64,000 nt of DNA from Caulobacter vibrioides OR37 (lineage in GTDB: Bacteria > Pseudomonadota > Alphaproteobacteria > Caulobacterales > Caulobacteraceae): assembly GCF_000372645.1 (NCBI RefSeq), contig NZ_APMP01000004.1, positions 62,001-126,000 of the forward strand, in the 5' to 3' direction. The notes beneath the pieces were generated by a model that made no database searches, was not told where the DNA came from, and was given only the letters and a program-made list of their open reading frames with translations. A program made the position numbers and the translations under genes. Shown piece after piece: positions 1 through 64,000 of the stretch. Position 1 is the stretch's first letter. Each line of letters begins with the position of its first letter.

Positions 1-407
1 GCGACCAAGCCCGCCGCGTATCGCCAGCCGGGCGCGACGCCGGAAACACGCCCGCCCCCAGATCAGGGCGGACCGCGCGAAATGCAGAGCGTAAACCTAA
101 ATCCGGGAAGGCCTATCAAACGAGAAGCCCGACCAGAAGGAAGCAGGGTGTGGCGTGACGACCTCAGCACTAAGGGAGCGACACCCCATAATCGTCGATT
201 ACAGAGCGAAAAATCCTCAGATTTCGGTTGAGAGCCCCGATCTAAAGACGCGCCAGCAGATCCGAGTCCGAAATCGGACCTGCGGCGGTGGGGTCTATAG
301 TACGCTACCGCCGAACAGGCGCGCATCCCCGCCCGGCGCGGCTTTGAAAGTCACTTCGGCGTCTGGGGTGCCACTGTCTCGGGCCTCCAGACGCAAGCCG
401 GGCGGCC
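1..407. other. Window edge with no assignable gene
   Basis: No frame here shows convincing coding character. A plus-strand frame is open from base 1 to a TGA near 231, and a second to about 151; either could be the tail of a gene cut by the window edge, but the residues are low in complexity and match no family I recognise. I also see no convincing terminator for the trehalase gene that ends at 408. Confidence 0.4.
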
Positions 408-2009
408 CTAGCGACCGGAGGGCGCTTGACGGACGGTCGCCAAAGACTCCTGGAGCGCGCGGGTGACGCCGTTGGTCCAGCCGAAGCCGTCCTGAGTGGG
501 ATATTCGCCGCCGCCGCCCGCCTTGGCCTCCTCGATGTCGTACTTCTCCAACATCTTGCCACTGGCCGCGTACTCGCGCTCGACAGTGGAAAGCCAGCGC
601 TTGGATATCTCGGCGGCAAGGGCGTCCTCGCCATAGCGGCGCAGACCGGACACCGCGACCCATTGTAGCGGCGCCCAGCCATTGGGACCATCCCACTGCT
701 GGCCAGTGCGGACCGTGGTGGTGCGCAGGCCGCCGGGAGCGAGCAGCTCGTCCCAGGCCTTCCGGGCCACGATGTGGGCTTGGCGCGCCTCGGTCGCGCC
801 CACGAACAACGGATAGATGGTCGCCGCGCTCAGCCGGTCCAGCCGCTGAGCGGTCGTCCACTGGTAGTCGAGGAAGGCGCCCTTTGCCGAATCCCAGAGG
901 TAGAGGTTGATCGCCTTGGCCCGCGCCGCGGCCCGGTCGCCGTACTCGCGTGCGCAAGCGGCATCGGCCAATCTGGCGCAGCCCTCGGCGATCGCCTTTT
1001 CGAGACCGTACATCAGGCTGTTGAGATCGACCGGCACGATCGATGTCGTCTGAATCGTCGAGAGGCTTTCGCCGTTGGCCATCCAGCGCGAGGAGAAATC
1101 CCAGCCGCTCTCGGCGCCGGCGCGCAGGTCGCGGAACACGTCGGGCGCTGGACGGTCGCTCTGGGCGGCCGTTTCGAGATCTTCGCGATAAGATTCGTCG
1201 CGCGGCGTGGCGCGGTCGTCCCAATAACGGTTCAGAACCTCGCCGCCGGCCAGGGCCACCACGCGACGGTGCGCCTGACTGGGCTTGAGGCCGTCCGCCC
1301 CCTCCATCCAGAAGGCGTGCTCGCGCCGCATCAGGTCGACGCGGGTTTTGAGCGTCTTGGGATCGGTCGCCCTCGAGAGTCCGACCATGGCGAAGAAGAA
1401 CGGCGGCTGCGAGCGGCTCAGATAGTAGGTCCGCGCGCCGTTGGGCACATGGCCGTAGGTTCCGATCAGGTCGCCAAAATTGTCGATCATGCTCTCGACC
1501 AGATCATCGCGTCCGTCGGCCTTCAGGCCAAGCATCGTGAAATAGCTGTCCCAGTAATAGATCTCGCGAAAGCGCCCGCCCGGAACGACGAAGGACCTCT
1601 TCATGGCGAGCGCCGAGCCGCCCGCGACCGGCTTGACCGGCGGTCGCGTCAGCCTTGGCCATAGGGCCACGATATGAGCCTTGATCGGCGGCCGGGCCTT
1701 GCTCGGCGTCGGGGTCGCGCCGGCTTCGGGTAAGATGAAGTTGGCGCGGACGAAGCGCGCCAACTCGGCGTCGGTGAACCGGCGATGCGCGCGGTAGTCG
1801 GCCATGATCCGGTCCGCCGGCCGCTTGGGGACCGCGTCGACAAAGGTCTTGCCGTCCGCGAAGATCCGACGGGTCTGAACCGCTTGGAACAGCGCCTGAT
1901 AGGTGTCCGCCGGCGTCGGGATCGTCGAGGCCTTCTGGGTGGTCTCTTGCGCCCCGACCGTCGAGGCCAGGGCCGTGACCGCCAGCGTCGCGAAGATCAG
2001 ACGACTCAT
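408..2009 (-). CDS. treA: Periplasmic alpha,alpha-trehalase (GH37)
   Basis: Hydrolyses trehalose to two glucose molecules, probably in the periplasm. The 533-residue product starts with a signal peptide (MSRLIFATLAVTALASTVGA, cleavage before QE). Both trehalase signatures are visible: PGGRFREIYYWDSY near residue 143 and QQWDGPNGW near 437, followed by the glycine-rich GGGGEYPTQDGFGW. The start at 2009 is chosen because GGAGG lies 7 bases upstream; an in-frame ATG at 2075 would add 22 residues and overlap the upstream gene. It is the last gene of a minus-strand run (receptor, glycosidase, halogenase-like protein, trehalase), which suggests it finishes breakdown of an imported glucoside. Confidence 0.93.
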   Translation of the reverse strand: MSRLIFATLAVTALASTVGAQETTQKASTIPTPADTYQALFQAVQTRRIFADGKTFVDAVPKRPADRIMADYRAHRRFTDAELARFVRANFILPEAGATPTPSKARPPIKAHIVALWPRLTRPPVKPVAGGSALAMKRSFVVPGGRFREIYYWDSYFTMLGLKADGRDDLVESMIDNFGDLIGTYGHVPNGARTYYLSRSQPPFFFAMVGLSRATDPKTLKTRVDLMRREHAFWMEGADGLKPSQAHRRVVALAGGEVLNRYWDDRATPRDESYREDLETAAQSDRPAPDVFRDLRAGAESGWDFSSRWMANGESLSTIQTTSIVPVDLNSLMYGLEKAIAEGCARLADAACAREYGDRAAARAKAINLYLWDSAKGAFLDYQWTTAQRLDRLSAATIYPLFVGATEARQAHIVARKAWDELLAPGGLRTTTVRTGQQWDGPNGWAPLQWVAVSGLRRYGEDALAAEISKRWLSTVEREYAASGKMLEKYDIEEAKAGGGGEYPTQDGFGWTNGVTRALQESLATVRQAPSGR

Positions 2010-2071
2010 GTGCGGCCTCCTGGCGCTCAAGGGCGTTGGCGCGCCACGCCCCATCGAAAGTCGGGCCAATC

Positions 2072-3565
2072 TCATCCCCCAACCAATTCGGCGATCACCG
2101 CGTCATGGTTCGGCAGCGTCGGCGCGGCCCGAGCGATCAGCGCCGCGAGGTCGTCTAGACGCCGCAGGTTCGATGCGGGGTCGAGCGTATCGGCGAGCGG
2201 CGCGTATCCCTGAGCGACAATCCCCTGCCCCTCCAATACGGCCAGCCAGCTGGCCTCGCGGAAGAGTTCGTCCTGAGAGAGCATCAAGCGGCCCGAGCGG
2301 CGGTAGTGGGCGATCTTCTCGCTCAGGGAGTCGGGCGCGGCCATGGCGCGGGCCTGGCGCCACAGGGGCTGATTGTGCTGTTCCGTCGCGTGGTAGTGCA
2401 GGATGAGGAAGTCGCGAATGCCGTCCATGTCGCGGCCAAATAGGGCGTTGAACTGGCGCGCCAGGCTTGGGTCGCAGTCACGATCCGGAAACAGCGAGAT
2501 CAGCTTGGCGATGCCGCTCTGGATCAAGTGGATGCTCGTCGACTCCAGCGGCTCCAGGAAGCCGGCGGAGAGCCCGATCGCCACTACATTGCCTCGCCAG
2601 CTCTCGCGCCGGAATCCGGCCTTGAAGCGCAGGAAGCGGGGCTCGGCCAGAAGTTCGCCGTCCAGATTCGCCAAAAGGGTCGAGGCGGCCTCGTCGTCGG
2701 AGATGAAGGCGCTGGCATAGACATAGCCATTGCCCGTGCGGTGCTGCAGCGGAATGCGCCACTGCCAGCCGGCCGGGCGAAGGGTCGACCGGGTGTAGGG
2801 CGTGGTTTCGCGGCTTCGCGCGCAAGGCGCGGCCACCGCGCGGTCGCAAGGCAGCCAGTGAGACCAGTCCTCGAAGGGCGCGCCCAGCGCCTCGCCGATC
2901 AGCAGCGCTCGGAACCCCGAGCAGTCGATGAAGAGCTCGCCCTCGATCCGTTCGCCGCGGTCCGTGGACAAGGCGACGACGAAACCGCTCTTCGGATCCC
3001 GCTCCACCGCCGTCACCTTGCCCTCGTGACGAACCACGCCCGCCGCCTCGGCCAAGCCGCGCAGATGGGACGCGTACAGCGCCGCGTCGAAATGGTAGGC
3101 GTAGCCCAGGGTCGAAAGGATCGAACGGGGGTCCTCCGCCGGCTTGGCGAAACGATTGGCGGCGGCCAGGGCGGTCGCGAGCGAGAAATCGGACAGCGGA
3201 CGGGACGAACCGTCCGCCCGGGATTTGAGCCAGAGCTGGTGGAACGGCGCCTGATCCAGCTCGACGCCATAGCGTCCGAACGGATGGAAATAGCGATGGC
3301 CGGGTCGCGCCCAGTCGACGAACTCGATGCCGAGCTTGAAACTAGCCTTCGTGGCCCGCAGGAACTCCGCCTCATCCAGGCCGATGAGCGCATTGAACCA
3401 ATGGATCGTCGGGATGGTCGCCTCCCCGACTCCCACCGTGCCAATCGCCTCTGACTCGACGAGGTCGATCCGCACGGTTCGGCCGAAACAGCGGGACAAG
3501 GCGGCGGCCGTCATCCAGCCGGCGGTTCCCCCGCCCAGGATCACGACCCGAGAGATACGGTTCAT
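2072..3565 (-). CDS. Tryptophan halogenase-like flavoprotein
   Basis: Flavin-dependent halogenase family (PF04820), 497 residues. Visible are the FAD-binding GGGTAGWMTAA at the N terminus, the flavin halogenase motif WQWRIP at 266-271, a lysine at 76 in FKLGIEF matching the catalytic lysine of PrnA-type enzymes, and the glutamate context EPLESTSIH. The start at 3565 has AGGAG 6 bases upstream. No flavin reductase or biosynthetic cluster is nearby; it lies 8 bases after the glycosidase gene and before trehalase. Such halogenase-like genes are often found beside TonB receptors in Caulobacter and Xanthomonas relatives, where their substrate is unknown. The family is sure, the chemistry here is not. 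Confidence 0.88.
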   Translation of the reverse strand: MNRISRVVILGGGTAGWMTAAALSRCFGRTVRIDLVESEAIGTVGVGEATIPTIHWFNALIGLDEAEFLRATKASFKLGIEFVDWARPGHRYFHPFGRYGVELDQAPFHQLWLKSRADGSSRPLSDFSLATALAAANRFAKPAEDPRSILSTLGYAYHFDAALYASHLRGLAEAAGVVRHEGKVTAVERDPKSGFVVALSTDRGERIEGELFIDCSGFRALLIGEALGAPFEDWSHWLPCDRAVAAPCARSRETTPYTRSTLRPAGWQWRIPLQHRTGNGYVYASAFISDDEAASTLLANLDGELLAEPRFLRFKAGFRRESWRGNVVAIGLSAGFLEPLESTSIHLIQSGIAKLISLFPDRDCDPSLARQFNALFGRDMDGIRDFLILHYHATEQHNQPLWRQARAMAAPDSLSEKIAHYRRSGRLMLSQDELFREASWLAVLEGQGIVAQGYAPLADTLDPASNLRRLDDLAALIARAAPTLPNHDAVIAELVGG

Positions 3566-3573
3566 GGCGTCTC

Positions 3574-5598
3574 CTACTTTCCGGCCGGAGGGCGGACCGC
3601 CAAGTATACCGTGCTCCAAAGCTGGGCGGCGTTCGACTCGTCGACATCGGCCTTACCGGCTCCGAAAGGAACCACCTGGTAGCGTCCATCGCGAAAGGTC
3701 CAGGACCAGAGTTCGGAGCTCTGCAACGCCCGGGTGGCGTCGATGGCGCGCCACAGGCTCGCCTGAGCCGCCTTCAACCGGGCCTTTGTGGCTTGGGGCA
3801 AATCGCGGCGCGCCAGCTGCCGCTCGATGCCCGCCGCCAGCAGGGCCTGCTGCCACGACCAGACCACCGCGCCGTGATACTCGGCCGGCGAGAAGCGCGT
3901 CTTGACCTCATCACCGGCGAACGCGGGGTTGGCGACCACCAGGCCGACATCGGTCATCAGGCCAGCCGGGAACGGCCGCATGATCGCGCCGAGATAGGTG
4001 TCGAGGTCGCGGGCCGACGGCGCTCCGAACAGGAGCAGGAAACCCTCATCCGAATTGACGATCGGGACGGGTCGCCCCTCGGCGTCCAGCGACAGCGCGT
4101 GGAAGGTCAGGGAATAGCCGCCGAGCGCGGTCAGCGCCGGGGTCGCCGGAACGCCCATCGACGCGGCGTAGGCGTCGATAGCCCGGCGCGCCTGGTCGTT
4201 GTCGAGCTTTACGTCGAACAATGGGGGCGCCTTGGCGCGCCAAACACGAGCGGCCTCCCCTGCGCGCTTGAACCGAAGCCGCTCCTGGTCGGACAGATAG
4301 GGATCCAGCAAACCGGCCTTCAGCAGCCGATCGGCCGCCTCCAACGCCGCCGGGACCAAGGTGGCGTTGACATCGTAAGCGTAGATCCCCCGCCCCAGCC
4401 CCTCGTTGCTGTCGCGCCATTCGCCAGTCATCCGGCCGGCTTTGAGCGCGATCAGTTTCGCCTTGCCGGGCGCTTCGGCGAACGGCGCCGCCGCCGCGAG
4501 GACAAAGCGCAGGTTTCTGACCAGCAAGGCTCCGACGGGCTCTCGCTCTCCTGGCCTGGATTCACTGGCCAGCGTGGTCGCAAGATAACCCGCCGCCCGC
4601 GCGCGCCCAGGTCCCAGCAGATAGTCGGCCGCGACCGGGCCCAGCATGTAGTCGCCGTCGATCATTCCGTAGTCGAGCTCGGCGGCGTCGCCCGGGCGCC
4701 CCGCCTTGCGATTTTGGAGAATGGCGAACTCGCCGATGCCTTCCTCGTGGGCGACCTCGCCTTCGGCCGAAAGCCTGGCCAGGACCGAATTGAGTCCGGC
4801 CTCGGTCGCCTCGGGCCGAAGCGCCGGCATCAACAGCCGCGTGGACATCAGGGTGTCCCGGCCGAAATAGGTGTTGAAGCGCCAGGAGCCGGCCAGGAAC
4901 TTCTCCCGGTAGCTCAGGAAGGCCAGGGCGTTTCGAGCCGCCGGATCCTTCGCGGCGCGAGCATTCAGCAATTGCGGAACAGGCAGAGGCGTCAACGGCG
5001 CATCGCCAGTGAGCGCCGTGACCTCCAGCCGGATCTTGCCCTTGACCCCCGCGATGATCGCGCCTTGGTCGATGCGGCCCTCGATCACGCGGAGCGTCAA
5101 GCCATAGCCCGGCGCGCCATCAAGACGCGGGCGTCGGTAAGTAATCGTATCTCCGGCAATGGAGGGTTTGACGGCGACTTCCGGGGGGAAGCGGCCGACG
5201 GACTGATAGTCGCGCAGATAGCGTACATTCGACAGCACCGCCTGGCGCGGGACGAGCCTGGGGGTCGTGATCTCCGCCGAGAAAACGATCCCACGCGACA
5301 CGCCTTCGCGCACGGGCTTCGGCGCGGCGTCCAAGCGCCATTCCGCCGACCGATCGAGCCGCTCGAACCACAGACCCGTTCCGCTGTTGCCAGCGGGGAA
5401 CGCCACCAGGATCCTCGGGTCCACGCCGTTGCGCAGCAGCAGGTGCGCGGCCACCGCTCCGTCGCGGATGAAAGCGTTGAGGTTCTGCCCCTCGGTAAGG
5501 CGATAGGCCAGTTCCGGGCCAGCGGCCGCGGCGATCCTTGGCGAGACGAGGGTCAAGGCCAAGGCGGCCGTGACGGCGGCGCGGGTCAGAGTTTTCAT
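3574..5598 (-). CDS. Exported six-hairpin glycosidase-like protein
   Basis: A 674-residue protein with a signal peptide (residues 1 to about 25, ending IAAAA). After a beta-rich N-terminal region it has features of an (alpha/alpha)6 glycoside hydrolase: SWRFNTYFGRDTLMSTRLL around 238-256, resembling the GRDT segment of glycogen-debranching and GH15/GH63-type enzymes, and VAHEEGIGEF about 35 residues later. Later WSW motifs (VVWSWQQ, LWSWTF) are also typical of this fold. It probably trims an alpha-glucan or glucoside before uptake. It sits 8 bases before the halogenase-like gene and downstream of the STN-type TonB receptor. The exact family and bond specificity cannot be set from sequence alone. 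Confidence 0.72.
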   Translation of the reverse strand: MKTLTRAAVTAALALTLVSPRIAAAAGPELAYRLTEGQNLNAFIRDGAVAAHLLLRNGVDPRILVAFPAGNSGTGLWFERLDRSAEWRLDAAPKPVREGVSRGIVFSAEITTPRLVPRQAVLSNVRYLRDYQSVGRFPPEVAVKPSIAGDTITYRRPRLDGAPGYGLTLRVIEGRIDQGAIIAGVKGKIRLEVTALTGDAPLTPLPVPQLLNARAAKDPAARNALAFLSYREKFLAGSWRFNTYFGRDTLMSTRLLMPALRPEATEAGLNSVLARLSAEGEVAHEEGIGEFAILQNRKAGRPGDAAELDYGMIDGDYMLGPVAADYLLGPGRARAAGYLATTLASESRPGEREPVGALLVRNLRFVLAAAAPFAEAPGKAKLIALKAGRMTGEWRDSNEGLGRGIYAYDVNATLVPAALEAADRLLKAGLLDPYLSDQERLRFKRAGEAARVWRAKAPPLFDVKLDNDQARRAIDAYAASMGVPATPALTALGGYSLTFHALSLDAEGRPVPIVNSDEGFLLLFGAPSARDLDTYLGAIMRPFPAGLMTDVGLVVANPAFAGDEVKTRFSPAEYHGAVVWSWQQALLAAGIERQLARRDLPQATKARLKAAQASLWRAIDATRALQSSELWSWTFRDGRYQVVPFGAGKADVDESNAAQLWSTVYLAVRPPAGK

Positions 5599-5672
5599 GA
5601 CGCTACCGTTCTGGAAAGGAAAGCGGACGCCGAACCTCGGCGTCCGCGAGTTACGCCCTCAGGGGAGGCGGC

Positions 5673-5788
5673 TAGAGCCCTCTAGCTTTAGATGGAACCG
5701 TCCAAAGCATTCGAAAGGGCTCTAAACCTTTGAAAACAAATCCTGTTTTATCTGGTCTAGGTGGTTCCATCCAAACCAGACAGGCCTA
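5673..5788. repeat. TAGAGC-bounded palindromic repeat
   Basis: Nested inverted repeats. TAGAGCCCT (5673-5681) pairs with AGGGCTCTA (5716-5724), and GATGGAACC (5691-5699) pairs with GGTTCCATC (5763-5771). The right end contains CTA at 5786-5788, which is the TAG stop codon of the receptor gene on the minus strand. It separates the receptor from the glycosidase gene and may act as a transcript stabiliser or attenuator. Confidence 0.75.
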
Positions 5789-8548
5789 GAAGCGTAGGGT
5801 GATCGACCCGCCATAGGTCGGGCCGGCGATGCCTCTCGCGTAGAAGTAACCCGACGCCGCGTTCTGGGTTTGGCCTTGGCGCGGATTGCCCTCGGTCAGG
5901 CCCACGACGTCGAAGATGTTGTCGGCGTTGAAGCTGACCTGGACGTTGTCCTTGACGTTCAGGGAGATCCCCACACTGGTCACGCCGTAGGACGGGAGGG
6001 CCACGCCATTTCCGGAGTCGGCGTAGATCTTGCCGATGTACTTGTATCGCGCGTAGATCTCGCCGAGGCCGTTGGGCAGCTTGACGGTCGGCGTAATCGT
6101 GAGGAGTCGGGCAGGCGTCCGCTCGGGCCGATTGCCGTCATAGGTCGGCTGGGCCACGCCATTGAGCCTCAGATTGTTCAGCTGCGGCTTCTGGAGCACG
6201 CCGGCGATATCGACCGAGAACCATGCGTTGGGACGGATCAGCGCATCCAGCTCGATCCCATTGGTATGCAGGTCGGCCAGGAAGCTCGTCTGCTTCGTCG
6301 GGTCGGCGGGATCGATGAAGTTGTAGAACTGATTGTTGAAGTTGGTGCGGAACACCGTGGCCGAGGCGTTGATCAGATCGCCGCGCTTGAACCGAACCCC
6401 GGCTTCGTACAGCTCGATCTTGGTCATGGGATCGGTGTTGTTGGTCTGGAAGCCGCTGGCGTAACGGCCATAGACCGAGAGGCTGGGCGTAAACAGATAG
6501 CTGGCCCCCAGCGTCCAGGCGACCTTGGCGCGCGTCTTTCGCGTCACCGAATAGGTTCCGTCGAAGGTCGAACCGACCGTGCGGACCACGCCGACGACGC
6601 CGGGCTGAACCGGCTGATTGACCGCCGCGGTGTTGCCGTCGAAGTGGGTGGCGTCGTCGCTTTCCCACCGCGCGCCGCCATCGATGTGGATTTTCTCGCC
6701 GATCGCCAGTTCGTCGTTGGCGTAGACCGAGACGGACTTGTCCTCGTTGCGGCGCATCCCCGCGCCCCAGTTGCCATACGAGATCATGCCGTTGTCGCTC
6801 AGCGTGCCGATAACGGCGTTGCTGCTGTTCAGCGCAACGATGTCGTAGATGTCACTGTTGTTCCGGACATCGTTGACCACCGAAGCGACCGCAGACTGGT
6901 TCTGCGAGCGGCTCACATCGTAATATTGCAGACCCGCGGTCAGCGAGTTTTGATAACCCTCGCCCCGCTGCTCCCAACGCCCTCCGACATTGACGGCCAG
7001 GTCGTGGCCCGACTGGTAGTCGTGGTTGAGGGTGGTCTGTTGCAGAAAGCCATTGCCGTTCAGCGCGTTCAGCGTGGCGACTTGGTTGGCGCCGACGACG
7101 ACGCCGGTCCGCAGGTTCTTGATCCCGAACCGCGCGGCCGTCGGATAGGCGGCCTGTCCCAGCGTGAGCAGGTCATTGATCGGCGAGCCCGCGCCCGGCG
7201 TCAGATAGGCGACCGCGCTGGCCAAGCCGGCGTTGCCTGTGCCCGAGCCCGGAAACAGGCCATTGAAATCGTCGCTCAGATCGAGATAGCGGGCGCGCGC
7301 GAAGACCTCGAAAGAGTCGCTGATCGGCTTCTCGATATCGAGCCGCAGTTGCTTGGTCTTGACCCGCACGCCTTCCGAGAACCGGAAATCCCGAAATCCG
7401 TCGCTCTCGACGGCCGTCGAGACCGGGACCGAAAGCCTGGCGAAGGCGTCGCCGCCGATATTGTCGAACTGGGTGTCCAGGCCGGGGATCGCGCCGGGCT
7501 TGCCGTTTCGATACGCATAGGGCTGGTCCGCATAGTACGCCGCCTTGACGTCGCCGACCTTGCCGGTAAGCCGCGCATAGCCGCCCCCGTCGAAACGGTA
7601 TTCCAGCATCGCCTTGAAGCGATAGCCGTCATAGTCGAAGGTGTTGTGGCGCACGCCGGGGTTCGACTGGATATAACCCCCGACGTTGAAGGCCAGCTTG
7701 TCCGTGATCGGGGCGCTATAATAGACGTCTGCCCGCTTAAGCCCGTAATTGTAACCGGTCAGGCGCGCGACGCCCTCGGCCTTGGTGAAGTTGGGCTTGC
7801 GGGAGATGAAGTTGATGGTCGCGCCAGCGCCATTGACCGTGAGAATGCCCGACGTGCCGCCCTTGACCGCCTCGAGACGGTCGATCGTGATGTCCTCGGA
7901 AAAGAAGAAGTCCGCGCCACCGCCCTGGTAGATGACCGGTAGGCCGTCTTCCTCCAGCTGGATGAAGCGCTGACCGCCCCCCTGCAGGCCACGGACCGAA
8001 TAGTTGTTCGAAAGCTCGCCCGCCGTGCCCTCGACGAAGATCCCCGGCACCATCTCCAACAGATCGGCGGTGGAGCGCGGCGCCTTGCGCTCGAGGTCGT
8101 CACGGGTGGCGTAGGTGATGTCGGCGGACGCCGTGATCAGCGGGCGATTACGGGATGTCATCCCGGTGACCACGACCTCGTCCACAGTCGTCGGCTCGGC
8201 CTGGGGCGCGGCGGCCGGATCCGCCGGCCGAGCGCCTTGGTCGAGAACGATAGTGCGGCCGTTGTTGGAGATCACCTGCAGATTGGACCCCCGAAGCAGC
8301 CGCTCCAGCCCCTCGCTGACAGTGTAGGCGCCTTGGACCGCGCTGACGCGCTGCCCTTGAATCGCGCTCTGCGGCGCGAGGATCTGCGTCTCGGCCTGCT
8401 TGCCGAACAGGGGGATACCGGTCGTGGCTGGCTGCGCGGGAACATCGAACTTGCGCACCTGGGCCTCGGCGCCAGCGGCGACCATCAAGGTCACGGCGCT
8501 CGTTGCGAGCATCAAATAGGATCTATAGTGGCCGCCCTGCGTCCGCAT
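5786..8548 (-). CDS. STN-type TonB-dependent receptor
   Basis: Outer-membrane, TonB-driven importer of 920 residues. After the signal sequence there is a secretin/TonB short N-terminal (STN) domain at about 40-105 (from TGIPLFGKQAETQ to RTIVLDQ), the domain FecA-type transducers use to signal to an anti-sigma factor. A TonB-box-like stretch (TTVDEVVVTG) follows near 120, then the plug (GIFVEGTAGELSNNYSVRG) and a beta-barrel ending in the aromatic-terminated SITLRF. FecR and ECF sigma genes lie immediately upstream, making a FecIRA-like relay. Downstream glycosidase and trehalase genes point to a glucoside ligand rather than iron. Start ATG 8548 has a GGGAGGGGG purine run upstream. Confidence 0.92.
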   Translation of the reverse strand: MRTQGGHYRSYLMLATSAVTLMVAAGAEAQVRKFDVPAQPATTGIPLFGKQAETQILAPQSAIQGQRVSAVQGAYTVSEGLERLLRGSNLQVISNNGRTIVLDQGARPADPAAAPQAEPTTVDEVVVTGMTSRNRPLITASADITYATRDDLERKAPRSTADLLEMVPGIFVEGTAGELSNNYSVRGLQGGGQRFIQLEEDGLPVIYQGGGADFFFSEDITIDRLEAVKGGTSGILTVNGAGATINFISRKPNFTKAEGVARLTGYNYGLKRADVYYSAPITDKLAFNVGGYIQSNPGVRHNTFDYDGYRFKAMLEYRFDGGGYARLTGKVGDVKAAYYADQPYAYRNGKPGAIPGLDTQFDNIGGDAFARLSVPVSTAVESDGFRDFRFSEGVRVKTKQLRLDIEKPISDSFEVFARARYLDLSDDFNGLFPGSGTGNAGLASAVAYLTPGAGSPINDLLTLGQAAYPTAARFGIKNLRTGVVVGANQVATLNALNGNGFLQQTTLNHDYQSGHDLAVNVGGRWEQRGEGYQNSLTAGLQYYDVSRSQNQSAVASVVNDVRNNSDIYDIVALNSSNAVIGTLSDNGMISYGNWGAGMRRNEDKSVSVYANDELAIGEKIHIDGGARWESDDATHFDGNTAAVNQPVQPGVVGVVRTVGSTFDGTYSVTRKTRAKVAWTLGASYLFTPSLSVYGRYASGFQTNNTDPMTKIELYEAGVRFKRGDLINASATVFRTNFNNQFYNFIDPADPTKQTSFLADLHTNGIELDALIRPNAWFSVDIAGVLQKPQLNNLRLNGVAQPTYDGNRPERTPARLLTITPTVKLPNGLGEIYARYKYIGKIYADSGNGVALPSYGVTSVGISLNVKDNVQVSFNADNIFDVVGLTEGNPRQGQTQNAASGYFYARGIAGPTYGGSITLRF

Positions 8549-8605
8549 GAGCCCCCTCCCTTAGCGTTGCTTAAATCGACGCTTCTCGGAGCGCCTAATA
8601 GTAGG

Positions 8606-8631
8606 GATGCGCCGGGAGACAGGTTCCGTCA
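8606..8631 (-). promoter_or_regulatory. Predicted ECF sigma promoter of the TonB receptor
   Basis: On the minus strand TGACGGAACC (8631-8622) is followed after exactly 11 bases by GCATC (8610-8606), about 57 bases upstream of the receptor start. The same two blocks with the same spacing precede the sigma gene at 10189-10214. GGAAC is a common -35 core for FecI-type sigma factors. Assignment to the local sigma factor is inference. Confidence 0.65.
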
Positions 8632-8649
8632 GAAAATTTGATAAATTTG

Positions 8650-9603
8650 TCAGGATCCCGAGGCGGTTCGGAGGATGATGGCGTCCTCCCGCTGAGTGAT
8701 TTGGCCGTGGAAGGTCGACGCCGCCGCCTGGGCGAAGCCCTCGGGATCGTTGATGCGGAACCAGCCGACAAAGCGCTTGTCGGCCAAGCGCGCGTCGGCC
8801 ACCTCGATCTTGCGATCGTTGTAGCGATTGAACTCGGCGGCGGCCTCGGCCAGCGTCTGGCCGTCCAGCACGATCTGCCCGTCGCGCCACGCCAGCTGGC
8901 GGCCTAGATCCGCGTCGGCCTTCGGCGGCGTCAGCACGCCCGCGTCATTCTCGGCGAACACCCGTTCCCCGGCCGACACGCGTCGCGGCGGCGCGCCACC
9001 ATCTCGCGTCCAGACCTCGACCACCCCTTCGGTGACCAGCACATCGCTGCCGCCCTCGCGCCGGCGCACCGAGAACGCCGTGCCCACCGCCCGAACCCGC
9101 ACCGGCCCGCTCTCGACCACAAAGGGACGGACGGGATCTTTCGCCACCTCGAACCAGGCCTCGCCGCGCGCCAGCCTCACCGCGCGCAAGCGAGGACGCA
9201 AAGACACTTCCACTTCGGAATCCGTGTTGATCGCCGCCACCGAGCCATCGGCCATCGGCACTCGCCGGATCTCGCCAAGCGTGGTGCCGTAGCGTCGGAC
9301 CAGCAGCCGCGGGACCACGACCGCCGCGGTCACGCCGGCGGCCATGGCGCCCAGCCCGGCAATGATGCTCCGCCGCCGCAGGCGCGATCCCCCGGACACC
9401 GTCGGCGCCAGCACGCTGGAACGGTCCAGATGTTTCCACCCCGCCTGGGCCCGCGCATAGGCGCCGCTTCGGCGACGATCGGCGGCCAGCCAGGCCTCGA
9501 GCTCGGCCTGGAAGCCGGGATCGTCCCCGTCACGGTCCGCCCGGACCACCCATCGGGCGGCGGCGGCGTCGATGTCAGCGGCGCTTTCGCGATCGACCAT
9601 CAC
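8650..9603 (-). CDS. fecR: FecR-type anti-sigma factor / signal transducer
   Basis: Inner-membrane regulator of 317 residues that would hold or activate the adjacent ECF sigma factor when the receptor binds ligand. The cytoplasmic N-terminal sigma-binding domain (DUF4880-like: WVVRADRDGDDPGFQAELEAW near 18-38) is followed by one membrane segment (IIAGLGAMAAGVTAAVVV near 84-101), a periplasmic FecR domain, and a C-terminal DUF4974-like region that contacts the STN domain (LAEAAAEFNRYNDRKIEV). Its start lies inside the end of the sigma gene (29-base overlap), so the two are translationally coupled. A second ATG at 9600 is an equally possible start. Confidence 0.92.
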   Translation of the reverse strand: MMVDRESAADIDAAAARWVVRADRDGDDPGFQAELEAWLAADRRRSGAYARAQAGWKHLDRSSVLAPTVSGGSRLRRRSIIAGLGAMAAGVTAAVVVPRLLVRRYGTTLGEIRRVPMADGSVAAINTDSEVEVSLRPRLRAVRLARGEAWFEVAKDPVRPFVVESGPVRVRAVGTAFSVRRREGGSDVLVTEGVVEVWTRDGGAPPRRVSAGERVFAENDAGVLTPPKADADLGRQLAWRDGQIVLDGQTLAEAAAEFNRYNDRKIEVADARLADKRFVGWFRINDPEGFAQAAASTFHGQITQREDAIILRTASGS

Positions 9604-10156
9604 TACTTACTCTCGGTCTCTTCGCCCTCGCTGGAGCGTCCTGTTCGGTGATGGCCGCGAGAATGGCGCGCAGCCCCCTCACGGACTCGTTCTCGACAAT
9701 GTTCTCGGTCACGCCCAGCCGGCGGGCGATCTCGCGTTGCGGCAAGCCTTCTATCTTGCGCATTTCGATGATCCGTCGACAACGGTCCGGCAGAGCGGCG
9801 ATCAGGCCCCGAACGCGCTCAAGCTCGCGCCGACCCGAAACCACACGCTCGGCGGAAGGGTCATCGAGGATGAGATTGAGGCTCTCCATCTCGCTAACCG
9901 TTTCGATCCGAACCACGCGCGCGCGCCGAAGCTGTTCCAGCGCCACGCTGCGCGCCGCTTGGAAGAAATAGGACCTCGGATGCTCGATATGATCGATCTG
10001 GGTCAAGGCCGCCAACCTGCAATAGGTCTCCTGGATAATGTCGTCGACATCCCCAGCATTGGCGAAGGACTGCTTGAGCCAGGCGCGCAGGTCCGCTTCG
10101 TGGGGAAGGATGTGCCGCCCCAACCAGATCGTAACGCGGGCCCGCCCTTCCAACAC
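9575..10156 (-). CDS. ECF sigma factor, FecI type
   Basis: RNA polymerase sigma factor of 193 residues. Region 2 is visible as DVDDIIQETYCRLAAL near 35-50 with PRSYFFQAARSVALEQLRR after it; region 4 as LPDRCRRIIEMRKIEGLPQ with the helix-turn-helix REIARRLGVTENIVE near 135-160. It opens the sigma-FecR-receptor set, and its own upstream region holds the same promoter motif as the receptor gene, so positive autoregulation is likely. Start ATG at 10156 is the first in frame; the TAGAGTGTGCGGCGGTGAGGA stretch upstream is partly purine-rich. Confidence 0.92.
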   Translation of the reverse strand: MLEGRARVTIWLGRHILPHEADLRAWLKQSFANAGDVDDIIQETYCRLAALTQIDHIEHPRSYFFQAARSVALEQLRRARVVRIETVSEMESLNLILDDPSAERVVSGRRELERVRGLIAALPDRCRRIIEMRKIEGLPQREIARRLGVTENIVENESVRGLRAILAAITEQDAPARAKRPRVSSDGRSRKRR

Positions 10157-10188
10157 GTCTCCTCACCGCCGCACACTCTAAAGAGATA

Positions 10189-10214
10189 GATGCACGAGGG
10201 CCGGGGTTCCGTCA
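10189..10214 (-). promoter_or_regulatory. Predicted ECF sigma promoter of the sigma factor gene
   Basis: Minus-strand TGACGGAACC (10214-10205), then 11 bases, then GCATC (10193-10189), 33 bases upstream of the sigma start codon. It is identical in both blocks and in spacing to the promoter before the TonB receptor, which suggests autoregulation. Confidence 0.62.
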
Positions 10215-10268
10215 CGCTGGCCGCGGAAAGTTCGCGTCTCTAGGGCCCAGCTGGTCAGCGGCGTGACC

Positions 10269-10442
10269 TCACAGGGCCTCGCAAAAGAAGCGCCCGGGTA
10301 AGGGGCCGTTCGGATAAAGGGCTTGGAACCGGTAGAGGACCAAGACCCACTCGGCTTCATCGAAGGTGAGGCCGAACCGCTTGGCCACCCATGCCGCGGA
10401 CGGCTCGGCATAGATATCCTCGACGTCGGTCTCCGGCGCCAT
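10269..10442 (-). CDS. Small protein coupled to the COG0523 GTPase
   Basis: A 57-residue acidic, aromatic-rich product beginning [18 protein letters not shown] and ending LPGRFFCEAL. Its ATG shares one base with the TGA stop of the upstream GTPase gene (TGATG at 10444-10440), a classic translational coupling. The reading frame extends further upstream within the GTPase gene (an ATG at 10451 would add 3 residues), but the coupled start is the most economical. I recognise no family. One cysteine near the C terminus is the only obvious metal-binding candidate. Context suggests a role with the zinc-regulated GTPase; function unknown. Confidence 0.6.
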   Translation of the reverse strand: MAPETDVEDIYAEPSAAWVAKRFGLTFDEAEWVLVLYRFQALYPNGPLPGRFFCEAL

Positions 10443-11665
10443 CAGTCCCATGCGGGAAACGGATCGGAGAGCTTGGCCCAGGCCTTGGGGCCAAAGCCGA
10501 ACTGCAAGTCGGACACCAGGCAGGCGTCGAAGCCCCTCTCCAGCGCTCCGCGATCCATATTCTGACCGATCAGCACGATCTCCTGACGCCGATCGCCATG
10601 TATCGGCCGCCACACCTTCTCGATCGCGGCGCGCCAGGTCGGATCATCCGGCCAGCGCTCGCGCGGGGCCGTGGCCCACCAACGGCCCTGCGGACCAAAC
10701 TGTGTGACGGCGCCGGCCTGACTCCAGCCGCCGACACGGTCATGGCGAGTGGCCAGCCAGAGGAAGCCCTTGGACCGGATGACGCCGGGCCATTCGCTAT
10801 TCAGCCACGCCTTAAGCTTCTCGGGATGAAAAGGCTTCGCGGCGCGATAGACGAAATGGCTGATCCCATATTCCTCGGTTTCGGGCAGCATCTGGCCCAT
10901 CAGCGCCTTCTGCCAGCCCGCCGCGCCCTCGGCGCGAACGGGATCGAACAAACCGGTATCCAACACGTCGTCCAGCGCGACAGCGCCCCGCGCCGCGCGA
11001 ACGATCCGCGCCTGCGGATTGAAGGTCGCGATGACGCCCTCGAGCCGCCCGAGGTCCTCGGCGGACACGAGGTCGGTCTTGTTCAGGACGATGACGTCGG
11101 CGAATTCGACTTGCTCGACCAGCAGATCGACGACCGTGCGATCATCGCCCTCCCCCGCCGTCTCGCCACGATCGGCCAGACGATCGCGCGACCCGTAGTC
11201 GCGCGGGAAATTGAAGGCGTCGACCACCGTGACCAGCGTGTCCAACCGCGCCACGTCCGACAGGCTTTGGTCGTCTTCGTCGCGGAAGTCGAACGTGGCG
11301 GCCACGGGCATGGGCTCCGAAATACCCGTGGACTCGATCAGCAGGTAGTCGAACCGACGCTCGGCGGCCAGACGGCGCACCTCCTTCAGCAGATCCTCGC
11401 GCAAGGTGCAGCAGATACAGCCGTTGGACATCTCGACCAGGGCTTCATCGGTGCGCGACAGGTCGGCGCCGCCCTCGGCGACCAAGGCCGCGTCGATGTT
11501 CACCTCGCTCATGTCGTTGACGATGACCGCGACCTTCTTGCCCTCGCGATTGGCCAGGACGTGGTTCAGCAGCGTGGTCTTGCCCGCGCCAAGGAAGCCC
11601 GAGAGCACCGTGACCGGCAGCCGGCGGTCCACGCGGCGGGACGATGGATTTGTCGCGACGGTCAT
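10442..11665 (-). CDS. COG0523 (CobW/Zn) GTPase metallochaperone
   Basis: G3E-family GTPase of 407 residues, expected to move zinc or a similar metal to client enzymes under shortage. The P-loop [13 protein letters not shown] lies near 22-34, the invariant metal motif GCICC near 82-86, ESTGISEP near 112, and the G4 motif LNKTDL near 190. A C-terminal CobW_C-like domain follows. ATG at 11665 has GAGG 7 bases upstream. Two Zur-type palindromes precede it, fitting the zinc-responsive COG0523 subgroup found in other Proteobacteria. The small coupled gene directly follows. Confidence 0.9.
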
Positions 11666-11678
11666 GGCGGCCTCTAAA

Positions 11679-11693
11679 TGTTATAATATAACA
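11679..11693. promoter_or_regulatory. Zur box 1
   Basis: TGTTATAATATAACA, embedded in a perfect 8-1-8 palindrome at 11678-11694. It matches the proteobacterial Zur consensus TGTTATANTATAACA at every defined position. It ends 13 bases before the GTPase start, a position where zinc-bound Zur would block expression. Confidence 0.85.
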
Positions 11694-11727
11694 TCAATAG
11701 CGCAGACCAACCCGCCCGTGCAAGTAT

Positions 11728-11742
11728 TGTTATGTTATAACA
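11728..11742. promoter_or_regulatory. Zur box 2
   Basis: TGTTATGTTATAACA has perfect outer arms (TGTTAT/ATAACA) around a 3-base centre and lies 49 bases from box 1 in the same intergenic region. It probably gives cooperative repression of the GTPase gene. Confidence 0.7.
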
Positions 11743-11860
11743 TATATGCTTTAAGCCCTCTGTCTCGCCGCGGGTTCGCCTCGATGCAGCCCCCAACGAT
11801 CGACCACCGCCAAAGCCTCCCCTCTGGCGGCCAGGCGCGCCCGCGGCGGGCGCTTTTCAG

Positions 11861-13531
11861 CTAGCCCAGATCCAGCGCCTGCGTGAGATCACCGGGCGCG
11901 ACGCCGCCGGCCGCGATCATCGCCTGGTCGCGCGCGACGACGCCCGGCAACGGCGCCAGCCCGAAGCGGCGGTTCAGCAGGCGTTGGATCGAGCCGGTGT
12001 CATAGACCGTGTGGTCGACATGACCGCGTCGGGCATGGGGCGACACGACGAGCGCCGGGATGCGTGTTCCCGGCCCCCAACGATCCCCCTTCGGCGGCGA
12101 AACATGATCCCACCAGCCGCCGTTCTCGTCGAAGGTCACGACGACCAGCATCTTGGCCCACTGCGGACCGCTCATCAGGGCGTCGATCACGCGGGCGATG
12201 TGGCGGTCGCCGGCGTCCACGTCCGAATAGCCGGCGTGCATGTTGAGATCGCCCTGCGGCTTGTAGAAGCTGACGGCCGGCAGTCGCCCGGCCTGGGCGT
12301 CGGCCATGAACCGATTGGTGCGAGCGCTGTCGCCGAAGCCCGCGTCGCGCAGCCGCCCACGTCCGGGAGCGCCCGGAGCATAGCGGGCGAAATAGTTGAA
12401 CGGCTGGTGGTGAACCTGAAAATTGGGCCGCGCCGGAAACAGCGCCGCGTCGTCGCCGGTCCCCGCGAGGGCCAGCGCCCAAGCACCGGCGTACCAGGCC
12501 CACTCGACGCCCTTGGCCGAGAGCCGGTCGCCGATCGTCTCGTGGCCTTGCGGCGGCAGGGTCAACGGCTGCTTGGCGTCGGCCAGGCGAGGATCGTTCG
12601 GATCGCGACTGGCGCTGGGCGCGTAGGGCGGCATCATCGTGTTCACCGCCCAGAAATCCGGCGTCAGCGTGCTTGGCCCGAAGCGCGGCCGACCATCAAG
12701 GGCGCTGGCCGGACTGCCGACCAGAGGCTTGAGCCGCGCGCCCTTGGGGTCGTCCCCCTCGACCGTGGCGAGCAACCCCTTGGCCGGGCCCTTGTCGGCG
12801 TCGGGGTAGAACGGCGGCCGGGCCGCGATCAGGTACTGGTGATTCAGGAACGAACCGCCAAAAGCGCCCATGAAGAAGTTGTCGCAGAGCGTGAAGCGCT
12901 CGGCCAACCGCCAGAGGCGCAGGTTCACCGACGCGTCGCCATAGTGGCCCATCACCAGCGCGCCGCTGTCGCCCCAGGCGACAAACCGGTCGTTGGCGCC
13001 GCCATTGATCTGCATCTGGTTTTGGTAGAAGGCGTGCACGAGGTCGCGCGTGACGACCCCGTGCGGGAGAGGATCCCCGCTGGGCGTCGCCAGGGCGAAC
13101 GGCGCGTTGGGAAGGCGCGGCAGGTCCGCCTCGCCGATCTTGTAGCGCGTGTGCTCGACGACCTGCTCGTGAGGAACCATGCCGCCCCAGACCGGCGGCA
13201 GGTGAGCCAGGGGCCGTCCATCGCGGTCGCGCTGTTCGACGCGCTCGGGCGGTTCGGCCGCCAGCGGCCGCTCGAGCCCAGGGAACCCCGCGAACAGATT
13301 GTTGAAGCTCCGGTTCTCGGCATAGATCACCACGACCGTGTCGATCGCCTCGCCCAGTCGGCGGTCGATCTCGGCGCGGGATGTCCGCGTCGGCGCGGCC
13401 CCGGCGGCCTGGGCCGACACGCCCGCCCCGGCCAAGACCAACGCGCCAAGAAGGCCCCGACGCGAAGGGCGCCCCGGCGCGCCGCCATCGGCGACGCCGC
13501 CTTGATCGCTCGTCGAACGCTTACGCATCAC
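11861..13531 (-). CDS. Tat-exported phosphoesterase (phospholipase C / acid phosphatase family)
   Basis: PF04185 phosphoesterase of 556 residues, expected to hydrolyse phospholipids or other phosphate esters outside the cytoplasm. A Tat signal is present ([16 protein letters not shown] near 21-36). The N-terminal catalytic region reads [20 protein letters not shown] near 67-86, the family ExxSFD-like nucleophile context, and the C-terminal metal-site region reads [18 protein letters not shown] near 456-473. It starts 46 bases after the S46 peptidase gene ends and may be cotranscribed with it. M1 or M2 (13528) could be the start. The substrate cannot be named. Confidence 0.85.
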
Positions 13532-13577
13532 TATGATCCAACCTTAAAAGTCCACGCCCAGCCCGCCCTTGGGCGCG

Positions 13578-15668
13578 TCAGCGACCGCCCTTCTTGAAGG
13601 GCTTGCCCAGCAGTTCGTCGACCAGGGCCTGCTGGCCGTAGACCTTGACGAAAGCCTCCGTCGCGGCGGCCGTGGACGCCACGACCGTTCTGTTGATCGA
13701 GCCGTCATAGGCGAAGGCGCCGCCCAGCGAGTGGATGTTGCCGTCGAAGGCCGCGCCGATCACCTCGCCCTTGGCGTTCAGGACCGGCGAACCGGAATTG
13801 CCGCCGGTGATATCGTTGGTGGTGACGAAATCGAACACCGTATCGTCGGAGAGCTTTCCGCGCGCGGCTTCCCAGCGCGGCGCCAGAGCGAACGGATCCT
13901 GGCCGGTGGCGCGCTCCCACAGCCCCTTGAAGGTCGTGGCGTAGGGAACGGTCTGACCGCGATAGGTCCAGCCGGCGACCTTGCCGTAGCTCAGGCGGGG
14001 GCTGAACGTGGCGTCCGGATAGACCTTGTCGCCATAGACCGCGAAGCGCGCGGCCGCGATCTTCTGGGCGGCTTGCCCGCTCGGCCCGGTGACCCGCTCC
14101 TCATAGGCCTTGCGCGCCGCGCGGGCGGCGCCGTCCGTGGCCAGCACGTACTGGATCAGCGGATCCTTGGACGCCTGAATCGCCGGCAGGCCGCCGTCCC
14201 ACAGCGCCTTGCGCACGGCCGGATCGGCCAGGGTCGAGCCCGCAAGCCGCGCGGCGATGGTCTCGGGCGAGTCCTTGCCCAGCAGCAGCTTGGTCTGGGG
14301 CGCGTCGGCGGTCAGCACCTCGCGCACCTTCAGCAGCCAGAACTCGATCTGCAGCTGGTTGAGATCCTTGTCGACCGGCTTGGCGTCGGTGATTTCCTTT
14401 TCCAGCAGCGGCAGGCGGGCGTCGGCGTATTCCGGCAGGCGCTCGGTGTTCGGCTTGGCGCGCTCCTGGGCCGCGCGGACCAGTTCGACGGCGTAACCGT
14501 AGAGCGGCGAGAAGAAGCCCGCGCGGCCTTCCAGCAAAACGTAAGGCGCATAGAGGCCGGCGCGCTCGGTCTGGACGGCGGCGATCTTCGCCCAGGGATC
14601 GCCCGTCGCGGCGGCCAGCTTGGGATCGGCGGCGACCTTGGCTTTCAGCTCGGCGTCGGCCTGGCGCTTGCCGTCCAGGAAGCCCGGCCCCGACAGGGCC
14701 TGTAGCTGGCCGACATAGACCTTGTAGCTGTTCTCGATGCCGAAAAGTTCGTGGCTGGCGACGCGTTGCTGTTCCGGACCGCGCTTGCCGAACTCGATCA
14801 AGCGGCCGCGCAGTTCCGCCAGCTGGGTCAGGGTCATCGGGAAGCTGACGTCACGCAGGAAGGCCAGCTGGTCGGCGGTCAGCAGACGGTTGGTCGTGCC
14901 GGGGTTGCCCGCGACGATGGTCAGCTCGCCATCCTTCGGCGGCGCGGGATTCCAGACGAGGTGCCCCGGCGTGGCGACCGGCTTGCCGTTCTCGTACAGG
15001 CGCACGAACGACATATCGAGGTCGTAGCGCGGAAAGTTGAAATTGTCGGGATCGCCGCCGAAGAAGGCCGTCGCCAGCTCGGGCGCGAAGACTAGCCGAA
15101 CGTCCGAGAACTTGCGGAACGTGTAGAGCTTGTACTGGCCGTCCTGATACAGGTTGACCACCTGGCAGGTCTGGACCGCCTCCTTGCCCGCGCAGTTGGT
15201 GCGCTCGATGTCCGCGATGGCGGCGTTGCGCGCCTTGACGAACTCGCCGCCGGCCTTGCCCGAGGCGGCGCTCTTGACCGTGTCGGTCACGTCCTTGATC
15301 GACAGCAGCACCTCGGCCTGCATCCCCGGACAGGTGCGCTCCTCCTCGCGGTTGGCGATGACATAGCCGGTCTTCAGATGGTCGCTGGTCGCGGTCGAGA
15401 GGTCCTGAGCGCAGTCCGAAACGCAGTGGTGGTTGGTCAAAACCAGCCCTTGCGCCGACACCACCGAGGCCGAGCAACCGGTCGACAGACGCACGGCGTT
15501 GGCCTGCACATGATCCAGCCAGGCCTTGTCCAGCGTCACGCCGTAAGTCGCCTTGACCTGGGCGGCCGGGAAATTGTCGTAGGTCCACATGCCCTCGTCC
15601 GCCAGGGCGGCGCTGGAGGCGAAAGCGGCCAGGCAGGCCGCGCTGGCGCCCAGGAAGAGATTGCGCAT
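13578..15668 (-). CDS. S46 dipeptidyl-peptidase, DPP7-like
   Basis: Periplasmic serine peptidase of 696 residues that releases dipeptides from peptide N termini. It has a signal peptide (MRNLFLGASAACLAAFASSA, mature from about ADEG), the catalytic histidine in LTNHHC near 75-80, a candidate catalytic aspartate in FPRYDLDMSF, and the serine in GGNSGSP. Eighteen residues after that serine is glycine (AFDG), as in DPP7 enzymes that prefer hydrophobic P1 residues; DPP11 enzymes, which cut after Asp/Glu, have arginine there. It lies upstream of the phosphoesterase gene. A Zur-like palindrome sits about 235 bases upstream. Confidence 0.9.
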   Translation of the reverse strand: MRNLFLGASAACLAAFASSAALADEGMWTYDNFPAAQVKATYGVTLDKAWLDHVQANAVRLSTGCSASVVSAQGLVLTNHHCVSDCAQDLSTATSDHLKTGYVIANREEERTCPGMQAEVLLSIKDVTDTVKSAASGKAGGEFVKARNAAIADIERTNCAGKEAVQTCQVVNLYQDGQYKLYTFRKFSDVRLVFAPELATAFFGGDPDNFNFPRYDLDMSFVRLYENGKPVATPGHLVWNPAPPKDGELTIVAGNPGTTNRLLTADQLAFLRDVSFPMTLTQLAELRGRLIEFGKRGPEQQRVASHELFGIENSYKVYVGQLQALSGPGFLDGKRQADAELKAKVAADPKLAAATGDPWAKIAAVQTERAGLYAPYVLLEGRAGFFSPLYGYAVELVRAAQERAKPNTERLPEYADARLPLLEKEITDAKPVDKDLNQLQIEFWLLKVREVLTADAPQTKLLLGKDSPETIAARLAGSTLADPAVRKALWDGGLPAIQASKDPLIQYVLATDGAARAARKAYEERVTGPSGQAAQKIAAARFAVYGDKVYPDATFSPRLSYGKVAGWTYRGQTVPYATTFKGLWERATGQDPFALAPRWEAARGKLSDDTVFDFVTTNDITGGNSGSPVLNAKGEVIGAAFDGNIHSLGGAFAYDGSINRTVVASTAAATEAFVKVYGQQALVDELLGKPFKKGGR

Positions 15669-15969
15669 GTCGAAGTCTCCGTTCAGCGGCGTCAGCCGCC
15701 GTGGTCCAGGCGAAAGAGGAGGCCCTTCTCGCCGTCATTAATCAAGGAAAGAGGTCGTTTTGGGCGTCAAGCGGCCGGATCGAGGCCCGTTAGGCCTTCG
15801 CCATGGCCGCCCGCGTTTGACCGGCGCCACGCGCCGTGTCGGCTCGATATCGCAACCCAAGCGTCAAGACCGCCCCTCAACCATCGTGCTCATGGCCAAC
15901 AATGTTACTATATAACAGCGCCGGTCAAGCCGGGTTTGCGAGGTCATTCGCGGTCTCGCCCGCTGGCCT
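15669..15969. other. Intergenic region upstream of the S46 peptidase
   Basis: About 300 bases between the MFS stop and the peptidase start, with no coding frame I can support. Its only clear element is the Zur-like palindrome at 15903-15917. Confidence 0.6.
15903..15917. promoter_or_regulatory. Zur-like box 3
   Basis: TGTTACTATATAACA differs from the Zur consensus TGTTATANTATAACA at two inner positions. It lies 53 bases beyond the MFS stop and about 235 bases before the peptidase start, so if functional it most likely acts on the peptidase-phosphoesterase pair. The distance is long for direct repression. Confidence 0.5.
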
Positions 15970-17190
15970 TCAGACGACGGCCAGCGCTGACCTTGCCTGG
16001 CGGCGGCGGCGCGAGACCCACAGCGCTATCGCCAACACGAACGAGAGGGCCAGACACGCGCCGGACGCCACCAGCACGCCTCGCGCGTCCTGGACAGTCA
16101 CGAAGAACGAGCAGAGCATCGGGCCGGCGGCCGCGCCCACCGCCTGAACACTGGGCGCGAGCAGCACCGCGCGCCGCGAGGGATCGGACTCGATGACGAA
16201 GGGCGCTTGCAAGGCCTGCAGGAAGCCCCAGGCCAGTCCATGGAGACCCGCGAGAACGAAGAAGACGCCCGAACCGGGCAGCCCCCACAGACCGACCAGC
16301 ACCGCCAGGAAGATCGGCGCGCAGACCAGCAAGGCGCGATGATAGGCGATCTTGTCGGCCAGCACCGCCGCCAGACCCGAGCCCGCGATCGAAGCGCCCA
16401 AGGCCAGGGCGACGGCCAGCCCTCCCTGGACGGGCGTCAGCCCCGCCTGCCCCGCCAGCCGCTCCACATAGGCCAGGAAACCGATGAAGAACGAGAAGAT
16501 CAGGAAGACCGCCGCCAGGCTGACATAGGCCGCCTTTGGAATCGGCTCGGCCAGAACCGGCTCGTCGCTCCGGTTGCCCGCCAAGGGCGCGAGGCGGTCT
16601 GGCAAGACGAGCGCGATGATCCCCGCCAGCGCGGCGCTGGCTCCCAGGGTGGCGAAGCCCGCGTTGGCGCCCAACGCGGGCGAGACCAGGATCGGTATGC
16701 CGGCCGCGCACGCGACTTGCAGAACCGCCTGGCTGACCAGGAACACCCCGCTCCAGCGTCCCGGGGTCGGCGAGCGGACGATCATCAGCGTCGTCAGCCA
16801 GACAATGGCGCCCTCGGCCAAGCCCGCGAGACCGCGCGTCACCACGACGCCAAGCCCGGAAACCTCGAACGCGGCGAAATTGATCGCGGCCAGAACGAGC
16901 GCCGCGGTCAGGCCGATCAGCTTGAGGCGGCGGGGCGGCAACAGGGCGTCTGCAAGGCCAACGCCCAAGCCGATGGCGAGAAACTCGATGGTCACGCTCC
17001 AGCCCAGTTGGCTGACATCCAGACGCCCCGCGGTGACCAGCCCGCCCAGCACCACGGGCTGGACGCCGGCCATGATCAGGGCGATCGAGCCCACCGCGAG
17101 GAAGGCGGCGATCCGCGCCGCCGACGGCCGCTGACCGATCCAGCCGTCATCGGCCCTCGACGCGCGCGCTTGGGTGTCCTCGGCCGACAT
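15970..17190 (-). CDS. Major facilitator superfamily transporter
   Basis: Inner-membrane secondary transporter of 406 residues with about twelve hydrophobic segments separated by short basic loops (for example RSPTPGRWSG and VSRRRRQARS at the C terminus). The N-terminal stretch MSAEDTQARASRADDGWIGQ is cytoplasmic. It is divergent from the TetR gene, and the 16-bp operator at 17247-17262 lies 57 bases upstream, so it belongs to the TetR regulon proposed here. Together with the TonB receptor at 18.4 kb it would carry the pathway substrate across both membranes. Direction and substrate are not shown by the sequence. Confidence 0.85.
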   Translation of the reverse strand: MSAEDTQARASRADDGWIGQRPSAARIAAFLAVGSIALIMAGVQPVVLGGLVTAGRLDVSQLGWSVTIEFLAIGLGVGLADALLPPRRLKLIGLTAALVLAAINFAAFEVSGLGVVVTRGLAGLAEGAIVWLTTLMIVRSPTPGRWSGVFLVSQAVLQVACAAGIPILVSPALGANAGFATLGASAALAGIIALVLPDRLAPLAGNRSDEPVLAEPIPKAAYVSLAAVFLIFSFFIGFLAYVERLAGQAGLTPVQGGLAVALALGASIAGSGLAAVLADKIAYHRALLVCAPIFLAVLVGLWGLPGSGVFFVLAGLHGLAWGFLQALQAPFVIESDPSRRAVLLAPSVQAVGAAAGPMLCSFFVTVQDARGVLVASGACLALSFVLAIALWVSRRRRQARSALAVV

Positions 17191-17246
17191 GAAATTCCTC
17201 CTAGGCTCGGATGAAACTTACCGGGTCTCCGCCCGCGCGCCTTAAT

Positions 17247-17262
17247 GTTAGCTTTTGCTATC
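17247..17262. promoter_or_regulatory. Operator site A of the TetR regulon
   Basis: GTTAGCTTTTGCTATC, a 6-4-6 inverted repeat with five of six arm bases paired. It lies between the divergent MFS and TetR genes. It is the most diverged arm sequence of the five sites (TAGC instead of TAGT), but the change is compensated on both arms. Confidence 0.7.
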
Positions 17263-17478
17263 GCAAGGCCATCGTCAACCGGTCTTGGGAGCGATGATCC
17301 TAGGACATGCCGCTTTCATTGGCGTCACCTCGCCTCTTCCGCCACGCCGCCAGCGCTTGGCGGACGGCTTCAAGGCGGTTCTCGGGCGCGGCCTCGCCGC
17401 GACAGGTTCTCTTCAAGCGTCGGTATTGCTATCTGACGATGGAGGTCGCTGGTCCGCGGCCCTCTTCAAGGACGCCTG

Positions 17479-18132
17479 GTGAGCAATCCCGAACTCGAAG
17501 CCAAGTCGCGACCGTCGCGGCGCAACGGCATCAATACCTTCGAAGCCATCTTGGCGACCGCCGGAGAGCTCCTGGCCGAGGTGGGCTTCGAGCGGCTGAC
17601 AACGAATCTGGTCTGCGAGCGGGCGGGCCTGACTCCGCCGGCTCTCTACCGTTACTTCCCCAACAAGTACGCGCTTCTGACCGAGCTGACCCGGCGACTG
17701 ATGGACGCCCAGGACCAGGTCGTCTTCGCTTGGGTCGAGGCGGGCGGCGCCCATTGGACAACACTTTCGGCCGCCGTGGAGAGCCACATCCGCCTGCAGA
17801 AAGAGATCATCACCGTCACCCGCGCCTTCCCCGGCGGGCTCTGGATCCTGAGGGCTATCCGCGCCCTGCCGCCGCTGCAGGACGTCCGCGCCCAATCGCG
17901 CACGGCGGTGCTGGATCGGATCTATGCCTTCCGACTGCAGGACGGTCCCGCGGTCGACGAGGAACGGCTCAAGCTGTCGATGCGCGTCTCCGAACTGATG
18001 GGCTACGCGGCCATGGAAATGCTGGTCGAGGACCCCGAGCTCGACGAGGACATGGTCATCGAGGAAGTCGCCTGGATGATCGGCCGCTACCATTTCGACC
18101 TCCCCCGACGGTCGCAATTGGCCCAGGACTGA
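17479..18132 (+). CDS. TetR-family transcriptional regulator
   Basis: DNA-binding regulator of 217 residues. The N-terminal helix-turn-helix is visible as LTTNLVCERAGLTPPALYRY near 41-60, followed by FPNKYALL; the C-terminal two-thirds is the ligand-binding region. The start is a GTG with AAGGA about 8 bases upstream; no earlier start exists in frame. It lies at the centre of eight metabolic and transport genes whose upstream regions share a 16-bp palindrome, and I propose it as the regulator that reads that site. The ligand is presumably a pathway substrate or intermediate. Confidence 0.88.
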   Translation: MSNPELEAKSRPSRRNGINTFEAILATAGELLAEVGFERLTTNLVCERAGLTPPALYRYFPNKYALLTELTRRLMDAQDQVVFAWVEAGGAHWTTLSAAVESHIRLQKEIITVTRAFPGGLWILRAIRALPPLQDVRAQSRTAVLDRIYAFRLQDGPAVDEERLKLSMRVSELMGYAAMEMLVEDPELDEDMVIEEVAWMIGRYHFDLPRRSQLAQD

Positions 18133-18228
18133 TCCGGGCGCGGCCCAGATCGTGGCCGGATTGATATGGCCGACCTCGCGGGCGGAACCTCGCGAGCGGA
18201 CCTTCCAATTCCGCGCGAACGCTTTTTA

Positions 18229-18252
18229 CCCAGTTTTCGCCCGTTAACTGGG
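18229..18252. promoter_or_regulatory. Second inverted repeat upstream of the TonB receptor
   Basis: CCCAGTT (18229-18235) and AACTGGG (18246-18252) form a perfect 7-bp inverted repeat with a 10-base centre, about 125 bases upstream of the receptor start and 97 bases after the TetR stop. It could be an operator for another regulator or a weak stem-loop ending the TetR transcript; no T-run follows. Confidence 0.4.
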
Positions 18253-18314
18253 CGCCATGACGGCCGCGCGTCGCGCGGCCTCGCGACGGCTTGCGCGCAT
18301 CCCCCTTGCATCGC

Positions 18315-18330
18315 GATAGTTTTTATTATC
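18315..18330. promoter_or_regulatory. Operator site B of the TetR regulon
   Basis: GATAGTTTTTATTATC, 6-4-6 geometry, five of six arm bases paired. It ends 47 bases before the TonB receptor start codon, a position expected to overlap the promoter. Confidence 0.75.
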
Positions 18331-18377
18331 GTAATGGCCGGGACCGGTCGGAGTACTGGGTGTATGGGGAGAAGAAC

Positions 18378-20633
18378 ATGAAAGCGTCTATGTTCCTGGG
18401 CTGCGCCGTTCTGGCGCTGTCGGCCGGGGCGGCTGCGGCTCAGACCCAGCCCGCCAAGCAGGACAACACGGCGATCGAGGAAATCGTCGTCACCGCCCAA
18501 AAGCGTTCCGAAAACCTGCAGGACGTGCCCGTGTCGGTGACCGCCCTGACCGGCGACGCCCTCGCCGCGCGCGGCGTGAAGGACGTCCTGGCCCTCAACA
18601 ACCTCGCGCCTGGGATGCGCATCAGCTCCGCCGACGCGGCCGCCAATCCCAAGATCTACATTCGCGGCGTGGGCTTGAGCGACTTCAACCCGAACGCCTC
18701 CAGCGGCGTCGGCGTCTATGTCGATGGCGTCTATATCGGCTCGCCCCTGGCCCAGATGGCGGGCTTCTTCGATCTCGCCCAGGTCGAGGTGCTGCGCGGT
18801 CCGCAAGGCACCCTCTATGGTCGAAACACCAATGGCGGCGCGATCAACATCACCACCAAGCGCCCTAGCCAGACCTTCGGCGCGGACGCGTCGCTAGAGT
18901 ACGGCAGCTTCAACGCCGTCACGGCCGACCTCGGCGTCGGCGGCCCGATCGTGGCCGACAAGCTGGCGTTCCGCGCCGCCGCGCAATACGTCAAGGATGA
19001 CGGCTACACCTACAATCGCGTCACCGGTCACGACCTCAACGCCGCCAACCACTGGGCGGGTCGTCTCTCGATGCTGTACACGCCGAGCTCGGATTTCGAG
19101 CTGCTGGCGCAGGTCAACCGCTACGTCAATCGCGGCGACGCCACCGCTCCTCAGCACAGGGCGCTGTTCCCGAAGACCGCCGCCGCCACGGGCCCCGACG
19201 GCTTCTGCGCCTCCTCGGCCTATTCCAGCGGCCAATGCACGGACCTGCTCGGCTATGCCGACACCGACAACAATCCCCGCGCGACGGACGCCAATCTGGA
19301 AGGCAAGGACAAGGTCGACCTGTTCGGCGCGTCCAGCCAGGCGACCTGGAAACTGGGCGGCATGTCCCTGATCTCGGTCACGGCGTGGCAGTGGGCGCAC
19401 CGCAACGACCTCGAGAACACCGACGCCAGTCCCCTGCAGATGCTCGAGATCAATTACCGGTCGCGTCAGCACCAGTTCACCCAGGAGGTGCGCCTTCAGT
19501 CCGACGACGAGGCGGCGCGCTTCAAGTGGGTGCTCGGCGGGTATTTCATGGACGAGCAGGTTCAGGACAACACCCGTCAGGACGTGCTGCGCGCTCTGCG
19601 GCCGCTATTCACAACGCCCGACAATCCGACCGGCCTCAGCCTCGATAACAGCGTCGCCGTCTTCGGCTATCCTTACACCCAGAAGACCAAGGGCTATGCC
19701 GTCTTCGGCCAGGCCGACTACAAGCTGACCGACAGGCTGACCGGCACGGTGGGTCTTCGCTGGTCCGCCGATGACAAGTCTATCGACTACAGGAGCCAGG
19801 CCGATGACGGCGCGATCGTCATCCTGATCTCCAAGCAGAGCAAGACCTTCTCGGCCGTGTCGGGCCGTCTTGGCCTGCGCTACGCCGTGAGCGACGACAC
19901 CAACGTCTACGCCACCTATAACCGGGGCTATAAGAGCGGCGGCTTCTTCGGCGGCATGGCCACCACGGCCGCCCAGATGGAGCCCTATAAGAACGAAACG
20001 CTCGACGCCTATGAGCTGGGCATGAAGTCGGAGTTCTTCGATCGTCGGGTCCGCCTGAACGTGTCGGGCTTCTATTACGACTATAAGAACCAACAGGTTT
20101 TCGCCCAGGCGACCCGCAACGGCCTGACGGTGCTGGTGCTCAGCAACGCCGCAAACTCCAAGGTCTATGGCGGCGAGGCCGAGATCACCGCTCGGCCGAT
20201 CCAGCCGCTGACCCTGACCGCGGGCCTGTCGCTGCTGCACGCCAAGTACGGCGACTACATCTCCGAAGGTAACAACTTCACCGGCAACTGGCTGCCGCAA
20301 TCGCCCAAGGTGACGTTCAACACCGCCGCGACCTGGGTCGCGCCCCTGGCGAACGGCGCCTCGATCGTGGCCAATGTCGACGCCAACTATTCGTCGAAAA
20401 TCTATTTCGACAACTCGAACGCGCCGCGCCTGTCGCAGGGCGCGGTCTGGATCGCCGGCGCTCAGCTCAGCTGGCGCTCCCCGGACCAGAAGATCGAGGC
20501 CGGCGCCTTCGCCCGCAACCTGTTCGACAAGACCTACACGGTCGCGATCTCGAACATCGACAGCCTCGGCGAGGATCTCCTCACCTACAACCGCCCCAGA
20601 AGCCTGGGCGTATTCCTGCGCTACCACTACTAG
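18378..20633 (+). CDS. TonB-dependent receptor of the TetR regulon
   Basis: Outer-membrane receptor of 751 residues without an STN domain, so it imports but does not signal. A signal peptide (MKASMFLGCAVLALSAGAAAA) is followed by a TonB box (IEEIVVTAQKR near 34-44), the plug with IYIRGVGL and VEVLRGPQGTLYGRN, and a barrel ending in VFLRYHY. The start is 18378, after GGGGAGAAG; the upstream in-frame extension to 18291 would run through the operator. Its TAG stop is the first triplet of a palindromic repeat. The adjacent enzymes suggest an organic nitrogen-containing ligand. Confidence 0.92.
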   Translation: MKASMFLGCAVLALSAGAAAAQTQPAKQDNTAIEEIVVTAQKRSENLQDVPVSVTALTGDALAARGVKDVLALNNLAPGMRISSADAAANPKIYIRGVGLSDFNPNASSGVGVYVDGVYIGSPLAQMAGFFDLAQVEVLRGPQGTLYGRNTNGGAINITTKRPSQTFGADASLEYGSFNAVTADLGVGGPIVADKLAFRAAAQYVKDDGYTYNRVTGHDLNAANHWAGRLSMLYTPSSDFELLAQVNRYVNRGDATAPQHRALFPKTAAATGPDGFCASSAYSSGQCTDLLGYADTDNNPRATDANLEGKDKVDLFGASSQATWKLGGMSLISVTAWQWAHRNDLENTDASPLQMLEINYRSRQHQFTQEVRLQSDDEAARFKWVLGGYFMDEQVQDNTRQDVLRALRPLFTTPDNPTGLSLDNSVAVFGYPYTQKTKGYAVFGQADYKLTDRLTGTVGLRWSADDKSIDYRSQADDGAIVILISKQSKTFSAVSGRLGLRYAVSDDTNVYATYNRGYKSGGFFGGMATTAAQMEPYKNETLDAYELGMKSEFFDRRVRLNVSGFYYDYKNQQVFAQATRNGLTVLVLSNAANSKVYGGEAEITARPIQPLTLTAGLSLLHAKYGDYISEGNNFTGNWLPQSPKVTFNTAATWVAPLANGASIVANVDANYSSKIYFDNSNAPRLSQGAVWIAGAQLSWRSPDQKIEAGAFARNLFDKTYTVAISNIDSLGEDLLTYNRPRSLGVFLRYHY

Positions 20634-20742
20634 AGCGCGTTAGGTTTAAGTTCGAGCGGTTAAACCGCTCGAACGCGCTCTAAATATTTGAATTTAGAGC
20701 CTGTCCGCTTCAAATGATCCCATTTGAAGCGGACAGGCTCTA
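20631..20742. repeat. TAGAGC-bounded palindromic repeat, two hairpins
   Basis: The first hairpin pairs TAGAGCGCGTT (20631-20641) with AACGCGCTCTA (20672-20682) and contains an inner palindrome at 20651-20673. The second is a perfect 22-bp inverted repeat, 20695-20716 with 20721-20742, around a 4-base ATCC loop. The first TAG is the receptor stop codon. It lies between the receptor and the convergent aldolase gene and may block read-through both ways. Confidence 0.88.
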
Positions 20743-20774
20743 CGACACGTCGGTCGGCTTACGCGTCGCCGCGA

Positions 20775-21425
20775 TCAGCGTTGCCCGTAGGATTTGAACC
20801 GCAGCAGGATGCGGTCCATTTCGTCCTCCGCCAGCAGGCTGGGCCCGCCGATTGCCAGAGTTCCCCAATACACGGCCGCTTGTTCCTCGACCTCCTCGGC
20901 GATGGCCAGGGCGAAATCGAGATTGGGCGCGGCGACGATCTGGCCATGATTGGCCATCAGCGTGGCATAGCGGCCGTCCAGCGCCTCCACCACCGCCTGG
21001 GCCAACTCGACCGAACCAAAGGTGGCGTAGGGCGCGACCGGCACGCTGCTGCCCCCGCTGACGGCGACCATGTAGTGCATGGCCGGGATCGGCCGACCAG
21101 CGCAGGCCAGGATCGTCGCGTGGCGCGAATGGCAGTGGACCACGGCGCCGACATCGGGACGGCGATCGAGAATCCCCTGATGCATCCGCCATTCGCTGGA
21201 TGGCTTCAGCGCGCCTTCGGGCGAGGAGCCGTCGGGCCGGATCAGAACCATGTGCTCGGCGGTCAGCCGCCCGGCCGGGACGCCGCTGGGCGTGACCAGC
21301 ATGTCGGGACCGCAGCGCGCCGAGACATTGCCGGACGTGCCCCGGTTGAGGCCCCGTGCGTCCATGGCCTGCATCACCTCGACCATGCGCGCGCGCAGGG
21401 CGGCTTCTTGAGGAATCCCGCTCAT
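20775..21425 (-). CDS. Class II aldolase/adducin-family protein
   Basis: Zinc-dependent aldolase family (FucA/AraD type), 216 residues; such enzymes split a phosphorylated hydroxy-keto compound. A glutamate in SSEWRMH, the two histidines in VVHCHSRHAT and a third in ANHGQIV match the catalytic glutamate and zinc ligands of L-fuculose-phosphate aldolase. The start at 21425 overlaps the kinase stop by one base (TGATG), so the pair is translationally coupled; the phosphorylated kinase product is its likely substrate. The frame stays open upstream to 21614 but that part is a shadow of the kinase gene. Confidence 0.88.
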   Translation of the reverse strand: MSGIPQEAALRARMVEVMQAMDARGLNRGTSGNVSARCGPDMLVTPSGVPAGRLTAEHMVLIRPDGSSPEGALKPSSEWRMHQGILDRRPDVGAVVHCHSRHATILACAGRPIPAMHYMVAVSGGSSVPVAPYATFGSVELAQAVVEALDGRYATLMANHGQIVAAPNLDFALAIAEEVEEQAAVYWGTLAIGGPSLLAEDEMDRILLRFKSYGQR

Positions 21426-22372
21426 CACGCCGCCTCGCTCAGGGTCATCTGGCGCATCGCCGCCTCGGTGGCCTCGAAGCTCTCGACCTTGCCCAGCGTG
21501 GCGAGGCCCTGGGCGACGAGCGCGGCGGTGGCCGTCCCGAAGCGCGCGGCGTCCAGCGGCGCCCAGCCGCGTGACAGGGCGGCGATGAAGCCGGCGCAGT
21601 AGGAATCCCCGCAACTGGTCGTGTCGACCGGCGTGATCGCATAGGCGGGCAAGGTCGTGCTGACATCGTCAAGGACGACCACCGAGCCCCGACCGCCATT
21701 CTTGATAATACAGGCCTTGGCGCCCCAGGACCGGAAGGTCTCGGCGGCGGCGAAAAGGTCCTGCTGACCGGTCAGGAACACCGCCTCGGCGGCGCTCGGC
21801 AGGAAATAGTCGACGTGGGGAAGCAAGCGCCGAACCTCTTCGATCGCCGAAGGCTGCGGCGCGATCAGGTCACAGGTGACCACAGCGCCCGCGCGCGAGG
21901 CCGCTTGAACGATCGAGAGCCCTTCGCCGCCATCGAGCTTGGGACCGCCGACGCCGCCATAGTGCAGGAAGCCGACCTCCGAGGCCGCCTGGAGAGCGCC
22001 CGGCGTGACCCGGGCCAACATGCCCGCGCCCAAGGCATGGAAACCAGGACGCACGCCGCTGGACGAGACGGCCAGCAGGGTCGTCGAGCTAGGCAGGCCT
22101 GGCAAGGTTTCCAGGTCGGAGACATCGACGCCGGCGTCGCTCAGCGCCGCGCGGATAAAGCGGCCGGTCAGGTCGTCGCCCACCGCCGAGATCAGCCGAC
22201 TGGCCACGCCCAAACGCGCCGCCAGCAGCGCTGGAGCCCCCGCGGTCCCGGCGGGCGCGCAGGCGATGCCTTCGATCAGGCCGGTCCCCTCCACCTTGGG
22301 CAGCTCATCTATGGCGCGGGCGACCACGTCCAGGGTGGTCAGCCCGATGCACGCCAATCCGTTCTTCTTCAT
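21425..22372 (-). CDS. PfkB-family carbohydrate kinase
   Basis: Ribokinase-like ATP-dependent kinase of 315 residues. N-terminal LACIGLTTLDVVARAI and the C-terminal signature DTTSCGDSYCAGFIAAL, with the catalytic aspartate in GDS, are clear; GTAGAPALLAARLG matches the substrate-binding region. Start ATG 22372 is preceded by GGGAGGATC; the upstream in-frame ATG at 22402 would put ten residues ahead of that site. The operator at 22420-22435 lies between it and the divergent aminotransferase gene. It probably phosphorylates a hydroxy or polyol intermediate for the coupled aldolase. Confidence 0.9.
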   Translation of the reverse strand: MKKNGLACIGLTTLDVVARAIDELPKVEGTGLIEGIACAPAGTAGAPALLAARLGVASRLISAVGDDLTGRFIRAALSDAGVDVSDLETLPGLPSSTTLLAVSSSGVRPGFHALGAGMLARVTPGALQAASEVGFLHYGGVGGPKLDGGEGLSIVQAASRAGAVVTCDLIAPQPSAIEEVRRLLPHVDYFLPSAAEAVFLTGQQDLFAAAETFRSWGAKACIIKNGGRGSVVVLDDVSTTLPAYAITPVDTTSCGDSYCAGFIAALSRGWAPLDAARFGTATAALVAQGLATLGKVESFEATEAAMRQMTLSEAA

Positions 22373-22419
22373 CAGAGATCCTCCCAATGCATTGACAGAC
22401 AATATGCCTCGGCCATTAT

Positions 22420-22435
22420 AATAGTCAAAACTATC
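22420..22435. promoter_or_regulatory. Operator site C of the TetR regulon
   Basis: AATAGTCAAAACTATC, 6-4-6 geometry; read on the other strand it is GATAGTTTTGACTATT. It lies 16 bases before the aminotransferase start and 47 before the kinase start, so one site can control both divergent units. Confidence 0.78.
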
Positions 22436-22451
22436 TTATAGGGGACAAGGC

Positions 22452-23726
22452 ATGGCCTGGACGAACAGCAAGGATGCGGCGCTGCGTGAACGCGCCATGG
22501 CGGTGATCCCCAACGGGATGTACGGCCACCAGTCCGTGATGCTGCTGCCCGACGACTATCCGCAGTTCTACGATCGGGCCCAAGGCGCCTATCTGTGGGA
22601 TACCGATGGCAACCGCTACATCGACTACCTGTGCGGCTATGGCCCGAACCTGTTCGGCTATGGGCATGAGGCGATCGACGCGGCCTATGTCGACCGCATG
22701 AAGCGCGGCGACACCATGACGGGTCCGGGCCAGGCCATGGTCGAACTGGCCGAGGCCCTGACCGCTCAGGTCAGTCACGCCGACTGGGCGATGTTCTGCA
22801 AGAACGGCACCGACGCCACGACCATGGCGATGATGATCGCCCGCAACTTCACCCGCAAGAAGACCATCGTGCTGGCCAAGGGCGCCTATCACGGCGCCGC
22901 GCCCTGGTGCACGCCGCTGAAAAACGGCGTCACCGAAGCGGACCGCGCCAACCAGGTGTTCTACGAATACAACAACGTCGAAAGCCTGGAAGCGGCGGTC
23001 AAGGCGGCCGGTTCGGACCTGGCGGCCATCTTCGCCTCGCCCATCAAGCACGACACCTTCGTCGACCAGGAACTGCCCGATCCGGCCTACGCCCGACGCG
23101 CCCGCGAACTGTGCGACGAGCACGAGGCGCTGCTGATCGTCGATGACGTTCGCGCCGGCTTCCGCCTGGCGCGTGACTGCAGCTGGTCGTTGGTCGGGGT
23201 CAAGCCGGATCTGTCGGCCTGGGGCAAGGCGATCGCCAACGGTCACCCCATCTCGGCCCTCCTGGGCGCCGAAAAAGCTCGCTTTGCCGCAGCGACCATC
23301 TATGCGACCGGCTCGTTCTGGTTCTCGGCCGCGCCCATGGCCGCCTCCCTCGCGACGCTGAAGCTGATCCGCGACACCGATTATCTGGAACGCACCATCG
23401 CGCTGGGCGAGCGCCTACGCGCGGGCCTCGACGAGGCCGCCGGCCGCCATGGCTTCACCCTGCGCCAGACGGGTCCGGCTCAGATGCCCCTGATCATGTT
23501 CGACGACGACCCCACCGGGGCCAAGGCCTACTTCTGGAACAACGCCCTGCTGAAGCGCGGCGTCTACTTCCACCCCTGGCACAACATGTTCATGACCACG
23601 GCCATGACCGACGCCGACATCGACCACACGGTCGAGGCGGCCGATGTGTCCTTCAAGCTCCTGAAGGCCGCCGGCCCCCTGCCCCCGGTCGAGAAACTGG
23701 CCTTCCTGCATTCCATGGTCGATTGA
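22452..23726 (+). CDS. Class III aminotransferase (glutamate-1-semialdehyde mutase-like)
   Basis: PLP-dependent enzyme of 424 residues. The cofactor lysine lies in SAWGKAIANGHPISALLG and the PLP-ring aspartate in LLIVDDVRAGFRLA, where hemL-type proteins have DEV; N-terminal YGHQSVMLL and the middle NGTDATTMAMMIAR fit the GSA-aminomutase branch. It is unlikely to be the haem enzyme because it lies in a catabolic regulon and departs from the hemL DEV motif. A transaminase that removes an amino group from a pathway intermediate, or a mutase, is the better guess. A strong terminator follows. Confidence 0.88.
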   Translation: MAWTNSKDAALRERAMAVIPNGMYGHQSVMLLPDDYPQFYDRAQGAYLWDTDGNRYIDYLCGYGPNLFGYGHEAIDAAYVDRMKRGDTMTGPGQAMVELAEALTAQVSHADWAMFCKNGTDATTMAMMIARNFTRKKTIVLAKGAYHGAAPWCTPLKNGVTEADRANQVFYEYNNVESLEAAVKAAGSDLAAIFASPIKHDTFVDQELPDPAYARRARELCDEHEALLIVDDVRAGFRLARDCSWSLVGVKPDLSAWGKAIANGHPISALLGAEKARFAAATIYATGSFWFSAAPMAASLATLKLIRDTDYLERTIALGERLRAGLDEAAGRHGFTLRQTGPAQMPLIMFDDDPTGAKAYFWNNALLKRGVYFHPWHNMFMTTAMTDADIDHTVEAADVSFKLLKAAGPLPPVEKLAFLHSMVD

Positions 23727-23834
23727 CGGCCCGCCCTCGCGGAAACGCGGGGGCGACCGCCCGCCTGACACGGGCGCCCGGACTTGCCCCGAGCGCCCTT
23801 CCCGCGATGTCTCCGGCGGCGTACCGCTCATGGA

Positions 23835-23866
23835 AAGGGCCCCTCCTCGGAGGGGCCCTTCTTTTT
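23835..23866 (+). terminator. Rho-independent terminator of the aminotransferase gene
   Basis: A perfect 12-bp stem (AAGGGCCCCTCC with GGAGGGGCCCTT) with a 2-base loop followed by CTTTTT. It lies between convergent genes and may weakly stop the opposite transcript too. Confidence 0.9.
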
Positions 23867-23888
23867 CGTCGACGATACGGCCTTCGCC

Positions 23889-25436
23889 TCAGGCCGAGGT
23901 GGCGCGCGTGACGCCGAAGCGCCGCAGCACATTGTGGGTGATGACCTCGATGAAAGGATCGCGCGCGGCCAGGCCGTGAGCCCATTCGGTGGTGCCGCTG
24001 TTGAACACCTCGCCCTCGCCACGCTTGAAGCTGGCCAGCACGGCGTGGCCGCGCATGACCCTGGCCTGCGCCTCGGCGCTAGCGTCGCCGTAGGTGACCT
24101 GGGCGATAACGTCCAACTTCTCGGGCGGGATGATCGGGTTGTAGCCCCGACCCGCCTCCTCGCCGAACGCGCAAGGCGCGACGCCGATGATCTCCAGGGT
24201 CTCGGGAACGCCCAGCATCGGCACGGCCTTGGGCAGGCCGTCGTCGCCGAACTGGAAGCGGCAGCCGTCGCTCTCATAGCCGATCAGCGGCAGCTCGCCG
24301 CCGATCACGTCGCCATAGAACAGGTCCGAGCCCTCCAGGGCCCAGTGCCGATCGTCATAGATCGTGAAGCCCGCCTGGCCGCGCGACACGCACATGCCCA
24401 GCCGGTGATAGCCGGCGAAGACGAAGCTGAGGCCCGTGAGCGCGGCCTCCGGACGCTGGAACGCCGGGTGCGACCACAGGTGCGTGGCCTTCTCGGGCGG
24501 CACGTCCTCGGCCTCGAAACCCTTCCACTTGTGGCAGACATAGGTCTTGCCGTCGTTCTCCCAGCGCACCTTCCAGAAGCAGCTGTTCCCCGAGAAGATC
24601 GCCGCTTTGCCGCCCGCGTCGACGAACCGCTCGACCTGGTCGCGCTGGGGGCCGGACCAGTATTCGCTGTGGCCAACGAACAGCGCGGCCGCGTAGCCGT
24701 CCAGGAGGTCCTGTTCGACGTCCAGGTCGTAGTCCGTGGCGAAATCCAGCGCGTAGCCGTTGGACTCCGCCCAGGCGACGAAAGCGTGCTCCCATTTGTG
24801 CAGGAAGCCGGCCGAGCCGTCATAGGGCGAGGCGCGATGCTCGACCATCCAGGCCATGTCGGCGGCCCAAGGCGCTTCCTTAAAGCCGCGCTTTCGCAGG
24901 TTGATCAGGCGCGGCGGATTGGGCGGCGGCGCGACGATCAACGGTGGAAACGGTCGCTGCGTCGACAGCACGCCGATCGCCTGGTCCATCGCCTCGACGA
25001 ACGGGACCTGGCCGCTCATCAGCCCCGTGACGTTGGAGTAGGCGTTGGCGCCGCCCCAATAGTTGTAGGATTGGTAGGTGTTGGTCGCCAGCACCATCAA
25101 GGCGGTCGCGCGACGCACGCCGACGGGCGGCTTGACGACCACGAAGTGATGGGCTTCGGCCCCGGTTCCGTCGGTCAGAACGATATCGTAATAGCCCGAG
25201 GCCCAGTCCTCGCCGATCTCGATCTCGAACGCTGCGGGCCAGCCGCAGCCGTCGCGATCAGCGTTGGGCGGAACCGGATGATGATCGACCCGCAGGCCGT
25301 CGAGCTCAAACACGGCGCGGCGCTCGGCCCCGACCCTGGCGATCGAAAGCCGGCAAGAGCCACCGTCGCCGCTGGCGTGGAGAGAGACGCGCTCGCCTGG
25401 GCGAGCGCTCAAGCGATCCGTATAGCAAGCCAGCAT
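23889..25436 (-). CDS. N,N-dimethylformamidase large-subunit-like hydrolase
   Basis: A 515-residue protein of the family of the beta (large) subunit of N,N-dimethylformamidase, an iron-dependent amidohydrolase. Recognisable are the N-terminal beta-sandwich (SGYYDIVLTDGTGAEAHHF), the TNTYQSYNYWGGANAYS segment near 115-131, LLDGYAAALFVGHSEYWS, FSGNSCFWKVRWE, and the C-terminal EVFNSGTTEWAHGL and ITHNVLRRFG. No small-subunit gene is visible, so the oligomer may differ from classical DMFase. GGAGG lies 10 bases before ATG 25436. The operator at 25525-25540 places it in the TetR regulon, probably opening an amide bond in the imported compound. Confidence 0.82.
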   Translation of the reverse strand: MLACYTDRLSARPGERVSLHASGDGGSCRLSIARVGAERRAVFELDGLRVDHHPVPPNADRDGCGWPAAFEIEIGEDWASGYYDIVLTDGTGAEAHHFVVVKPPVGVRRATALMVLATNTYQSYNYWGGANAYSNVTGLMSGQVPFVEAMDQAIGVLSTQRPFPPLIVAPPPNPPRLINLRKRGFKEAPWAADMAWMVEHRASPYDGSAGFLHKWEHAFVAWAESNGYALDFATDYDLDVEQDLLDGYAAALFVGHSEYWSGPQRDQVERFVDAGGKAAIFSGNSCFWKVRWENDGKTYVCHKWKGFEAEDVPPEKATHLWSHPAFQRPEAALTGLSFVFAGYHRLGMCVSRGQAGFTIYDDRHWALEGSDLFYGDVIGGELPLIGYESDGCRFQFGDDGLPKAVPMLGVPETLEIIGVAPCAFGEEAGRGYNPIIPPEKLDVIAQVTYGDASAEAQARVMRGHAVLASFKRGEGEVFNSGTTEWAHGLAARDPFIEVITHNVLRRFGVTRATSA

Positions 25437-25524
25437 TCGTTTCCTCCATCCCGCGCGGTCTCGACAGCCCCAGCGACCGCGGCGCCTTCGTGGAAACGGC
25501 GACGCGACCGACCCGAGATCGTTA

Positions 25525-25540
25525 AATAGTTTTTACTACT
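25525..25540. promoter_or_regulatory. Operator site D of the TetR regulon
   Basis: AATAGTTTTTACTACT; the inner core TAGT-TTTT-ACTA is a perfect palindrome while the outer two positions are diverged. It lies 88 bases upstream of the DMFase-like gene. Confidence 0.65.
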
Positions 25541-25578
25541 ACAAAGATCCCGATCGCAAGTTTGAAGCCTGACCGGTT

Positions 25579-26421
25579 CTAACGCGCTAGGACGAGGGAG
25601 AGACTGGCCTCGGCCTGGGCGGCGAGCGCGCGGTCGTCATGCCGCCAAGGATGGAAGCCGGGCGCGTACCACGCCAGATAGGGCCCCAACACCTGCCGGA
25701 AGAGACCCGGTCGCGCGACCAGATAGCCGACCAGACGCCGCCAGCTCGTCGCGTTGTCGAGGCCGTCCTGTTTCAGCAGCAGGCCAATGTCGCGGAAGCG
25801 CTCCTTCCAGAATTCGAACGTCACCTTGCCCATGACCATCGTTCGGAACAGCCAGCGCTTGAACGGCGAAAGATCGCGCGTCGCGAAAAGGAACGTGTCG
25901 AAAGCCACGCCCTTGTGCTCGATTTCCTCGATGCTGTGCCATTGCCAGAGCCGGCGCAGGTCTTCCGGAAAATCCTTGAAGTGGCGCGGATCGCTGAGCC
26001 AGGCATGGGCGAAGATGCCCGTGAAATGTTCGAGGGCGGCGGTTACGGCCAACTCGACTTCCGGACCCGCGTCCTTGCTGACCTGGATATCCTTGCGGAT
26101 CAGCGCATCGATTTCCTTGGTCTCATAGCCGCCCGCCGCGACCTGGCGGTTGAAGGCCATGTGCTCGCGCGAATGGTAGGCTTCCTGCTGCGCGAACTCC
26201 TCGACCTGACCGCGCAGCGGCTCGGACAGTTCCGGAAGATATCGACGCACGCTGTTCACGAAGAACGACTCCCCCTGCGGGAACGTCAGTGACAGCGCGT
26301 TGAAGAAGGCGGTGACGACCGGATCACCGCCACACCACCAGCGCTCATAATTGACGCCGCGTCCAAATTCGACGTTACGCGGCTTGATCTCCAGGTCCGC
26401 AGGGCCTCCGAAAGCGCGCAT
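25579..26421 (-). CDS. PF10118 predicted metal-dependent hydrolase
   Basis: A 280-residue protein of the COG3687 family, annotated as metal-dependent hydrolase but biochemically poorly known. Two helical metal-site candidates are visible: EEFAQQEAYHSREHMAFN near 77-94 and WQWHSIEEIEHKGVAFDTF near 160-178, giving a ferritin-like pattern of Glu and His. The start at 26421 is preceded by AAGGAGGAG; an ATG at 26436 lies ahead of that site and is rejected. The perfect operator copy at 26575-26590 lies 154 bases upstream, so it is probably part of the TetR regulon and might be an oxygenase or hydrolase acting on the pathway. Confidence 0.78.
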   Translation of the reverse strand: MRAFGGPADLEIKPRNVEFGRGVNYERWWCGGDPVVTAFFNALSLTFPQGESFFVNSVRRYLPELSEPLRGQVEEFAQQEAYHSREHMAFNRQVAAGGYETKEIDALIRKDIQVSKDAGPEVELAVTAALEHFTGIFAHAWLSDPRHFKDFPEDLRRLWQWHSIEEIEHKGVAFDTFLFATRDLSPFKRWLFRTMVMGKVTFEFWKERFRDIGLLLKQDGLDNATSWRRLVGYLVARPGLFRQVLGPYLAWYAPGFHPWRHDDRALAAQAEASLSLVLAR

Positions 26422-26444
26422 GAACTCCTCCTTCACAGCGACGC

Positions 26445-26497
26445 CTAGAGCCCATCTGGTCCGGAATGAAACATCGACTCCAGGAAAAGGGCTCTAG
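26445..26497. repeat. TAGAGC-bounded palindromic repeat
   Basis: CTAGAGCCC (26445-26453) pairs with GGGCTCTAG (26489-26497) around a 35-base centre. It lies between operator E and the PF10118 gene, in the 5' leader of that gene. Confidence 0.75.
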
Positions 26498-26574
26498 ATT
26501 CAAGTTCTTGGTACGCATTGGAGCGGTTCGCCCGCCCTCGACCCAACGCGCACCGGAACGATGCCACATATTTC

Positions 26575-26590
26575 GATAGTTTCAACTATC
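26575..26590. promoter_or_regulatory. Operator site E of the TetR regulon
   Basis: GATAGTTTCAACTATC, the only copy with six perfectly paired bases in each arm. It lies between the end of the sensor kinase gene and the PF10118 gene on the same strand, so the PF10118 gene is the likely target. Confidence 0.75.
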
Positions 26591-26643
26591 AAATGACGAA
26601 CGCGTCACCTTTGTCGGTCTTTTCCGACTTGCCGATCGCGGGC

Positions 26644-27667
26644 TCAGGTCGAGGGGCGTCTGGGCATCGTGATCGCGAAGACGGAAAGACCATCGCGCCA
26701 CGCATAGCTCACCTGCCCTCCGTGGGCCTCGGCGATGCCACGCACCACGGCGAGGCCCAGGCCAGAGCCGCTCTTGACGTCGACATCCTCGCCGCGCCGG
26801 AAGGGCTCGAACGCGCGCCGCGCGAGGCTGTCGGGCATTCCAGGGCCCCGGTCGATGACGCTGATCTCGACCTCGGCTTCCGACACGCGCGTGACGATCT
26901 CCAGAACACAGGGCGCGGCGTACTTCACGGCGTTGTCGACCAGCGCGAGCACCGCCTGGCGCAAGCGAACGGGATCGGCGACGCAGCGACCGCTCGCGAG
27001 GGTCATGCGCAGACCAAAGCCGGCCTTGGCGAGATCCCGCTCGACGAGACGCGCGAGCCCTTCGATCTCGGCGGCCAGATCGATCTCGACGGACCGCAAT
27101 TGCAGGCGGCCGCTGTCGAGCAGGCTGACCACCCGCAGATCCTCGACCAGCCGCGCGAGGGCGTCGGCCTGGTGGTGCAGGGACCGCAGTAGCGCGGGCT
27201 CTGGCTGGAACACGCCTTCGGCCAGCCCCTGAAGGCGGCCCTTCAGGATCGTCACGGGCGTTCGCAGCTCGTGAGCGATCACGCTGTTCCAGGTGACAAT
27301 ATCGTCCACCGCCTTCTCCAGGCGGTCGGCCATGGCGTTGAAGTCGGCGATCATCTGGCTGGCCTCGGTCGGCGCCGGCGATTTCGCGCGCGGCCTCGGC
27401 CAGCGCCTCCAGCGGCTCGACCATGCGTCGGGCGACGCGCGTGGCGACCACGCTCGCGGCTATGCCGCCCAGCACGATGCAAACCGAGTAGATGCCCCAC
27501 TCGACCGGCCCAGGGAGGATCGCGTCCTCGGCCGACAGCAGCTTGGGCGCGAACTGGAATAGCAGGCTGTAAGCCGCCATCACGAATGTGAGGCTGAAGA
27601 CCAGGGTCGCCAGGGTCATGCCGACGATGGTCCAGTTGAGCCGCTGGGAAAGGCTCTGCGCTTTCAT
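26644..27667 (-). pseudogene. BaeS-like sensor histidine kinase, frameshifted in the HAMP region
   Basis: Coding runs in one frame from ATG 27667 (two membrane segments at about 12-38 and 58-76, then RMVEPLEALAEAAREIAGA) and continues in another frame from about 27369 (TEASQMIADFNAMADRLE, H-box VIAHELRTPVTILKG, N-box VDNAVKYA, GSGLGLAVVRG) to 26644. Skipping one G near 27370 joins them. The joined HAMP is still about ten residues short, so an out-of-frame deletion is likelier than a single read error. Unless corrected, translation yields a membrane protein without kinase domains. Its start overlaps the response regulator stop (ATGA). Confidence 0.78.
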
Positions 27668-28353
27668 TGGTCCCCCATCAGGCGATAGCCCAGCCCCCGC
27701 ACGTTGCCGAGCATCCCTGGCGCGCCGGCGGCTTCGAGCTTCTTGCGCAGCTTGCTCAAGTGGCTGTCGACGGTCCGCTCCAGCGCGTCACCGCCCGACA
27801 GGCAGGCGTCCAGCAACTCGGCGCGCGTATAGAGCCGCATCGGCGCCTGAGCCATGTGCAGCAGCAACCGAAATTCCGTCAGGGTCAGGGCCAGACGGCG
27901 CGGACCGTCCGGGGCGTTCACCGTGGCGATGTGATTGACGGGATCGACATCCAGAAGGCCCGCCCGCGCCACCGACGCTGTGTCTCGCCCGGATGCGCGG
28001 CGCAGCACGGCCTTGGCGCGAGCGGCCACCTCCAGCGGGTTGAAGGGCTTGACGACATAGTCATCGGCCCCGATCCGCAGCGCCTGCAGCTTGTCCAGAT
28101 CCTGGTCCAGGGCGGTCAGCATGATCACCGGCGTCGCGCCGCGCAGGCGGAGCCGCGCCAGGACCTCCCAGCCGTCCAGCTTGGGCAGCCCCACGTCGAG
28201 CAACACGATGTCGGGGCGGAGCGCCTGATGCAGCTCGACCGCCGTCTGGCCGTCCCGCGCGGAGACGGTCCTGAACCCCTCGCGCTCCAGATAGCCCACG
28301 AGGATCTCGGCGATCTCGGGCTCGTCCTCGACGATCAGAACCAGGGCGTTCAC
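27664..28353 (-). CDS. OmpR/BaeR-like response regulator
   Basis: Two-component regulator of about 229 residues. The receiver has acidic VEDEP, phospho-acceptor aspartate in IVLLDVGLPKLDGW, and the conserved lysine in YVVKPFNPLE; a winged-helix output follows (LTLTEFRLLLHM, RTVDSHLSKLRKKL, GLGYRL). I choose GTG 28353 because GGAGA lies about 5 bases upstream; the frame is open to an ATG at 28392. It is divergent from the RND operon starting at 28523, the usual BaeSR arrangement, and probably controls that pump. Its kinase partner appears broken, so it may act unphosphorylated or take phosphate from another kinase. Confidence 0.9.
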   Translation of the reverse strand: MNALVLIVEDEPEIAEILVGYLEREGFRTVSARDGQTAVELHQALRPDIVLLDVGLPKLDGWEVLARLRLRGATPVIMLTALDQDLDKLQALRIGADDYVVKPFNPLEVAARAKAVLRRASGRDTASVARAGLLDVDPVNHIATVNAPDGPRRLALTLTEFRLLLHMAQAPMRLYTRAELLDACLSGGDALERTVDSHLSKLRKKLEAAGAPGMLGNVRGLGYRLMGDQ

Positions 28354-28522
28354 GAGGTCTCCAATGGGGCCGCGACCGAATGGTCCAGGCACTAATCATC
28401 GTTCCGCGCCCCGCGCCAGCGCCCTCCACGAAGTCGCAACATAGTCTCCACGAACGCGCAGCCCCCCTCGGGCATAGGCCGCCGGCGCCTTCGAAAGGCG
28501 CGTCTCGGGAGCCGCCCCTTTC

Positions 28523-29644
28523 ATGCACCGCCATCGTCTTCGCCTCGCCGCGACCCTGATCCTGAGCGCCTCGACCTTGGCCGCCTGCGGTCGGCGCGAG
28601 GTCGGCGCGAGCGCGCCGCCGCCCGAGGTCGCCGTGGCCGCGGCCGAGCTAGTGACCGTGACGCCGGTCGACGACCTGCCCGCCCGCGTGGTGGCGTTCC
28701 GGACCGCGGAGATCCGTCCTCAGGTGTCCGGCGTCGTGCGACGGCGGCTCTTCACGCAGGGCGGCGAAGTCCGCGCCGGCCAGCCGCTGTTCCAGATCGA
28801 TCCCGCGCCTTACCAAGCCGAGGCCGCCGGCGCCCAGGCCGCGCTTTCTCGCGCCATCGCGGTCGCTGATCGCGCCAAGGCCCAGGTCTCGCGCCTGGGG
28901 CCGCTGGTGGAGGCCGACGCCATCAGTCGCCAGAGCTATGACGACGCGGTGTCGGCCAAGATCCAGGCGGAGGCGGATCTGGACGCGGCCCGCGCGACGC
29001 TGCGACGTCGCGGCGTCGAGCTGAGTTTCGCGACCGTCACCGCGCCGATTTCCGGCCGGATCGGCGAGGCGCAGGTCACCGAAGGCGCGCTGGTCGCCGC
29101 CGGCGGAGGCGGTCCGATGGCCACCGTCCAGCAGATCGACCAGGTCTATATCGACGTGCGCCAACCCTCCGCGCGCCTTGAGGCCCTGCGCGCCATGACG
29201 GGCGGCGGCGCGGGTCGCGAAGTGGAGATCCTGACCCCTTCAGGCGCGCCCTATCCGCGCAAGGGCAGGATCCTGTTTTCGGGCGTCACGGTGGATCCGG
29301 CGACGGGCGACGCGGTGGCGCGCGTCCAGATCGACAATCCCGACCGCGCGCTGCTTCCCGGGATGTTCGTCCGCGCCCGATTGCCGCGCGCGCCGATCCA
29401 GAACGCGGTGCTGACGCCCCAGCAGGCCGTGCTGCGCGACAGCGGCGGCAAGCCGATCGTCAGCCTTGTGAACGCCAAGGGCCGGGTCGAGACCCGCGCC
29501 GTCGAGGTCGGCGATGTCGTGGGCGGCCGCTATGTGGTGACGCGCGGCCTAAAGGCCGGCGACCGGGTGATCGTCGAGGGGCAAGACCGCGTCTCCGCCG
29601 GCGTCCTGGTCAAGGCCGTTCCGTTCCAGATGGCGGGGCGCTAG
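28523..29644 (+). CDS. RND efflux periplasmic adaptor (AcrA/MexA type)
   Basis: Membrane-fusion lipoprotein of 373 residues; LSASTLAACG near 13-22 is a lipobox. The barrel-sandwich halves (VSGVVRRRLFTQGGEVRAGQ and VTAPISGRIGEAQVTEG), the intervening coiled-coil hairpin rich in Ala/Glu/Arg, and the C-terminal GLKAGDRVIVEGQ are typical. It couples the inner-membrane pump to the outer-membrane channel. First gene of a three-gene operon, 4 bases before the pump gene. Confidence 0.92.
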   Translation: MHRHRLRLAATLILSASTLAACGRREVGASAPPPEVAVAAAELVTVTPVDDLPARVVAFRTAEIRPQVSGVVRRRLFTQGGEVRAGQPLFQIDPAPYQAEAAGAQAALSRAIAVADRAKAQVSRLGPLVEADAISRQSYDDAVSAKIQAEADLDAARATLRRRGVELSFATVTAPISGRIGEAQVTEGALVAAGGGGPMATVQQIDQVYIDVRQPSARLEALRAMTGGGAGREVEILTPSGAPYPRKGRILFSGVTVDPATGDAVARVQIDNPDRALLPGMFVRARLPRAPIQNAVLTPQQAVLRDSGGKPIVSLVNAKGRVETRAVEVGDVVGGRYVVTRGLKAGDRVIVEGQDRVSAGVLVKAVPFQMAGR

Positions 29645-29648
29645 GCCA

Positions 29649-32600
29649 ATGCCGAAGTTCTTCATCGAACGGCCGATCTTCGCCTGGGTCATCGCCATCG
29701 CGATCGTCCTGGCCGGCCTGATGGCGATCCCCCGCCTGCCCGTGGCGCGCTATCCCGTCGTCGCGCCGCCGACCGTCAGCATCTACGCCAGCTATCCCGG
29801 CGCGACGCCCCAGGCCATGAACGACTCCGTCGTGAGCCTGATCGAGCGCGAGCTCTCCAGCGTCAAGAATCTGCTCTATTTCGAGTCCTCGACCGACACG
29901 TCCGGCTCGGCCACGATCACGGCCACCTTCAAACCGGGCACGAATCCCGAGCTGGCCCAGGTCGACGTTCAGAACCGGCTGAAGACCGTCGAGCCTCGCC
30001 TGCCCCAGACCGTTCGCCAGACCGGCGTCAGCGTCGAGAGCGCCGCGTCCAATTTCCTGATGATGGTCAGCCTACGGAGTGTCGACGGGCGCGACGACGA
30101 GGTCGCCCTCAGCGACTACATGGTCCGCAACATCGCCGACGAGTTGAAGCGCGTTCCTGGCGTCGGTCGGGTGCAGATGTTCGGCTCCGAGCGCGCCATG
30201 CGGATCTGGATCGATCCGAACAAGCTGACCGGCTTCAATCTCGCGCTGAGCGACGTCACGGCGGCGATCGCGGCGCAGAACCAGCAACTGGCGCCCGGCG
30301 TGCTGGGCGGCGAGCCGACGGTCATGGATCAGCGGGTGACCGTGCCGCTGACCGCCAACGGCCAGCTCCAGACCGTCGAACAATTCGCCGCCATCGTGCT
30401 GCGCGCCAACACCTCCGGGTCGCGCGTCACCCTGGGCGACGTCGCCCGCATCGAACTGAACTCGGCGAACTTCAACTTCGCCACGCGTGAGAACGGCCAG
30501 CCGGCCACGGCCCTGGGCGTTCAGCTTTCGCCCGGCGGCAACGCGGTGCGGACCGCCGCGGCGATCCAGGCCCGCCTCGACGACCTGCAAAAGTCCACGC
30601 CTCCGGGCATGAAGCTGGCCATTCCTTTCAACACCGCGCCGTTCGTCCGCGTCTCGATCGAGAAGGTCGTCCAGACCCTGGCCGAGGCGATGGCCCTGGT
30701 GTTCCTGGTGATGTTCCTGTTCCTGGGAAAGGTCCGTTACACCCTGATCCCCGCCATCGTCGCGCCGATCGCCCTGCTGGGCGCGTTCACGGTGATGCTG
30801 GCGGCGGGCTTTTCGATCAACGTGCTGACCATGTTCGGCATGGTGCTGGCGATCGGCATCATCGTCGACGACGCCATCGTCGTGGTCGAGGCGGTCGAGC
30901 GGATCATGGCCACGGAGGGCCTGTCGCCCAAGGAAGCGACGCGCAAGGCCATGTCGGAGATGACCGGCGCCATCATCGGCATCACCGCCGTGCTGGCGGC
31001 TGTCTTCATTCCCATGGCCCTGGCCGATGGTTCGGTCGGCGCGATCTATCGGCAGTTCACCCTGTCGATGGCGGTCTCTATCCTGTTCTCGGCCTTCCTG
31101 GCGCTGTCGCTAACGCCCGCCCTTTGCGCGACCTTGCTCAAGCCCGTCGACCGCCACGCGCCGAAGACGGGCTTCTTCGGCTGGTTCGACCGACACTTCG
31201 AGCGCCTGACCGACGGCTACGAGCGTCTGTTGGGGAAGGTGCTGCGGCGCGGCGGCCGCGCGATGGCCGCGTTCGGCGTGGTCGTCGCCGTCACGGCGGG
31301 CGCGTTCCTGGTCCTACCGTCCGCCTTCCTCCCCGAGGAGGATCAGGGCTATTTCATCACGTCCTTCCAGTTGCCGGCCGACGCCACGGCGCGGCGCACG
31401 CGCGAAGCGGTCTCGCGCTTCGAGCACTACGCCCGCACGCGCCCCGCGATCGAAACGACCCAGGCCGTCACCGGCTTCAGCTTCGCCGGCCAGGGCCCGA
31501 ACACGGCGATGATCTTCTCGATGCTCAAGGACTGGAAGACGCGCGACGGCGCGACAAGCGCCAGCGAGGTCCAGGCCGCGACCGAGGCCATGAAGACCCA
31601 GCGCGAGGGCGAGATCATGTCGCTGATGCCGCCCTCGATCGACGAGCTGGGCAACTCGTCCGGGTTCACGCTCGCTCTGCAAGACCACGCCAATCGCGGT
31701 CCCGAAGCGCTGGCGCAAGCCCAGGCCCGCCTGTTGGCCCTGGCCGCCGACAGCAAGCTGGTGACCGGCGTCTATCCCGAGGGCCTGCCACCCGGCTCGA
31801 CCGTGCGGTTGGATATCGACCGTCAAAAGGCTCAGGCGTTGGGCGTGTCCTTCGCGGCGATCGCCGACACCCTGTCCACCGCCCTGGGCTCCAGCTACGT
31901 CAACGACTTCGCCAACGCTGGGCGCTTGCAGCAGGTGATCGTTCAGGCCGACGCGCCTTTCCGGATGCAGCTCGGCGACGTGCTCAAGCTCTATGTCCGC
32001 AACGACACCGGCGGGATGGTCGCGCTGTCCGAGGTGGTGAGTCCGGCCTGGACCAAGGCCCCGGCGCAGATGACGCGCTTCAACGGCTATCCGTCGGTTC
32101 GTTTGACGGGTTGGCCCGCGCCGGGCGCCTCCAGCGGGCAAGCCATGGCGGAGATGGAGCGTTTGGCCGCCCAGCTTCCCCGAGGCTACGCCATCGCCTG
32201 GACCGGACAGTCGCTGCAGGAAAAGCTGGCGGGCGCGCAAGCCCTGGCCCTGCTCGCCCTGTCGATGCTGGTCGTCTTCCTGGTGCTGGCCGCGCTTTAC
32301 GAGAGCTGGTCGATCCCGCTGTCGGTCATGCTGGCCATTCCGCTGGGTCTGATCGGCGCCTTGGCGGCGGTGATGCTCAGGGGCTTGCCCAACGATGTCT
32401 TCTTCAAGGTCGGGCTGATCACCATCATCGGTCTGTCGGCCAAGAACGCCATCCTGATCGTCGAGTTCGCCAAGGCCAACCGCGCCAAGGGCATGGGCCT
32501 GACCGAAGCGGCCATCCACGCCGCCAAGCTTCGCCTGCGCCCGATCCTGATGACCAGCCTGGCCTTCACCCTGGGCGTCGTTCCCCTGGTCATCGCCTCG

Positions 32601-32768
32601 GGCGCCAGCGCCGAGACCCAACACGCCATCGGCACCGGCGTCTTCGGCGGGATGATCACCGGCACCCTGCTGACGATCGTCCTGGTTCCCGTCTTCTTCG
32701 TCGTGGTCATCGGCGCGGCCGAGCGCTTGTCCACGCCCCGAAAGGCCGCTCCGGCGGCGGAGGCCTGA
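29649..32768 (+). CDS. RND multidrug efflux pump (AcrB/MexB type)
   Basis: Proton-driven inner-membrane transporter of 1039 residues. It begins MPKFFIERPIFAWVIAI, typical of HAE-1 pumps, and has twelve membrane segments, two large periplasmic loops and the proton-relay aspartates in GIIVDDAIVVVE near 403-414. The length matches the family. It follows the adaptor by 4 bases and precedes the channel gene by 3 bases. Drug or metabolite substrate cannot be told. Confidence 0.95.
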   Translation: MPKFFIERPIFAWVIAIAIVLAGLMAIPRLPVARYPVVAPPTVSIYASYPGATPQAMNDSVVSLIERELSSVKNLLYFESSTDTSGSATITATFKPGTNPELAQVDVQNRLKTVEPRLPQTVRQTGVSVESAASNFLMMVSLRSVDGRDDEVALSDYMVRNIADELKRVPGVGRVQMFGSERAMRIWIDPNKLTGFNLALSDVTAAIAAQNQQLAPGVLGGEPTVMDQRVTVPLTANGQLQTVEQFAAIVLRANTSGSRVTLGDVARIELNSANFNFATRENGQPATALGVQLSPGGNAVRTAAAIQARLDDLQKSTPPGMKLAIPFNTAPFVRVSIEKVVQTLAEAMALVFLVMFLFLGKVRYTLIPAIVAPIALLGAFTVMLAAGFSINVLTMFGMVLAIGIIVDDAIVVVEAVERIMATEGLSPKEATRKAMSEMTGAIIGITAVLAAVFIPMALADGSVGAIYRQFTLSMAVSILFSAFLALSLTPALCATLLKPVDRHAPKTGFFGWFDRHFERLTDGYERLLGKVLRRGGRAMAAFGVVVAVTAGAFLVLPSAFLPEEDQGYFITSFQLPADATARRTREAVSRFEHYARTRPAIETTQAVTGFSFAGQGPNTAMIFSMLKDWKTRDGATSASEVQAATEAMKTQREGEIMSLMPPSIDELGNSSGFTLALQDHANRGPEALAQAQARLLALAADSKLVTGVYPEGLPPGSTVRLDIDRQKAQALGVSFAAIADTLSTALGSSYVNDFANAGRLQQVIVQADAPFRMQLGDVLKLYVRNDTGGMVALSEVVSPAWTKAPAQMTRFNGYPSVRLTGWPAPGASSGQAMAEMERLAAQLPRGYAIAWTGQSLQEKLAGAQALALLALSMLVVFLVLAALYESWSIPLSVMLAIPLGLIGALAAVMLRGLPNDVFFKVGLITIIGLSAKNAILIVEFAKANRAKGMGLTEAAIHAAKLRLRPILMTSLAFTLGVVPLVIASGASAETQHAIGTGVFGGMITGTLLTIVLVPVFFVVVIGAAERLSTPRKAAPAAEA

Positions 32769-32771
32769 TCG

Positions 32772-34151
32772 ATGCGCCTTATGATGATCTGCGGCGCCGT
32801 GCTGCTCGGCGGCTGTTCCGTCACCCCTCGCCTCGACATTCCGGCCGCGCCGGTGGCCGCGACCTATCCCGTCGTCGAGGGCGGGGTGGCGGCGGACATT
32901 CCCGAGGCCAGGTCGCTGGACTGGCGGCAAGTCTATGGCGATCCCCGGCTGCGGGCCCTGATCGACCGCGCCCTACACCAGAACCGGGACCTTCGCGCCG
33001 CCCTGCTGAACGTCGAGGCCGCGCGCGCCGAGCGCCGCCTGGCCAGCGCCGCCTTGGGTCCCAGCCTCGACGCCAACCTGTCGCGCGCCCAGGAGCGCTC
33101 GCCGACCCAGGGCCGCTCGGATACCTACGCGGCCAATCTGGGGCTGACGGCCTTCGAGCTGGACCTGTTCGGGCGCCTTAGGGCCCAGTCCAACGCCGCC
33201 TATCAGCGTTACCTGGCCAGCGAGACCGGCGCGCGCGCCGCGCGCATCGCGCTGATCTCCGCCGTCGCGACCGCCTATCTCGACGAACGGCTCGCCGAGG
33301 AGCAGTTGGCGCTGACCGAGGCGACCCTGGCGGACTGGCGGACCTCGCTCGACATCGCGCGGCGGCTCAAGGCGGCCTCTCAGGCGGGCGGTCTTGACGT
33401 CGCCCAGGCCGAAGGGCTGGTCCGCCAGGCGGAGGCCGACCGGGAGGCCGGCCGCCGCGCCTCGGCCCGGGCTCGCAACGCCCTGGAGCTGGTCGTCGGC
33501 GCGCCGACGCCCGCCTCGCTGCCCGCCGCGATGCCCTTGGCAGATCAGCCGCTCCCAACACAGCTGCGGCCCGGTCTTCCCGCCGATCTGTTGACCCTGC
33601 GTCCCGACATCGCCCAGGCCGAGCATATGCTGCGCGCCGCCAACGCCGATGTTGGCGCCGCCCGCGCGGCCTTGCTGCCCAGGATATCCCTGACCGGGGC
33701 GTTCGGCGCGGCCAGTTCGGATCTCGGCGCCCTCTTCGATCATGGGAGCCGGGCATGGTCATTCACGCCGCAGATCACCCAGCCGATCTTCAGAAGCGGG
33801 CAGTTGCGCGGCGCCGTGACCTTGAGCGAGGCGCGCAAGTCGATCGCCGTCGCCGCCTATGAGCGCCAGATCCAGTCCGCGTTTCGGGAGGTGGCCGACG
33901 GCCTCGCCGCCCAGGCCACCTTCGCCAGCCAAGTACATGTCGAGGAGGGCGTGGTCGACGCCGCGCGGCGACGCCTGCGCCTATCCGACCTTCGCTATCG
34001 CGCCGGGCTGGACGGGCGGCTGGAACTGCTTGACGCGCAGCGCGCCCACTACGCCGCGCGGCAATCGCTGCTGTCGCTCAGACACGACCAACTCGCCGCC
34101 ATGGTCACGCTCTATGCCGCGCTCGGCGGCGGGCTAGACCCGACGGTTTGA
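32772..34151 (+). CDS. Outer-membrane efflux lipoprotein, NodT family
   Basis: TolC-like channel subunit of 459 residues with lipobox AVLLGGCS near 9-16 and two OEP repeats; ELDLFGRLRAQ and LRPDIAQAEHMLRAANADVG are the usual conserved stretches. It completes the tripartite pump with the two genes before it. A new ATG 3 bases after the pump stop supports cotranslation. Confidence 0.93.
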   Translation: MRLMMICGAVLLGGCSVTPRLDIPAAPVAATYPVVEGGVAADIPEARSLDWRQVYGDPRLRALIDRALHQNRDLRAALLNVEAARAERRLASAALGPSLDANLSRAQERSPTQGRSDTYAANLGLTAFELDLFGRLRAQSNAAYQRYLASETGARAARIALISAVATAYLDERLAEEQLALTEATLADWRTSLDIARRLKAASQAGGLDVAQAEGLVRQAEADREAGRRASARARNALELVVGAPTPASLPAAMPLADQPLPTQLRPGLPADLLTLRPDIAQAEHMLRAANADVGAARAALLPRISLTGAFGAASSDLGALFDHGSRAWSFTPQITQPIFRSGQLRGAVTLSEARKSIAVAAYERQIQSAFREVADGLAAQATFASQVHVEEGVVDAARRRLRLSDLRYRAGLDGRLELLDAQRAHYAARQSLLSLRHDQLAAMVTLYAALGGGLDPTV

Positions 34152-34164
34152 CGGAGAAAGACCC

Positions 34165-34737
34165 GTGAACGCCAAGACATCCGTTCCAAACCGCGACGCG
34201 ACGCCCCAGCGCTATCCCTTCGCCATGCGGGGTCTGCACTGGCTGCGCGCGATGATGCTCTTGGGCCTGATCGCCCTCGGCTGGTTCATGACCGCCCTTC
34301 CCGACGCGGCGCCCATGAAGTTCATGCTCTACCCGGTGCATAAACAGCTGGGCGTCACCGTCTTCATCATCGCCATCGTCGCGATGATCGTTCGCGCGCG
34401 CGCTTCCCGTCCGGCCGCCCCGGTGGGGCTCGCGCGCCGGGAAGCCGTCCTATCCCACGTCACGCACCACGCCCTGCTGGTGCTGGCCGTACTCGTGCCG
34501 CTGATGGGCTACGCGATGTCCAGCACCTATGTCGACAGCGACGGCGTGCCCTTCCTTTTCATGAAGCTGCCCGAGCTCCTCCCCAAGAGCGGTCTCGGCT
34601 TCGCCGCTTTCCAATGGCTGCATCGGATCCTGGCCTACACGCTGCTGGGTCTGATCGCGCTGCACGTGATCGGAGCGTTGAAGCACCGTCTCCTTGATCG
34701 CGGCGGAGACAGCGACGTGTTGGGCCGTATGCTGTGA
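34165..34737 (+). CDS. Cytochrome b561-type membrane haem protein
   Basis: A 190-residue four-helix membrane protein of the CybB family, carrying electrons from quinol, possibly to superoxide. Candidate haem histidines are in MRGLHWLRAMM (helix 1), YPVHKQLG, HVTHHALLVLA and the C-terminal WLHRILAYTLLGLIALHV. It starts 13 bases after the channel gene with GGAG upstream (ACGGAGAAAG), so it may be cotranscribed with the pump, a coupling I cannot explain. Confidence 0.88.
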   Translation: MNAKTSVPNRDATPQRYPFAMRGLHWLRAMMLLGLIALGWFMTALPDAAPMKFMLYPVHKQLGVTVFIIAIVAMIVRARASRPAAPVGLARREAVLSHVTHHALLVLAVLVPLMGYAMSSTYVDSDGVPFLFMKLPELLPKSGLGFAAFQWLHRILAYTLLGLIALHVIGALKHRLLDRGGDSDVLGRML

Positions 34738-34819
34738 CGCCGCGCCCCTCCACAACCCGCTTCCGCGGGCCGCGAACAACATCCCGCGTCCGGCCTTCCG
34801 GCCCGAACAGCCAGCGCCG

Positions 34820-35248
34820 ATGAACACGCCACGATCACCGCTGATGCTCGCCTATTTGGCGCGGCGGGAGGAGATGCGGCGCTTCTTTCGCGCTCGAACC
34901 GGCGGGCGGGAAGACGTCGAAACCCTGATGCGGCGGCTTCTCGACAAGGCCCGGCAAGCGGATGGCGAGGCGATCGAGGATCCGTCGGTCCGGCTCTACC
35001 GCCTAGCGTCGAGCCTTCTGCGCGATCGCCCGCGCGCGGCGGCCGGAGACCCCTCCTGGGTTCGAACCCTCGACACCCTGCCCCCTATGACGCGACAAGT
35101 ATTCCGGCTGCATCGGTTCGAGGGTTTGACCCAAACCGAAATCGCCGACCGGCTCGGCCTGTCGCGGCGCGCGGTGGAAATACTCATCGGCCAAGCGATC
35201 ACGCGCCTTCTTCGAGCGCGTCAACAGCAAGACGGCGAGGCCACCTGA
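34820..35248 (+). CDS. Orphan ECF-like sigma factor
   Basis: A short (142-residue) sigma-70-like protein. A compact region 2 (REDVETLMRRLLDKARQ, then PSVRLYRLASSLLRDR) leads into a clear region 4 (LPPMTRQVFRLHRFEGLTQ and TEIADRLGLSRRAVEILI). It is about 50 residues shorter than the FecI-type sigma at 9.6-10.2 kb, with region 2 reduced. No FecR, anti-sigma or TonB receptor lies beside it. The start at 34820 is preferred over 34694 because the upstream extension overlaps the cytochrome gene in another frame. Function unknown beyond transcription initiation. Confidence 0.72.
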   Translation: MNTPRSPLMLAYLARREEMRRFFRARTGGREDVETLMRRLLDKARQADGEAIEDPSVRLYRLASSLLRDRPRAAAGDPSWVRTLDTLPPMTRQVFRLHRFEGLTQTEIADRLGLSRRAVEILIGQAITRLLRARQQQDGEAT

Positions 35249-35271
35249 ACGCGCCGTCCGCGAGGCGGCCC

Positions 35272-36177
35272 TTAGGCGCTCGCTTCCAGAGTAGCGAGTT
35301 GACCTCGCAGCAAGGCCAGCATGGCCGAAAAGTCGCGGCCGCCGTGACCAAGACCGGCGAAGAGCGCGTAGAGCGCCTCCGCCTGAGCCCCCATGGGCGT
35401 GCTGGCGCCGGCGCGGGCCGCCGCCTCCTGGGCCAGCTTCAGGTCCTTGAGCATCATCGCCGTGGCGAAGCCGCCCTGATAGTCACGGTTGGACGGCGCG
35501 GCCGGCACCGGTCCCGGCCAGGGATAATAGCTGGTCACGCTCCAGCACTGGCCCGAGGACTTCGAGGCGATCTCGAAGAACCGCTCGGGATCCAGGCCCA
35601 GCTTCTCGGCGAGCGCGATGGCTTCGCACGTGCCGATCATGCTGACGCCCAGCAGCATGTTGTTGCAGATCTTGGCGGCTTGCCCCGCGCCCCAGTCGCC
35701 GGCGCGGATCGTGACGCGGCTCATCGGCGCCAGCGCGATTTCGACGGCTGGCAGATGGCCTTCCTCGCAGCCGACCATGAAGGCCAGGGTTCCGGCCTCG
35801 GCGGCCGCCGTGCCGCCCGAGACGGGCGCGTCGGCGAAGACGAAGCCCGCCTCGCTGGCCGCGCGCGCGACCCGCCGGGCGGTGTCGACGTCGATGGTCG
35901 AGCAGTCGAGCAGCAGCGCGCCGGCGCGCGCGGCCCCGAACACCTGCTCGCGATAGACCTGTTCGACCTGGGGTCCCGCCGGCAGCATGGTGATCACCAC
36001 GTCCGCGTCGGCGACGGCGGCCGCGACGCTGTCGGCGGCCAGGCAACCGGCCGCGACCGCGCGGGCCAGCGCCGCTTCGCTTAGGTCGAAGGCGCGAACC
36101 TGGCGCCCCGCCGCAGCTTGGCGGGCGGCCATGCCGCCCCCCATATTGCCCAGACCGATGAAGGCGATCGTCTGCAT
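35272..36177 (-). CDS. mmsB: 3-hydroxyisobutyrate dehydrogenase
   Basis: NAD-dependent oxidation of 3-hydroxyisobutyrate to methylmalonate semialdehyde in valine breakdown; 301 residues. Visible are the Rossmann IGLGNMGGGMA at 6-16, the substrate motif FADAPVSGGTAAAEAGTL and the catalytic lysine in GAGQAAKICNNMLLG. It starts 23 bases after mmsA, so the two enzymes for consecutive steps are in one operon. The longer frame to 36255 runs into mmsA and is rejected. Confidence 0.93.
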   Translation of the reverse strand: MQTIAFIGLGNMGGGMAARQAAAGRQVRAFDLSEAALARAVAAGCLAADSVAAAVADADVVITMLPAGPQVEQVYREQVFGAARAGALLLDCSTIDVDTARRVARAASEAGFVFADAPVSGGTAAAEAGTLAFMVGCEEGHLPAVEIALAPMSRVTIRAGDWGAGQAAKICNNMLLGVSMIGTCEAIALAEKLGLDPERFFEIASKSSGQCWSVTSYYPWPGPVPAAPSNRDYQGGFATAMMLKDLKLAQEAAARAGASTPMGAQAEALYALFAGLGHGGRDFSAMLALLRGQLATLEASA

Positions 36178-36200
36178 GGCGTTCAGTCCTTGAGGATGGA

Positions 36201-37697
36201 TCACTTCATGGTCGGGATGACGAAGCTGGAGTCGCCGACCTCGCCTTCGGGCCAACGCGCCGTCACGGTCTTGACCTTGGTGTAGAACTTCACGCCCTCG
36301 ACGCCGTGCTGGTTGGTGTCGCCGAACGCCGAGCGCTTCCAGCCGCCGAAGGTGTGATAGGCCACCGGCACCGGGATCGGCACATTGATCCCGACCATGC
36401 CGACATTGACGCGGGCGGCGAACTCCCGAGCGGCGCGGCCGTTACGGGTGAAGATCGCCGCGCCATTGCCGTACTGGTGCGCGGACGGCAGGGCCAAGGC
36501 CTCCTCGAAGCTCTCGGCGCGCACGATCTGGAGGACCGGGCCGAAGATCTCCTCCTGGTAGGTCTTCATGTCCTTCTTGACGCCGTCGAAGAGCGACGGG
36601 CCGATGAAGAAGCCCTTCTCGTAGCCCTGCAGACTGAAGTCGCGGCCATCGACCACCAGCTCGGCGCCCTCTTCCTGGCCGATACGGATGTAGTCGGCGA
36701 TCTTGGCGCGATGCTGGCTGGAGACGACCGGCCCATAATGCGCGTCCGGATCGGTGGAAATCCCCACTTTAAGACTCGCGATCTCGGCGACCACGCGTTC
36801 GCGCAGGTCGTCGGCGGTCTTCTGACCGACCGGCACGACCACCGGCAGCGCCATGCAGCGCTCTCCGGCCGAGCCGAAGGCCGCGCCCGACAGGTCCTTG
36901 ACCACCTGGTCCATGTCCGCGTCGGGCAGCACGATTCCGTGGTTCTTGGCCCCGCCCATGGCCTGGACGCGTTTTCCGTTCGCCGTGCCGGTCTGGTAGA
37001 CATAATGCGCGATGTCGGAGCTGCCGACGAAGCTGACCGCGCGGATCAGCGGATGGGTCAGGATGGCGTCGACCGCGTTCTTGTCGCCATGGACGACGTT
37101 CAGCACGCCCGCCGGAGCGCCCGCTTCCATCATCAGCTCGGCCAGCTTGACCGGCACGGTCGGATCCTTCTCCGACGGCTTGAGGATGAAGCTGTTGCCG
37201 ACCGCGATGGCGATGCCGAACATCCACATGGGGATCATGGCCGGGAAGTTGAACGGGGTGATCCCCGCGACAACGCCCAGGGGCTGACGCATCGAATAGA
37301 CGTCGATGCCGGGGCCGGCGCCCTCGGTATATTCGCCCTTCAGGACATGGGGGATGCCGCAGGCGAACTCGATGACCTCAAGACCGCGTTGAACGTCGCC
37401 CTTGCTGTCGGCGATGACCTTGCCGTGCTCGGACGACAGAATCTCGGCCAGGACGTTCATGTCGCGCTCGATCAGACGCTTGAACTCGAACATCACCCGG
37501 GCGCGGCGCTGCGGGTTGGTCGCCGCCCACTCCACCTGCGCCCTGGCGGCCGCCTGGACGGCGACGTCCAGCTCGACGTCGGTCGCGAACGGAACGCGGG
37601 CCTGGACCTCGCCGGTGTTGGGATTGAAAACATCGCCGAACCGGCCGGAAGCGCCCTCGACGGCCGCGCCCGCGATGAAATGGCTGATGGTCCGCAT
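36201..37697 (-). CDS. mmsA: Methylmalonate-semialdehyde dehydrogenase (CoA-acylating)
   Basis: Converts methylmalonate semialdehyde plus CoA to propionyl-CoA in valine (and inositol) catabolism. The 498-residue length equals the family norm. GVVAGITPFNFPAMIPMWMF, the NAD-site VGSSDIAHYV and the catalytic cysteine in GSAGERCMALPVVV are present. Start at 37697 has GGGAG upstream; the frame continues to 37727. A LysR gene is divergent, 100 bases away. Confidence 0.95.
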   Translation of the reverse strand: MRTISHFIAGAAVEGASGRFGDVFNPNTGEVQARVPFATDVELDVAVQAAARAQVEWAATNPQRRARVMFEFKRLIERDMNVLAEILSSEHGKVIADSKGDVQRGLEVIEFACGIPHVLKGEYTEGAGPGIDVYSMRQPLGVVAGITPFNFPAMIPMWMFGIAIAVGNSFILKPSEKDPTVPVKLAELMMEAGAPAGVLNVVHGDKNAVDAILTHPLIRAVSFVGSSDIAHYVYQTGTANGKRVQAMGGAKNHGIVLPDADMDQVVKDLSGAAFGSAGERCMALPVVVPVGQKTADDLRERVVAEIASLKVGISTDPDAHYGPVVSSQHRAKIADYIRIGQEEGAELVVDGRDFSLQGYEKGFFIGPSLFDGVKKDMKTYQEEIFGPVLQIVRAESFEEALALPSAHQYGNGAAIFTRNGRAAREFAARVNVGMVGINVPIPVPVAYHTFGGWKRSAFGDTNQHGVEGVKFYTKVKTVTARWPEGEVGDSSFVIPTMK

Positions 37698-37797
37698 CGC
37701 CGTCTCCCTGATCTTTCGTTGAACCAAGGCCTAGCACCGGACGCTCGCCGCCTGCTAATGCAAAAATGCGGGGCAAGATCTGTATGGATGCAATACC

Positions 37798-38691
37798 ATG
37801 TTCGACTGGGATGACGCGCGCGTCTTCCTCGAGGCCGCCCGCACCGGCTCCCTGAACCGTGCGGCGCTGCGCCTGGGGATCGATCCGGCGACGGTTGGGC
37901 GACGCGTATCGCGGCTCGAATCCGCCCTGAAGGCCACCTTGCTGGCTCGGTCCGCCACGGGATTAGAGCTGACGTCAGCCGGCCAGTCGTTCCTGCGAGC
38001 GGTGACGCAGGCCGAGACGGCGATGGGCGCCGCGGCCGAGGTCGGCCAGGACCAACCGGTCGGCACGGTCCGGATCAGCGCCGCCGAGGGCTTCGGGTCC
38101 GTGATCCTGGCCCCGGCCTTGGTGGACCTGGCCGCGGAAGCGCCGACGATCCGGGTGGAGCTCGCGGCCAATTCAGGCTTTCTCTCGCCCAGCCGTCGCG
38201 AGGTCGACCTGGCCGTGACGCTCAGCGCGCCCAACGCCGCGCGGCTGGATGTCGAGCCGCTGACCGACTACGACTTGGCGCTCTACGCCGCCGACGACTA
38301 TCTGGCGGCGCACGGCGCGCCTCGGACGGTCGACGAGCTGCATGGCCATCGGATCGTCGGCTATGTCGACGACCTGCTCTATGCCCAGGAACTGCGCTAT
38401 CTCGACGAGATCGCCCCGGGGCTGAAGCCCCATCTGGCCAGCTCGTCGATCCGGGCCCAGCGCGAAATCATCGCCGCGGGCGGTGGCGTCGGCGTCCTGC
38501 CCTGCTTCCTGGCCGATGGGCTGAGGCGCGTGTTGCCGGGCGAGGTGCGATTGCGTCGTCGCTTCTGGCTCAGCGCCCACCACGAGGTCAGCGGCGCCAA
38601 GCGCGTGCGCTTGGTCCGCCAGTGGCTCAAGACGCTGTGCGCGCGCGAGACCGGGCGGCTGCGCGCGCCAGCCGATCAGGCGGGGAGATAG
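37798..38691 (+). CDS. LysR-family regulator, probably of mmsAB
   Basis: A 297-residue LysR protein: N-terminal helix-turn-helix (GSLNRAALRLGIDPATVGRRV) and C-terminal effector domain. It resembles the branch that uses VGRRV instead of the usual VSRQI. Divergent orientation 100 bases from mmsA suggests it controls valine catabolism. The shared intergenic region has repeated ATGCAA-like words (near 37757-37770 and 37786-37793) but no palindrome I would call. Confidence 0.88.
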   Translation: MFDWDDARVFLEAARTGSLNRAALRLGIDPATVGRRVSRLESALKATLLARSATGLELTSAGQSFLRAVTQAETAMGAAAEVGQDQPVGTVRISAAEGFGSVILAPALVDLAAEAPTIRVELAANSGFLSPSRREVDLAVTLSAPNAARLDVEPLTDYDLALYAADDYLAAHGAPRTVDELHGHRIVGYVDDLLYAQELRYLDEIAPGLKPHLASSSIRAQREIIAAGGGVGVLPCFLADGLRRVLPGEVRLRRRFWLSAHHEVSGAKRVRLVRQWLKTLCARETGRLRAPADQAGR

Positions 38692-38698
38692 CTCTTTC

Positions 38699-38815
38699 CT
38701 AGAGCGCGTCAGGTTTAAGCGTGAGCGGCCAAATCGCTCGAACGCGCTCTAAATATCTGAATTTATAGTCTGTCTATTCGCTTCAGATGACACCTTTTGA
38801 AGCGGACAGGCTCTA
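38699..38815. repeat. TAGAGC-bounded palindromic repeat, partly decayed
   Basis: Near relative of the element at 20631-20742. The first hairpin pairs AGAGCGCGT (38701-38709) with ACGCGCTCT (38742-38750). The second (about 38766-38815) has mismatches and its right half still matches the 20.7 kb copy. Its final CTA (38813-38815) is the TAG stop codon of the DeoR gene. Confidence 0.8.
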
Positions 38816-39601
38816 AGGCGCGATGACGACGGTCGCGCGGCGGAATGCCTGGGCGAAGGCTTCGTCCAGCGGCGCGTCGGTCACCAGGATGTCGACCTCC
38901 TCGGGAGACGCGGTGCGGATCAGTCCCAGACGGCCGAACTTGGTGTGGTCGGCGGCGAGAAGGACCCGGTCGGCGCGCTCGTAGACAATTCGGCTCATCG
39001 CGGCCTCGCGCGCGTGCCGGTCGGTCAGACCATGGTCGGGATGCACGCCTCCGACCGTCAGAATGGCCAGGTGCGGCGTGAACTGGGCGACATAGGCCTG
39101 AGCCACTTGGTCCGAAAACGCCCTGTAGTCGTAGTCCATCTCGCCGCCGGCCAGGAACAGGGCGTTTCCGTTTCGGCCCCCAAGGGTCTCGGCCACAACC
39201 AGGGAATTGGTGATGACCTTCAGATCGCGACGGGCGCCCGCGAGAACCCGAGCGACGAAACAGGCGGTGGTTCCCGCGTCGATGAAGACGATGTCGCCGT
39301 CGCGCACGAACTCGGCGGCGGCGGCGGCGATGCGCGTCTTCTCGGCGACGTTCTCCTGCATTCTCCGGTCCAGAGGCCCTTCGCTGGACGCGGCGGCCAG
39401 CTGAACCGCGCCGTGCGTCCAGACGACCGCTCCCCGCGCCTCAAGAACCCGCAGTTCGCGGCGGATGGTCTCCTCGGAGACCTCGAGATCCTGAGCCAGC
39501 CGACCGATGGCGTGGTTCTCGCCGGGCCGCAGCTTGAGCTTGCGCAGGATCTCTCGCTGCCGATCCTCACGCCGGACCATCCATTCCTCCATATCCATCA
39601 A
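38813..39601 (-). CDS. DeoR-family transcriptional regulator
   Basis: A 262-residue sugar-phosphate-type repressor. The helix-turn-helix is near 30-55 (IGRLAQDLEVSEETIRREL); the C-terminal ligand domain has the family signature FIDAGTTACFVA near 105 and VLLAADHTKFG. It is divergent from a TonB receptor and histidine acid phosphatase, so it probably senses a phosphorylated sugar released there. ATGs at 39598, 39589 and 39580 are alternative starts. Confidence 0.88.
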   Translation of the reverse strand: MMDMEEWMVRREDRQREILRKLKLRPGENHAIGRLAQDLEVSEETIRRELRVLEARGAVVWTHGAVQLAAASSEGPLDRRMQENVAEKTRIAAAAAEFVRDGDIVFIDAGTTACFVARVLAGARRDLKVITNSLVVAETLGGRNGNALFLAGGEMDYDYRAFSDQVAQAYVAQFTPHLAILTVGGVHPDHGLTDRHAREAAMSRIVYERADRVLLAADHTKFGRLGLIRTASPEEVDILVTDAPLDEAFAQAFRRATVVIAP

Positions 39602-39615
39602 CGAGATGCGCGAAT

Positions 39616-39643
39616 CTTGAGCCTTTTGTGTGGAAAACTCAAG
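39616..39643. promoter_or_regulatory. Candidate DeoR operator
   Basis: CTTGAG (39616-39621) and CTCAAG (39638-39643) with inner TTTT and AAAA tracts, giving a near-symmetric 28-bp site 14 bases upstream of the regulator gene and about 107 bases before the TonB receptor. Its position suits autoregulation plus control of the receptor. Confidence 0.5.
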
Positions 39644-39749
39644 GCCACCTTCGCATATTTAGCCCAAAATGCACACCAATGTCACAACCCTGTCTCAGAC
39701 CCTGACTAAGACCCCCGCCGTCGCGAAAGGCTGACGAGTTCTGGGGGTT

Positions 39750-42578
39750 ATGATGATCAGGTTGAATGGCGAAAGCGCGCGCGGGCGCGCCAGCGGATCG
39801 ATGAAGGCGGCCCTCCTGGCGAGTGTGTTCGGCCTGATCAGCGCGAGCGCCGCCCATGCCGAGACGGCGGCGGTGGCGGCCACGGCCGAGCCTTCCGAGA
39901 CCATCGACTCCCTGGTGATCGTCGCCAACCGCAACGACGCGACCAAGACACAGATGCGCGCCGCGACCGCGATCTCGGTGCTGTCGGCGGAAGACCTCGA
40001 ACACACCGCCGTGCACAATGTCGCCGAAGCCCTGGGCATGATGCCCAGCGTCAACGTGATGAACACCGGTTCGTCGTTCTTCGGCGGCGTAGACGGCGCC
40101 TCGCGCGGCGAGGGCATGTTCGTGTCGATCCGCGGCCTGAACGCCGAGTTCAACGTCAACATGATCAACGGCGTGACCGTGGCCCAGGGCATGCCCTACA
40201 GCCGCCAGGTCCAGCTGAGCCTGCTGCCGCCGTCCGGCCTGCACACCATCGTGCTGAACAAGACCTCGACCGCCGACATGGACGGCGACGCCATCGGCGG
40301 CACGGTCGATTTCCGCACCCCCTCGGCCTTCGACTATCGCGGGGACTTCACCGGCTCCATCACCGCCTCGGGCCGCATCGAGAGCCGCGCTCGCGACTAT
40401 GGCGACCAGGGCCTGGGCGGCGGTCTGTCGGCCGAGCTGGCCAAGAAGTTCGGTCCGAACCAGAGCTTCGGCGTCTACGCCAGCGCCTTCTATGACAAGC
40501 GCAACTACGCCAACAGCGAGGTCGCCGGCGTCATGTCGGCGCAGAACGACGGCGGCTGGGGCTTCCTGATCAAGGACGCCAACGGCGCCAACTACCCCGG
40601 TCTGGACCCCGAAAAGAACATGACTCAGACGGGCCTCAATGTCGGGGTCTCGAATGGCTATACCGAGCGCTGGGGCGGCAACTTCACCCTGAACTGGCGC
40701 CCGAACGATACGCTGGACGCCTATCTGCGCGGCTCCTACGCCTACGCCAAGACCCAGCAGAACTCCACGCTGAGCCAGTTCGTCAGCACCAGCAAGAGCT
40801 ACAAGGAAGCCGTCCCCGGCAGCGGCCGCTACGCCCTGAGCGTCGACGCGATCTCGACCCGCGTCTGGTACGAGACCAATCCGGAAGAGGCCGATCTCGC
40901 CACCCTGCAAGCCGGCTTCGACAAGACCCTCGGCACCTGGACGCTGTCGCCGCAGATCTTCTTCAGCGAAGGCAACAACGACCGCCCGAACCACATCGAG
41001 GCCTCCGAGCGCGTCAACCAGAGCGACAAGTACAACAAGGGTCCGACCCGTCCGTTGGGCGGCCTGTCGATCGGCTATGCCGACAACCTGCCCTACCCGC
41101 TGTTCACCAGCACGATCTACGACGACCTCAACAACGCCAACACCGCCCTGCTGGCGCGCCGCTCCGGCCAGTTGACCGAGCAATTCAGCGGCCAGCAGAA
41201 ATACGGCTTCAAGTTCGACGCCAAGCGCGTGTTCGAAGGCCAGGCCCTGCAGTGGATCAAGCTGGGCGGCAAGTATATCGACAGCCACCGCCGCGTGACT
41301 AACCGCGACTGGACCAACGACCATTTCGCCAACGCCATCGGCCAGGGCGGCCTGACCTGGCAGAGCCTGGGCCTCTCGACCAGCTATTACGACCAAGTTT
41401 TCCCGAGCCAGTACAACTGGCGTGTTCCGAAGGTCAATCAGAGCAAGCTGTTCGAGTACTTCTACAAGTACAAGACCGCCGCCTCGTTCGACACCTGCGG
41501 CTCGCTGGACATCAACAATTACAACTGCAACACCCAGAAGGGCGACGAGGCCGTCACCTCGGTCTACGCCGTGGCCGACTATCAGTTCGGTGACGTCGAG
41601 ATCTCGCCCGGCTTGCGCTACGAACACACCCAGATCGACAATCTCTACTGGTCGATCCCGACCACGAGCGCCGGCGAACAACCCGGCAATTGGGCCACCA
41701 GCCACACCAAGTACAACGAAGTCCTCCCTAGCGTGTTCGTCACCTGGCGTCCCGACGGCGCGGCGGTCTATCGCGGGTCGATCTGGAGCTCCTATACGCG
41801 TCCAGCCTTCATCCAGTTGGCCGGCGGCGAGCGCCGCTCGGTCAGTGACGACGGCAACGTCTCGATCTCCCGCGGCAATCCGAACCTGAAGCCGATCAAG
41901 GCCCTCAACGTGGATCTGTCGGGCGAGTGGAGCAATTCCAAGGGCGGCTACGCCATGTTCGGCGGCTTCTACAAGCGCCTCTCGGACTACATCTACGACA
42001 ATGGCTCGAGCTCGGTGAACACCGACAGCTACGCCGAGGGCAAGACCTCGATCAGCCAGCCGAACAATGGCGGCAGCGGCGACGTCTATGGCCTGGAAAT
42101 GCAGCTGCGCCAGAAGTTCTCGGATCTGCCGGGCCTGCTCAGCGGTCTCGGCGCGGGCATGAACCTGACGCGCCAATGGACCCTGGTCGACCTGGGCGAT
42201 AGCGTCCAGAGCCGGATCCAGAACGGCGTCCACAACCGGATCCAGAACGCGCCCGACTGGCTGGGCAGCGCTCAGCTCTTCTACCAGAAGGGCGGCTTCA
42301 GCTTTGACGTGATCTATCACTACACCGGCGCCTATGTGGCGGGCTACGACGCCCTCAACCAGCCCGGAAAGTGGGACAATCTGTGGGTCCGGCCGCATCA
42401 CAGCGTCGACCTGCACGCAGGCTACGCCTTCGACAACGGCTTCAAGCTGGATCTCTCGGTCGCCAACCTGCTGAAGGACTACAGCTACTGGGCGCACGTG
42501 GGCCAACATAGCCTGGCGGTGTCCGACGTCGTCGACTCGGGCCGCACCACGCTGCTGACGCTGAAGAAGACCTTCTAA
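39750..42578 (+). CDS. TonB-dependent receptor (Caulobacter-type)
   Basis: Outer-membrane receptor of 942 residues similar to the TIGR01782 group that is expanded in Caulobacter. The signal sequence ends near AAHAETAAV; a TonB-box-like SLVIVANR, plug motifs VSIRGLNAEFN and LPPSGLHTIVLNKTS, DMDGDAIGGTVDFRT and a barrel ending LLTLKKTF are seen. It lacks an STN domain. ATGs at 39750 and 39753, or the in-frame M at residue 18, could start it. The phosphatase gene 94 bases downstream suggests a phosphorylated ligand such as an inositol or sugar phosphate. Confidence 0.92.
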   Translation: MMIRLNGESARGRASGSMKAALLASVFGLISASAAHAETAAVAATAEPSETIDSLVIVANRNDATKTQMRAATAISVLSAEDLEHTAVHNVAEALGMMPSVNVMNTGSSFFGGVDGASRGEGMFVSIRGLNAEFNVNMINGVTVAQGMPYSRQVQLSLLPPSGLHTIVLNKTSTADMDGDAIGGTVDFRTPSAFDYRGDFTGSITASGRIESRARDYGDQGLGGGLSAELAKKFGPNQSFGVYASAFYDKRNYANSEVAGVMSAQNDGGWGFLIKDANGANYPGLDPEKNMTQTGLNVGVSNGYTERWGGNFTLNWRPNDTLDAYLRGSYAYAKTQQNSTLSQFVSTSKSYKEAVPGSGRYALSVDAISTRVWYETNPEEADLATLQAGFDKTLGTWTLSPQIFFSEGNNDRPNHIEASERVNQSDKYNKGPTRPLGGLSIGYADNLPYPLFTSTIYDDLNNANTALLARRSGQLTEQFSGQQKYGFKFDAKRVFEGQALQWIKLGGKYIDSHRRVTNRDWTNDHFANAIGQGGLTWQSLGLSTSYYDQVFPSQYNWRVPKVNQSKLFEYFYKYKTAASFDTCGSLDINNYNCNTQKGDEAVTSVYAVADYQFGDVEISPGLRYEHTQIDNLYWSIPTTSAGEQPGNWATSHTKYNEVLPSVFVTWRPDGAAVYRGSIWSSYTRPAFIQLAGGERRSVSDDGNVSISRGNPNLKPIKALNVDLSGEWSNSKGGYAMFGGFYKRLSDYIYDNGSSSVNTDSYAEGKTSISQPNNGGSGDVYGLEMQLRQKFSDLPGLLSGLGAGMNLTRQWTLVDLGDSVQSRIQNGVHNRIQNAPDWLGSAQLFYQKGGFSFDVIYHYTGAYVAGYDALNQPGKWDNLWVRPHHSVDLHAGYAFDNGFKLDLSVANLLKDYSYWAHVGQHSLAVSDVVDSGRTTLLTLKKTF

Positions 42579-42672
42579 CGACACGGCGATCCCGTATCGG
42601 TCGTGACGATGCGCTCCCGGCTCCGGGGGCGCATCGCTGCGTTCGCGGCCAGACCAGACGAAGGACATCATC

Positions 42673-43851
42673 ATGCGACAGATCCTAAACGCCCGCCCGG
42701 TCGCCACGGCCCTGCTGGCTTGCGCGGCGCTCATCTGGACGGGCGCTTCCGAGGCGGCGCCGCTCCGCGTCGAGCGGGTCGTCGTGGTCATGCGCCACGG
42801 CGTGCGCGCGCCGATCGTCGGTGAAGCGCCGGAAGACACCTTGACCGGCGCGCTCTGGCCGACCTGGCCGGTTCCGCCGGAACATTTGACGCCGCACGGG
42901 GCGAAAGCGCTCGAAATCCTGGGAGATGTCGACCGCCGATGGCTGGCCCGCTCGGGCGTTCTGCCGGCGCGCGGCTGTCCCGCCCCTGGCCAACTTCGGG
43001 TCTGGACCAACACCGCCGAACGCACGATCGCCAGCGGCAAGGCCTTCGCCGAGGGTCTCGCGCCCGGCTGCGACACGCCCATTGGCCATCTGGGCCCCAA
43101 CCAGACGGATCCGCTGTTCGAACCCCTGGGAGCGGCCGTCGCGCCGTTCGATCCCGCCGCCGCCATCGCCTCGATCCAAGCCTATACCGGCGGCGTGGAT
43201 CAGCTCGCCGCGCGCCTGAAGCCGCAACTGGACGAACTGGATCGCGTGCTGGACTGCCGCGCGCCCAAGGGATGCTCACCCGTTCGCCCTTCGAAGCTCC
43301 AGCCCTCGACCGATGGGCGGGGCATCGACCTGACCGGTCCCGTCCGCGACGCCTCCGGCACGGCGCAAGTGCTGTTGCTGCAATATGTCGAGGGCCTTTC
43401 GCCGGATCGATCGAACTGGCGCGCGGTCGAGCCGGCCGCCCTCAAGCGTGTCGGGGCGCTGCACGCGGCGCTGTTCGATGTCTTCACGCGGCCACCCTAT
43501 ATGAACGCGCGTCAGGCCGGACCGCTGGGACGCCGCGTGCTGGCGGCGCTCGACGCTCCGGAAGCTGGCGGCGTGGACGTGTTCATGGGACATGACACCA
43601 ACGTCACGGCCCTGGCGGCGGCGTTGGGCGTCCCCCTGGACGCGCCCGACTATGCCCGAGGCGATGTCCCGCCTGGCGGGGCGCTCGTCTTCGTGGCGCT
43701 CGTGGACAAGAGCGGCAAGCGTTCTGTCCGTGTCTATTACCAGACCCAGCCCCTCGAAACGATCAGGCGACTGGACCGCCGCGTCACGCGTTCGCTGGTC
43801 GCCGTCTCGCTCGACGCGTTCCGGCGCCGGGTCGCCGAAGCGCGCGAGTAA
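42673..43851 (+). CDS. Histidine acid phosphatase (phytase/glucose-1-phosphatase-like)
   Basis: Periplasmic phosphomonoesterase of 392 residues. A signal peptide (to about GASEAAP) is followed by the catalytic RHGVRAP in VVVMRHGVRAP near 38-48 and the proton-donor HD in FMGHDTNVTAL, as in AppA and Agp. Cysteines in ARGCPAPG, GCDTP and DCRAPKGC could form disulfides. It follows the TonB receptor on the same strand and is the probable reason for the DeoR control. Confidence 0.9.
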   Translation: MRQILNARPVATALLACAALIWTGASEAAPLRVERVVVVMRHGVRAPIVGEAPEDTLTGALWPTWPVPPEHLTPHGAKALEILGDVDRRWLARSGVLPARGCPAPGQLRVWTNTAERTIASGKAFAEGLAPGCDTPIGHLGPNQTDPLFEPLGAAVAPFDPAAAIASIQAYTGGVDQLAARLKPQLDELDRVLDCRAPKGCSPVRPSKLQPSTDGRGIDLTGPVRDASGTAQVLLLQYVEGLSPDRSNWRAVEPAALKRVGALHAALFDVFTRPPYMNARQAGPLGRRVLAALDAPEAGGVDVFMGHDTNVTALAAALGVPLDAPDYARGDVPPGGALVFVALVDKSGKRSVRVYYQTQPLETIRRLDRRVTRSLVAVSLDAFRRRVAEARE

Positions 43852-43863
43852 GCCTCCTCCGCA

Positions 43864-44049
43864 TCAACGGTCCGAGACGTGCTCCGGCTTGCCCTTGCGC
43901 TTGGTGTGGGCGAACTCCTCAAGCTCCTTCTCGGTCATCGACATCATCGATTTGGACGCGCCCTTGAGCTTGCTCTTGGGCGTGTCCCCGCGCTTGGCGG
44001 ACAGGGCCGCGCCGGCGGCCTTCTGTTGAGCGGCGGATTTGGCGGGCAT
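43864..44049 (-). CDS. DUF3008 small basic protein
   Basis: A 61-residue lysine-rich protein, MPAKSAAQQKAAGAALSAKR at its start and ELEEFAHTKRKGKPEHVSDR at its end, the conserved ends of the DUF3008 family. AGGAGG lies 8 bases before ATG 44049. The longer frame to 44394 is a shadow of the peptidase gene. Function unknown; the composition suggests nucleic-acid binding or a ribosome-associated role, which is inference. Confidence 0.85.
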   Translation of the reverse strand: MPAKSAAQQKAAGAALSAKRGDTPKSKLKGASKSMMSMTEKELEEFAHTKRKGKPEHVSDR

Positions 44050-44105
44050 GGCGAAGCCTCCTGACAAGTGAGAAGACTTAAACGCGCGGCGACGCCAGAC
44101 GTGGC

Positions 44106-45194
44106 TCAGTTGAGCGGCGGAAGGCCGTCCATGATCGCCGTCAGGGCCAGCACCGTCTGGCCCTCCATGGCGCTGTGGCCCGCGTCCGTCCGGACATAGG
44201 TCGCCGGCGGCTGACCCGCCGCTTCCAGCGCTTGGACCAGCCGCGAAGCCTGGGTCAGCGGACACACCTGATCGAAGCGACCATGGACGATATGCACCGG
44301 CACGCCTTTCAGACGCGCGACGTTGTCGGTGATCTCGTTCGGCTTCAGGAACAGGTTGTTGGCGAAGAAATGCGCCTCGATCTGCGCGAAGCACAGGGCG
44401 AACTCGGCCTCGCCGAACTTGCCCGGATCCTCGTCGGCGGGAATCATGTTCGAGATCGCGCCCTCCCAGACCGACCAGGCCAAGGCCGCGCGCAACTGGC
44501 GCTCGCGTTCGGCGTCATTGGTCGGACGACTGTCGAAGATGGCCTTGTAGGCGCCCATCATGTCGCCGCGCCGAGCCGGCTCGATCACCTCGACGAAGGC
44601 CTTCCACTCGTCGGGATAGGCGATGTAGGCGCCGGGCTCGGTCAGGGCGTAGGGCTTTTCGGCGAAGGTCGCGGCGTTGCCCTGGTACATGTAAAGCAGG
44701 TCTTCCTGGCTTCCGAGGAAGATGCCGCGAAGGATCAGCGAAGCGACCTTCTCCGGATTGCGGAGGGCGTAGACCAAGGCCAGGGTGCTGCCCCAGCTGC
44801 CGCCGAAGACGTGCATCTTGCCCGTGATCCCCAGCGCCTCGCGCAGCGCGTTGATGTCGTCGACCAGATAGTCGGTGGTGTTGTGGGCCAGGGCGACCTC
44901 GGGACCATTGGCCGCGACGGTCGGCCGGCTCTTGCCGCAGCCGCGCTGGTCGAACAGGATCACCCGATAGCGCTCGGGATCGAAGAAGCGCGACATCACC
45001 GGCGCGCAAGCTCCGCCGGGTCCGCCGTGCAGGAACATCACCGGCTCGCCGTCGGCCTTGCCATATTCCTCCCAGTAGAGTTCGTGGTCGGGCGCGGTGT
45101 CGACGCGCAGCCAACCGGTGTTCAGCGGCGCCCGCTGCGGATAGGCCCACTCGGTCGTGACCTTGCTGGTTTTCCGAAGCCGCGAGAAATCCAT
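44106..45194 (-). CDS. pip: Proline iminopeptidase
   Basis: S33 alpha/beta-hydrolase that removes N-terminal proline from peptides; 362 residues. Oxyanion motif FLHGGPGGACAP, RGCGKS, nucleophile serine in FGGSWGSTLAL, and a C-terminal histidine in TDAGHSAMEG form the expected triad region. ATG 45194 is chosen; a TTG two codons earlier keeps the frame open. Divergent from the DUF1244 gene. The terminal stop is followed by no visible terminator. Confidence 0.92.
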   Translation of the reverse strand: MDFSRLRKTSKVTTEWAYPQRAPLNTGWLRVDTAPDHELYWEEYGKADGEPVMFLHGGPGGACAPVMSRFFDPERYRVILFDQRGCGKSRPTVAANGPEVALAHNTTDYLVDDINALREALGITGKMHVFGGSWGSTLALVYALRNPEKVASLILRGIFLGSQEDLLYMYQGNAATFAEKPYALTEPGAYIAYPDEWKAFVEVIEPARRGDMMGAYKAIFDSRPTNDAERERQLRAALAWSVWEGAISNMIPADEDPGKFGEAEFALCFAQIEAHFFANNLFLKPNEITDNVARLKGVPVHIVHGRFDQVCPLTQASRLVQALEAAGQPPATYVRTDAGHSAMEGQTVLALTAIMDGLPPLN

Positions 45195-45244
45195 GACCAA
45201 GACCCTATTTGTCGAACAAAGCGGTCTCGCGCCGCGCCGCCTGA

Positions 45245-45601
<357 letters not shown>

Positions 45602-45603
45602 CG

Positions 45604-47457
45604 TCAGCCGCGCTCGACCTGGCTGATGTCGCGCACCGCGCCGCGGGCGGCGTTGGTGGTCATGGCGGCGTAGGCGCGCAGGGCGGGCGAAACCTCGCGC
45701 TTGCGATCCTTCGGCTTCCAGGCGTCCTTGCCTCGGGCCAGCTGAGCGGCGCGGCGTTCGGCCAGGACGTCCTCGGCGACCTCCAGGGTGATCCCCCGGT
45801 TGGGGATGTCGATCAGGATGGAGTCGCCGGTCTCGACCAGGGCGATCAACCCGCCCTCGCCCGCCTCCGGCGAGACGTGACCGATCGACAGGCCCGAGGT
45901 GCCGCCCGAGAAGCGACCGTCGGTGATCAGGGCGCAGGCCGCGCCCAGGCCCTTCGATTTCAGATAGGTCGTCGGGTACAGCATCTCCTGCATACCCGGG
46001 CCGCCCTTGGGTCCCTCGTAGCGGATCACAACGACCTCGCCGGCCTTGACCTGACCGCCCAGGATGCCGCTGACGGCGGTCTCCTGGCTCTCGAAGACGC
46101 GGGCCGTTCCCCGGAACGTCAGGATCGACTCGTCGACCCCGGCGGTCTTCACGATGCAGCCCTCGGGGGCCAGGTTGCCGAACAGCACGGCCAGGCCGCC
46201 GTCCTTGGAGAACGGGTGCGCGACCGAGCGAATGACGCCCTTCTCGCGATCCAGGTCCAGCTCTTCCCAGCGGGCGGCCTGGCTGAATGCGACCTGGGTC
46301 GGCTTGCCGCCCGGCGCGGCGCGGAAGAACGTCTGGGCCGTGGCGTTATTGGCGCGCCCGATATCCCAGCGAGCCAGGGCCTCCCCCAGGGTCGCGGCGT
46401 GGACGGTCGGCTGGCCGACGTCGATCAGGCCGCCGCGCTCCAGTTCGCCCAGGATCGACATGACGCCGCCGGCGCGGTGGACATCCTCCATGTGCACGTC
46501 GCTCTTGGCCGGCGCCACCTTGCAGAGGCAGGGCACCCGGCGCGACAGGCGGTCGATGTCGGCCATGCCGAAGTCGACCCCGCCCTCGCTGGCGGCGGCC
46601 AGCAGGTGCAGCACGGTGTTGGTCGAGCCGCCCATGGCGATGTCCAGGCTCATGGCGTTCTCGAACGCCGCCCGCGTGGCGATCCCGCGCGGCAGGGCCG
46701 TGACGTCCTCCTGCTCGTACCAGCGCTGACAGAGGTCGACGACCAGGCGGCCGGCTTCCTTGAACAGGGCCTCGCGGTCGGCGTGGGTGGCCAGGACCGA
46801 GCCGTTGCCGGGCAGCGACAGGCCCAGGGCTTCGGTCAGGCAGTTCATCGAATTGGCGGTGAACATGCCCGAGCAGGAACCGCAGGTCGGACAAGCGGCC
46901 TTCTCGATCGCGGCCACTTCCTCGTCGGAATACTTGTCGTCCGCGGCCACGACCATGGCGTCGACCAGGTCCAGCGCGCGGATCGCGCCCTTGACCTGCA
47001 CTTTTCCGGCCTCCATCGGCCCGCCGGAGACGAACACCACCGGGATGTTCAGCCGCATCGCCGCCATCAGCATCCCGGGGGTGATCTTGTCGCAGTTCGA
47101 GATGCAGACCAGAGCGTCGGCGCAGTGGGCGTTGACCATGTACTCGACGCTGTCGGCGATCAGCTCGCGGCTGGGCAGCGAATACAGCATCCCGCCGTGG
47201 CCCATGGCGATGCCGTCGTCGACGGCGATGGTGTTGAACTCCTTGGCCACGCCGCCGGCCGCTTCGATCTCGCGGGCGACCAGTTGGCCCAGGTCCTTCA
47301 GGTGCACATGGCCGGGCACGAACTGGGTGAAGCTATTGGCCACGGCGATGATCGGCTTGCCGAAATCCTCGTCCTTCATGCCCGTGGCGCGCCAGAGCCC
47401 GCGCGCGCCGGCCATGTTGCGGCCATGGGTGGAGGTCCGCGAGCGATAGGGAGGCAT
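45604..47457 (-). CDS. ilvD: Dihydroxy-acid dehydratase
   Basis: Iron-sulfur enzyme of valine, leucine and isoleucine synthesis that converts dihydroxy acids to 2-keto acids; 617 residues, normal length. Cluster cysteines lie in [13 protein letters not shown] near 117-129 and [15 protein letters not shown] near 189-203; [15 protein letters not shown] text near the end ([17 protein letters not shown]) is the second signature. It is divergent from a LysR gene. Confidence 0.97.
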
Positions 47458-47524
47458 GGGAAATTCCGTTTTTGACGTTCGGTCTTTTAAGCCGGCTCAT
47501 ACCGAGATCAAAATATATTACTTA

Positions 47525-47538
47525 GACCTCATTAGGTC
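47525..47538. promoter_or_regulatory. Palindrome between ilvD and LysR gene
   Basis: GACCTCATTAGGTC, perfect 5-bp arms with a 4-base centre, 14 bases before the LysR start and 67 bases from ilvD. It sits in an AT-rich patch (ATATATTAC just upstream) in a GC-rich genome. Probably an autoregulatory site of the LysR protein, which classically has T-N11-A dyads. Confidence 0.5.
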
Positions 47539-47552
47539 GCTATACATATCAA

Positions 47553-48476
47553 ATGGACGTACGGCAGTTCCGCCACTTCGCCGCCGTGGCCGAGACCCTG
47601 CACTTCGGCCGGGCGGCCGAGCGGCTGGGCATGACGCAACCCCCGCTCAGCCAGTCGATCATGGCGCTGGAGCGCGAGCTGGGCGCGCCGCTGTTCGTCC
47701 GCACCAAGCGCCATGTCCGCCTCACCGCTCTGGGCGAGCAGTGGCTGCCACGCGTGCTGGAGGCCCTGGCCGCCGTCGATGACCTGCCCCATACCGCGCG
47801 GCGGCTGCGCGACGGCCAGACCGGACGGCTGTCGCTGTCGTTCGTCAGCACCGCCGACTACAGCGTCCTGCCATCTCTGGTCCGCCGGTATTCCCAGGCC
47901 TATCCCGAGGTCGAGATCCAGCTGGTCGAGGCCACCAGCGACGTGCAGCTTCCGGCCCTGGTCGCGGGCGAGCGCCACGCCGGCATCATCATCCCGCCCG
48001 CCGACCGGGCCCTTCCGCCCAGCCTGATCTATCGCCGCCTGCTGAGCGAGCCGCTGATCGCCGCCGTGCCCAACGCCTGGATCGACGAGGGCCGGATCGC
48101 CAGCGACGCCGGGATCACGCGCGCGGAGGTGCTGGCGTCGCCGCTGATCCTGTTCCCCAAGCAGGTGGCGCCGGCCTTCCATGACCTGGTGACCGGCTAC
48201 TACGCCGCCCTGGGCGGCACGGCGCGGATCGTCCAGGAGGCGATCCAGATGCAGACCATCATCAGCCTGGTCTCCAGCGGCTTGGGGATGGCGCTGGTGC
48301 CCGCCTCGCTGCGCAATCTGGCGCGGGCCGGCGTGCGCTACGCGCCCCTGGCCGGCGCGGCGCCGCGCCTGGAGACGGGCTTGGCCTGGCGAAGCGGCGA
48401 AACGCCGCCAACCCTGGCCAACTTCCTGCGCCTGCTGGACGCGGAGTCGCCAAGCCTCGCCGATGGATCTATCTAG
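47553..48476 (+). CDS. LysR-family regulator
   Basis: A 307-residue LysR protein with an N-terminal HTH (LHFGRAAERLGMTQPPLSQSIM) and effector domain. It is divergent from ilvD and only 5 bases ahead of a response regulator gene, so it could regulate either ilvD or the efflux genes downstream. Its sequence resembles the BenM/CatM-type opening (MDVRQFRHFAAVAE) of aromatic-responsive regulators, suggesting an aromatic effector; that is inference. Confidence 0.88.
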   Translation: MDVRQFRHFAAVAETLHFGRAAERLGMTQPPLSQSIMALERELGAPLFVRTKRHVRLTALGEQWLPRVLEALAAVDDLPHTARRLRDGQTGRLSLSFVSTADYSVLPSLVRRYSQAYPEVEIQLVEATSDVQLPALVAGERHAGIIIPPADRALPPSLIYRRLLSEPLIAAVPNAWIDEGRIASDAGITRAEVLASPLILFPKQVAPAFHDLVTGYYAALGGTARIVQEAIQMQTIISLVSSGLGMALVPASLRNLARAGVRYAPLAGAAPRLETGLAWRSGETPPTLANFLRLLDAESPSLADGSI

Positions 48477-48481
48477 GGCGA

Positions 48482-49174
48482 ATGCCCAAGATCCTGGCCA
48501 TCGAGGATGATCCGACCACCGGACGCGAGATCGTCACCGAGCTCGAACAGCACGGCTTCGAGGTCGAGTGGGTGGCCGATGGACGCGATGGCCTCATCCG
48601 CGCCGTCAGTGGCGACTTCGACGCCATCACCCTGGATCGAATGCTGCCGCGCCTCGACGGCCTGGCCATCGTCACCGTGATGCGGAGCACCGGCGTCGAC
48701 ACGCCCGTGCTGATGGTCAGCGCGCTAAGCGACGTCGACGAGCGGGTCCGGGGCCTGAGGGCCGGCGGCGACGACTATCTGACCAAGCCCTTCGCCTCGG
48801 AGGAGCTGGCCGCGCGGCTGGAGGTGCTGCTGCGTCGCCGCGCCACGGCGCCGCCGTTGACCCAGCTGACGGTCGGGGATCTGGAGATCGACCTCCTGGG
48901 CCGCGTCGCCCGCAGGGCCGGCGTCGACATCAAGCTGATGCCGACCGAGTTCAAGCTGCTGGAGTTCATGGCCCGCAACAGCGGTCAGGTCCTGACCCGG
49001 ACCATGATCTTCGAGGCCATCTGGGGCTATCACTTCGATCCAGGAACAAACCTGATCGACGTGCACATGGGCCGGCTGCGGCGCAAGGTCGATCGGCCCG
49101 GCCAACCGACCTTGATCCACACGATCCGCGGCTCTGGCTACGCGCTGAACCCTCCCGAACAGCCATGGCGCTGA
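48482..49174 (+). CDS. OmpR-family response regulator
   Basis: A 230-residue regulator with all key receiver residues: EDD near 7-9, phospho-acceptor in ITLDRMLPRLDG, the switch serine in MVSALS and lysine in YLTKPFASEE; winged helix with LIDVHMGRLRRKV. It overlaps the kinase gene by 10 bases. It probably activates the RND operon downstream. Confidence 0.93.
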   Translation: MPKILAIEDDPTTGREIVTELEQHGFEVEWVADGRDGLIRAVSGDFDAITLDRMLPRLDGLAIVTVMRSTGVDTPVLMVSALSDVDERVRGLRAGGDDYLTKPFASEELAARLEVLLRRRATAPPLTQLTVGDLEIDLLGRVARRAGVDIKLMPTEFKLLEFMARNSGQVLTRTMIFEAIWGYHFDPGTNLIDVHMGRLRRKVDRPGQPTLIHTIRGSGYALNPPEQPWR

Positions 49175-50526
49175 ACAGCCGGTTCTGGCGCACGACGCCC
49201 TTTCAACTGACCGTGCTGCACGGGCTGGTGTTCGCCGTGGCGGTCATGGCGCTTCTGGGCCTGATCTACGCCCGCACGGCCGGCTATATGACCCGGCAGA
49301 TCGACGCCATCGTGCTGAGCGAGGCCCACGCCCTGGCCAAGCCCGGCCCCGATGGCCTGCCCGACCGTGTGCAGGCGGCGGTCAAGGCCGACGAGCGGGC
49401 CATCGCCTACTATGCCCTGTTCTCGGCCGACGGCGTCTGGATCGCCGGCAACGTCCGCGCCTTGCCCGCCGGCATGATTCCGGACGGCAAGCCGCGCGTG
49501 CTGAAGGGCCCCGCCTTCCTGCCTGGCGCGCGAGCGGTCGTGCTGCGCCTGCCCTGGGGCGAGCAACTGTTCGTCGGGCACGACGCCAAGGTGCTGAGCG
49601 GCCTGCGCGAGATCATCGTCGAGGCTCTGCTGGTCAGCGGCGCGCTGATCCTGGTGTTGGGCCTGATCGCCGCCGCCGCGCTCAGCGCCCAGCCGCTGCG
49701 GCGGATCGAGAGCCTGCGCGTCGCGAGCCAGGCCGCGCTGAGCGGCGCCGTGGGCGTGCGGCTGCCCGTCTCGCCCCGGCGCGACGAGATCGACATGCTG
49801 GCCAACCTGGCCAACGCGATGATGGACGAGAGCGAGCGCCTGCTGTGGGAGGTCAAGAGCGTCGGCGACAACATCGCCCACGACCTGCGCACGCCGCTGA
49901 ACCGCCTGCGCGCCCTGCTCTACCGGGTCAGCCAGGAAACCTCGCTGACGCCCGCCGACGCCGCGATGATCGAACAGGCCCTGGCCGAGACCGACGCCCT
50001 GTTGTCGCGGTTCCGCGCCTTGCTACGCATCGGCGAAATCGAGCGCTGCGACCGCCGAGCGGGCGTCAAGCCGGTGCGGCTGCAAGAAGTGCTGGCCCAT
50101 GCCGGCGAGCTCTACGAACCCCTGGCCGAGGATCGAGGCGTCGCCTTCTCGATCGCGCTGGATCCCGACGCCCCCATGGTCGAAGCCGACGCCGATCTGC
50201 TGTTCGAGGCCGTCGGCAATCTGATCGACAACGCCCTGAAATTCACGCCGCCCGGCGGGACCGTGCGCGTGCGGCTGATCACCCTGGCGCAGGGGCCGCG
50301 ACTGGAGGTCGCCGACGACGGTCCGGGCGTTGATCCGCAGGAGCGCGACGCGGTGCTGAACCGCTTTCATCGCGGACGACGCACGCTGGATACGCCAGGT
50401 TCGGGCCTAGGCCTTAGCATCGTCGCGGCGGTCGCGCGCCTCCACCAGTTCACCCTCACCCTGAGCGACGCCAAGCCGGGCCTGGTGGTGTCTCTGGACT
50501 GCTGGCCACGCCGTTTGGAGGCCTGA
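49165..50526 (+). CDS. Sensor histidine kinase of the efflux locus
   Basis: Membrane kinase of 453 residues with two hydrophobic segments (near 12-35 and 150-175), a short periplasmic sensor between, HAMP, H-box NIAHDLRTPLNRLR, N-box NLIDNALKFTPPGG, G1 VADDGPG and G2 GSGLGLSIVA. The start overlaps the regulator stop. A longer frame to 48568 is a shadow of the regulator gene and rejected. Confidence 0.93.
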   Translation: MALNSRFWRTTPFQLTVLHGLVFAVAVMALLGLIYARTAGYMTRQIDAIVLSEAHALAKPGPDGLPDRVQAAVKADERAIAYYALFSADGVWIAGNVRALPAGMIPDGKPRVLKGPAFLPGARAVVLRLPWGEQLFVGHDAKVLSGLREIIVEALLVSGALILVLGLIAAAALSAQPLRRIESLRVASQAALSGAVGVRLPVSPRRDEIDMLANLANAMMDESERLLWEVKSVGDNIAHDLRTPLNRLRALLYRVSQETSLTPADAAMIEQALAETDALLSRFRALLRIGEIERCDRRAGVKPVRLQEVLAHAGELYEPLAEDRGVAFSIALDPDAPMVEADADLLFEAVGNLIDNALKFTPPGGTVRVRLITLAQGPRLEVADDGPGVDPQERDAVLNRFHRGRRTLDTPGSGLGLSIVAAVARLHQFTLTLSDAKPGLVVSLDCWPRRLEA

Positions 50527-50529
50527 GGC

Positions 50530-51198
50530 GTGCGGGTGCTGCACCTGAGCCCGCGTCGGCGCGACGACTACCTAGCCCGCGCGCTGGTCGAGGCCGGCCA
50601 TGTGGTCGAGACGGCGTCCGACGAGGCCGAGGCCCTTCTGCTATGCGCCGAAGCCGCGTTCGACGCCGTGGTGCTGGAAGCCCAGGATCTGGCCCACGCG
50701 CCGCTAGGCCGGCTGGCGAGCGCCGCCGCGCCCGCCGCCCTTGCCCTTGTGCTGGACGAGGCGCGATCGGCCGAGCGCGCCCGCGCCCTGCGCGAGGGCG
50801 CCGACGCCTGCTTTGTCCGGCCCGTTCACTTCAGAGAGTTCGAGGCCCGCCTCGCCGCGCTGGTCCGCCTGACGCCGCACCCGTCCGCCGCGGAGACGTC
50901 CGCGAGCGGCGCTCGCCCTCGACTCGCGCTGGACCCCGCCCTGCGCGCCGCGCGCCTGGCGGGCCGGAGCCTTGTCCTGACCAGCGGCGAGTATCGCCTG
51001 CTCGACTACATGGCCGCCCGCGCCGGCGAGATTGTCGAGGCCGAACGCCTGCTCCGCGACGTCTGGGGCGAGCAGGATGATCCGCACCCAGACCAAGTCC
51101 GCAGCGCCGTCGCCCGTCTTCGTCGCAAGCTCTCGCAAAGCCTGGGCGCGCCCCTGCTGTCCACGGTGCGCGGCCACGGCTATCGCCTCGAAATCTGA
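50530..51198 (+). CDS. Atypical OmpR-family regulator with degenerate receiver
   Basis: A 222-residue protein whose C-terminal winged helix is intact (TSGEYRLLDYMAAR, QVRSAVARLRRKL, VRGHGYRLEI), but whose receiver is altered. The acidic pocket after strand 1 is replaced (LHLSPRRRDD), the phospho-acceptor region reads FDAVVLEAQDLA with Glu at the usual Asp position, and the conserved Lys is Arg in CFVRPVHF. It is therefore unlikely to be phosphorylated normally and may act constitutively or bind another signal. GTG start 3 bases after the kinase stop; it precedes the pump gene. Confidence 0.88.
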   Translation: MRVLHLSPRRRDDYLARALVEAGHVVETASDEAEALLLCAEAAFDAVVLEAQDLAHAPLGRLASAAAPAALALVLDEARSAERARALREGADACFVRPVHFREFEARLAALVRLTPHPSAAETSASGARPRLALDPALRAARLAGRSLVLTSGEYRLLDYMAARAGEIVEAERLLRDVWGEQDDPHPDQVRSAVARLRRKLSQSLGAPLLSTVRGHGYRLEI

Positions 51199-51227
51199 CT
51201 AAAAGAATTTTCATCCAGCCGACGCGT

Positions 51228-51245
51228 CCGGTTTAGGCGAACCGG
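51228..51245. promoter_or_regulatory. Inverted repeat before the second RND operon
   Basis: CCGGTT-TAGGCG-AACCGG, a perfect 6-6-6 inverted repeat 30 bases after the degenerate regulator stop and 119 bases before the pump start. It may be an operator or a weak stem in the leader. Confidence 0.35.
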
Positions 51246-51363
51246 CGCATCAGCCAAACCAGACGCCTCTTCCCCCACCAGAAGCGTCGCCCGCGCCGAC
51301 GACGCCCCATTCCCCCCCGCGTCGTCGCGCGGGCAGTTTTCCGGAAATCGGAGCCGGCCTGCT

Positions 51364-54300
51364 TTGAACGCTCTCGTCCGTATCGCCCTGCAGCGCCCCT
51401 ATACGTTCATTGTCATGGCGCTGCTGATCACGATCTTCGGCGTGCTGGCCGCCCTTGGCGCTCCGACCGACATCTTCCCCGAGATCAAGGTGCCCGTCAT
51501 CGGGGTGGCCTGGCAGTACGCCGGCCTGTCGCCGAACGAAATGGCCGGCCGCATCGTCACACCCTATGAGCGGGTGCTGTCGACGACGGTCAACGACATC
51601 GACCACATCGAAAGCCAATCGCTGCCCGGCATCGGCGTCGTGAAGATCTACTTCCAGCCCGGCGTCGACATCCGCACGGCGACGGCCCAGGTGACCTCGA
51701 TCTCCCAGACCGCGGTCAAGCAGATGCCCGCTGGCACGACCCCACCGCTGATCATCAACTACAGCGCCGCCACGGTGCCGATCCTGCAGCTGGCCCAGTC
51801 GGGGAAGGGCCTGTCGGAACAGAAGCTGTTCGACCTGTCGCAGACCGTCGTGCGGCCCGGCCTGATCAGCGTTCCGGGGGCGGCGATCCCCTATCCCTAT
51901 GGCGGCAAGGTGCGCCAGATCCAGATCGATCTGGACCCCGTGGCGCTGCAGTCGAAGGGCCTTTCGGCGCAGGATGTCTCCAACGCCATCGCCGCCCAGA
52001 ACCAGATCCTGCCCGCTGGCACGGTCAAGATCGGCACGTTCCAGTACAACGTCCAACTCAACGACGCGGCCCAGACGATCGAGGAGCTCAACAATCTGCC
52101 GATCAAGGTCGCCGGCGGCGCCACGGTCTATATCCGCGACGTCGCCACCGTTCGCGACGGCGCCCCGCCCCAGACCAATGTCGTTCACGTCGATGGTCAG
52201 CGCGCGGTGCTGTCGACGATCCTGAAGAACGGCTCGGCCTCGACCCTGGCCATCGTCCAAGGCATCAAGGATCGCCTGCCGGCCATCAAGGAAACCCTGC
52301 CCGACGAATTCAAGATCACCCCGCTGAACGACCAGTCGCTGTTCGTGAAGGGGGCGATCTCGGGCGTCGTGCGCGAAGGCGTCATCGCCGCGGCCCTGAC
52401 CAGCCTGATGATCCTGCTGTTCCTGGGCAGCTGGCGCTCGACCGTGATCATCGCCGTCTCGATCCCACTGGCCATTTTGGCGGCCATCGCCGCCCTGACC
52501 GCCATCGGCCAGACGATGAACATCATGACCCTGGGCGGCCTGGCCCTGGCCGTCGGCATCCTGGTCGACGACGCCACGGTGACGATCGAGAACATCAACT
52601 GGCACCTGGAGCACGGCAAGGACGTCCGCACCGCCATTCTCGATGGCGCCCAGCAGATCGTCGTCCCCGCCTTCGTCTCGCTGCTCTGCATCTGCATTGT
52701 GTTCGTGCCGATGTTCATGCTGAAGGGCGTGGCCGGCTTCCTGTTCGTGCCGATGGCCGAGGCCGTCGTCTTCGCGATGATCGCGTCGTTCATCCTGTCG
52801 CGGACCCTGGTCCCGACCCTGGCGATGTATCTGCTCAAGCCCCATACGCCCGAGCGCCTGGACTACGAGCACGAGGCCGAGCACGGTCACGCCGGCGCGC
52901 CGTCGCGTAATCCGCTGGTCCGCTTCCAACGCGCTTTCGAAACCAGCTTCGGCCAAGTGCGCGAGGGCTATCGCGACTTGCTGCGGATGGCGCTGGGCTC
53001 CAGCCGCGTGTTCATCCTCGGCTTCATGGCCATCATCGTGGTGTCGTTCGCCCTGGTTCCGATGCTGGGCCGCAATTTCTTCCCGTCGGTGGACGCGGGC
53101 CAGATCACCCTGCACGTCCGCGCGCCCGTGGGCACGCGCCTGGACGACGCCTCGCTGCTGTTCGGTCGCGTCCAGGACGCGATCCGCCAGGTCGTGCCGC
53201 CCGACGAGCTGAACTCGATGGTCGACAACATCGGCATCCCGAACAGCGCCATCAACATGGTCTACAGCAACTCGGGCCTGATCGGACCGCAGGACGGCGA
53301 CATCTTCGTCAGCCTCAAGCCCGAGCACCACCCGACCGCCGCCTACGTCAAGCGCCTGCGCGAGGACCTGCCGCGCCAGTTCCCCGGGACGACCTTCTCG
53401 TTCCTGCCGGCCGACATCATCAGCCAGATCCTGAATTTCGGCGCCCCGGCGCCGATCGATCTCCAGATCGCGGGGCCGAACGCCCAGGCCAACCGCGCCT
53501 ATGCCGAGAAGATCATGCGTCGCCTGCGCGGCATCCAGGGGCTGGCGGACCTGCGTCTTCAGCAGCCCGCCGGCGCGCCGCAGCTGCGCGTCGACGTCGA
53601 CCGCTCGCGCATGGCGCAGTTGGGCCTGACCGAGCGCGACGTGACCAATAGCGTCGTGGCCTCCCTGGCCGGCAGTTCGCAGGTCTCGCCGACCTTCTGG
53701 CTGAACCCCAAGAATGGCGTGTCCTATCCGATCGTCGCCCAGGTGCCGGAATACCGGATGAACTCACTGGCGGACCTGGAGAACATCCCGATCACGGGCG
53801 GAAGCAAGGACACCCAGATCCTGGGCGGCCTGGGCGTGATCCGACGCGATAGCGCGCCGGCCGTGGTGAGCCACTATGACATCCAGCCGGTGCTCGACAT
53901 CTACGCCACGACCCAGGGCCGCGACCTGGGCGCGGTCAGCGCCGACATCGAAAAGGTGCTCAAGGACCTGGCCGCCGAGCGTCCGAAGGGCGCGACGGTG
54001 AACCTGCGCGGCCAGATGGTGACCATGAACACCGCGTTCTCGGGCCTGATCTTCGGCCTGATCGCGGCGATCGTGCTGATCTACCTGCTGATCGTCGTGA
54101 ACTTCCAGTCATGGCTGGACCCGTTCGTGATCATCACCGCCCTGCCCGCCGCCCTGGCCGGCATCGTCTGGATGCTGTTCGCCACCGGCACGCCCCTATC
54201 GGTGCCCGCCCTGACCGGCGCCATCATGTGCATGGGCGTGGCCACGGCCAATTCGATCCTGGTGATCAGCTTCGCCCGCGAACGGCTGGACGCCACCGGC

Positions 54301-54588
54301 GACCCGCTGCAAGCGGCGATCGAGGCCGGGTTCACGCGTTTCCGCCCAGTGCTGATGACGGCCCTGGCCATGATCATCGGCATGGCGCCCATGGCGCTGG
54401 GCCTGGGCGAAGGCGGCGAACAGAACGCGCCGCTGGGCCGGGCCGTCATCGGCGGGCTGATCTGCGCCACCATCGCCACCCTGTTCTTCGTTCCCGTCGT
54501 TTTCCGCCTCGCCCACGGGCGCAAGGCCGTGCACAGCGCGCCCGCTCCGAACACGGACGGCCCGCTCCTCGGAGAGTCCCATGCCTGA
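51364..54588 (+). CDS. RND efflux pump (second system)
   Basis: Inner-membrane proton-driven transporter of 1074 residues, beginning with RIALQRPYTFIVMALLI and carrying proton-relay aspartates in GILVDDATVTIENINW near 400-415. Twelve membrane segments and two periplasmic loops. The start is a TTG; GGAG is 14 bases upstream. It resembles the branch in which the pump gene precedes the adaptor and overlaps it (8 bases). Substrate unknown. Confidence 0.93.
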   Translation: MNALVRIALQRPYTFIVMALLITIFGVLAALGAPTDIFPEIKVPVIGVAWQYAGLSPNEMAGRIVTPYERVLSTTVNDIDHIESQSLPGIGVVKIYFQPGVDIRTATAQVTSISQTAVKQMPAGTTPPLIINYSAATVPILQLAQSGKGLSEQKLFDLSQTVVRPGLISVPGAAIPYPYGGKVRQIQIDLDPVALQSKGLSAQDVSNAIAAQNQILPAGTVKIGTFQYNVQLNDAAQTIEELNNLPIKVAGGATVYIRDVATVRDGAPPQTNVVHVDGQRAVLSTILKNGSASTLAIVQGIKDRLPAIKETLPDEFKITPLNDQSLFVKGAISGVVREGVIAAALTSLMILLFLGSWRSTVIIAVSIPLAILAAIAALTAIGQTMNIMTLGGLALAVGILVDDATVTIENINWHLEHGKDVRTAILDGAQQIVVPAFVSLLCICIVFVPMFMLKGVAGFLFVPMAEAVVFAMIASFILSRTLVPTLAMYLLKPHTPERLDYEHEAEHGHAGAPSRNPLVRFQRAFETSFGQVREGYRDLLRMALGSSRVFILGFMAIIVVSFALVPMLGRNFFPSVDAGQITLHVRAPVGTRLDDASLLFGRVQDAIRQVVPPDELNSMVDNIGIPNSAINMVYSNSGLIGPQDGDIFVSLKPEHHPTAAYVKRLREDLPRQFPGTTFSFLPADIISQILNFGAPAPIDLQIAGPNAQANRAYAEKIMRRLRGIQGLADLRLQQPAGAPQLRVDVDRSRMAQLGLTERDVTNSVVASLAGSSQVSPTFWLNPKNGVSYPIVAQVPEYRMNSLADLENIPITGGSKDTQILGGLGVIRRDSAPAVVSHYDIQPVLDIYATTQGRDLGAVSADIEKVLKDLAAERPKGATVNLRGQMVTMNTAFSGLIFGLIAAIVLIYLLIVVNFQSWLDPFVIITALPAALAGIVWMLFATGTPLSVPALTGAIMCMGVATANSILVISFARERLDATGDPLQAAIEAGFTRFRPVLMTALAMIIGMAPMALGLGEGGEQNAPLGRAVIGGLICATIATLFFVPVVFRLAHGRKAVHSAPAPNTDGPLLGESHA

Positions 54589-55762
54589 GACCGCTTCCGT
54601 CTCGACGCCCAAGCCGTCCCGCCGTCTCAAGCTGATCGGCGCCGGCGCGGCCTGCGTGGCCGTCGCGGTCGTCGCCGTGGGCGTGGTCACCCGCGTCCAG
54701 GCCGACCAGTCGCTGAAGGCTTGGAACCGAGCCCAGGCCATCCCGACCGTCGGCCTGGCGCCAGTGAAGGGCGGCGGCGCGCGGGATCTCGTCCTGCCCG
54801 GCCAGTTGCAGGCCTTCTACAACGCCCCGATCCACGCCCGCGTCAGCGGCTATCTGAAGCGCTGGTACGTCGATCTCGGCGCGCCGGTGAAGGCGGGCCA
54901 GCTGCTGGCCGAGATCGACACGCCGGACCTCGACCAGCAGGTCCTGCAAGCCCGCGCCAACCTGGCCACCGCCCAGGCCAACCAGCGCCTGTCGTCGATC
55001 ACGGCCAAGCGCTGGGAGGGCCTGGTCGCCCAGGACGCCGTCTCGCGCCAGGAAGCCGACGAGAAAATGGGCGACTTGGCCGCCCGCAACTCGGCCGTTA
55101 ACGCCGCGCGCGCGGACCTTGACCGCCTGTTGGCCCAGCAGTCGTTCAAGCGGATCACCGCGCCGTTCGACGGCGTGGTCACGGCCCGCAACACCGATAT
55201 CGGCCAACTGATCTCGGTCGGCGGGGCGGCCGACACGGCGCTGTTCACGGTGGCCGACCAGAAGAAGCTTCGCGTCTATGTCAGCGTGCCGCAGAACAAT
55301 TCGGCTCTGATCCATCGCGGCCTGACCGCCGCTCTGTCGCTGCCGGAATATCCGGGCCAGACCTTCAAGGCCGTGGTCGTCAACGACGCCCAGGCCGTGG
55401 CCGCCAACGGCGCCATGCTGGTCGAGCTGCAGCTGGACAATCCCGACGGCAAGCTGAAGCCCGGCGGCTACGCCCAGGTCGCCTTCAAGCTGCCCTCCGC
55501 CCCTACGGCGACGACCTTGCCGGCGACCGCGCTGATGTACCTGCACGACACCCCGGCGGTCGCCGTGGTCGGCCCCGACAGCCACGTCCACCTGCGGCCG
55601 GTGAAGATCCAGCGCGATCTCGGAGCCGAGATCGAGATCGGCGCGGGCGTCCAGGCGGGCGACAAGGTGGTCAACAACCCGCCCGAGTCCCTGGCCGACG
55701 GCGATCTGGTGCGCGTGACCAGCGCGCCCGCCAAGGGAGGCGCGGCGAATGCCAAGGGCTGA
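54581..55762 (+). CDS. RND periplasmic adaptor (second system)
   Basis: Membrane-fusion protein of 393 residues with an N-terminal membrane anchor (LIGAGAACVAVAVVAVGVV near 18-36) rather than a lipobox, lipoyl half-motifs VSGYLKRWYVDLGAPVKAGQ and ITAPFDGVVTARNTDIGQ around a helical hairpin. It overlaps the pump gene by 8 bases and the channel gene by 14. Confidence 0.93.
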   Translation: MPETASVSTPKPSRRLKLIGAGAACVAVAVVAVGVVTRVQADQSLKAWNRAQAIPTVGLAPVKGGGARDLVLPGQLQAFYNAPIHARVSGYLKRWYVDLGAPVKAGQLLAEIDTPDLDQQVLQARANLATAQANQRLSSITAKRWEGLVAQDAVSRQEADEKMGDLAARNSAVNAARADLDRLLAQQSFKRITAPFDGVVTARNTDIGQLISVGGAADTALFTVADQKKLRVYVSVPQNNSALIHRGLTAALSLPEYPGQTFKAVVVNDAQAVAANGAMLVELQLDNPDGKLKPGGYAQVAFKLPSAPTATTLPATALMYLHDTPAVAVVGPDSHVHLRPVKIQRDLGAEIEIGAGVQAGDKVVNNPPESLADGDLVRVTSAPAKGGAANAKG

Positions 55763-57170
55763 GAGCGCGATCGCGGCGATCCTGGCGTGCCTGACGCTCG
55801 GCGCCTGCGCCGCCGCGCCGGCCTACGCGCCCCCGAAGGTGGAGACGCCGGCCGCCTTCAAGGAGATCGGCCCCTGGACTCCGGCCGCGCCCGCCGACGC
55901 AGAACCGCGCGGCGCCTGGTGGAGCGCCTATGGCGATCCGATCCTGGACGACCTGGAGGCGCGCGCCGAAAAGGCCAACGCCACCCTGGCCGCCGCCGTC
56001 GCCGCCCACGACCAGGCCGGCGCGCTGGCCGCCCAGGCCAGGGCCGCGTTCCTGCCCGAGATCACGGGCGCGGGGACCGGCGCGCGCTACCACCGCTCGG
56101 ACAACACGCCGCTGCGCGTGGGCGGTCCGGACGACTATTCAAATATTCAGCTGGGAGCCAGCACGTCCTACGAGCTGGACCTTTGGGGCCGCGTCCGCGC
56201 CCAGGCCCGGGCGGCGCGCGACCAGGCCCAGGCCAGCGACGCCGACCTGGCCAATGTCCGCCTGAGCCTTCAAGCCCAGTTGGCCGACGCCTATCTGGCG
56301 CTGCGAGGACTCGACGCGCAGTCCAAGCTGTTGGTCGACACGGCCGACGCCTACGATCGGGCCCTTAAGCTCACGACGATCCGCCACGACGGCGGCGCGT
56401 CTTCGGGACTGGACGTCGGCCGGGCACAGAACCAGCTTTCGACCGCCAAGGCTCAGATCTCGGACGTCGCGGCTCAGCGCGCGCTCTACGAACACGCCAT
56501 CGCCGTCTTGGTGGGCGAGCCCGCCTCGAGCTTCAACCTGCCGCCCCTGGCGACGCGGCTTAAGCCGCTAACGATACCCGTCACCCTGCCCTCGGCCCTG
56601 CTGCAGCGCCGCCCCGACATCGCCGCCGCCGAGCGCCGGGCGGCCGCCGCCAATGCTCAGGTCGGCGTGGCCCAGGCCGCCCGCTTCCCAGCCCTGACCC
56701 TGGGCGGCGCGGCGGGCTGGCAATCGGCCGGCAAGGTGGCCCTGCTCGCCTCGCCGAATACCTACTGGATGATCGCCCCGCAGTTAGCCGGCCCGATCTT
56801 CGACGGCGGCCGTCGCAAGGCCGGCGTCATCGCGGCCCGCGCCGCGTTCGACCAGGCCGCCGCCAACTATCGCGGCGTCGTGCTGGGCGCGTTTCAGAAC
56901 GTCGAGGATCAACTGGCCCTCTCCAATCGCCTCGCCGAGGAGGCTAAGGATCAGACAGACGCCGTCGACTCCGCCCAGCGCACCGAGACCCTGGCCCTGA
57001 CCCGCTATCGCCAGGGCGCGGCCAGCTATCTGGAGGTCGTCACCGCCCAGACCGCGACGCTTCAGGCTCAACGCGCGGCCCTGTCGCTGGAGACCCGCCG
57101 CCTGCAAGCCAGCGTCGATCTGGTGAGAGCGCTCGGCGGCGGTTTCTCGGCCGAGAGTCTGAAGCGCTAA
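55749..57170 (+). CDS. Outer-membrane efflux lipoprotein, NodT family (second system)
   Basis: TolC-like channel of 473 residues with lipobox CLTLGACAA near 14-22; LLQRRPDIAAAERRAAAANA and SYELDLWGRVRAQ are family landmarks. It ends the pump operon. Its TAA shares bases with the convergent hydrolase TAG at 57167-57170. Confidence 0.93.
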   Translation: MPRAESAIAAILACLTLGACAAAPAYAPPKVETPAAFKEIGPWTPAAPADAEPRGAWWSAYGDPILDDLEARAEKANATLAAAVAAHDQAGALAAQARAAFLPEITGAGTGARYHRSDNTPLRVGGPDDYSNIQLGASTSYELDLWGRVRAQARAARDQAQASDADLANVRLSLQAQLADAYLALRGLDAQSKLLVDTADAYDRALKLTTIRHDGGASSGLDVGRAQNQLSTAKAQISDVAAQRALYEHAIAVLVGEPASSFNLPPLATRLKPLTIPVTLPSALLQRRPDIAAAERRAAAANAQVGVAQAARFPALTLGGAAGWQSAGKVALLASPNTYWMIAPQLAGPIFDGGRRKAGVIAARAAFDQAAANYRGVVLGAFQNVEDQLALSNRLAEEAKDQTDAVDSAQRTETLALTRYRQGAASYLEVVTAQTATLQAQRAALSLETRRLQASVDLVRALGGGFSAESLKR

Positions 57171-58630
57171 TCGTCCAGCAGATTGACGGCGCGCCGGACC
57201 GCGATCAGACGCTCGCCCGTGTCGGCGTCCCAGTAGCGGGTGTGTGTAAAGCCGGCCAGCTTGCCCTTGGTCGAGAGGTCGATGTCGACGACGCCCGGTC
57301 CGAACGCATCGCGCAGCGGACCGCTGATCTGATCGCCCATCACCACCCAATGGGCCGGATCATGGACATTGGTCCAGCGCACCACCGCGAACGGCGCGGC
57401 GTGGTGCAAGCTCCAGAGGTCGGGCGCGCCCCTGGGGTCGGGCTGATAGACGATGTGGGTCGGACGGTTCAGCCCCACGGCCCCCGCCTTCCGGGACGCG
57501 GAGACGGACAGGGTCTCGCGTTCGGGCGGAGAGGTCGGCATCTCCCGCTCACGCTGCCGCCGCCGCAGGTCCCCCTTCCCCTTGGCCAACAGGAACTCGG
57601 CATGGGTGAGCGGGCTGCCCAGAGTGACCAGGTCGCTGATCAGCCAGCGCGCGTCAGGCTCCGCGCCCGGGCCGCTTCGCGCGACGAGCGCGCGCCTCAG
57701 ATCGGTCTGGGCGGCGATGAACACCGCTCGCCGGACGGGATCATCCTTGTGCTCCGACAGGTCCGCGCCGGTTTCCTCGACCCGCGCGAGGGCCTCGAAC
57801 GCCGTGGAGCCGACCGTGACGCGGCGGGCGCGCGTCTGCTCGGCCCAGAAATAGCCGACGAGGTCATAGGCCAGGATCGTTCCCAGGCTATGCCCGACGA
57901 CCACGACGCGCGCATAATCGTCATTGGCGTGCAGCGCCCGCAAAAGCTTTAGGCCTCGCTCTCGCACGGCCGCCCGCGCGGCGATGTTGTCGGGGTCGGC
58001 GCGCGTATAGCGAACCACCCGGCCGAAGGTCTTGCGCGCGAACATCTGCAAGACGACCGGAATGGCCGCCGCGACCGCCAGCGCCCATTTCTGGGGAAGA
58101 TCCGGAAACCATGCGCGCCACCGCGCGTCGGGCACAAGACCGACCGCTCCCAGCAGCAGGAAGACGATGGTCAGCCCCCACAGGCCAAGCCAGGCCAGTC
58201 GCACGTCCCTTGGCGTGGTCGACCACGTGCGAAACAGCAGGCCCCGCACCCAGCCCGTGAACTGCTCCCAGGTCGATCCCGCGGTCAGGTCCGCCCAATA
58301 GAGCTCATAGAAGTCCGTCTGAACCCCATCGGGAAACGCCCGACTGTCGCGGCTTCTCTGGGTCGTGAAGCGCCGGAGCTCCAGAGAACCGGTGCGAACG
58401 TCGGGCTTGCTCCAAATGCCGTCGTACTTCCGGCCCTTGGCGTCCTCGAACACCACCGCATCGTCGGTTTTCCAGATCGTCTGGACGAAGCTCTTCAGCG
58501 TCTCCATCGGGATCTGTTCGCCCATGCCGTGGATCAGCACCACGGCCTGCCGGGCGCCTTTCGGCGGCTCGGGGGGTAGCGCCGCCGCTTGAGCGCCTCC
58601 TCCAGCCTCGGGCTTCGCGTCCTCCGCCAC
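57167..58630 (-). CDS. Membrane-associated alpha/beta-hydrolase of unknown role
   Basis: A 487-residue protein with N-terminal VVLIHGMGEQIPMET near 30-44 (oxyanion region), two adjacent hydrophobic segments (LAWLGLWGLTIVFLLLGAVG near 145-164 and LAVAAAIPVVLQMF near 185-198) and the lipase-type nucleophile VVVGHSLGTILAYDLVG near 248-264. A histidine near the C terminus (NVHDPAHWVV) could complete the triad. It resembles no characterised enzyme I can name. The N terminus is Pro/Ala-rich and cytoplasmic. Convergent with the efflux operon. Confidence 0.75.
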   Translation of the reverse strand: MAEDAKPEAGGGAQAAALPPEPPKGARQAVVLIHGMGEQIPMETLKSFVQTIWKTDDAVVFEDAKGRKYDGIWSKPDVRTGSLELRRFTTQRSRDSRAFPDGVQTDFYELYWADLTAGSTWEQFTGWVRGLLFRTWSTTPRDVRLAWLGLWGLTIVFLLLGAVGLVPDARWRAWFPDLPQKWALAVAAAIPVVLQMFARKTFGRVVRYTRADPDNIAARAAVRERGLKLLRALHANDDYARVVVVGHSLGTILAYDLVGYFWAEQTRARRVTVGSTAFEALARVEETGADLSEHKDDPVRRAVFIAAQTDLRRALVARSGPGAEPDARWLISDLVTLGSPLTHAEFLLAKGKGDLRRRQREREMPTSPPERETLSVSASRKAGAVGLNRPTHIVYQPDPRGAPDLWSLHHAAPFAVVRWTNVHDPAHWVVMGDQISGPLRDAFGPGVVDIDLSTKGKLAGFTHTRYWDADTGERLIAVRRAVNLLDD

Positions 58631-58720
58631 CGGCGCCTCCCTGGAGCCCCTTCCGATCCGATTGACCCAATCAGATCGAAAAAAAGGCTTTTAAATCAAA
58701 ACTTTATAGAATTTTTCGAT

Positions 58721-58756
58721 CCGATAGCCGTTTCACACCTATCGGAAAACGCTCTA
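58721..58756. repeat. Hairpin at the multicopper oxidase stop, GCTCTA-ended
   Basis: CCGATAG (58721-58727) pairs with CTATCGG (58739-58745), followed by AACGCTCTA whose CTA (58754-58756) is the TAG stop of the oxidase gene. It resembles a reduced copy of the TAGAGC repeat family and may also act as terminator of that gene. Confidence 0.5.
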
Positions 58757-60820
58757 GTGGTGATGCTCCGCGGGACCATGGGCCGTGGCGATGCCGCCAT
58801 AGCCGTCCGGCACGCCGATCAAGACGTTCTGCATCATGCCCTGATCCTCGTGGTCCAGGATGTGGCAGTGCAGGACGAACTCGCCGATGTAGCGCTCGTA
58901 ACGGGTGCGGGTGACGATGTGGTAGTCCTGCTTGACGAACAGCGTGTCCTTCCACTGGCCGATCACACCGTCATAGTCGGGATCGTAATTGGCCTTGTCG
59001 TTCGGATTGGTGACGTCGAAACCGGCCTTGTTCTTCACCGAGACGATCTGGAACGGATTGACGTGGATGTGGAACGGGTGGCCGACGAAGGCCGAGGTCA
59101 GATGCCATTCCTGGACGTCACCCAGGATCAGCGGCCGGTCGATGCGGCTGGGGTCATAGGGCTGACCGTTGACCTCGAACTTGGTCGGCTTGGCGTTGAC
59201 GTCGATATTGAACACCAGTTCCTGCGGCGGCGCGGTCAGTTCGGTCTGGTCGATGGTCTTGTGCCAGACGAACTTGGAGAGCTTGAGCCCATTGTTCAGG
59301 TCGGCCACCACCTGATCCTGGACGGTCCCCGCGGGAATATTGCGCTTCGCCGCCGCGACCATCATCGCCTTCAGAGCCGCCTCGGTGTCCACGCCTTTGG
59401 CCGACGGATCGTCCTCGACCTGGGCGATGGCGAGGATTCGCGCATTTTCAGCCTGTTGCGTGGGACTGCCGCTCGCCGATGACGCGGCGTCCACCACGCA
59501 ATAGGCCCCCGCCGCGGGGAAGTTGACCACCAGATCGGCCCGATAGCCCGGCTCCAGATGGCTGATCCCGGCCTTGCGCGCGTCCGAACGGGTCAGGCCG
59601 TCCAGCGCCACCTCCCACAGCGGCACGGGCTTGGTCGCATCGCAGTACTTATTCATCCACGCCGCCTGGTCGGCGGCCGGAACCTTTCTGAAATCAGGCG
59701 CGCCGGCCCTTTGCGGATAGATCGTGAAGAACACCGCCTCGCGCACGCCGCCGTGGACAAGCCGCCAGCGCTCGAAGCGTCCAGCCTTCAGGCCCGTGAT
59801 CGCCGGCTGCACGACGCCATTGATCGAGGTGAACCGACCGGAATTCTGCCAGGTCGACTGCGGCGAGAACTGCTGGCTGTAGTTGCGGATCTCGCCCACC
59901 TGACCGGGCTTGCACACCCAGGGCTGCTTGCCGCCATTGGTCTCGATCTGGCCCGTGTCGTCGAAGCAGGCGTACTGAACCTGCTGGAAAAGCAGCACCT
60001 TGTCGGCGATAGCGCGGTTGGCCTCGTCGGTCAGCAGGATGTCGAGATCGCCCGGCGTCGTGGCGGTCGGCACGCGATCGTCCTTGATGATCAACGCCCC
60101 GTCCATGCCGCTGGACACCTGCAGCGCGGTCGAGCCGTGCTTGTGCGGGTGGTACCAGAAGGTGCCCGCCGGGTGATCGGCCGGGACATTGTACTCGTAG
60201 TCGAACGTCACGCCCGGATTGATCGAGATCAGCACATTGTCGCTGTTGCCGGTCGGGGAGACCCACAAGCCGTGCGAGTGTAGATTGGTCTCGTTGAAGC
60301 AGTGCGGGACATTGACTTCGTCATGCTTGCACGGTCCCGGGGGCAGCCTTTTGCCATCCGGGCCAACGTCATAGAGGTTGTTCTTCAGGCTGATGCCCAC
60401 CGTCTGGCCAGGCCGCATGGTGATGGTCGGGGCCAGGAACGGCGTGTTGGGATCGATCTGGCTTCCGCGATAGGAGCGCAGGCGCACCTTGTCGTTGGAA
60501 AGGGTCCAGGGGTTGTAGATCTGGCCATCGGTGAACTCGATCGAAAAGCGATATCGGATCGTGTCGCGTGGATCGACATAGCTGTCGCCGGCCTGCAAAA
60601 CGTTTTCCACCAGGGTGGGCTGCGCCATGACGCTCAGACGCGGCGGGTTCTGGTTCTCGACCTCGGGCCGCGCGGCCAAAGGGTTGGCGAAGCTGCGGTC
60701 GACGGCGGCCGGATCGGGTTTGGGCGACGCCGCGGCCTTCTTCTCGGCGGCCTGGGCGGAGGCCGCGACCAGCAGGGCGATCGCGGCGACGCCCAGGACA
60801 TAGGCATGACGTCGGTTCAT
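58754..60820 (-). CDS. Multicopper oxidase
   Basis: Exported laccase-type oxidase of 688 residues (signal peptide to about ASAQAA). All four copper motifs are present: NLHSHGLW, FWYHPHKHGS, HPFHIHVNPF and HCHILDH, so both the type 1 and trinuclear sites should form. It could oxidise phenols, Cu(I) or other metals; it is long compared with CueO and lacks an obvious methionine-rich insert. No copper resistance partner is adjacent. ATG 60820 is chosen; the frame extends to 60868 but with no better ribosome site. Confidence 0.92.
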   Translation of the reverse strand: MNRRHAYVLGVAAIALLVAASAQAAEKKAAASPKPDPAAVDRSFANPLAARPEVENQNPPRLSVMAQPTLVENVLQAGDSYVDPRDTIRYRFSIEFTDGQIYNPWTLSNDKVRLRSYRGSQIDPNTPFLAPTITMRPGQTVGISLKNNLYDVGPDGKRLPPGPCKHDEVNVPHCFNETNLHSHGLWVSPTGNSDNVLISINPGVTFDYEYNVPADHPAGTFWYHPHKHGSTALQVSSGMDGALIIKDDRVPTATTPGDLDILLTDEANRAIADKVLLFQQVQYACFDDTGQIETNGGKQPWVCKPGQVGEIRNYSQQFSPQSTWQNSGRFTSINGVVQPAITGLKAGRFERWRLVHGGVREAVFFTIYPQRAGAPDFRKVPAADQAAWMNKYCDATKPVPLWEVALDGLTRSDARKAGISHLEPGYRADLVVNFPAAGAYCVVDAASSASGSPTQQAENARILAIAQVEDDPSAKGVDTEAALKAMMVAAAKRNIPAGTVQDQVVADLNNGLKLSKFVWHKTIDQTELTAPPQELVFNIDVNAKPTKFEVNGQPYDPSRIDRPLILGDVQEWHLTSAFVGHPFHIHVNPFQIVSVKNKAGFDVTNPNDKANYDPDYDGVIGQWKDTLFVKQDYHIVTRTRYERYIGEFVLHCHILDHEDQGMMQNVLIGVPDGYGGIATAHGPAEHHH

Positions 60821-60916
60821 GGCGTTTGGCCTTTCTGGATCGGACGAAACACGAGACGCGAACGACACTCATTGGGCCGCCGTCCAACGCGGGCGGCGCG
60901 GAACGGAGACACCCAT

Positions 60917-60935
60917 GGATTGAAGATATCAATCC
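60917..60935. promoter_or_regulatory. Candidate operator upstream of the multicopper oxidase
   Basis: GGATTGAAGATATCAATCC, perfect 7-bp arms with a 5-base centre, 97 bases before the oxidase start. It is an obvious AT-rich dyad in GC-rich DNA and the best candidate for a repressor or activator site of the oxidase gene. The regulator is not in the window as far as I can tell. Confidence 0.5.
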
Positions 60936-61294
60936 CTCCCCCTAAGGGCGAACATCGCTTATCGAACGCTGTTTGGAAAGCCGCTCCTTGCGATCACGCG
61001 CTACCGCGATGACATTTTTCAGCGTGAGACGGGATGAACGCCGCCGCGGCGGAAGGCCAATGATCAGCCGCACCGGCGATCACCGCGCCCTTGGAGTGTT
61101 CGATGCCCTGACGATGACGGCCGATTGGCTTGCCCAAGCACGCCGGGCGGCGCCCATTCGGTGAACACGCGGATCGAGCCGACGCGGGCCGCCATCCAGC
61201 CGCCCCCGGTCGCGAGCGTTCGATGGGAGCGCCTTGCCGTCATGCGATTGAAAGCCGCCGTTAAACCCCAGACTCGTCTTGCGGCGTATTGGGC

Positions 61295-61323
61295 AAAGAA
61301 AAAGCCCGGCGATGGGCCGGGCT
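61295..61323 (-). terminator. Intrinsic terminator on the minus strand
   Basis: An 8-bp stem (AGCCCGGC with GCCGGGCT, 5-base loop) followed on the minus strand by TTTTTCTTT. No minus-strand protein gene lies upstream within 190 bases, because the PBP gene at 61518 runs the other way, so it implies a short transcript. Confidence 0.7.
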
Positions 61324-61480
61324 GAGCAAGTTGGGGAGGAAACGCCCCCGGGAGGGGCAGAGGCCCCTGGCCTCACGCCTGTCCACTTGGGGTCGGCATA
61401 ACGCCGTTCAAGGGGCGCGCGCGGAAAAACTTCCCGCTCCGCGCCCTTGGCTTGCCAAAGCCTTGTGGTATGAGCCCAAC
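61296..61480 (-). ncRNA. Possible small RNA ending at the minus-strand terminator
   Basis: The space between the divergent PBP start and the minus-strand terminator can only hold a short RNA. The minus-strand sequence is rich in complementary G/C blocks (for example GGGGCC and GGCCCC around 61353-61372) and contains one tiny frame, MPTPSGQA, ending near 61373. The 5' end is a guess and I match it to no known RNA family. Confidence 0.25.
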
Positions 61481-61517
61481 GGTCAGTAGGGCCTGCGCCC
61501 GAAGTGAGCGCCCGCCC

Positions 61518-63794
61518 ATGTCCGATCCGAACGATCCCAACGACGGCCAACCTGAAGCGCCGGAGCCGGCGCCCAAGCCTCGCAAGCCCCGAAAGCCCAA
61601 GGTCGCTCCGCCCGTCGCGGAGGGCGCCGAGCCCGCCCCAGACGCCAAGGCAGCCGAAACACCCGCGCCCAAGCGCCCGCGCAAGCCGCGCGCCGCCAAG
61701 CCGACTGTCGTCCCCGCTCCCGCCGACGCGCCAGACGCCGAGGCCGAAGCGGTCTCGCCCCAAGCGTCCGACGCGCCCGAGCCCGAGGCGCTGGTCCAAG
61801 ACGCGCCGCCCGTCGAAGCCGAGGTCGAGCTCCCCGAAGCGGTCGAGACGGTCCCCGAAGCCGCGCTCTCGCCGGCCGAACCGACCGAGACCGCCAAGCC
61901 TGCCAAGAAGCCGTTCTGGAAACAGCCCGCCTGGCTGATCGCGCCCGCCGTCGCCGTGGCGCTGGTCGTCGTGCTGATCGCCTCGCTGTTCTGGTCGTTG
62001 CCGCTGAGCCGGGCGCTGGAGCCGCTGAACAATTCGGCCATCGTGCTGGTGGCCGAGGACGGCTCGCCGATCGCCAAGCGCGGCGCGCTGAAGGACGCCC
62101 CGATCGACGCCACGAAGCTGCCGGCCTACGTGCCCGGCGCCTTCATCGCCATCGAGGACCGCCGCTTCTACAGCCACATGGGCGTCGACCCGAAGGCCAT
62201 CGCCCGCGCGCTCGGCAAGAACGCCAAGGCCGGCGGCGTGTCGGAAGGCGGCTCGACCATCACCCAGCAGCTGGCCAAGAACGCCTTCCTGTCCAGCGAC
62301 CGCAACCTGCGCCGCAAGGCCCAGGAGGCCCTGATCGCGGTCTATCTGGAGGCCCGCCTCAGCAAGACCGAGATCCTGTCTCGCTATCTGTCGTCGGTCT
62401 ATTTCGGCGACGGCGCCTTTGGCCTGCGCGCCGCGGCCCGCCACTATTTCGGCAAGCCTCCAGAACAGCTCTCGATCGGCGAGGCCGCCATGCTGGCCGG
62501 CCTGGTCAAGGCGCCCTCGCGCCTGGCCCCGACCGCCAACCTGGAGGGCGCGCGCGAGCGGATGCGCGTGGTGCTGGCCGCCATGGTCGAGACCGGAACC
62601 ATTACCCAGGCCCAGGCCGCCGCCGTCGGCGACATCTCGCCGATCGCGGAAGACGACAAGCTGCCCACCGGGTCCTACTTCGCCGACTGGGCCCTGCCCC
62701 AGGCGCGGGCCGCGATCGGCGCGCGCTACGGCGAGACCATCGTCAAGACCACCCTCGACCCGAAGATGCAGGAAAAGGCCGAGCGGATTCTGAACGACTT
62801 CATCCAGCGCGACGGCAAGGTGCTGAACATCACCCAGGGCGCCCTGGTGGCGATGCGCAAGGACGGGCGGGTGGTGGCGATGGTCGGCGGTCGCGACTAC
62901 GGCAAGAGCCAGTTCAACCGCGCCGACGGCGCGCGCCAGCCGGGTTCGTCCTTCAAGCTGTTCGTCTATCTAGCCGCCCTGCAGTCGGGCATGACCACGA
63001 CCAGCCCGATCCTCGACACGCCGGTCGAGGTCAGCGGCTATATGCCCAAGAACCATGAGGGCAAGTATCACGGCCGCGAAGTGCCGCTGATCACCGCCTT
63101 CGCCGCCTCGTCGAACGTGGCCGCCGTCCGCCTGGCCCATGACCTTGGTCCCGCCAAGGTGATCAAGGTCGCCCGCGCCCTGGGCGTCACCGAGGAGATC
63201 CCGGCCGACCTGACCATGGCGCTGGGCACCGGTCCGATGAGCCTGACGCGCCTGACGGCCGCCTACGCCTCGATCGCCGCGGGCCAGTATCCGATCGTCC
63301 CGCACGCCCTGGACACCTTCAAAGCGCCGAAGACCGCGGCCTATGACCCCAAGGTGCTGACCGGCATGCGCGACCTGTTGCGCTCGGCCACCCACCGCGG
63401 CACCGGTCTGGAAGCCGCCATCGACGGCGCGTTCGGCAAGACGGGCACCACCCAGAACTATCACGACGCCCTGTTCGTCGGTTACGTCGACGACCTGGTG
63501 GTCGGCGTCTGGGTCGGCAACGACGACAACAGCCCGATGAACGGCGTGGTCGGCGGCGGCGAACCGGCCAAGATCTGGAAGGCCTTCATGCTGGCCGCCC
63601 TGAATCGCCCGGCTCCCGTCGCGCCGGTCGAGGACCCTCTGGCGGACCTGGGCCTTGGCCCCGAGGACGGCGAGATTCCAGGCGGCGCGGCGATCCCGAC
63701 GCCGCCGACGCTGGACGCCGCGCCAAACAGCGGCGTTCCCCAGCCCCCGCCGGCTCCATCCGCGCCCGCTAGCCCGACCGCGCCGCGCCCCTAG
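61518..63794 (+). CDS. Class A penicillin-binding protein (PBP1A family)
   Basis: Bifunctional peptidoglycan polymerase and crosslinker of 758 residues. A cytoplasmic tail of about 130 residues is rich in Pro, Ala, Lys and Glu (KPRKPRKPK, PKRPRKPRAAK), then one membrane helix near 137-158, the GT51 glycosyltransferase (EDRRFYSH with catalytic Glu, GGSTITQQLAKN), and the transpeptidase motifs PGSSFKLF, SSN and KTGTTQN. The C terminus is Pro/Ala-rich. The tail could dock a cytoskeletal or division partner. ATG 61518 starts the tail; the frame extends to 61452. Its TAG stop starts a repeat. Confidence 0.93.
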   Translation: MSDPNDPNDGQPEAPEPAPKPRKPRKPKVAPPVAEGAEPAPDAKAAETPAPKRPRKPRAAKPTVVPAPADAPDAEAEAVSPQASDAPEPEALVQDAPPVEAEVELPEAVETVPEAALSPAEPTETAKPAKKPFWKQPAWLIAPAVAVALVVVLIASLFWSLPLSRALEPLNNSAIVLVAEDGSPIAKRGALKDAPIDATKLPAYVPGAFIAIEDRRFYSHMGVDPKAIARALGKNAKAGGVSEGGSTITQQLAKNAFLSSDRNLRRKAQEALIAVYLEARLSKTEILSRYLSSVYFGDGAFGLRAAARHYFGKPPEQLSIGEAAMLAGLVKAPSRLAPTANLEGARERMRVVLAAMVETGTITQAQAAAVGDISPIAEDDKLPTGSYFADWALPQARAAIGARYGETIVKTTLDPKMQEKAERILNDFIQRDGKVLNITQGALVAMRKDGRVVAMVGGRDYGKSQFNRADGARQPGSSFKLFVYLAALQSGMTTTSPILDTPVEVSGYMPKNHEGKYHGREVPLITAFAASSNVAAVRLAHDLGPAKVIKVARALGVTEEIPADLTMALGTGPMSLTRLTAAYASIAAGQYPIVPHALDTFKAPKTAAYDPKVLTGMRDLLRSATHRGTGLEAAIDGAFGKTGTTQNYHDALFVGYVDDLVVGVWVGNDDNSPMNGVVGGGEPAKIWKAFMLAALNRPAPVAPVEDPLADLGLGPEDGEIPGGAAIPTPPTLDAAPNSGVPQPPPAPSAPASPTAPRP

Positions 63795-63838
63795 AGCGTG
63801 GCGCCGAAAGTGGGAACCGGTTTCGGCGTCACGCTCTA
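63792..63838. repeat. TAGAGCGTG palindromic repeat
   Basis: TAGAGCGTG (63792-63800) pairs with CACGCTCTA (63830-63838), with an inner GCCGAAA/TTTCGGC pair around GTGGGAACCGG. Elements with this GTGGGAACCGGTTT core are widespread between alphaproteobacterial genes. Its first TAG is the PBP stop codon. Confidence 0.85.
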
Positions 63839-63861
63839 AGTACTGATTTACAGCCCTTGGA

Positions 63862-64000
63862 TTAGAGCGCGGAAAGGTAGGCGCGGCTGAGCCGCACCAG
63901 TTCGTCCTCGAACGCCTGGCTCTCGAGGAAATCGACGCCCTCCATCACGGCGGCTCGCATGGCACCATGCACCGCGCGCGAGAGAACGAAAGCCTGGACG
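63862..64000 (-). CDS. C-terminal end of a TetR-like regulator (cut by window edge)
   Basis: The last 45 codons of a minus-strand gene: VQAFVLSRAVHGAMRAAVME then GVDFLESQAFEDELVRLSRA and YLSAL, ending at TAA 63864-63862. This pattern is typical of the last helices of TetR-family regulators. The DNA-binding part lies outside the window, so the assignment is tentative. The stop sits in an ATTAGAGCGCG sequence like the repeat ends. Confidence 0.55.
   Translation of the reverse strand, partial: VQAFVLSRAVHGAMRAAVMEGVDFLESQAFEDELVRLSRAYLSAL

Follow-up and report, generated by a model that had tools for sequence, protein, structure and literature searches.

The window, i.e., the 64,000-nucleotide stretch of DNA analysed here, carries five copies of a 16-bp palindrome among transport and catabolic genes, which raises the question of whether these genes form one regulon and which compound such a regulon would degrade. 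An earlier note had proposed a TetR-controlled gene set that imports an amide-containing compound, opens the amide, moves or removes the amino group, phosphorylates the product and cleaves its carbon chain. On the basis of computed results (the sites and how well they are conserved, the genes present, the families of their products and the active-site residues), we give about an even chance to a TetR-repressed regulon that imports an N-acylated 2-amino-1,3,4-triol and degrades it like a sugar, the most likely such compound being a phytosphingosine-type base.

All five sites claimed in that note are present, and its 6-4-6 form holds for each, with one mismatch to GATAGTTTTNACTATC at three sites and three mismatches at those starting at 17247 and 25525. 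Palindrome 1 (17247..17262, plus strand, GTTAGC-TTTT-GCTATC) lies 56 bp from a gene for an MFS transporter (15970..17190, minus strand; PF07690) and 216 bp from a gene for a TetR-family regulator (17479..18132, plus strand; PF00440), the TetR gene that had been placed among the sites. Palindrome 2 (18315..18330, plus strand, GATAGT-TTTT-ATTATC) is followed after 47 bp by the start of a TonB-dependent receptor gene (18378..20633, plus strand; PF00593 and PF07715). Palindrome 3 (22420..22435, minus strand; the plus strand reads AATAGT-CAAA-ACTATC) sits between the divergent starts of a class III aminotransferase gene (22452..23726, plus strand; PF00202), 16 bp away, and of the kinase gene of a kinase–aldolase pair, 47 bp away. 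Palindrome 4 (25525..25540, plus strand, AATAGT-TTTT-ACTACT) lies 88 bp upstream of a gene for an amide hydrolase resembling N,N-dimethylformamidase (DMFase; 23889..25436, minus strand; PF20254, DMFA2_C domain only), and palindrome 5 (26575..26590, plus strand, GATAGT-TTCA-ACTATC) lies 153 bp upstream of a gene for a PF10118 protein (25579..26421, minus strand), so that the upstream placement claimed for all five holds. The compensated arm changes (TAGC/GCTA) are likewise borne out by symmetric versions that recur in relatives, e.g., GATAGC-TTTT-GCTATC.

Could these sites be a chance pattern or a dispersed repeat? At up to three mismatches to GATAGTTTTNACTATC, the window holds six matches, one site being counted on both strands, and 100 dinucleotide shuffles of the window gave a mean of 0.21 and a maximum of 2. 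Across the whole genome (4,430,425 bases in 70 contigs), only three places have at most one mismatch, all of them in the window; the next best match, with two mismatches, lies on another contig (C32:46437) upstream of a cytochrome P450 gene. Genome-wide strand matches at up to three mismatches number 11 + 7 versus 2 + 3 with a reversed control pattern. With a free four-base spacer and at most one arm mismatch, the genome has five places (the three in the window, C32:46437 and C15:15220) and the reversed control none. One of the five, C15:15220, lies within overlapping ORFs and looks like a chance match, which is the one point in favour of a chance or repeat origin. Specificity is lost at two arm mismatches (37 genome places vs. 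12 in the control), and across the 23 genomes with an aminotransferase of at least 76% identity, out of 99 with an aminotransferase match, the spacer-free pattern occurs at 60 places against a background of 18 with the reversed control. A chance or repeat origin is rejected by the shuffles, the genomic rarity, the reversed control and the conservation described below, and its probability is negligible.

Conservation was assessed with a score matrix built from the five window sites at a threshold of at least 15, counting loci whose match starts no later than query residue 40, with sufficient upstream DNA and with identity at or above the floor. A site stands upstream of the aminotransferase gene in 36 of 37 loci (0.5% of shuffles; missing in L143), of the TonB receptor gene in 25 of 27 (0.9% of shuffles) and of the DMFase-like gene in 12 of 19 (0.7% of shuffles), counts that are not independent, as the locus and genome sets overlap and contain many close kin. 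The seven DMFase-like misses are loci where the gene sits behind the kinase or aldolase gene. For the PF10118 gene, four of five orthologues of at least 65% identity carry the site (three of four without the window), vs. none of 14 paralogues at 38–48%. Palindrome 1 has a counterpart in the same place in L069 and L071. The MFS gene has a site in 2/21 loci; in 15 of the 19 misses it lies directly 3′ of the aldolase gene on the kinase–aldolase strand, and in the others it follows the aldolase gene in another layout (L093), lies beside it across a gap (L084) or follows the tetR gene (L145 and L146). The sites recur at the same genes in loci of Caulobacter, Phenylobacterium, Hyphomonas, Brevundimonas and Sphingomonas. 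When 12 of the 38 available aminotransferase–kinase intergenic regions were aligned, 15 columns proved invariant, of which 12 fall inside the site and the other three are at most 3 bp away.

Kinase–aldolase pairs lying apart from the aminotransferase gene were examined in six of the nine or ten kinase-bearing genomes (G032, G061, G090 and G205 being left out); the pairs of G053 and G019 carry a site, and those of G169, G039, G208 and G172 have none. In G053, the scores at other genes are weak (9.0 for the DMFase-like gene, 11.7 for PF10118 and 6.6 for P450). The palindromes are thus confirmed as genuine and conserved, and because they are rare, recur before the same genes and mark separate kinase–aldolase pairs in two of six genomes, the earlier claim of a regulon with a shared palindrome, the identity of the binder apart, withstands the computational checks. 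The set of five is real yet incomplete, since the P450 site and a second tetR locus also carry palindromes.

We infer that the cluster's own TetR is likely the binder of the palindromes, because a relative of it lies within the fetched stretch in 32/37 loci (three of the other five are short contigs; L088 and L143 are not short) and because PPALYRYFPNK, which we take to be the recognition helix, is invariant in 18 of 18 aligned TetRs. Release of this repressor would be triggered by the substrate or a product. As with other TetR proteins that locally repress catabolic clusters, the palindromes lie near start codons, the tetR gene is local and, in the window, it has its own upstream site; however, the site upstream of tetR reaches 15 in only 11 of 31 loci, which rules out the palindrome as a universal mark of this gene. 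Another TetR of this subfamily is encoded in the genome (G000:C1:4510-5124, 49% identity); next to it, palindromes of the same form lie between genes for a FAD-oxidase-like protein and an AMP ligase, and in G091 a paralogue of 48% identity adjoins AATAGTTTTTACTATC. Since the second TetR retains the identical recognition stretch, it could share the sites, and the palindromes may then be a true operator bound by this or another protein, or by several TetR paralogues acting on one regulon. The linkage to the cluster, however, belongs to the local TetR, and we regard another binder as improbable.

The best structure match of the aminotransferase is 6hbs, the aminopentol aminotransferase FumI (519 bits vs. 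167 for the next family), to which 229 of 400 residues are identical (57%), making it a member of the FumI family by kinship and predicting transfer of a C2 amine to pyruvate; in a tree of 42 rows, FumI sits on a long branch that falls outside the clades of Caulobacterales. The proposed step of moving or removing the amino group fits, although the FumI family had been missed. FumI itself, from the fum cluster of Sphingopyxis sp. MTA144, deaminates hydrolysed fumonisin at C2 with pyruvate as the amino acceptor, as stated in the available portion of PMC2933618, and a Phenylobacterium family member likewise degrades hydrolysed fumonisin, according to the available portion of PMC9858248. Hydrolysed fumonisin is a sphingoid-base analogue. 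The other tested family members, 62–74% identical to one another, also act on a C20 amino-alcohol, going by the parts of the sources available. The FumI activity may represent promiscuity, which would count against a sphingoid substrate.

This kinship invites the reading that the gene set degrades fumonisin-like or other 1-deoxy sphinganine-analogue mycotoxins rather than a membrane sphingoid base. FumI and the window enzyme belong to the same class III subfamily with the same predicted C2 amine chemistry, but hydrolysed fumonisin, from the structure in PMC2933618, has no C1 hydroxyl for a kinase to phosphorylate, which would leave the kinase and aldolase, encoded in 23 of the 23 genomes with an aminotransferase of at least 76% identity, without a role. 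The FumI reaction, as described in the portion of that paper available, involves no kinase or FucA-type aldolase partner, unlike the window, and no FumD-like esterase is apparent among the listed conserved neighbours. Fumonisin is therefore disfavoured as the natural substrate, and a mycotoxin-degrading role is very unlikely.

What, then, do the kinase and the aldolase imply? The kinase (21425..22372, minus strand; PF00294) belongs to the PfkB family, scoring 140 bits vs. a Pfam cut-off of 25.8, with YdjH (3h49) as its nearest solved relative; D249, T250, G254 and D255 of its DTxxxGD motif are invariant in 18 sequences, and it reaches no equivalog cut-off in a subfamily profile search. The aldolase (20775..21425, minus strand; PF00596) is a class II enzyme nearest to L-fuculose-1-phosphate aldolase, FucA (1fua/7x78). 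Its E78, H97, H99 and H160, invariant in 19 of 19 aligned aldolases, align with FucA Glu73, presumably catalytic, and His92, His94 and His155, presumably metal ligands. Its scores lie below the cut-offs of the fucA equivalog TIGR01086 (197 bits vs. 400) and of the subfamily PRK08087 (209 vs. 264), and thus this aldolase is, by profile, FucA-like rather than FucA itself. In G012 and G041, whose aminotransferases are 71–72% identical, neither the kinase (at 1e-60) nor the aldolase (at 1e-50) was matched.

From these parts, we infer a substrate and an order of reactions. After uptake by the TonB receptor and the MFS protein, the DMFase-like hydrolase would remove the N-acyl group where present, and the FumI-like aminotransferase would transfer the C2 amino group to pyruvate to yield HOCH2-CO-CHOH-CHOH-R, in effect an alkyl-tailed ketose. 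Phosphorylation of C1 by the PfkB kinase would follow, and the FucA-type aldolase would cleave between C3 and C4 to give dihydroxyacetone phosphate (DHAP) and a fatty aldehyde. D-ribo-phytosphingosine is (2S,3S,4R), and its C2 ketone form is (3R,4R), as are L-fuculose-1-phosphate and D-ribulose-1-phosphate; a phytosphingosine-type base thus fits best, stereochemistry included. The scheme resembles L-fuculose and D-arabinose catabolism in the FucA-type aldolase residues, the sugar-kinase partner and the predicted DHAP-forming retro-aldol reaction, but here the kinase is a PfkB protein and not one of FucK type, a transaminase instead of an isomerase would supply the ketose, and the predicted aldehyde is long-chain.

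The genes around more distant aminotransferases bear on this choice. Far relatives lie beside an OtnK-type (3-oxo-tetronate-type) kinase and an aldolase, or beside a split transketolase, and known members of these families act on HOCH2-CO-CHOH-R. The swapped kinases, aldolase and transketolase all fit a product of this form, which therefore points to a 2-amino-1,3-diol substrate. Plasmid-borne relatives in Rhizobiales, Acetobacteraceae, Rhodobacterales and Variovorax adjoin ABC substrate-binding proteins, an arrangement more in keeping with a soluble substrate than with a lipid, and the 3-oxo-tetronate kinase of a Pseudoroseomonas operon scores above its cut-off. The PfkB and FucA families, moreover, normally act on sugars. 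The main rival is thus the same regulon and reaction order acting on a soluble N-acyl amino-polyol, e.g., a 2-amino-2-deoxy-alditol amide, to give DHAP and a small hydroxyaldehyde, with no lipid involved. Against it stand the C20 amino-alcohol used by FumI and, in the source portions available, the other tested members, the P450 under the same palindrome and the TonB rather than ABC uptake in the window clade, and we regard a soluble substrate as possible but rather unlikely.

The DMFase-like protein matches the profiles of N-acetyl-(R)-beta-phenylalanine acylase and DMFase, and two of its residues that do not vary across 18 sequences, Glu258 and Tyr124, align with DMFase Glu521 and Tyr399, which we take to be iron ligands. 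With 515 residues vs. 772–776 for the known enzymes, however, it falls short of a full-length (~775 aa) large subunit, and no DMFase small subunit was seen adjacent to it among its neighbours in the window. Because its gene occurs in just 13/23 cluster-bearing genomes, the amide step is optional, a point absent from the earlier note, whose generic pathway otherwise fits the evidence, the FumI family and the P450 site aside. Neutral ceramidase (PF04734) is absent from the window's genome, so that the DMFase-like hydrolase would have to fill its role; as a pathway partner it is rejected, being encoded in 9 of 249 family genomes and, among the 23 cluster-bearing ones, in a single genome. The PF10118 protein has E51, E80, H83, E131, E166 and H169 invariant in 19 sequences, with both E...ExxH half-motifs of an E / ExxH / E / ExxH pattern, from which a ferritin-like di-iron protein is predicted. 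Together with the P450, whose orthologues carry a separate site in both G000 and G130, it may supply the C4 hydroxyl required by the aldolase when the base has none. In Caulobacter sp. 602-1, the P450 orthologue lies behind the MFS gene.

More broadly, we propose tentatively, at somewhat less than even odds for the three statements jointly, that bacteria treat phytosphingosine-type bases as ketoses in disguise and degrade them through C2 transamination, C1 phosphorylation and FucA-type cleavage without sphingosine-1-phosphate lyase, that the FumI-like aminotransferase is the core of a reusable module, present in Caulobacterales and as far away as an actinomycete, with an interchangeable amide hydrolase (an amidase, a full DMFase or a DMFase-like enzyme) and an interchangeable cleavage part (an aldolase with a PfkB or OtnK-type kinase, or else a transketolase), and that fumonisin detoxification by FumI is an offshoot of sphingoid-base catabolism. 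Searches of open-licence PubMed Central papers, a scope that mostly excludes subscription papers, listed no title or abstract with a transaminase–kinase–aldolase route for sphingoid bases, and those nearest to the proposal led to nothing but work on a statin-intermediate process, in agreement with the earlier statement that no named pathway has this combination. The SphR/SphBCD system of Pseudomonas aeruginosa likewise responds in a regulated manner to sphingoid bases, phytosphingosine among them, but, in the available portions of PMC5150637 and PMC11893366, it has another regulator and, besides a predicted PLP-dependent aldolase, a periplasmic oxidoreductase with cytochrome c, and no transaminase–kinase–FucA set. 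If the proposal is true, soil and water bacteria have a way to feed plant and fungal sphingolipids into central sugar metabolism, the origin of the aminotransferase that feed research uses to detoxify fumonisin is explained, and the palindrome, aminotransferase, kinase and aldolase together become a search key for the route in other genomes.

Minor features accompany the cluster. A weak promoter-like TTGACA-16-CATTAT (22392..22419, plus strand; 10/12) ends just 5′ of palindrome 3, one of three such sites vs. 1.5 expected, and a terminator-like hairpin of 11 pairs (23835..23860, plus strand) lies 3′ of the aminotransferase gene, one of nine such sites vs. 6.6 expected. In loci with a 63–69% identical aminotransferase, an amidase gene lies directly 3′ in 37 of 42. 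Among a set of 40 loci, aldehyde dehydrogenase occurs in two, and D-amino-acid dehydrogenase genes occur in 10 and a called alanine racemase in four, neighbours such as alanine recycling would need.

The five 6-4-6 palindromes of the form GATAGT-TTTN-ACTATC (window positions 17247, 18315, 22420, 25525 and 26575), on which an earlier note had based a TetR-controlled regulon, are all present, and the pattern with up to three mismatches gives six strand matches in the window vs. 0.21 expected from shuffles. The genome-wide scan suggested by that note places matches with at most one mismatch at three places only, all in the window. With two arm mismatches, 37 places in the whole genome match vs. 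12 for the reversed control; specificity is lost at these looser settings, so that support for the regulon claim comes from conservation and from the strong sites.

A matrix built from the five window sites was applied to the upstream regions of loci fetched via the aminotransferase from named genomes; of the 80 fetched, the 37 nearest in gene content were scored, and a score of 15 is reached by at most 0.93% of per-gene shuffles. The anticipated conservation of the site with the gene set in relatives was borne out: scores of at least 15 were found upstream of the aminotransferase gene in 36/37 loci, the TonB receptor gene in 25/27, the PF10118 gene in 3/4, the DMFase-like gene in 12/19, tetR in 11/31 and the MFS gene in 2/21, counts that are not independent trials since the loci are often close kin and some named loci and family genomes are the same organisms. 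Most of the low MFS and DMFase-like counts are explained by operon layout, as these genes sit behind the kinase–aldolase promoter in other species. Across 12 aligned kinase–aminotransferase intergenic regions, 12 of the 15 invariant columns fall inside the palindrome, and the other three lie at most 3 bp away. The palindrome-marked gene set is almost certainly a regulon.

A relative of the window TetR lies within the fetched stretch of 32 of the 37 loci, and we infer that TetR binds the palindromes. The motif PPALYRYFPNK is invariant across 18 TetRs, including a second one of the source genome (L005:660-1520; G000:C1:4436-5296), 49% identical to the window TetR and located between FAD-oxidase-like and AMP-ligase genes. 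Same-form palindromes, GATAGTTATAGCTACT and CGTAGTTATAACTATC, flank it on both sides, which possibly marks a sister regulon.

Outside the window, a cytochrome P450 gene of the source genome (G000:C32:46437-47829; L004, L207) has a strong palindrome copy upstream (score 26.3) and is likely a sixth regulon member. Its orthologue in G130 has a site scoring 24.4, that of Caulobacter sp. 602-1 comes immediately after the MFS gene, and that of G053 showed no site in upstream matrix scoring. The Novosphingobium capsulatum version includes a P450 that shares 39% identity with the G000 one; its gene and the aldolase gene are divergently oriented, and AATAGTCTGGACTATT lies in the interval. PF10118 orthologues have the site in 4/5 genomes (G000 included), and none was found at 14 scored paralogues. 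Six genomes with kinase–aldolase pairs apart from the aminotransferase were examined; the site is present in G053 and G019 and absent in G169, G039, G208 and G172. Both palindrome-bearing pairs (L226, G053:C144; L221, G019:C1) are near a saccharopine-dehydrogenase-like gene, and the latter is also near an aldehyde dehydrogenase gene.

Pfam and NCBIfam calls identify the cluster products as MFS, TetR, TonB receptor, class II aldolase, PfkB kinase, class III aminotransferase, DMFA2_C hydrolase and PF10118 proteins. Among solved structures, the aminotransferase matches FumI, an aminopentol aminotransferase, with 519 bits (229/400 aligned residues identical), followed by glutamate-1-semialdehyde aminomutase with 167. 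With hydrolysed fumonisin as substrate, FumI is reported to pass the C2 amine on to pyruvate (PMC2933618), and three further family members, one from Phenylobacterium, also degrade this compound (PMC9858248). The aldolase matches FucA, the kinase YdjH, and the hydrolase an N-acetyl-beta-phenylalanine acylase and, at the profile level, DMFase.

Kinase and aldolase are present in 23/23 family genomes whose aminotransferase is at least 76% identical to that of the window; at the thresholds used, neither was found in the next two (72 and 71%). The DMFase-like gene occurs in only 13 of the 23, so the amide step appears optional. Among 42 Caulobacterales-type loci at 63–69% (L101-L148), the aminotransferase gene is immediately followed by an amidase gene in 37, the single amidase scanned being PF01425; the other five have the DMFase-like gene (two), a contig end (one) or neither gene (two). 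These amidase-linked loci were seen to be without kinase or aldolase. More distant arrangements include an annotated full DMFase paired with the aminotransferase on two plasmids of one Variovorax strain; a single run of genes on a Pseudoroseomonas cervicalis plasmid (L230:870-8221), oriented away from the aminotransferase gene, that encodes DMFase, amidase, class II aldolase and 3-oxo-tetronate kinase; an aldolase and OtnK-type kinase near the aminotransferase in Shinella, Agrobacterium and Sinorhizobium; and aldolase (39%), PfkB (36%) and aminotransferase (48%) together in Nonomuraea. Plasmid pHM3 of Rhizobium sp. SSA_523 (L206:5069-13252) carries a FumI-like aminotransferase with a full-length DMFase, a short DMFA2_C gene and, instead of kinase and aldolase, a split transketolase. 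A Pseudosulfitobacter relative, with ABC transporter and TetR only, and a Streptomyces one (38%), set among other genes, do not fit the pattern.

HOCH2-CO-CHOH-R is the type of compound on which known ketose kinases, FucA-type aldolases, transketolase and 3-oxo-tetronate kinase act. The amine ahead of the aminotransferase would therefore be HOCH2-CHNH2-CHOH-R, the structure at the head of sphingoid bases. An additional hydroxyl at C4 is required by FucA, and phytosphingosine has one. Converting C2 of (2S,3S,4R)-phytosphingosine to a ketone would swap two priorities at C3 and leave C4 as it is, giving a (3R,4R) product, the same pair as in L-fuculose-1-phosphate and D-ribulose-1-phosphate. Alanine formed from pyruvate would be recycled by alanine racemase, D-amino-acid dehydrogenase and RidA-type proteins, whose genes occur in some clusters, and the aldehyde product would be taken on by the aldehyde dehydrogenases encoded in the Brevundimonas and Sphingomonas versions. 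However, ABC binding proteins beside far aminotransferase relatives and the absence of neutral ceramidase count against a lipid substrate. We regard the general order of reactions as probable, and give the full proposal, with a phytosphingosine-type base as substrate, an even chance. The known sphingoid response of P. aeruginosa, SphR/SphBCD, uses other proteins than those found here, and its product is not known (PMC11893366, PMC5150637). No description of the proposed route was found in searches covering open-licence papers.

Two further features were seen near the cluster. At window 20634-20745, where the TonB receptor gene is separated from the aldolase gene, a pair of long inverted repeats that form hairpins is visible by eye; they may represent a terminator or some repeated element. 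The sensor-kinase gene adjoining the cluster (window 26582-27667) is apparently in two reading frames, and the break near 27360 appears to be a frameshift or sequencing error.
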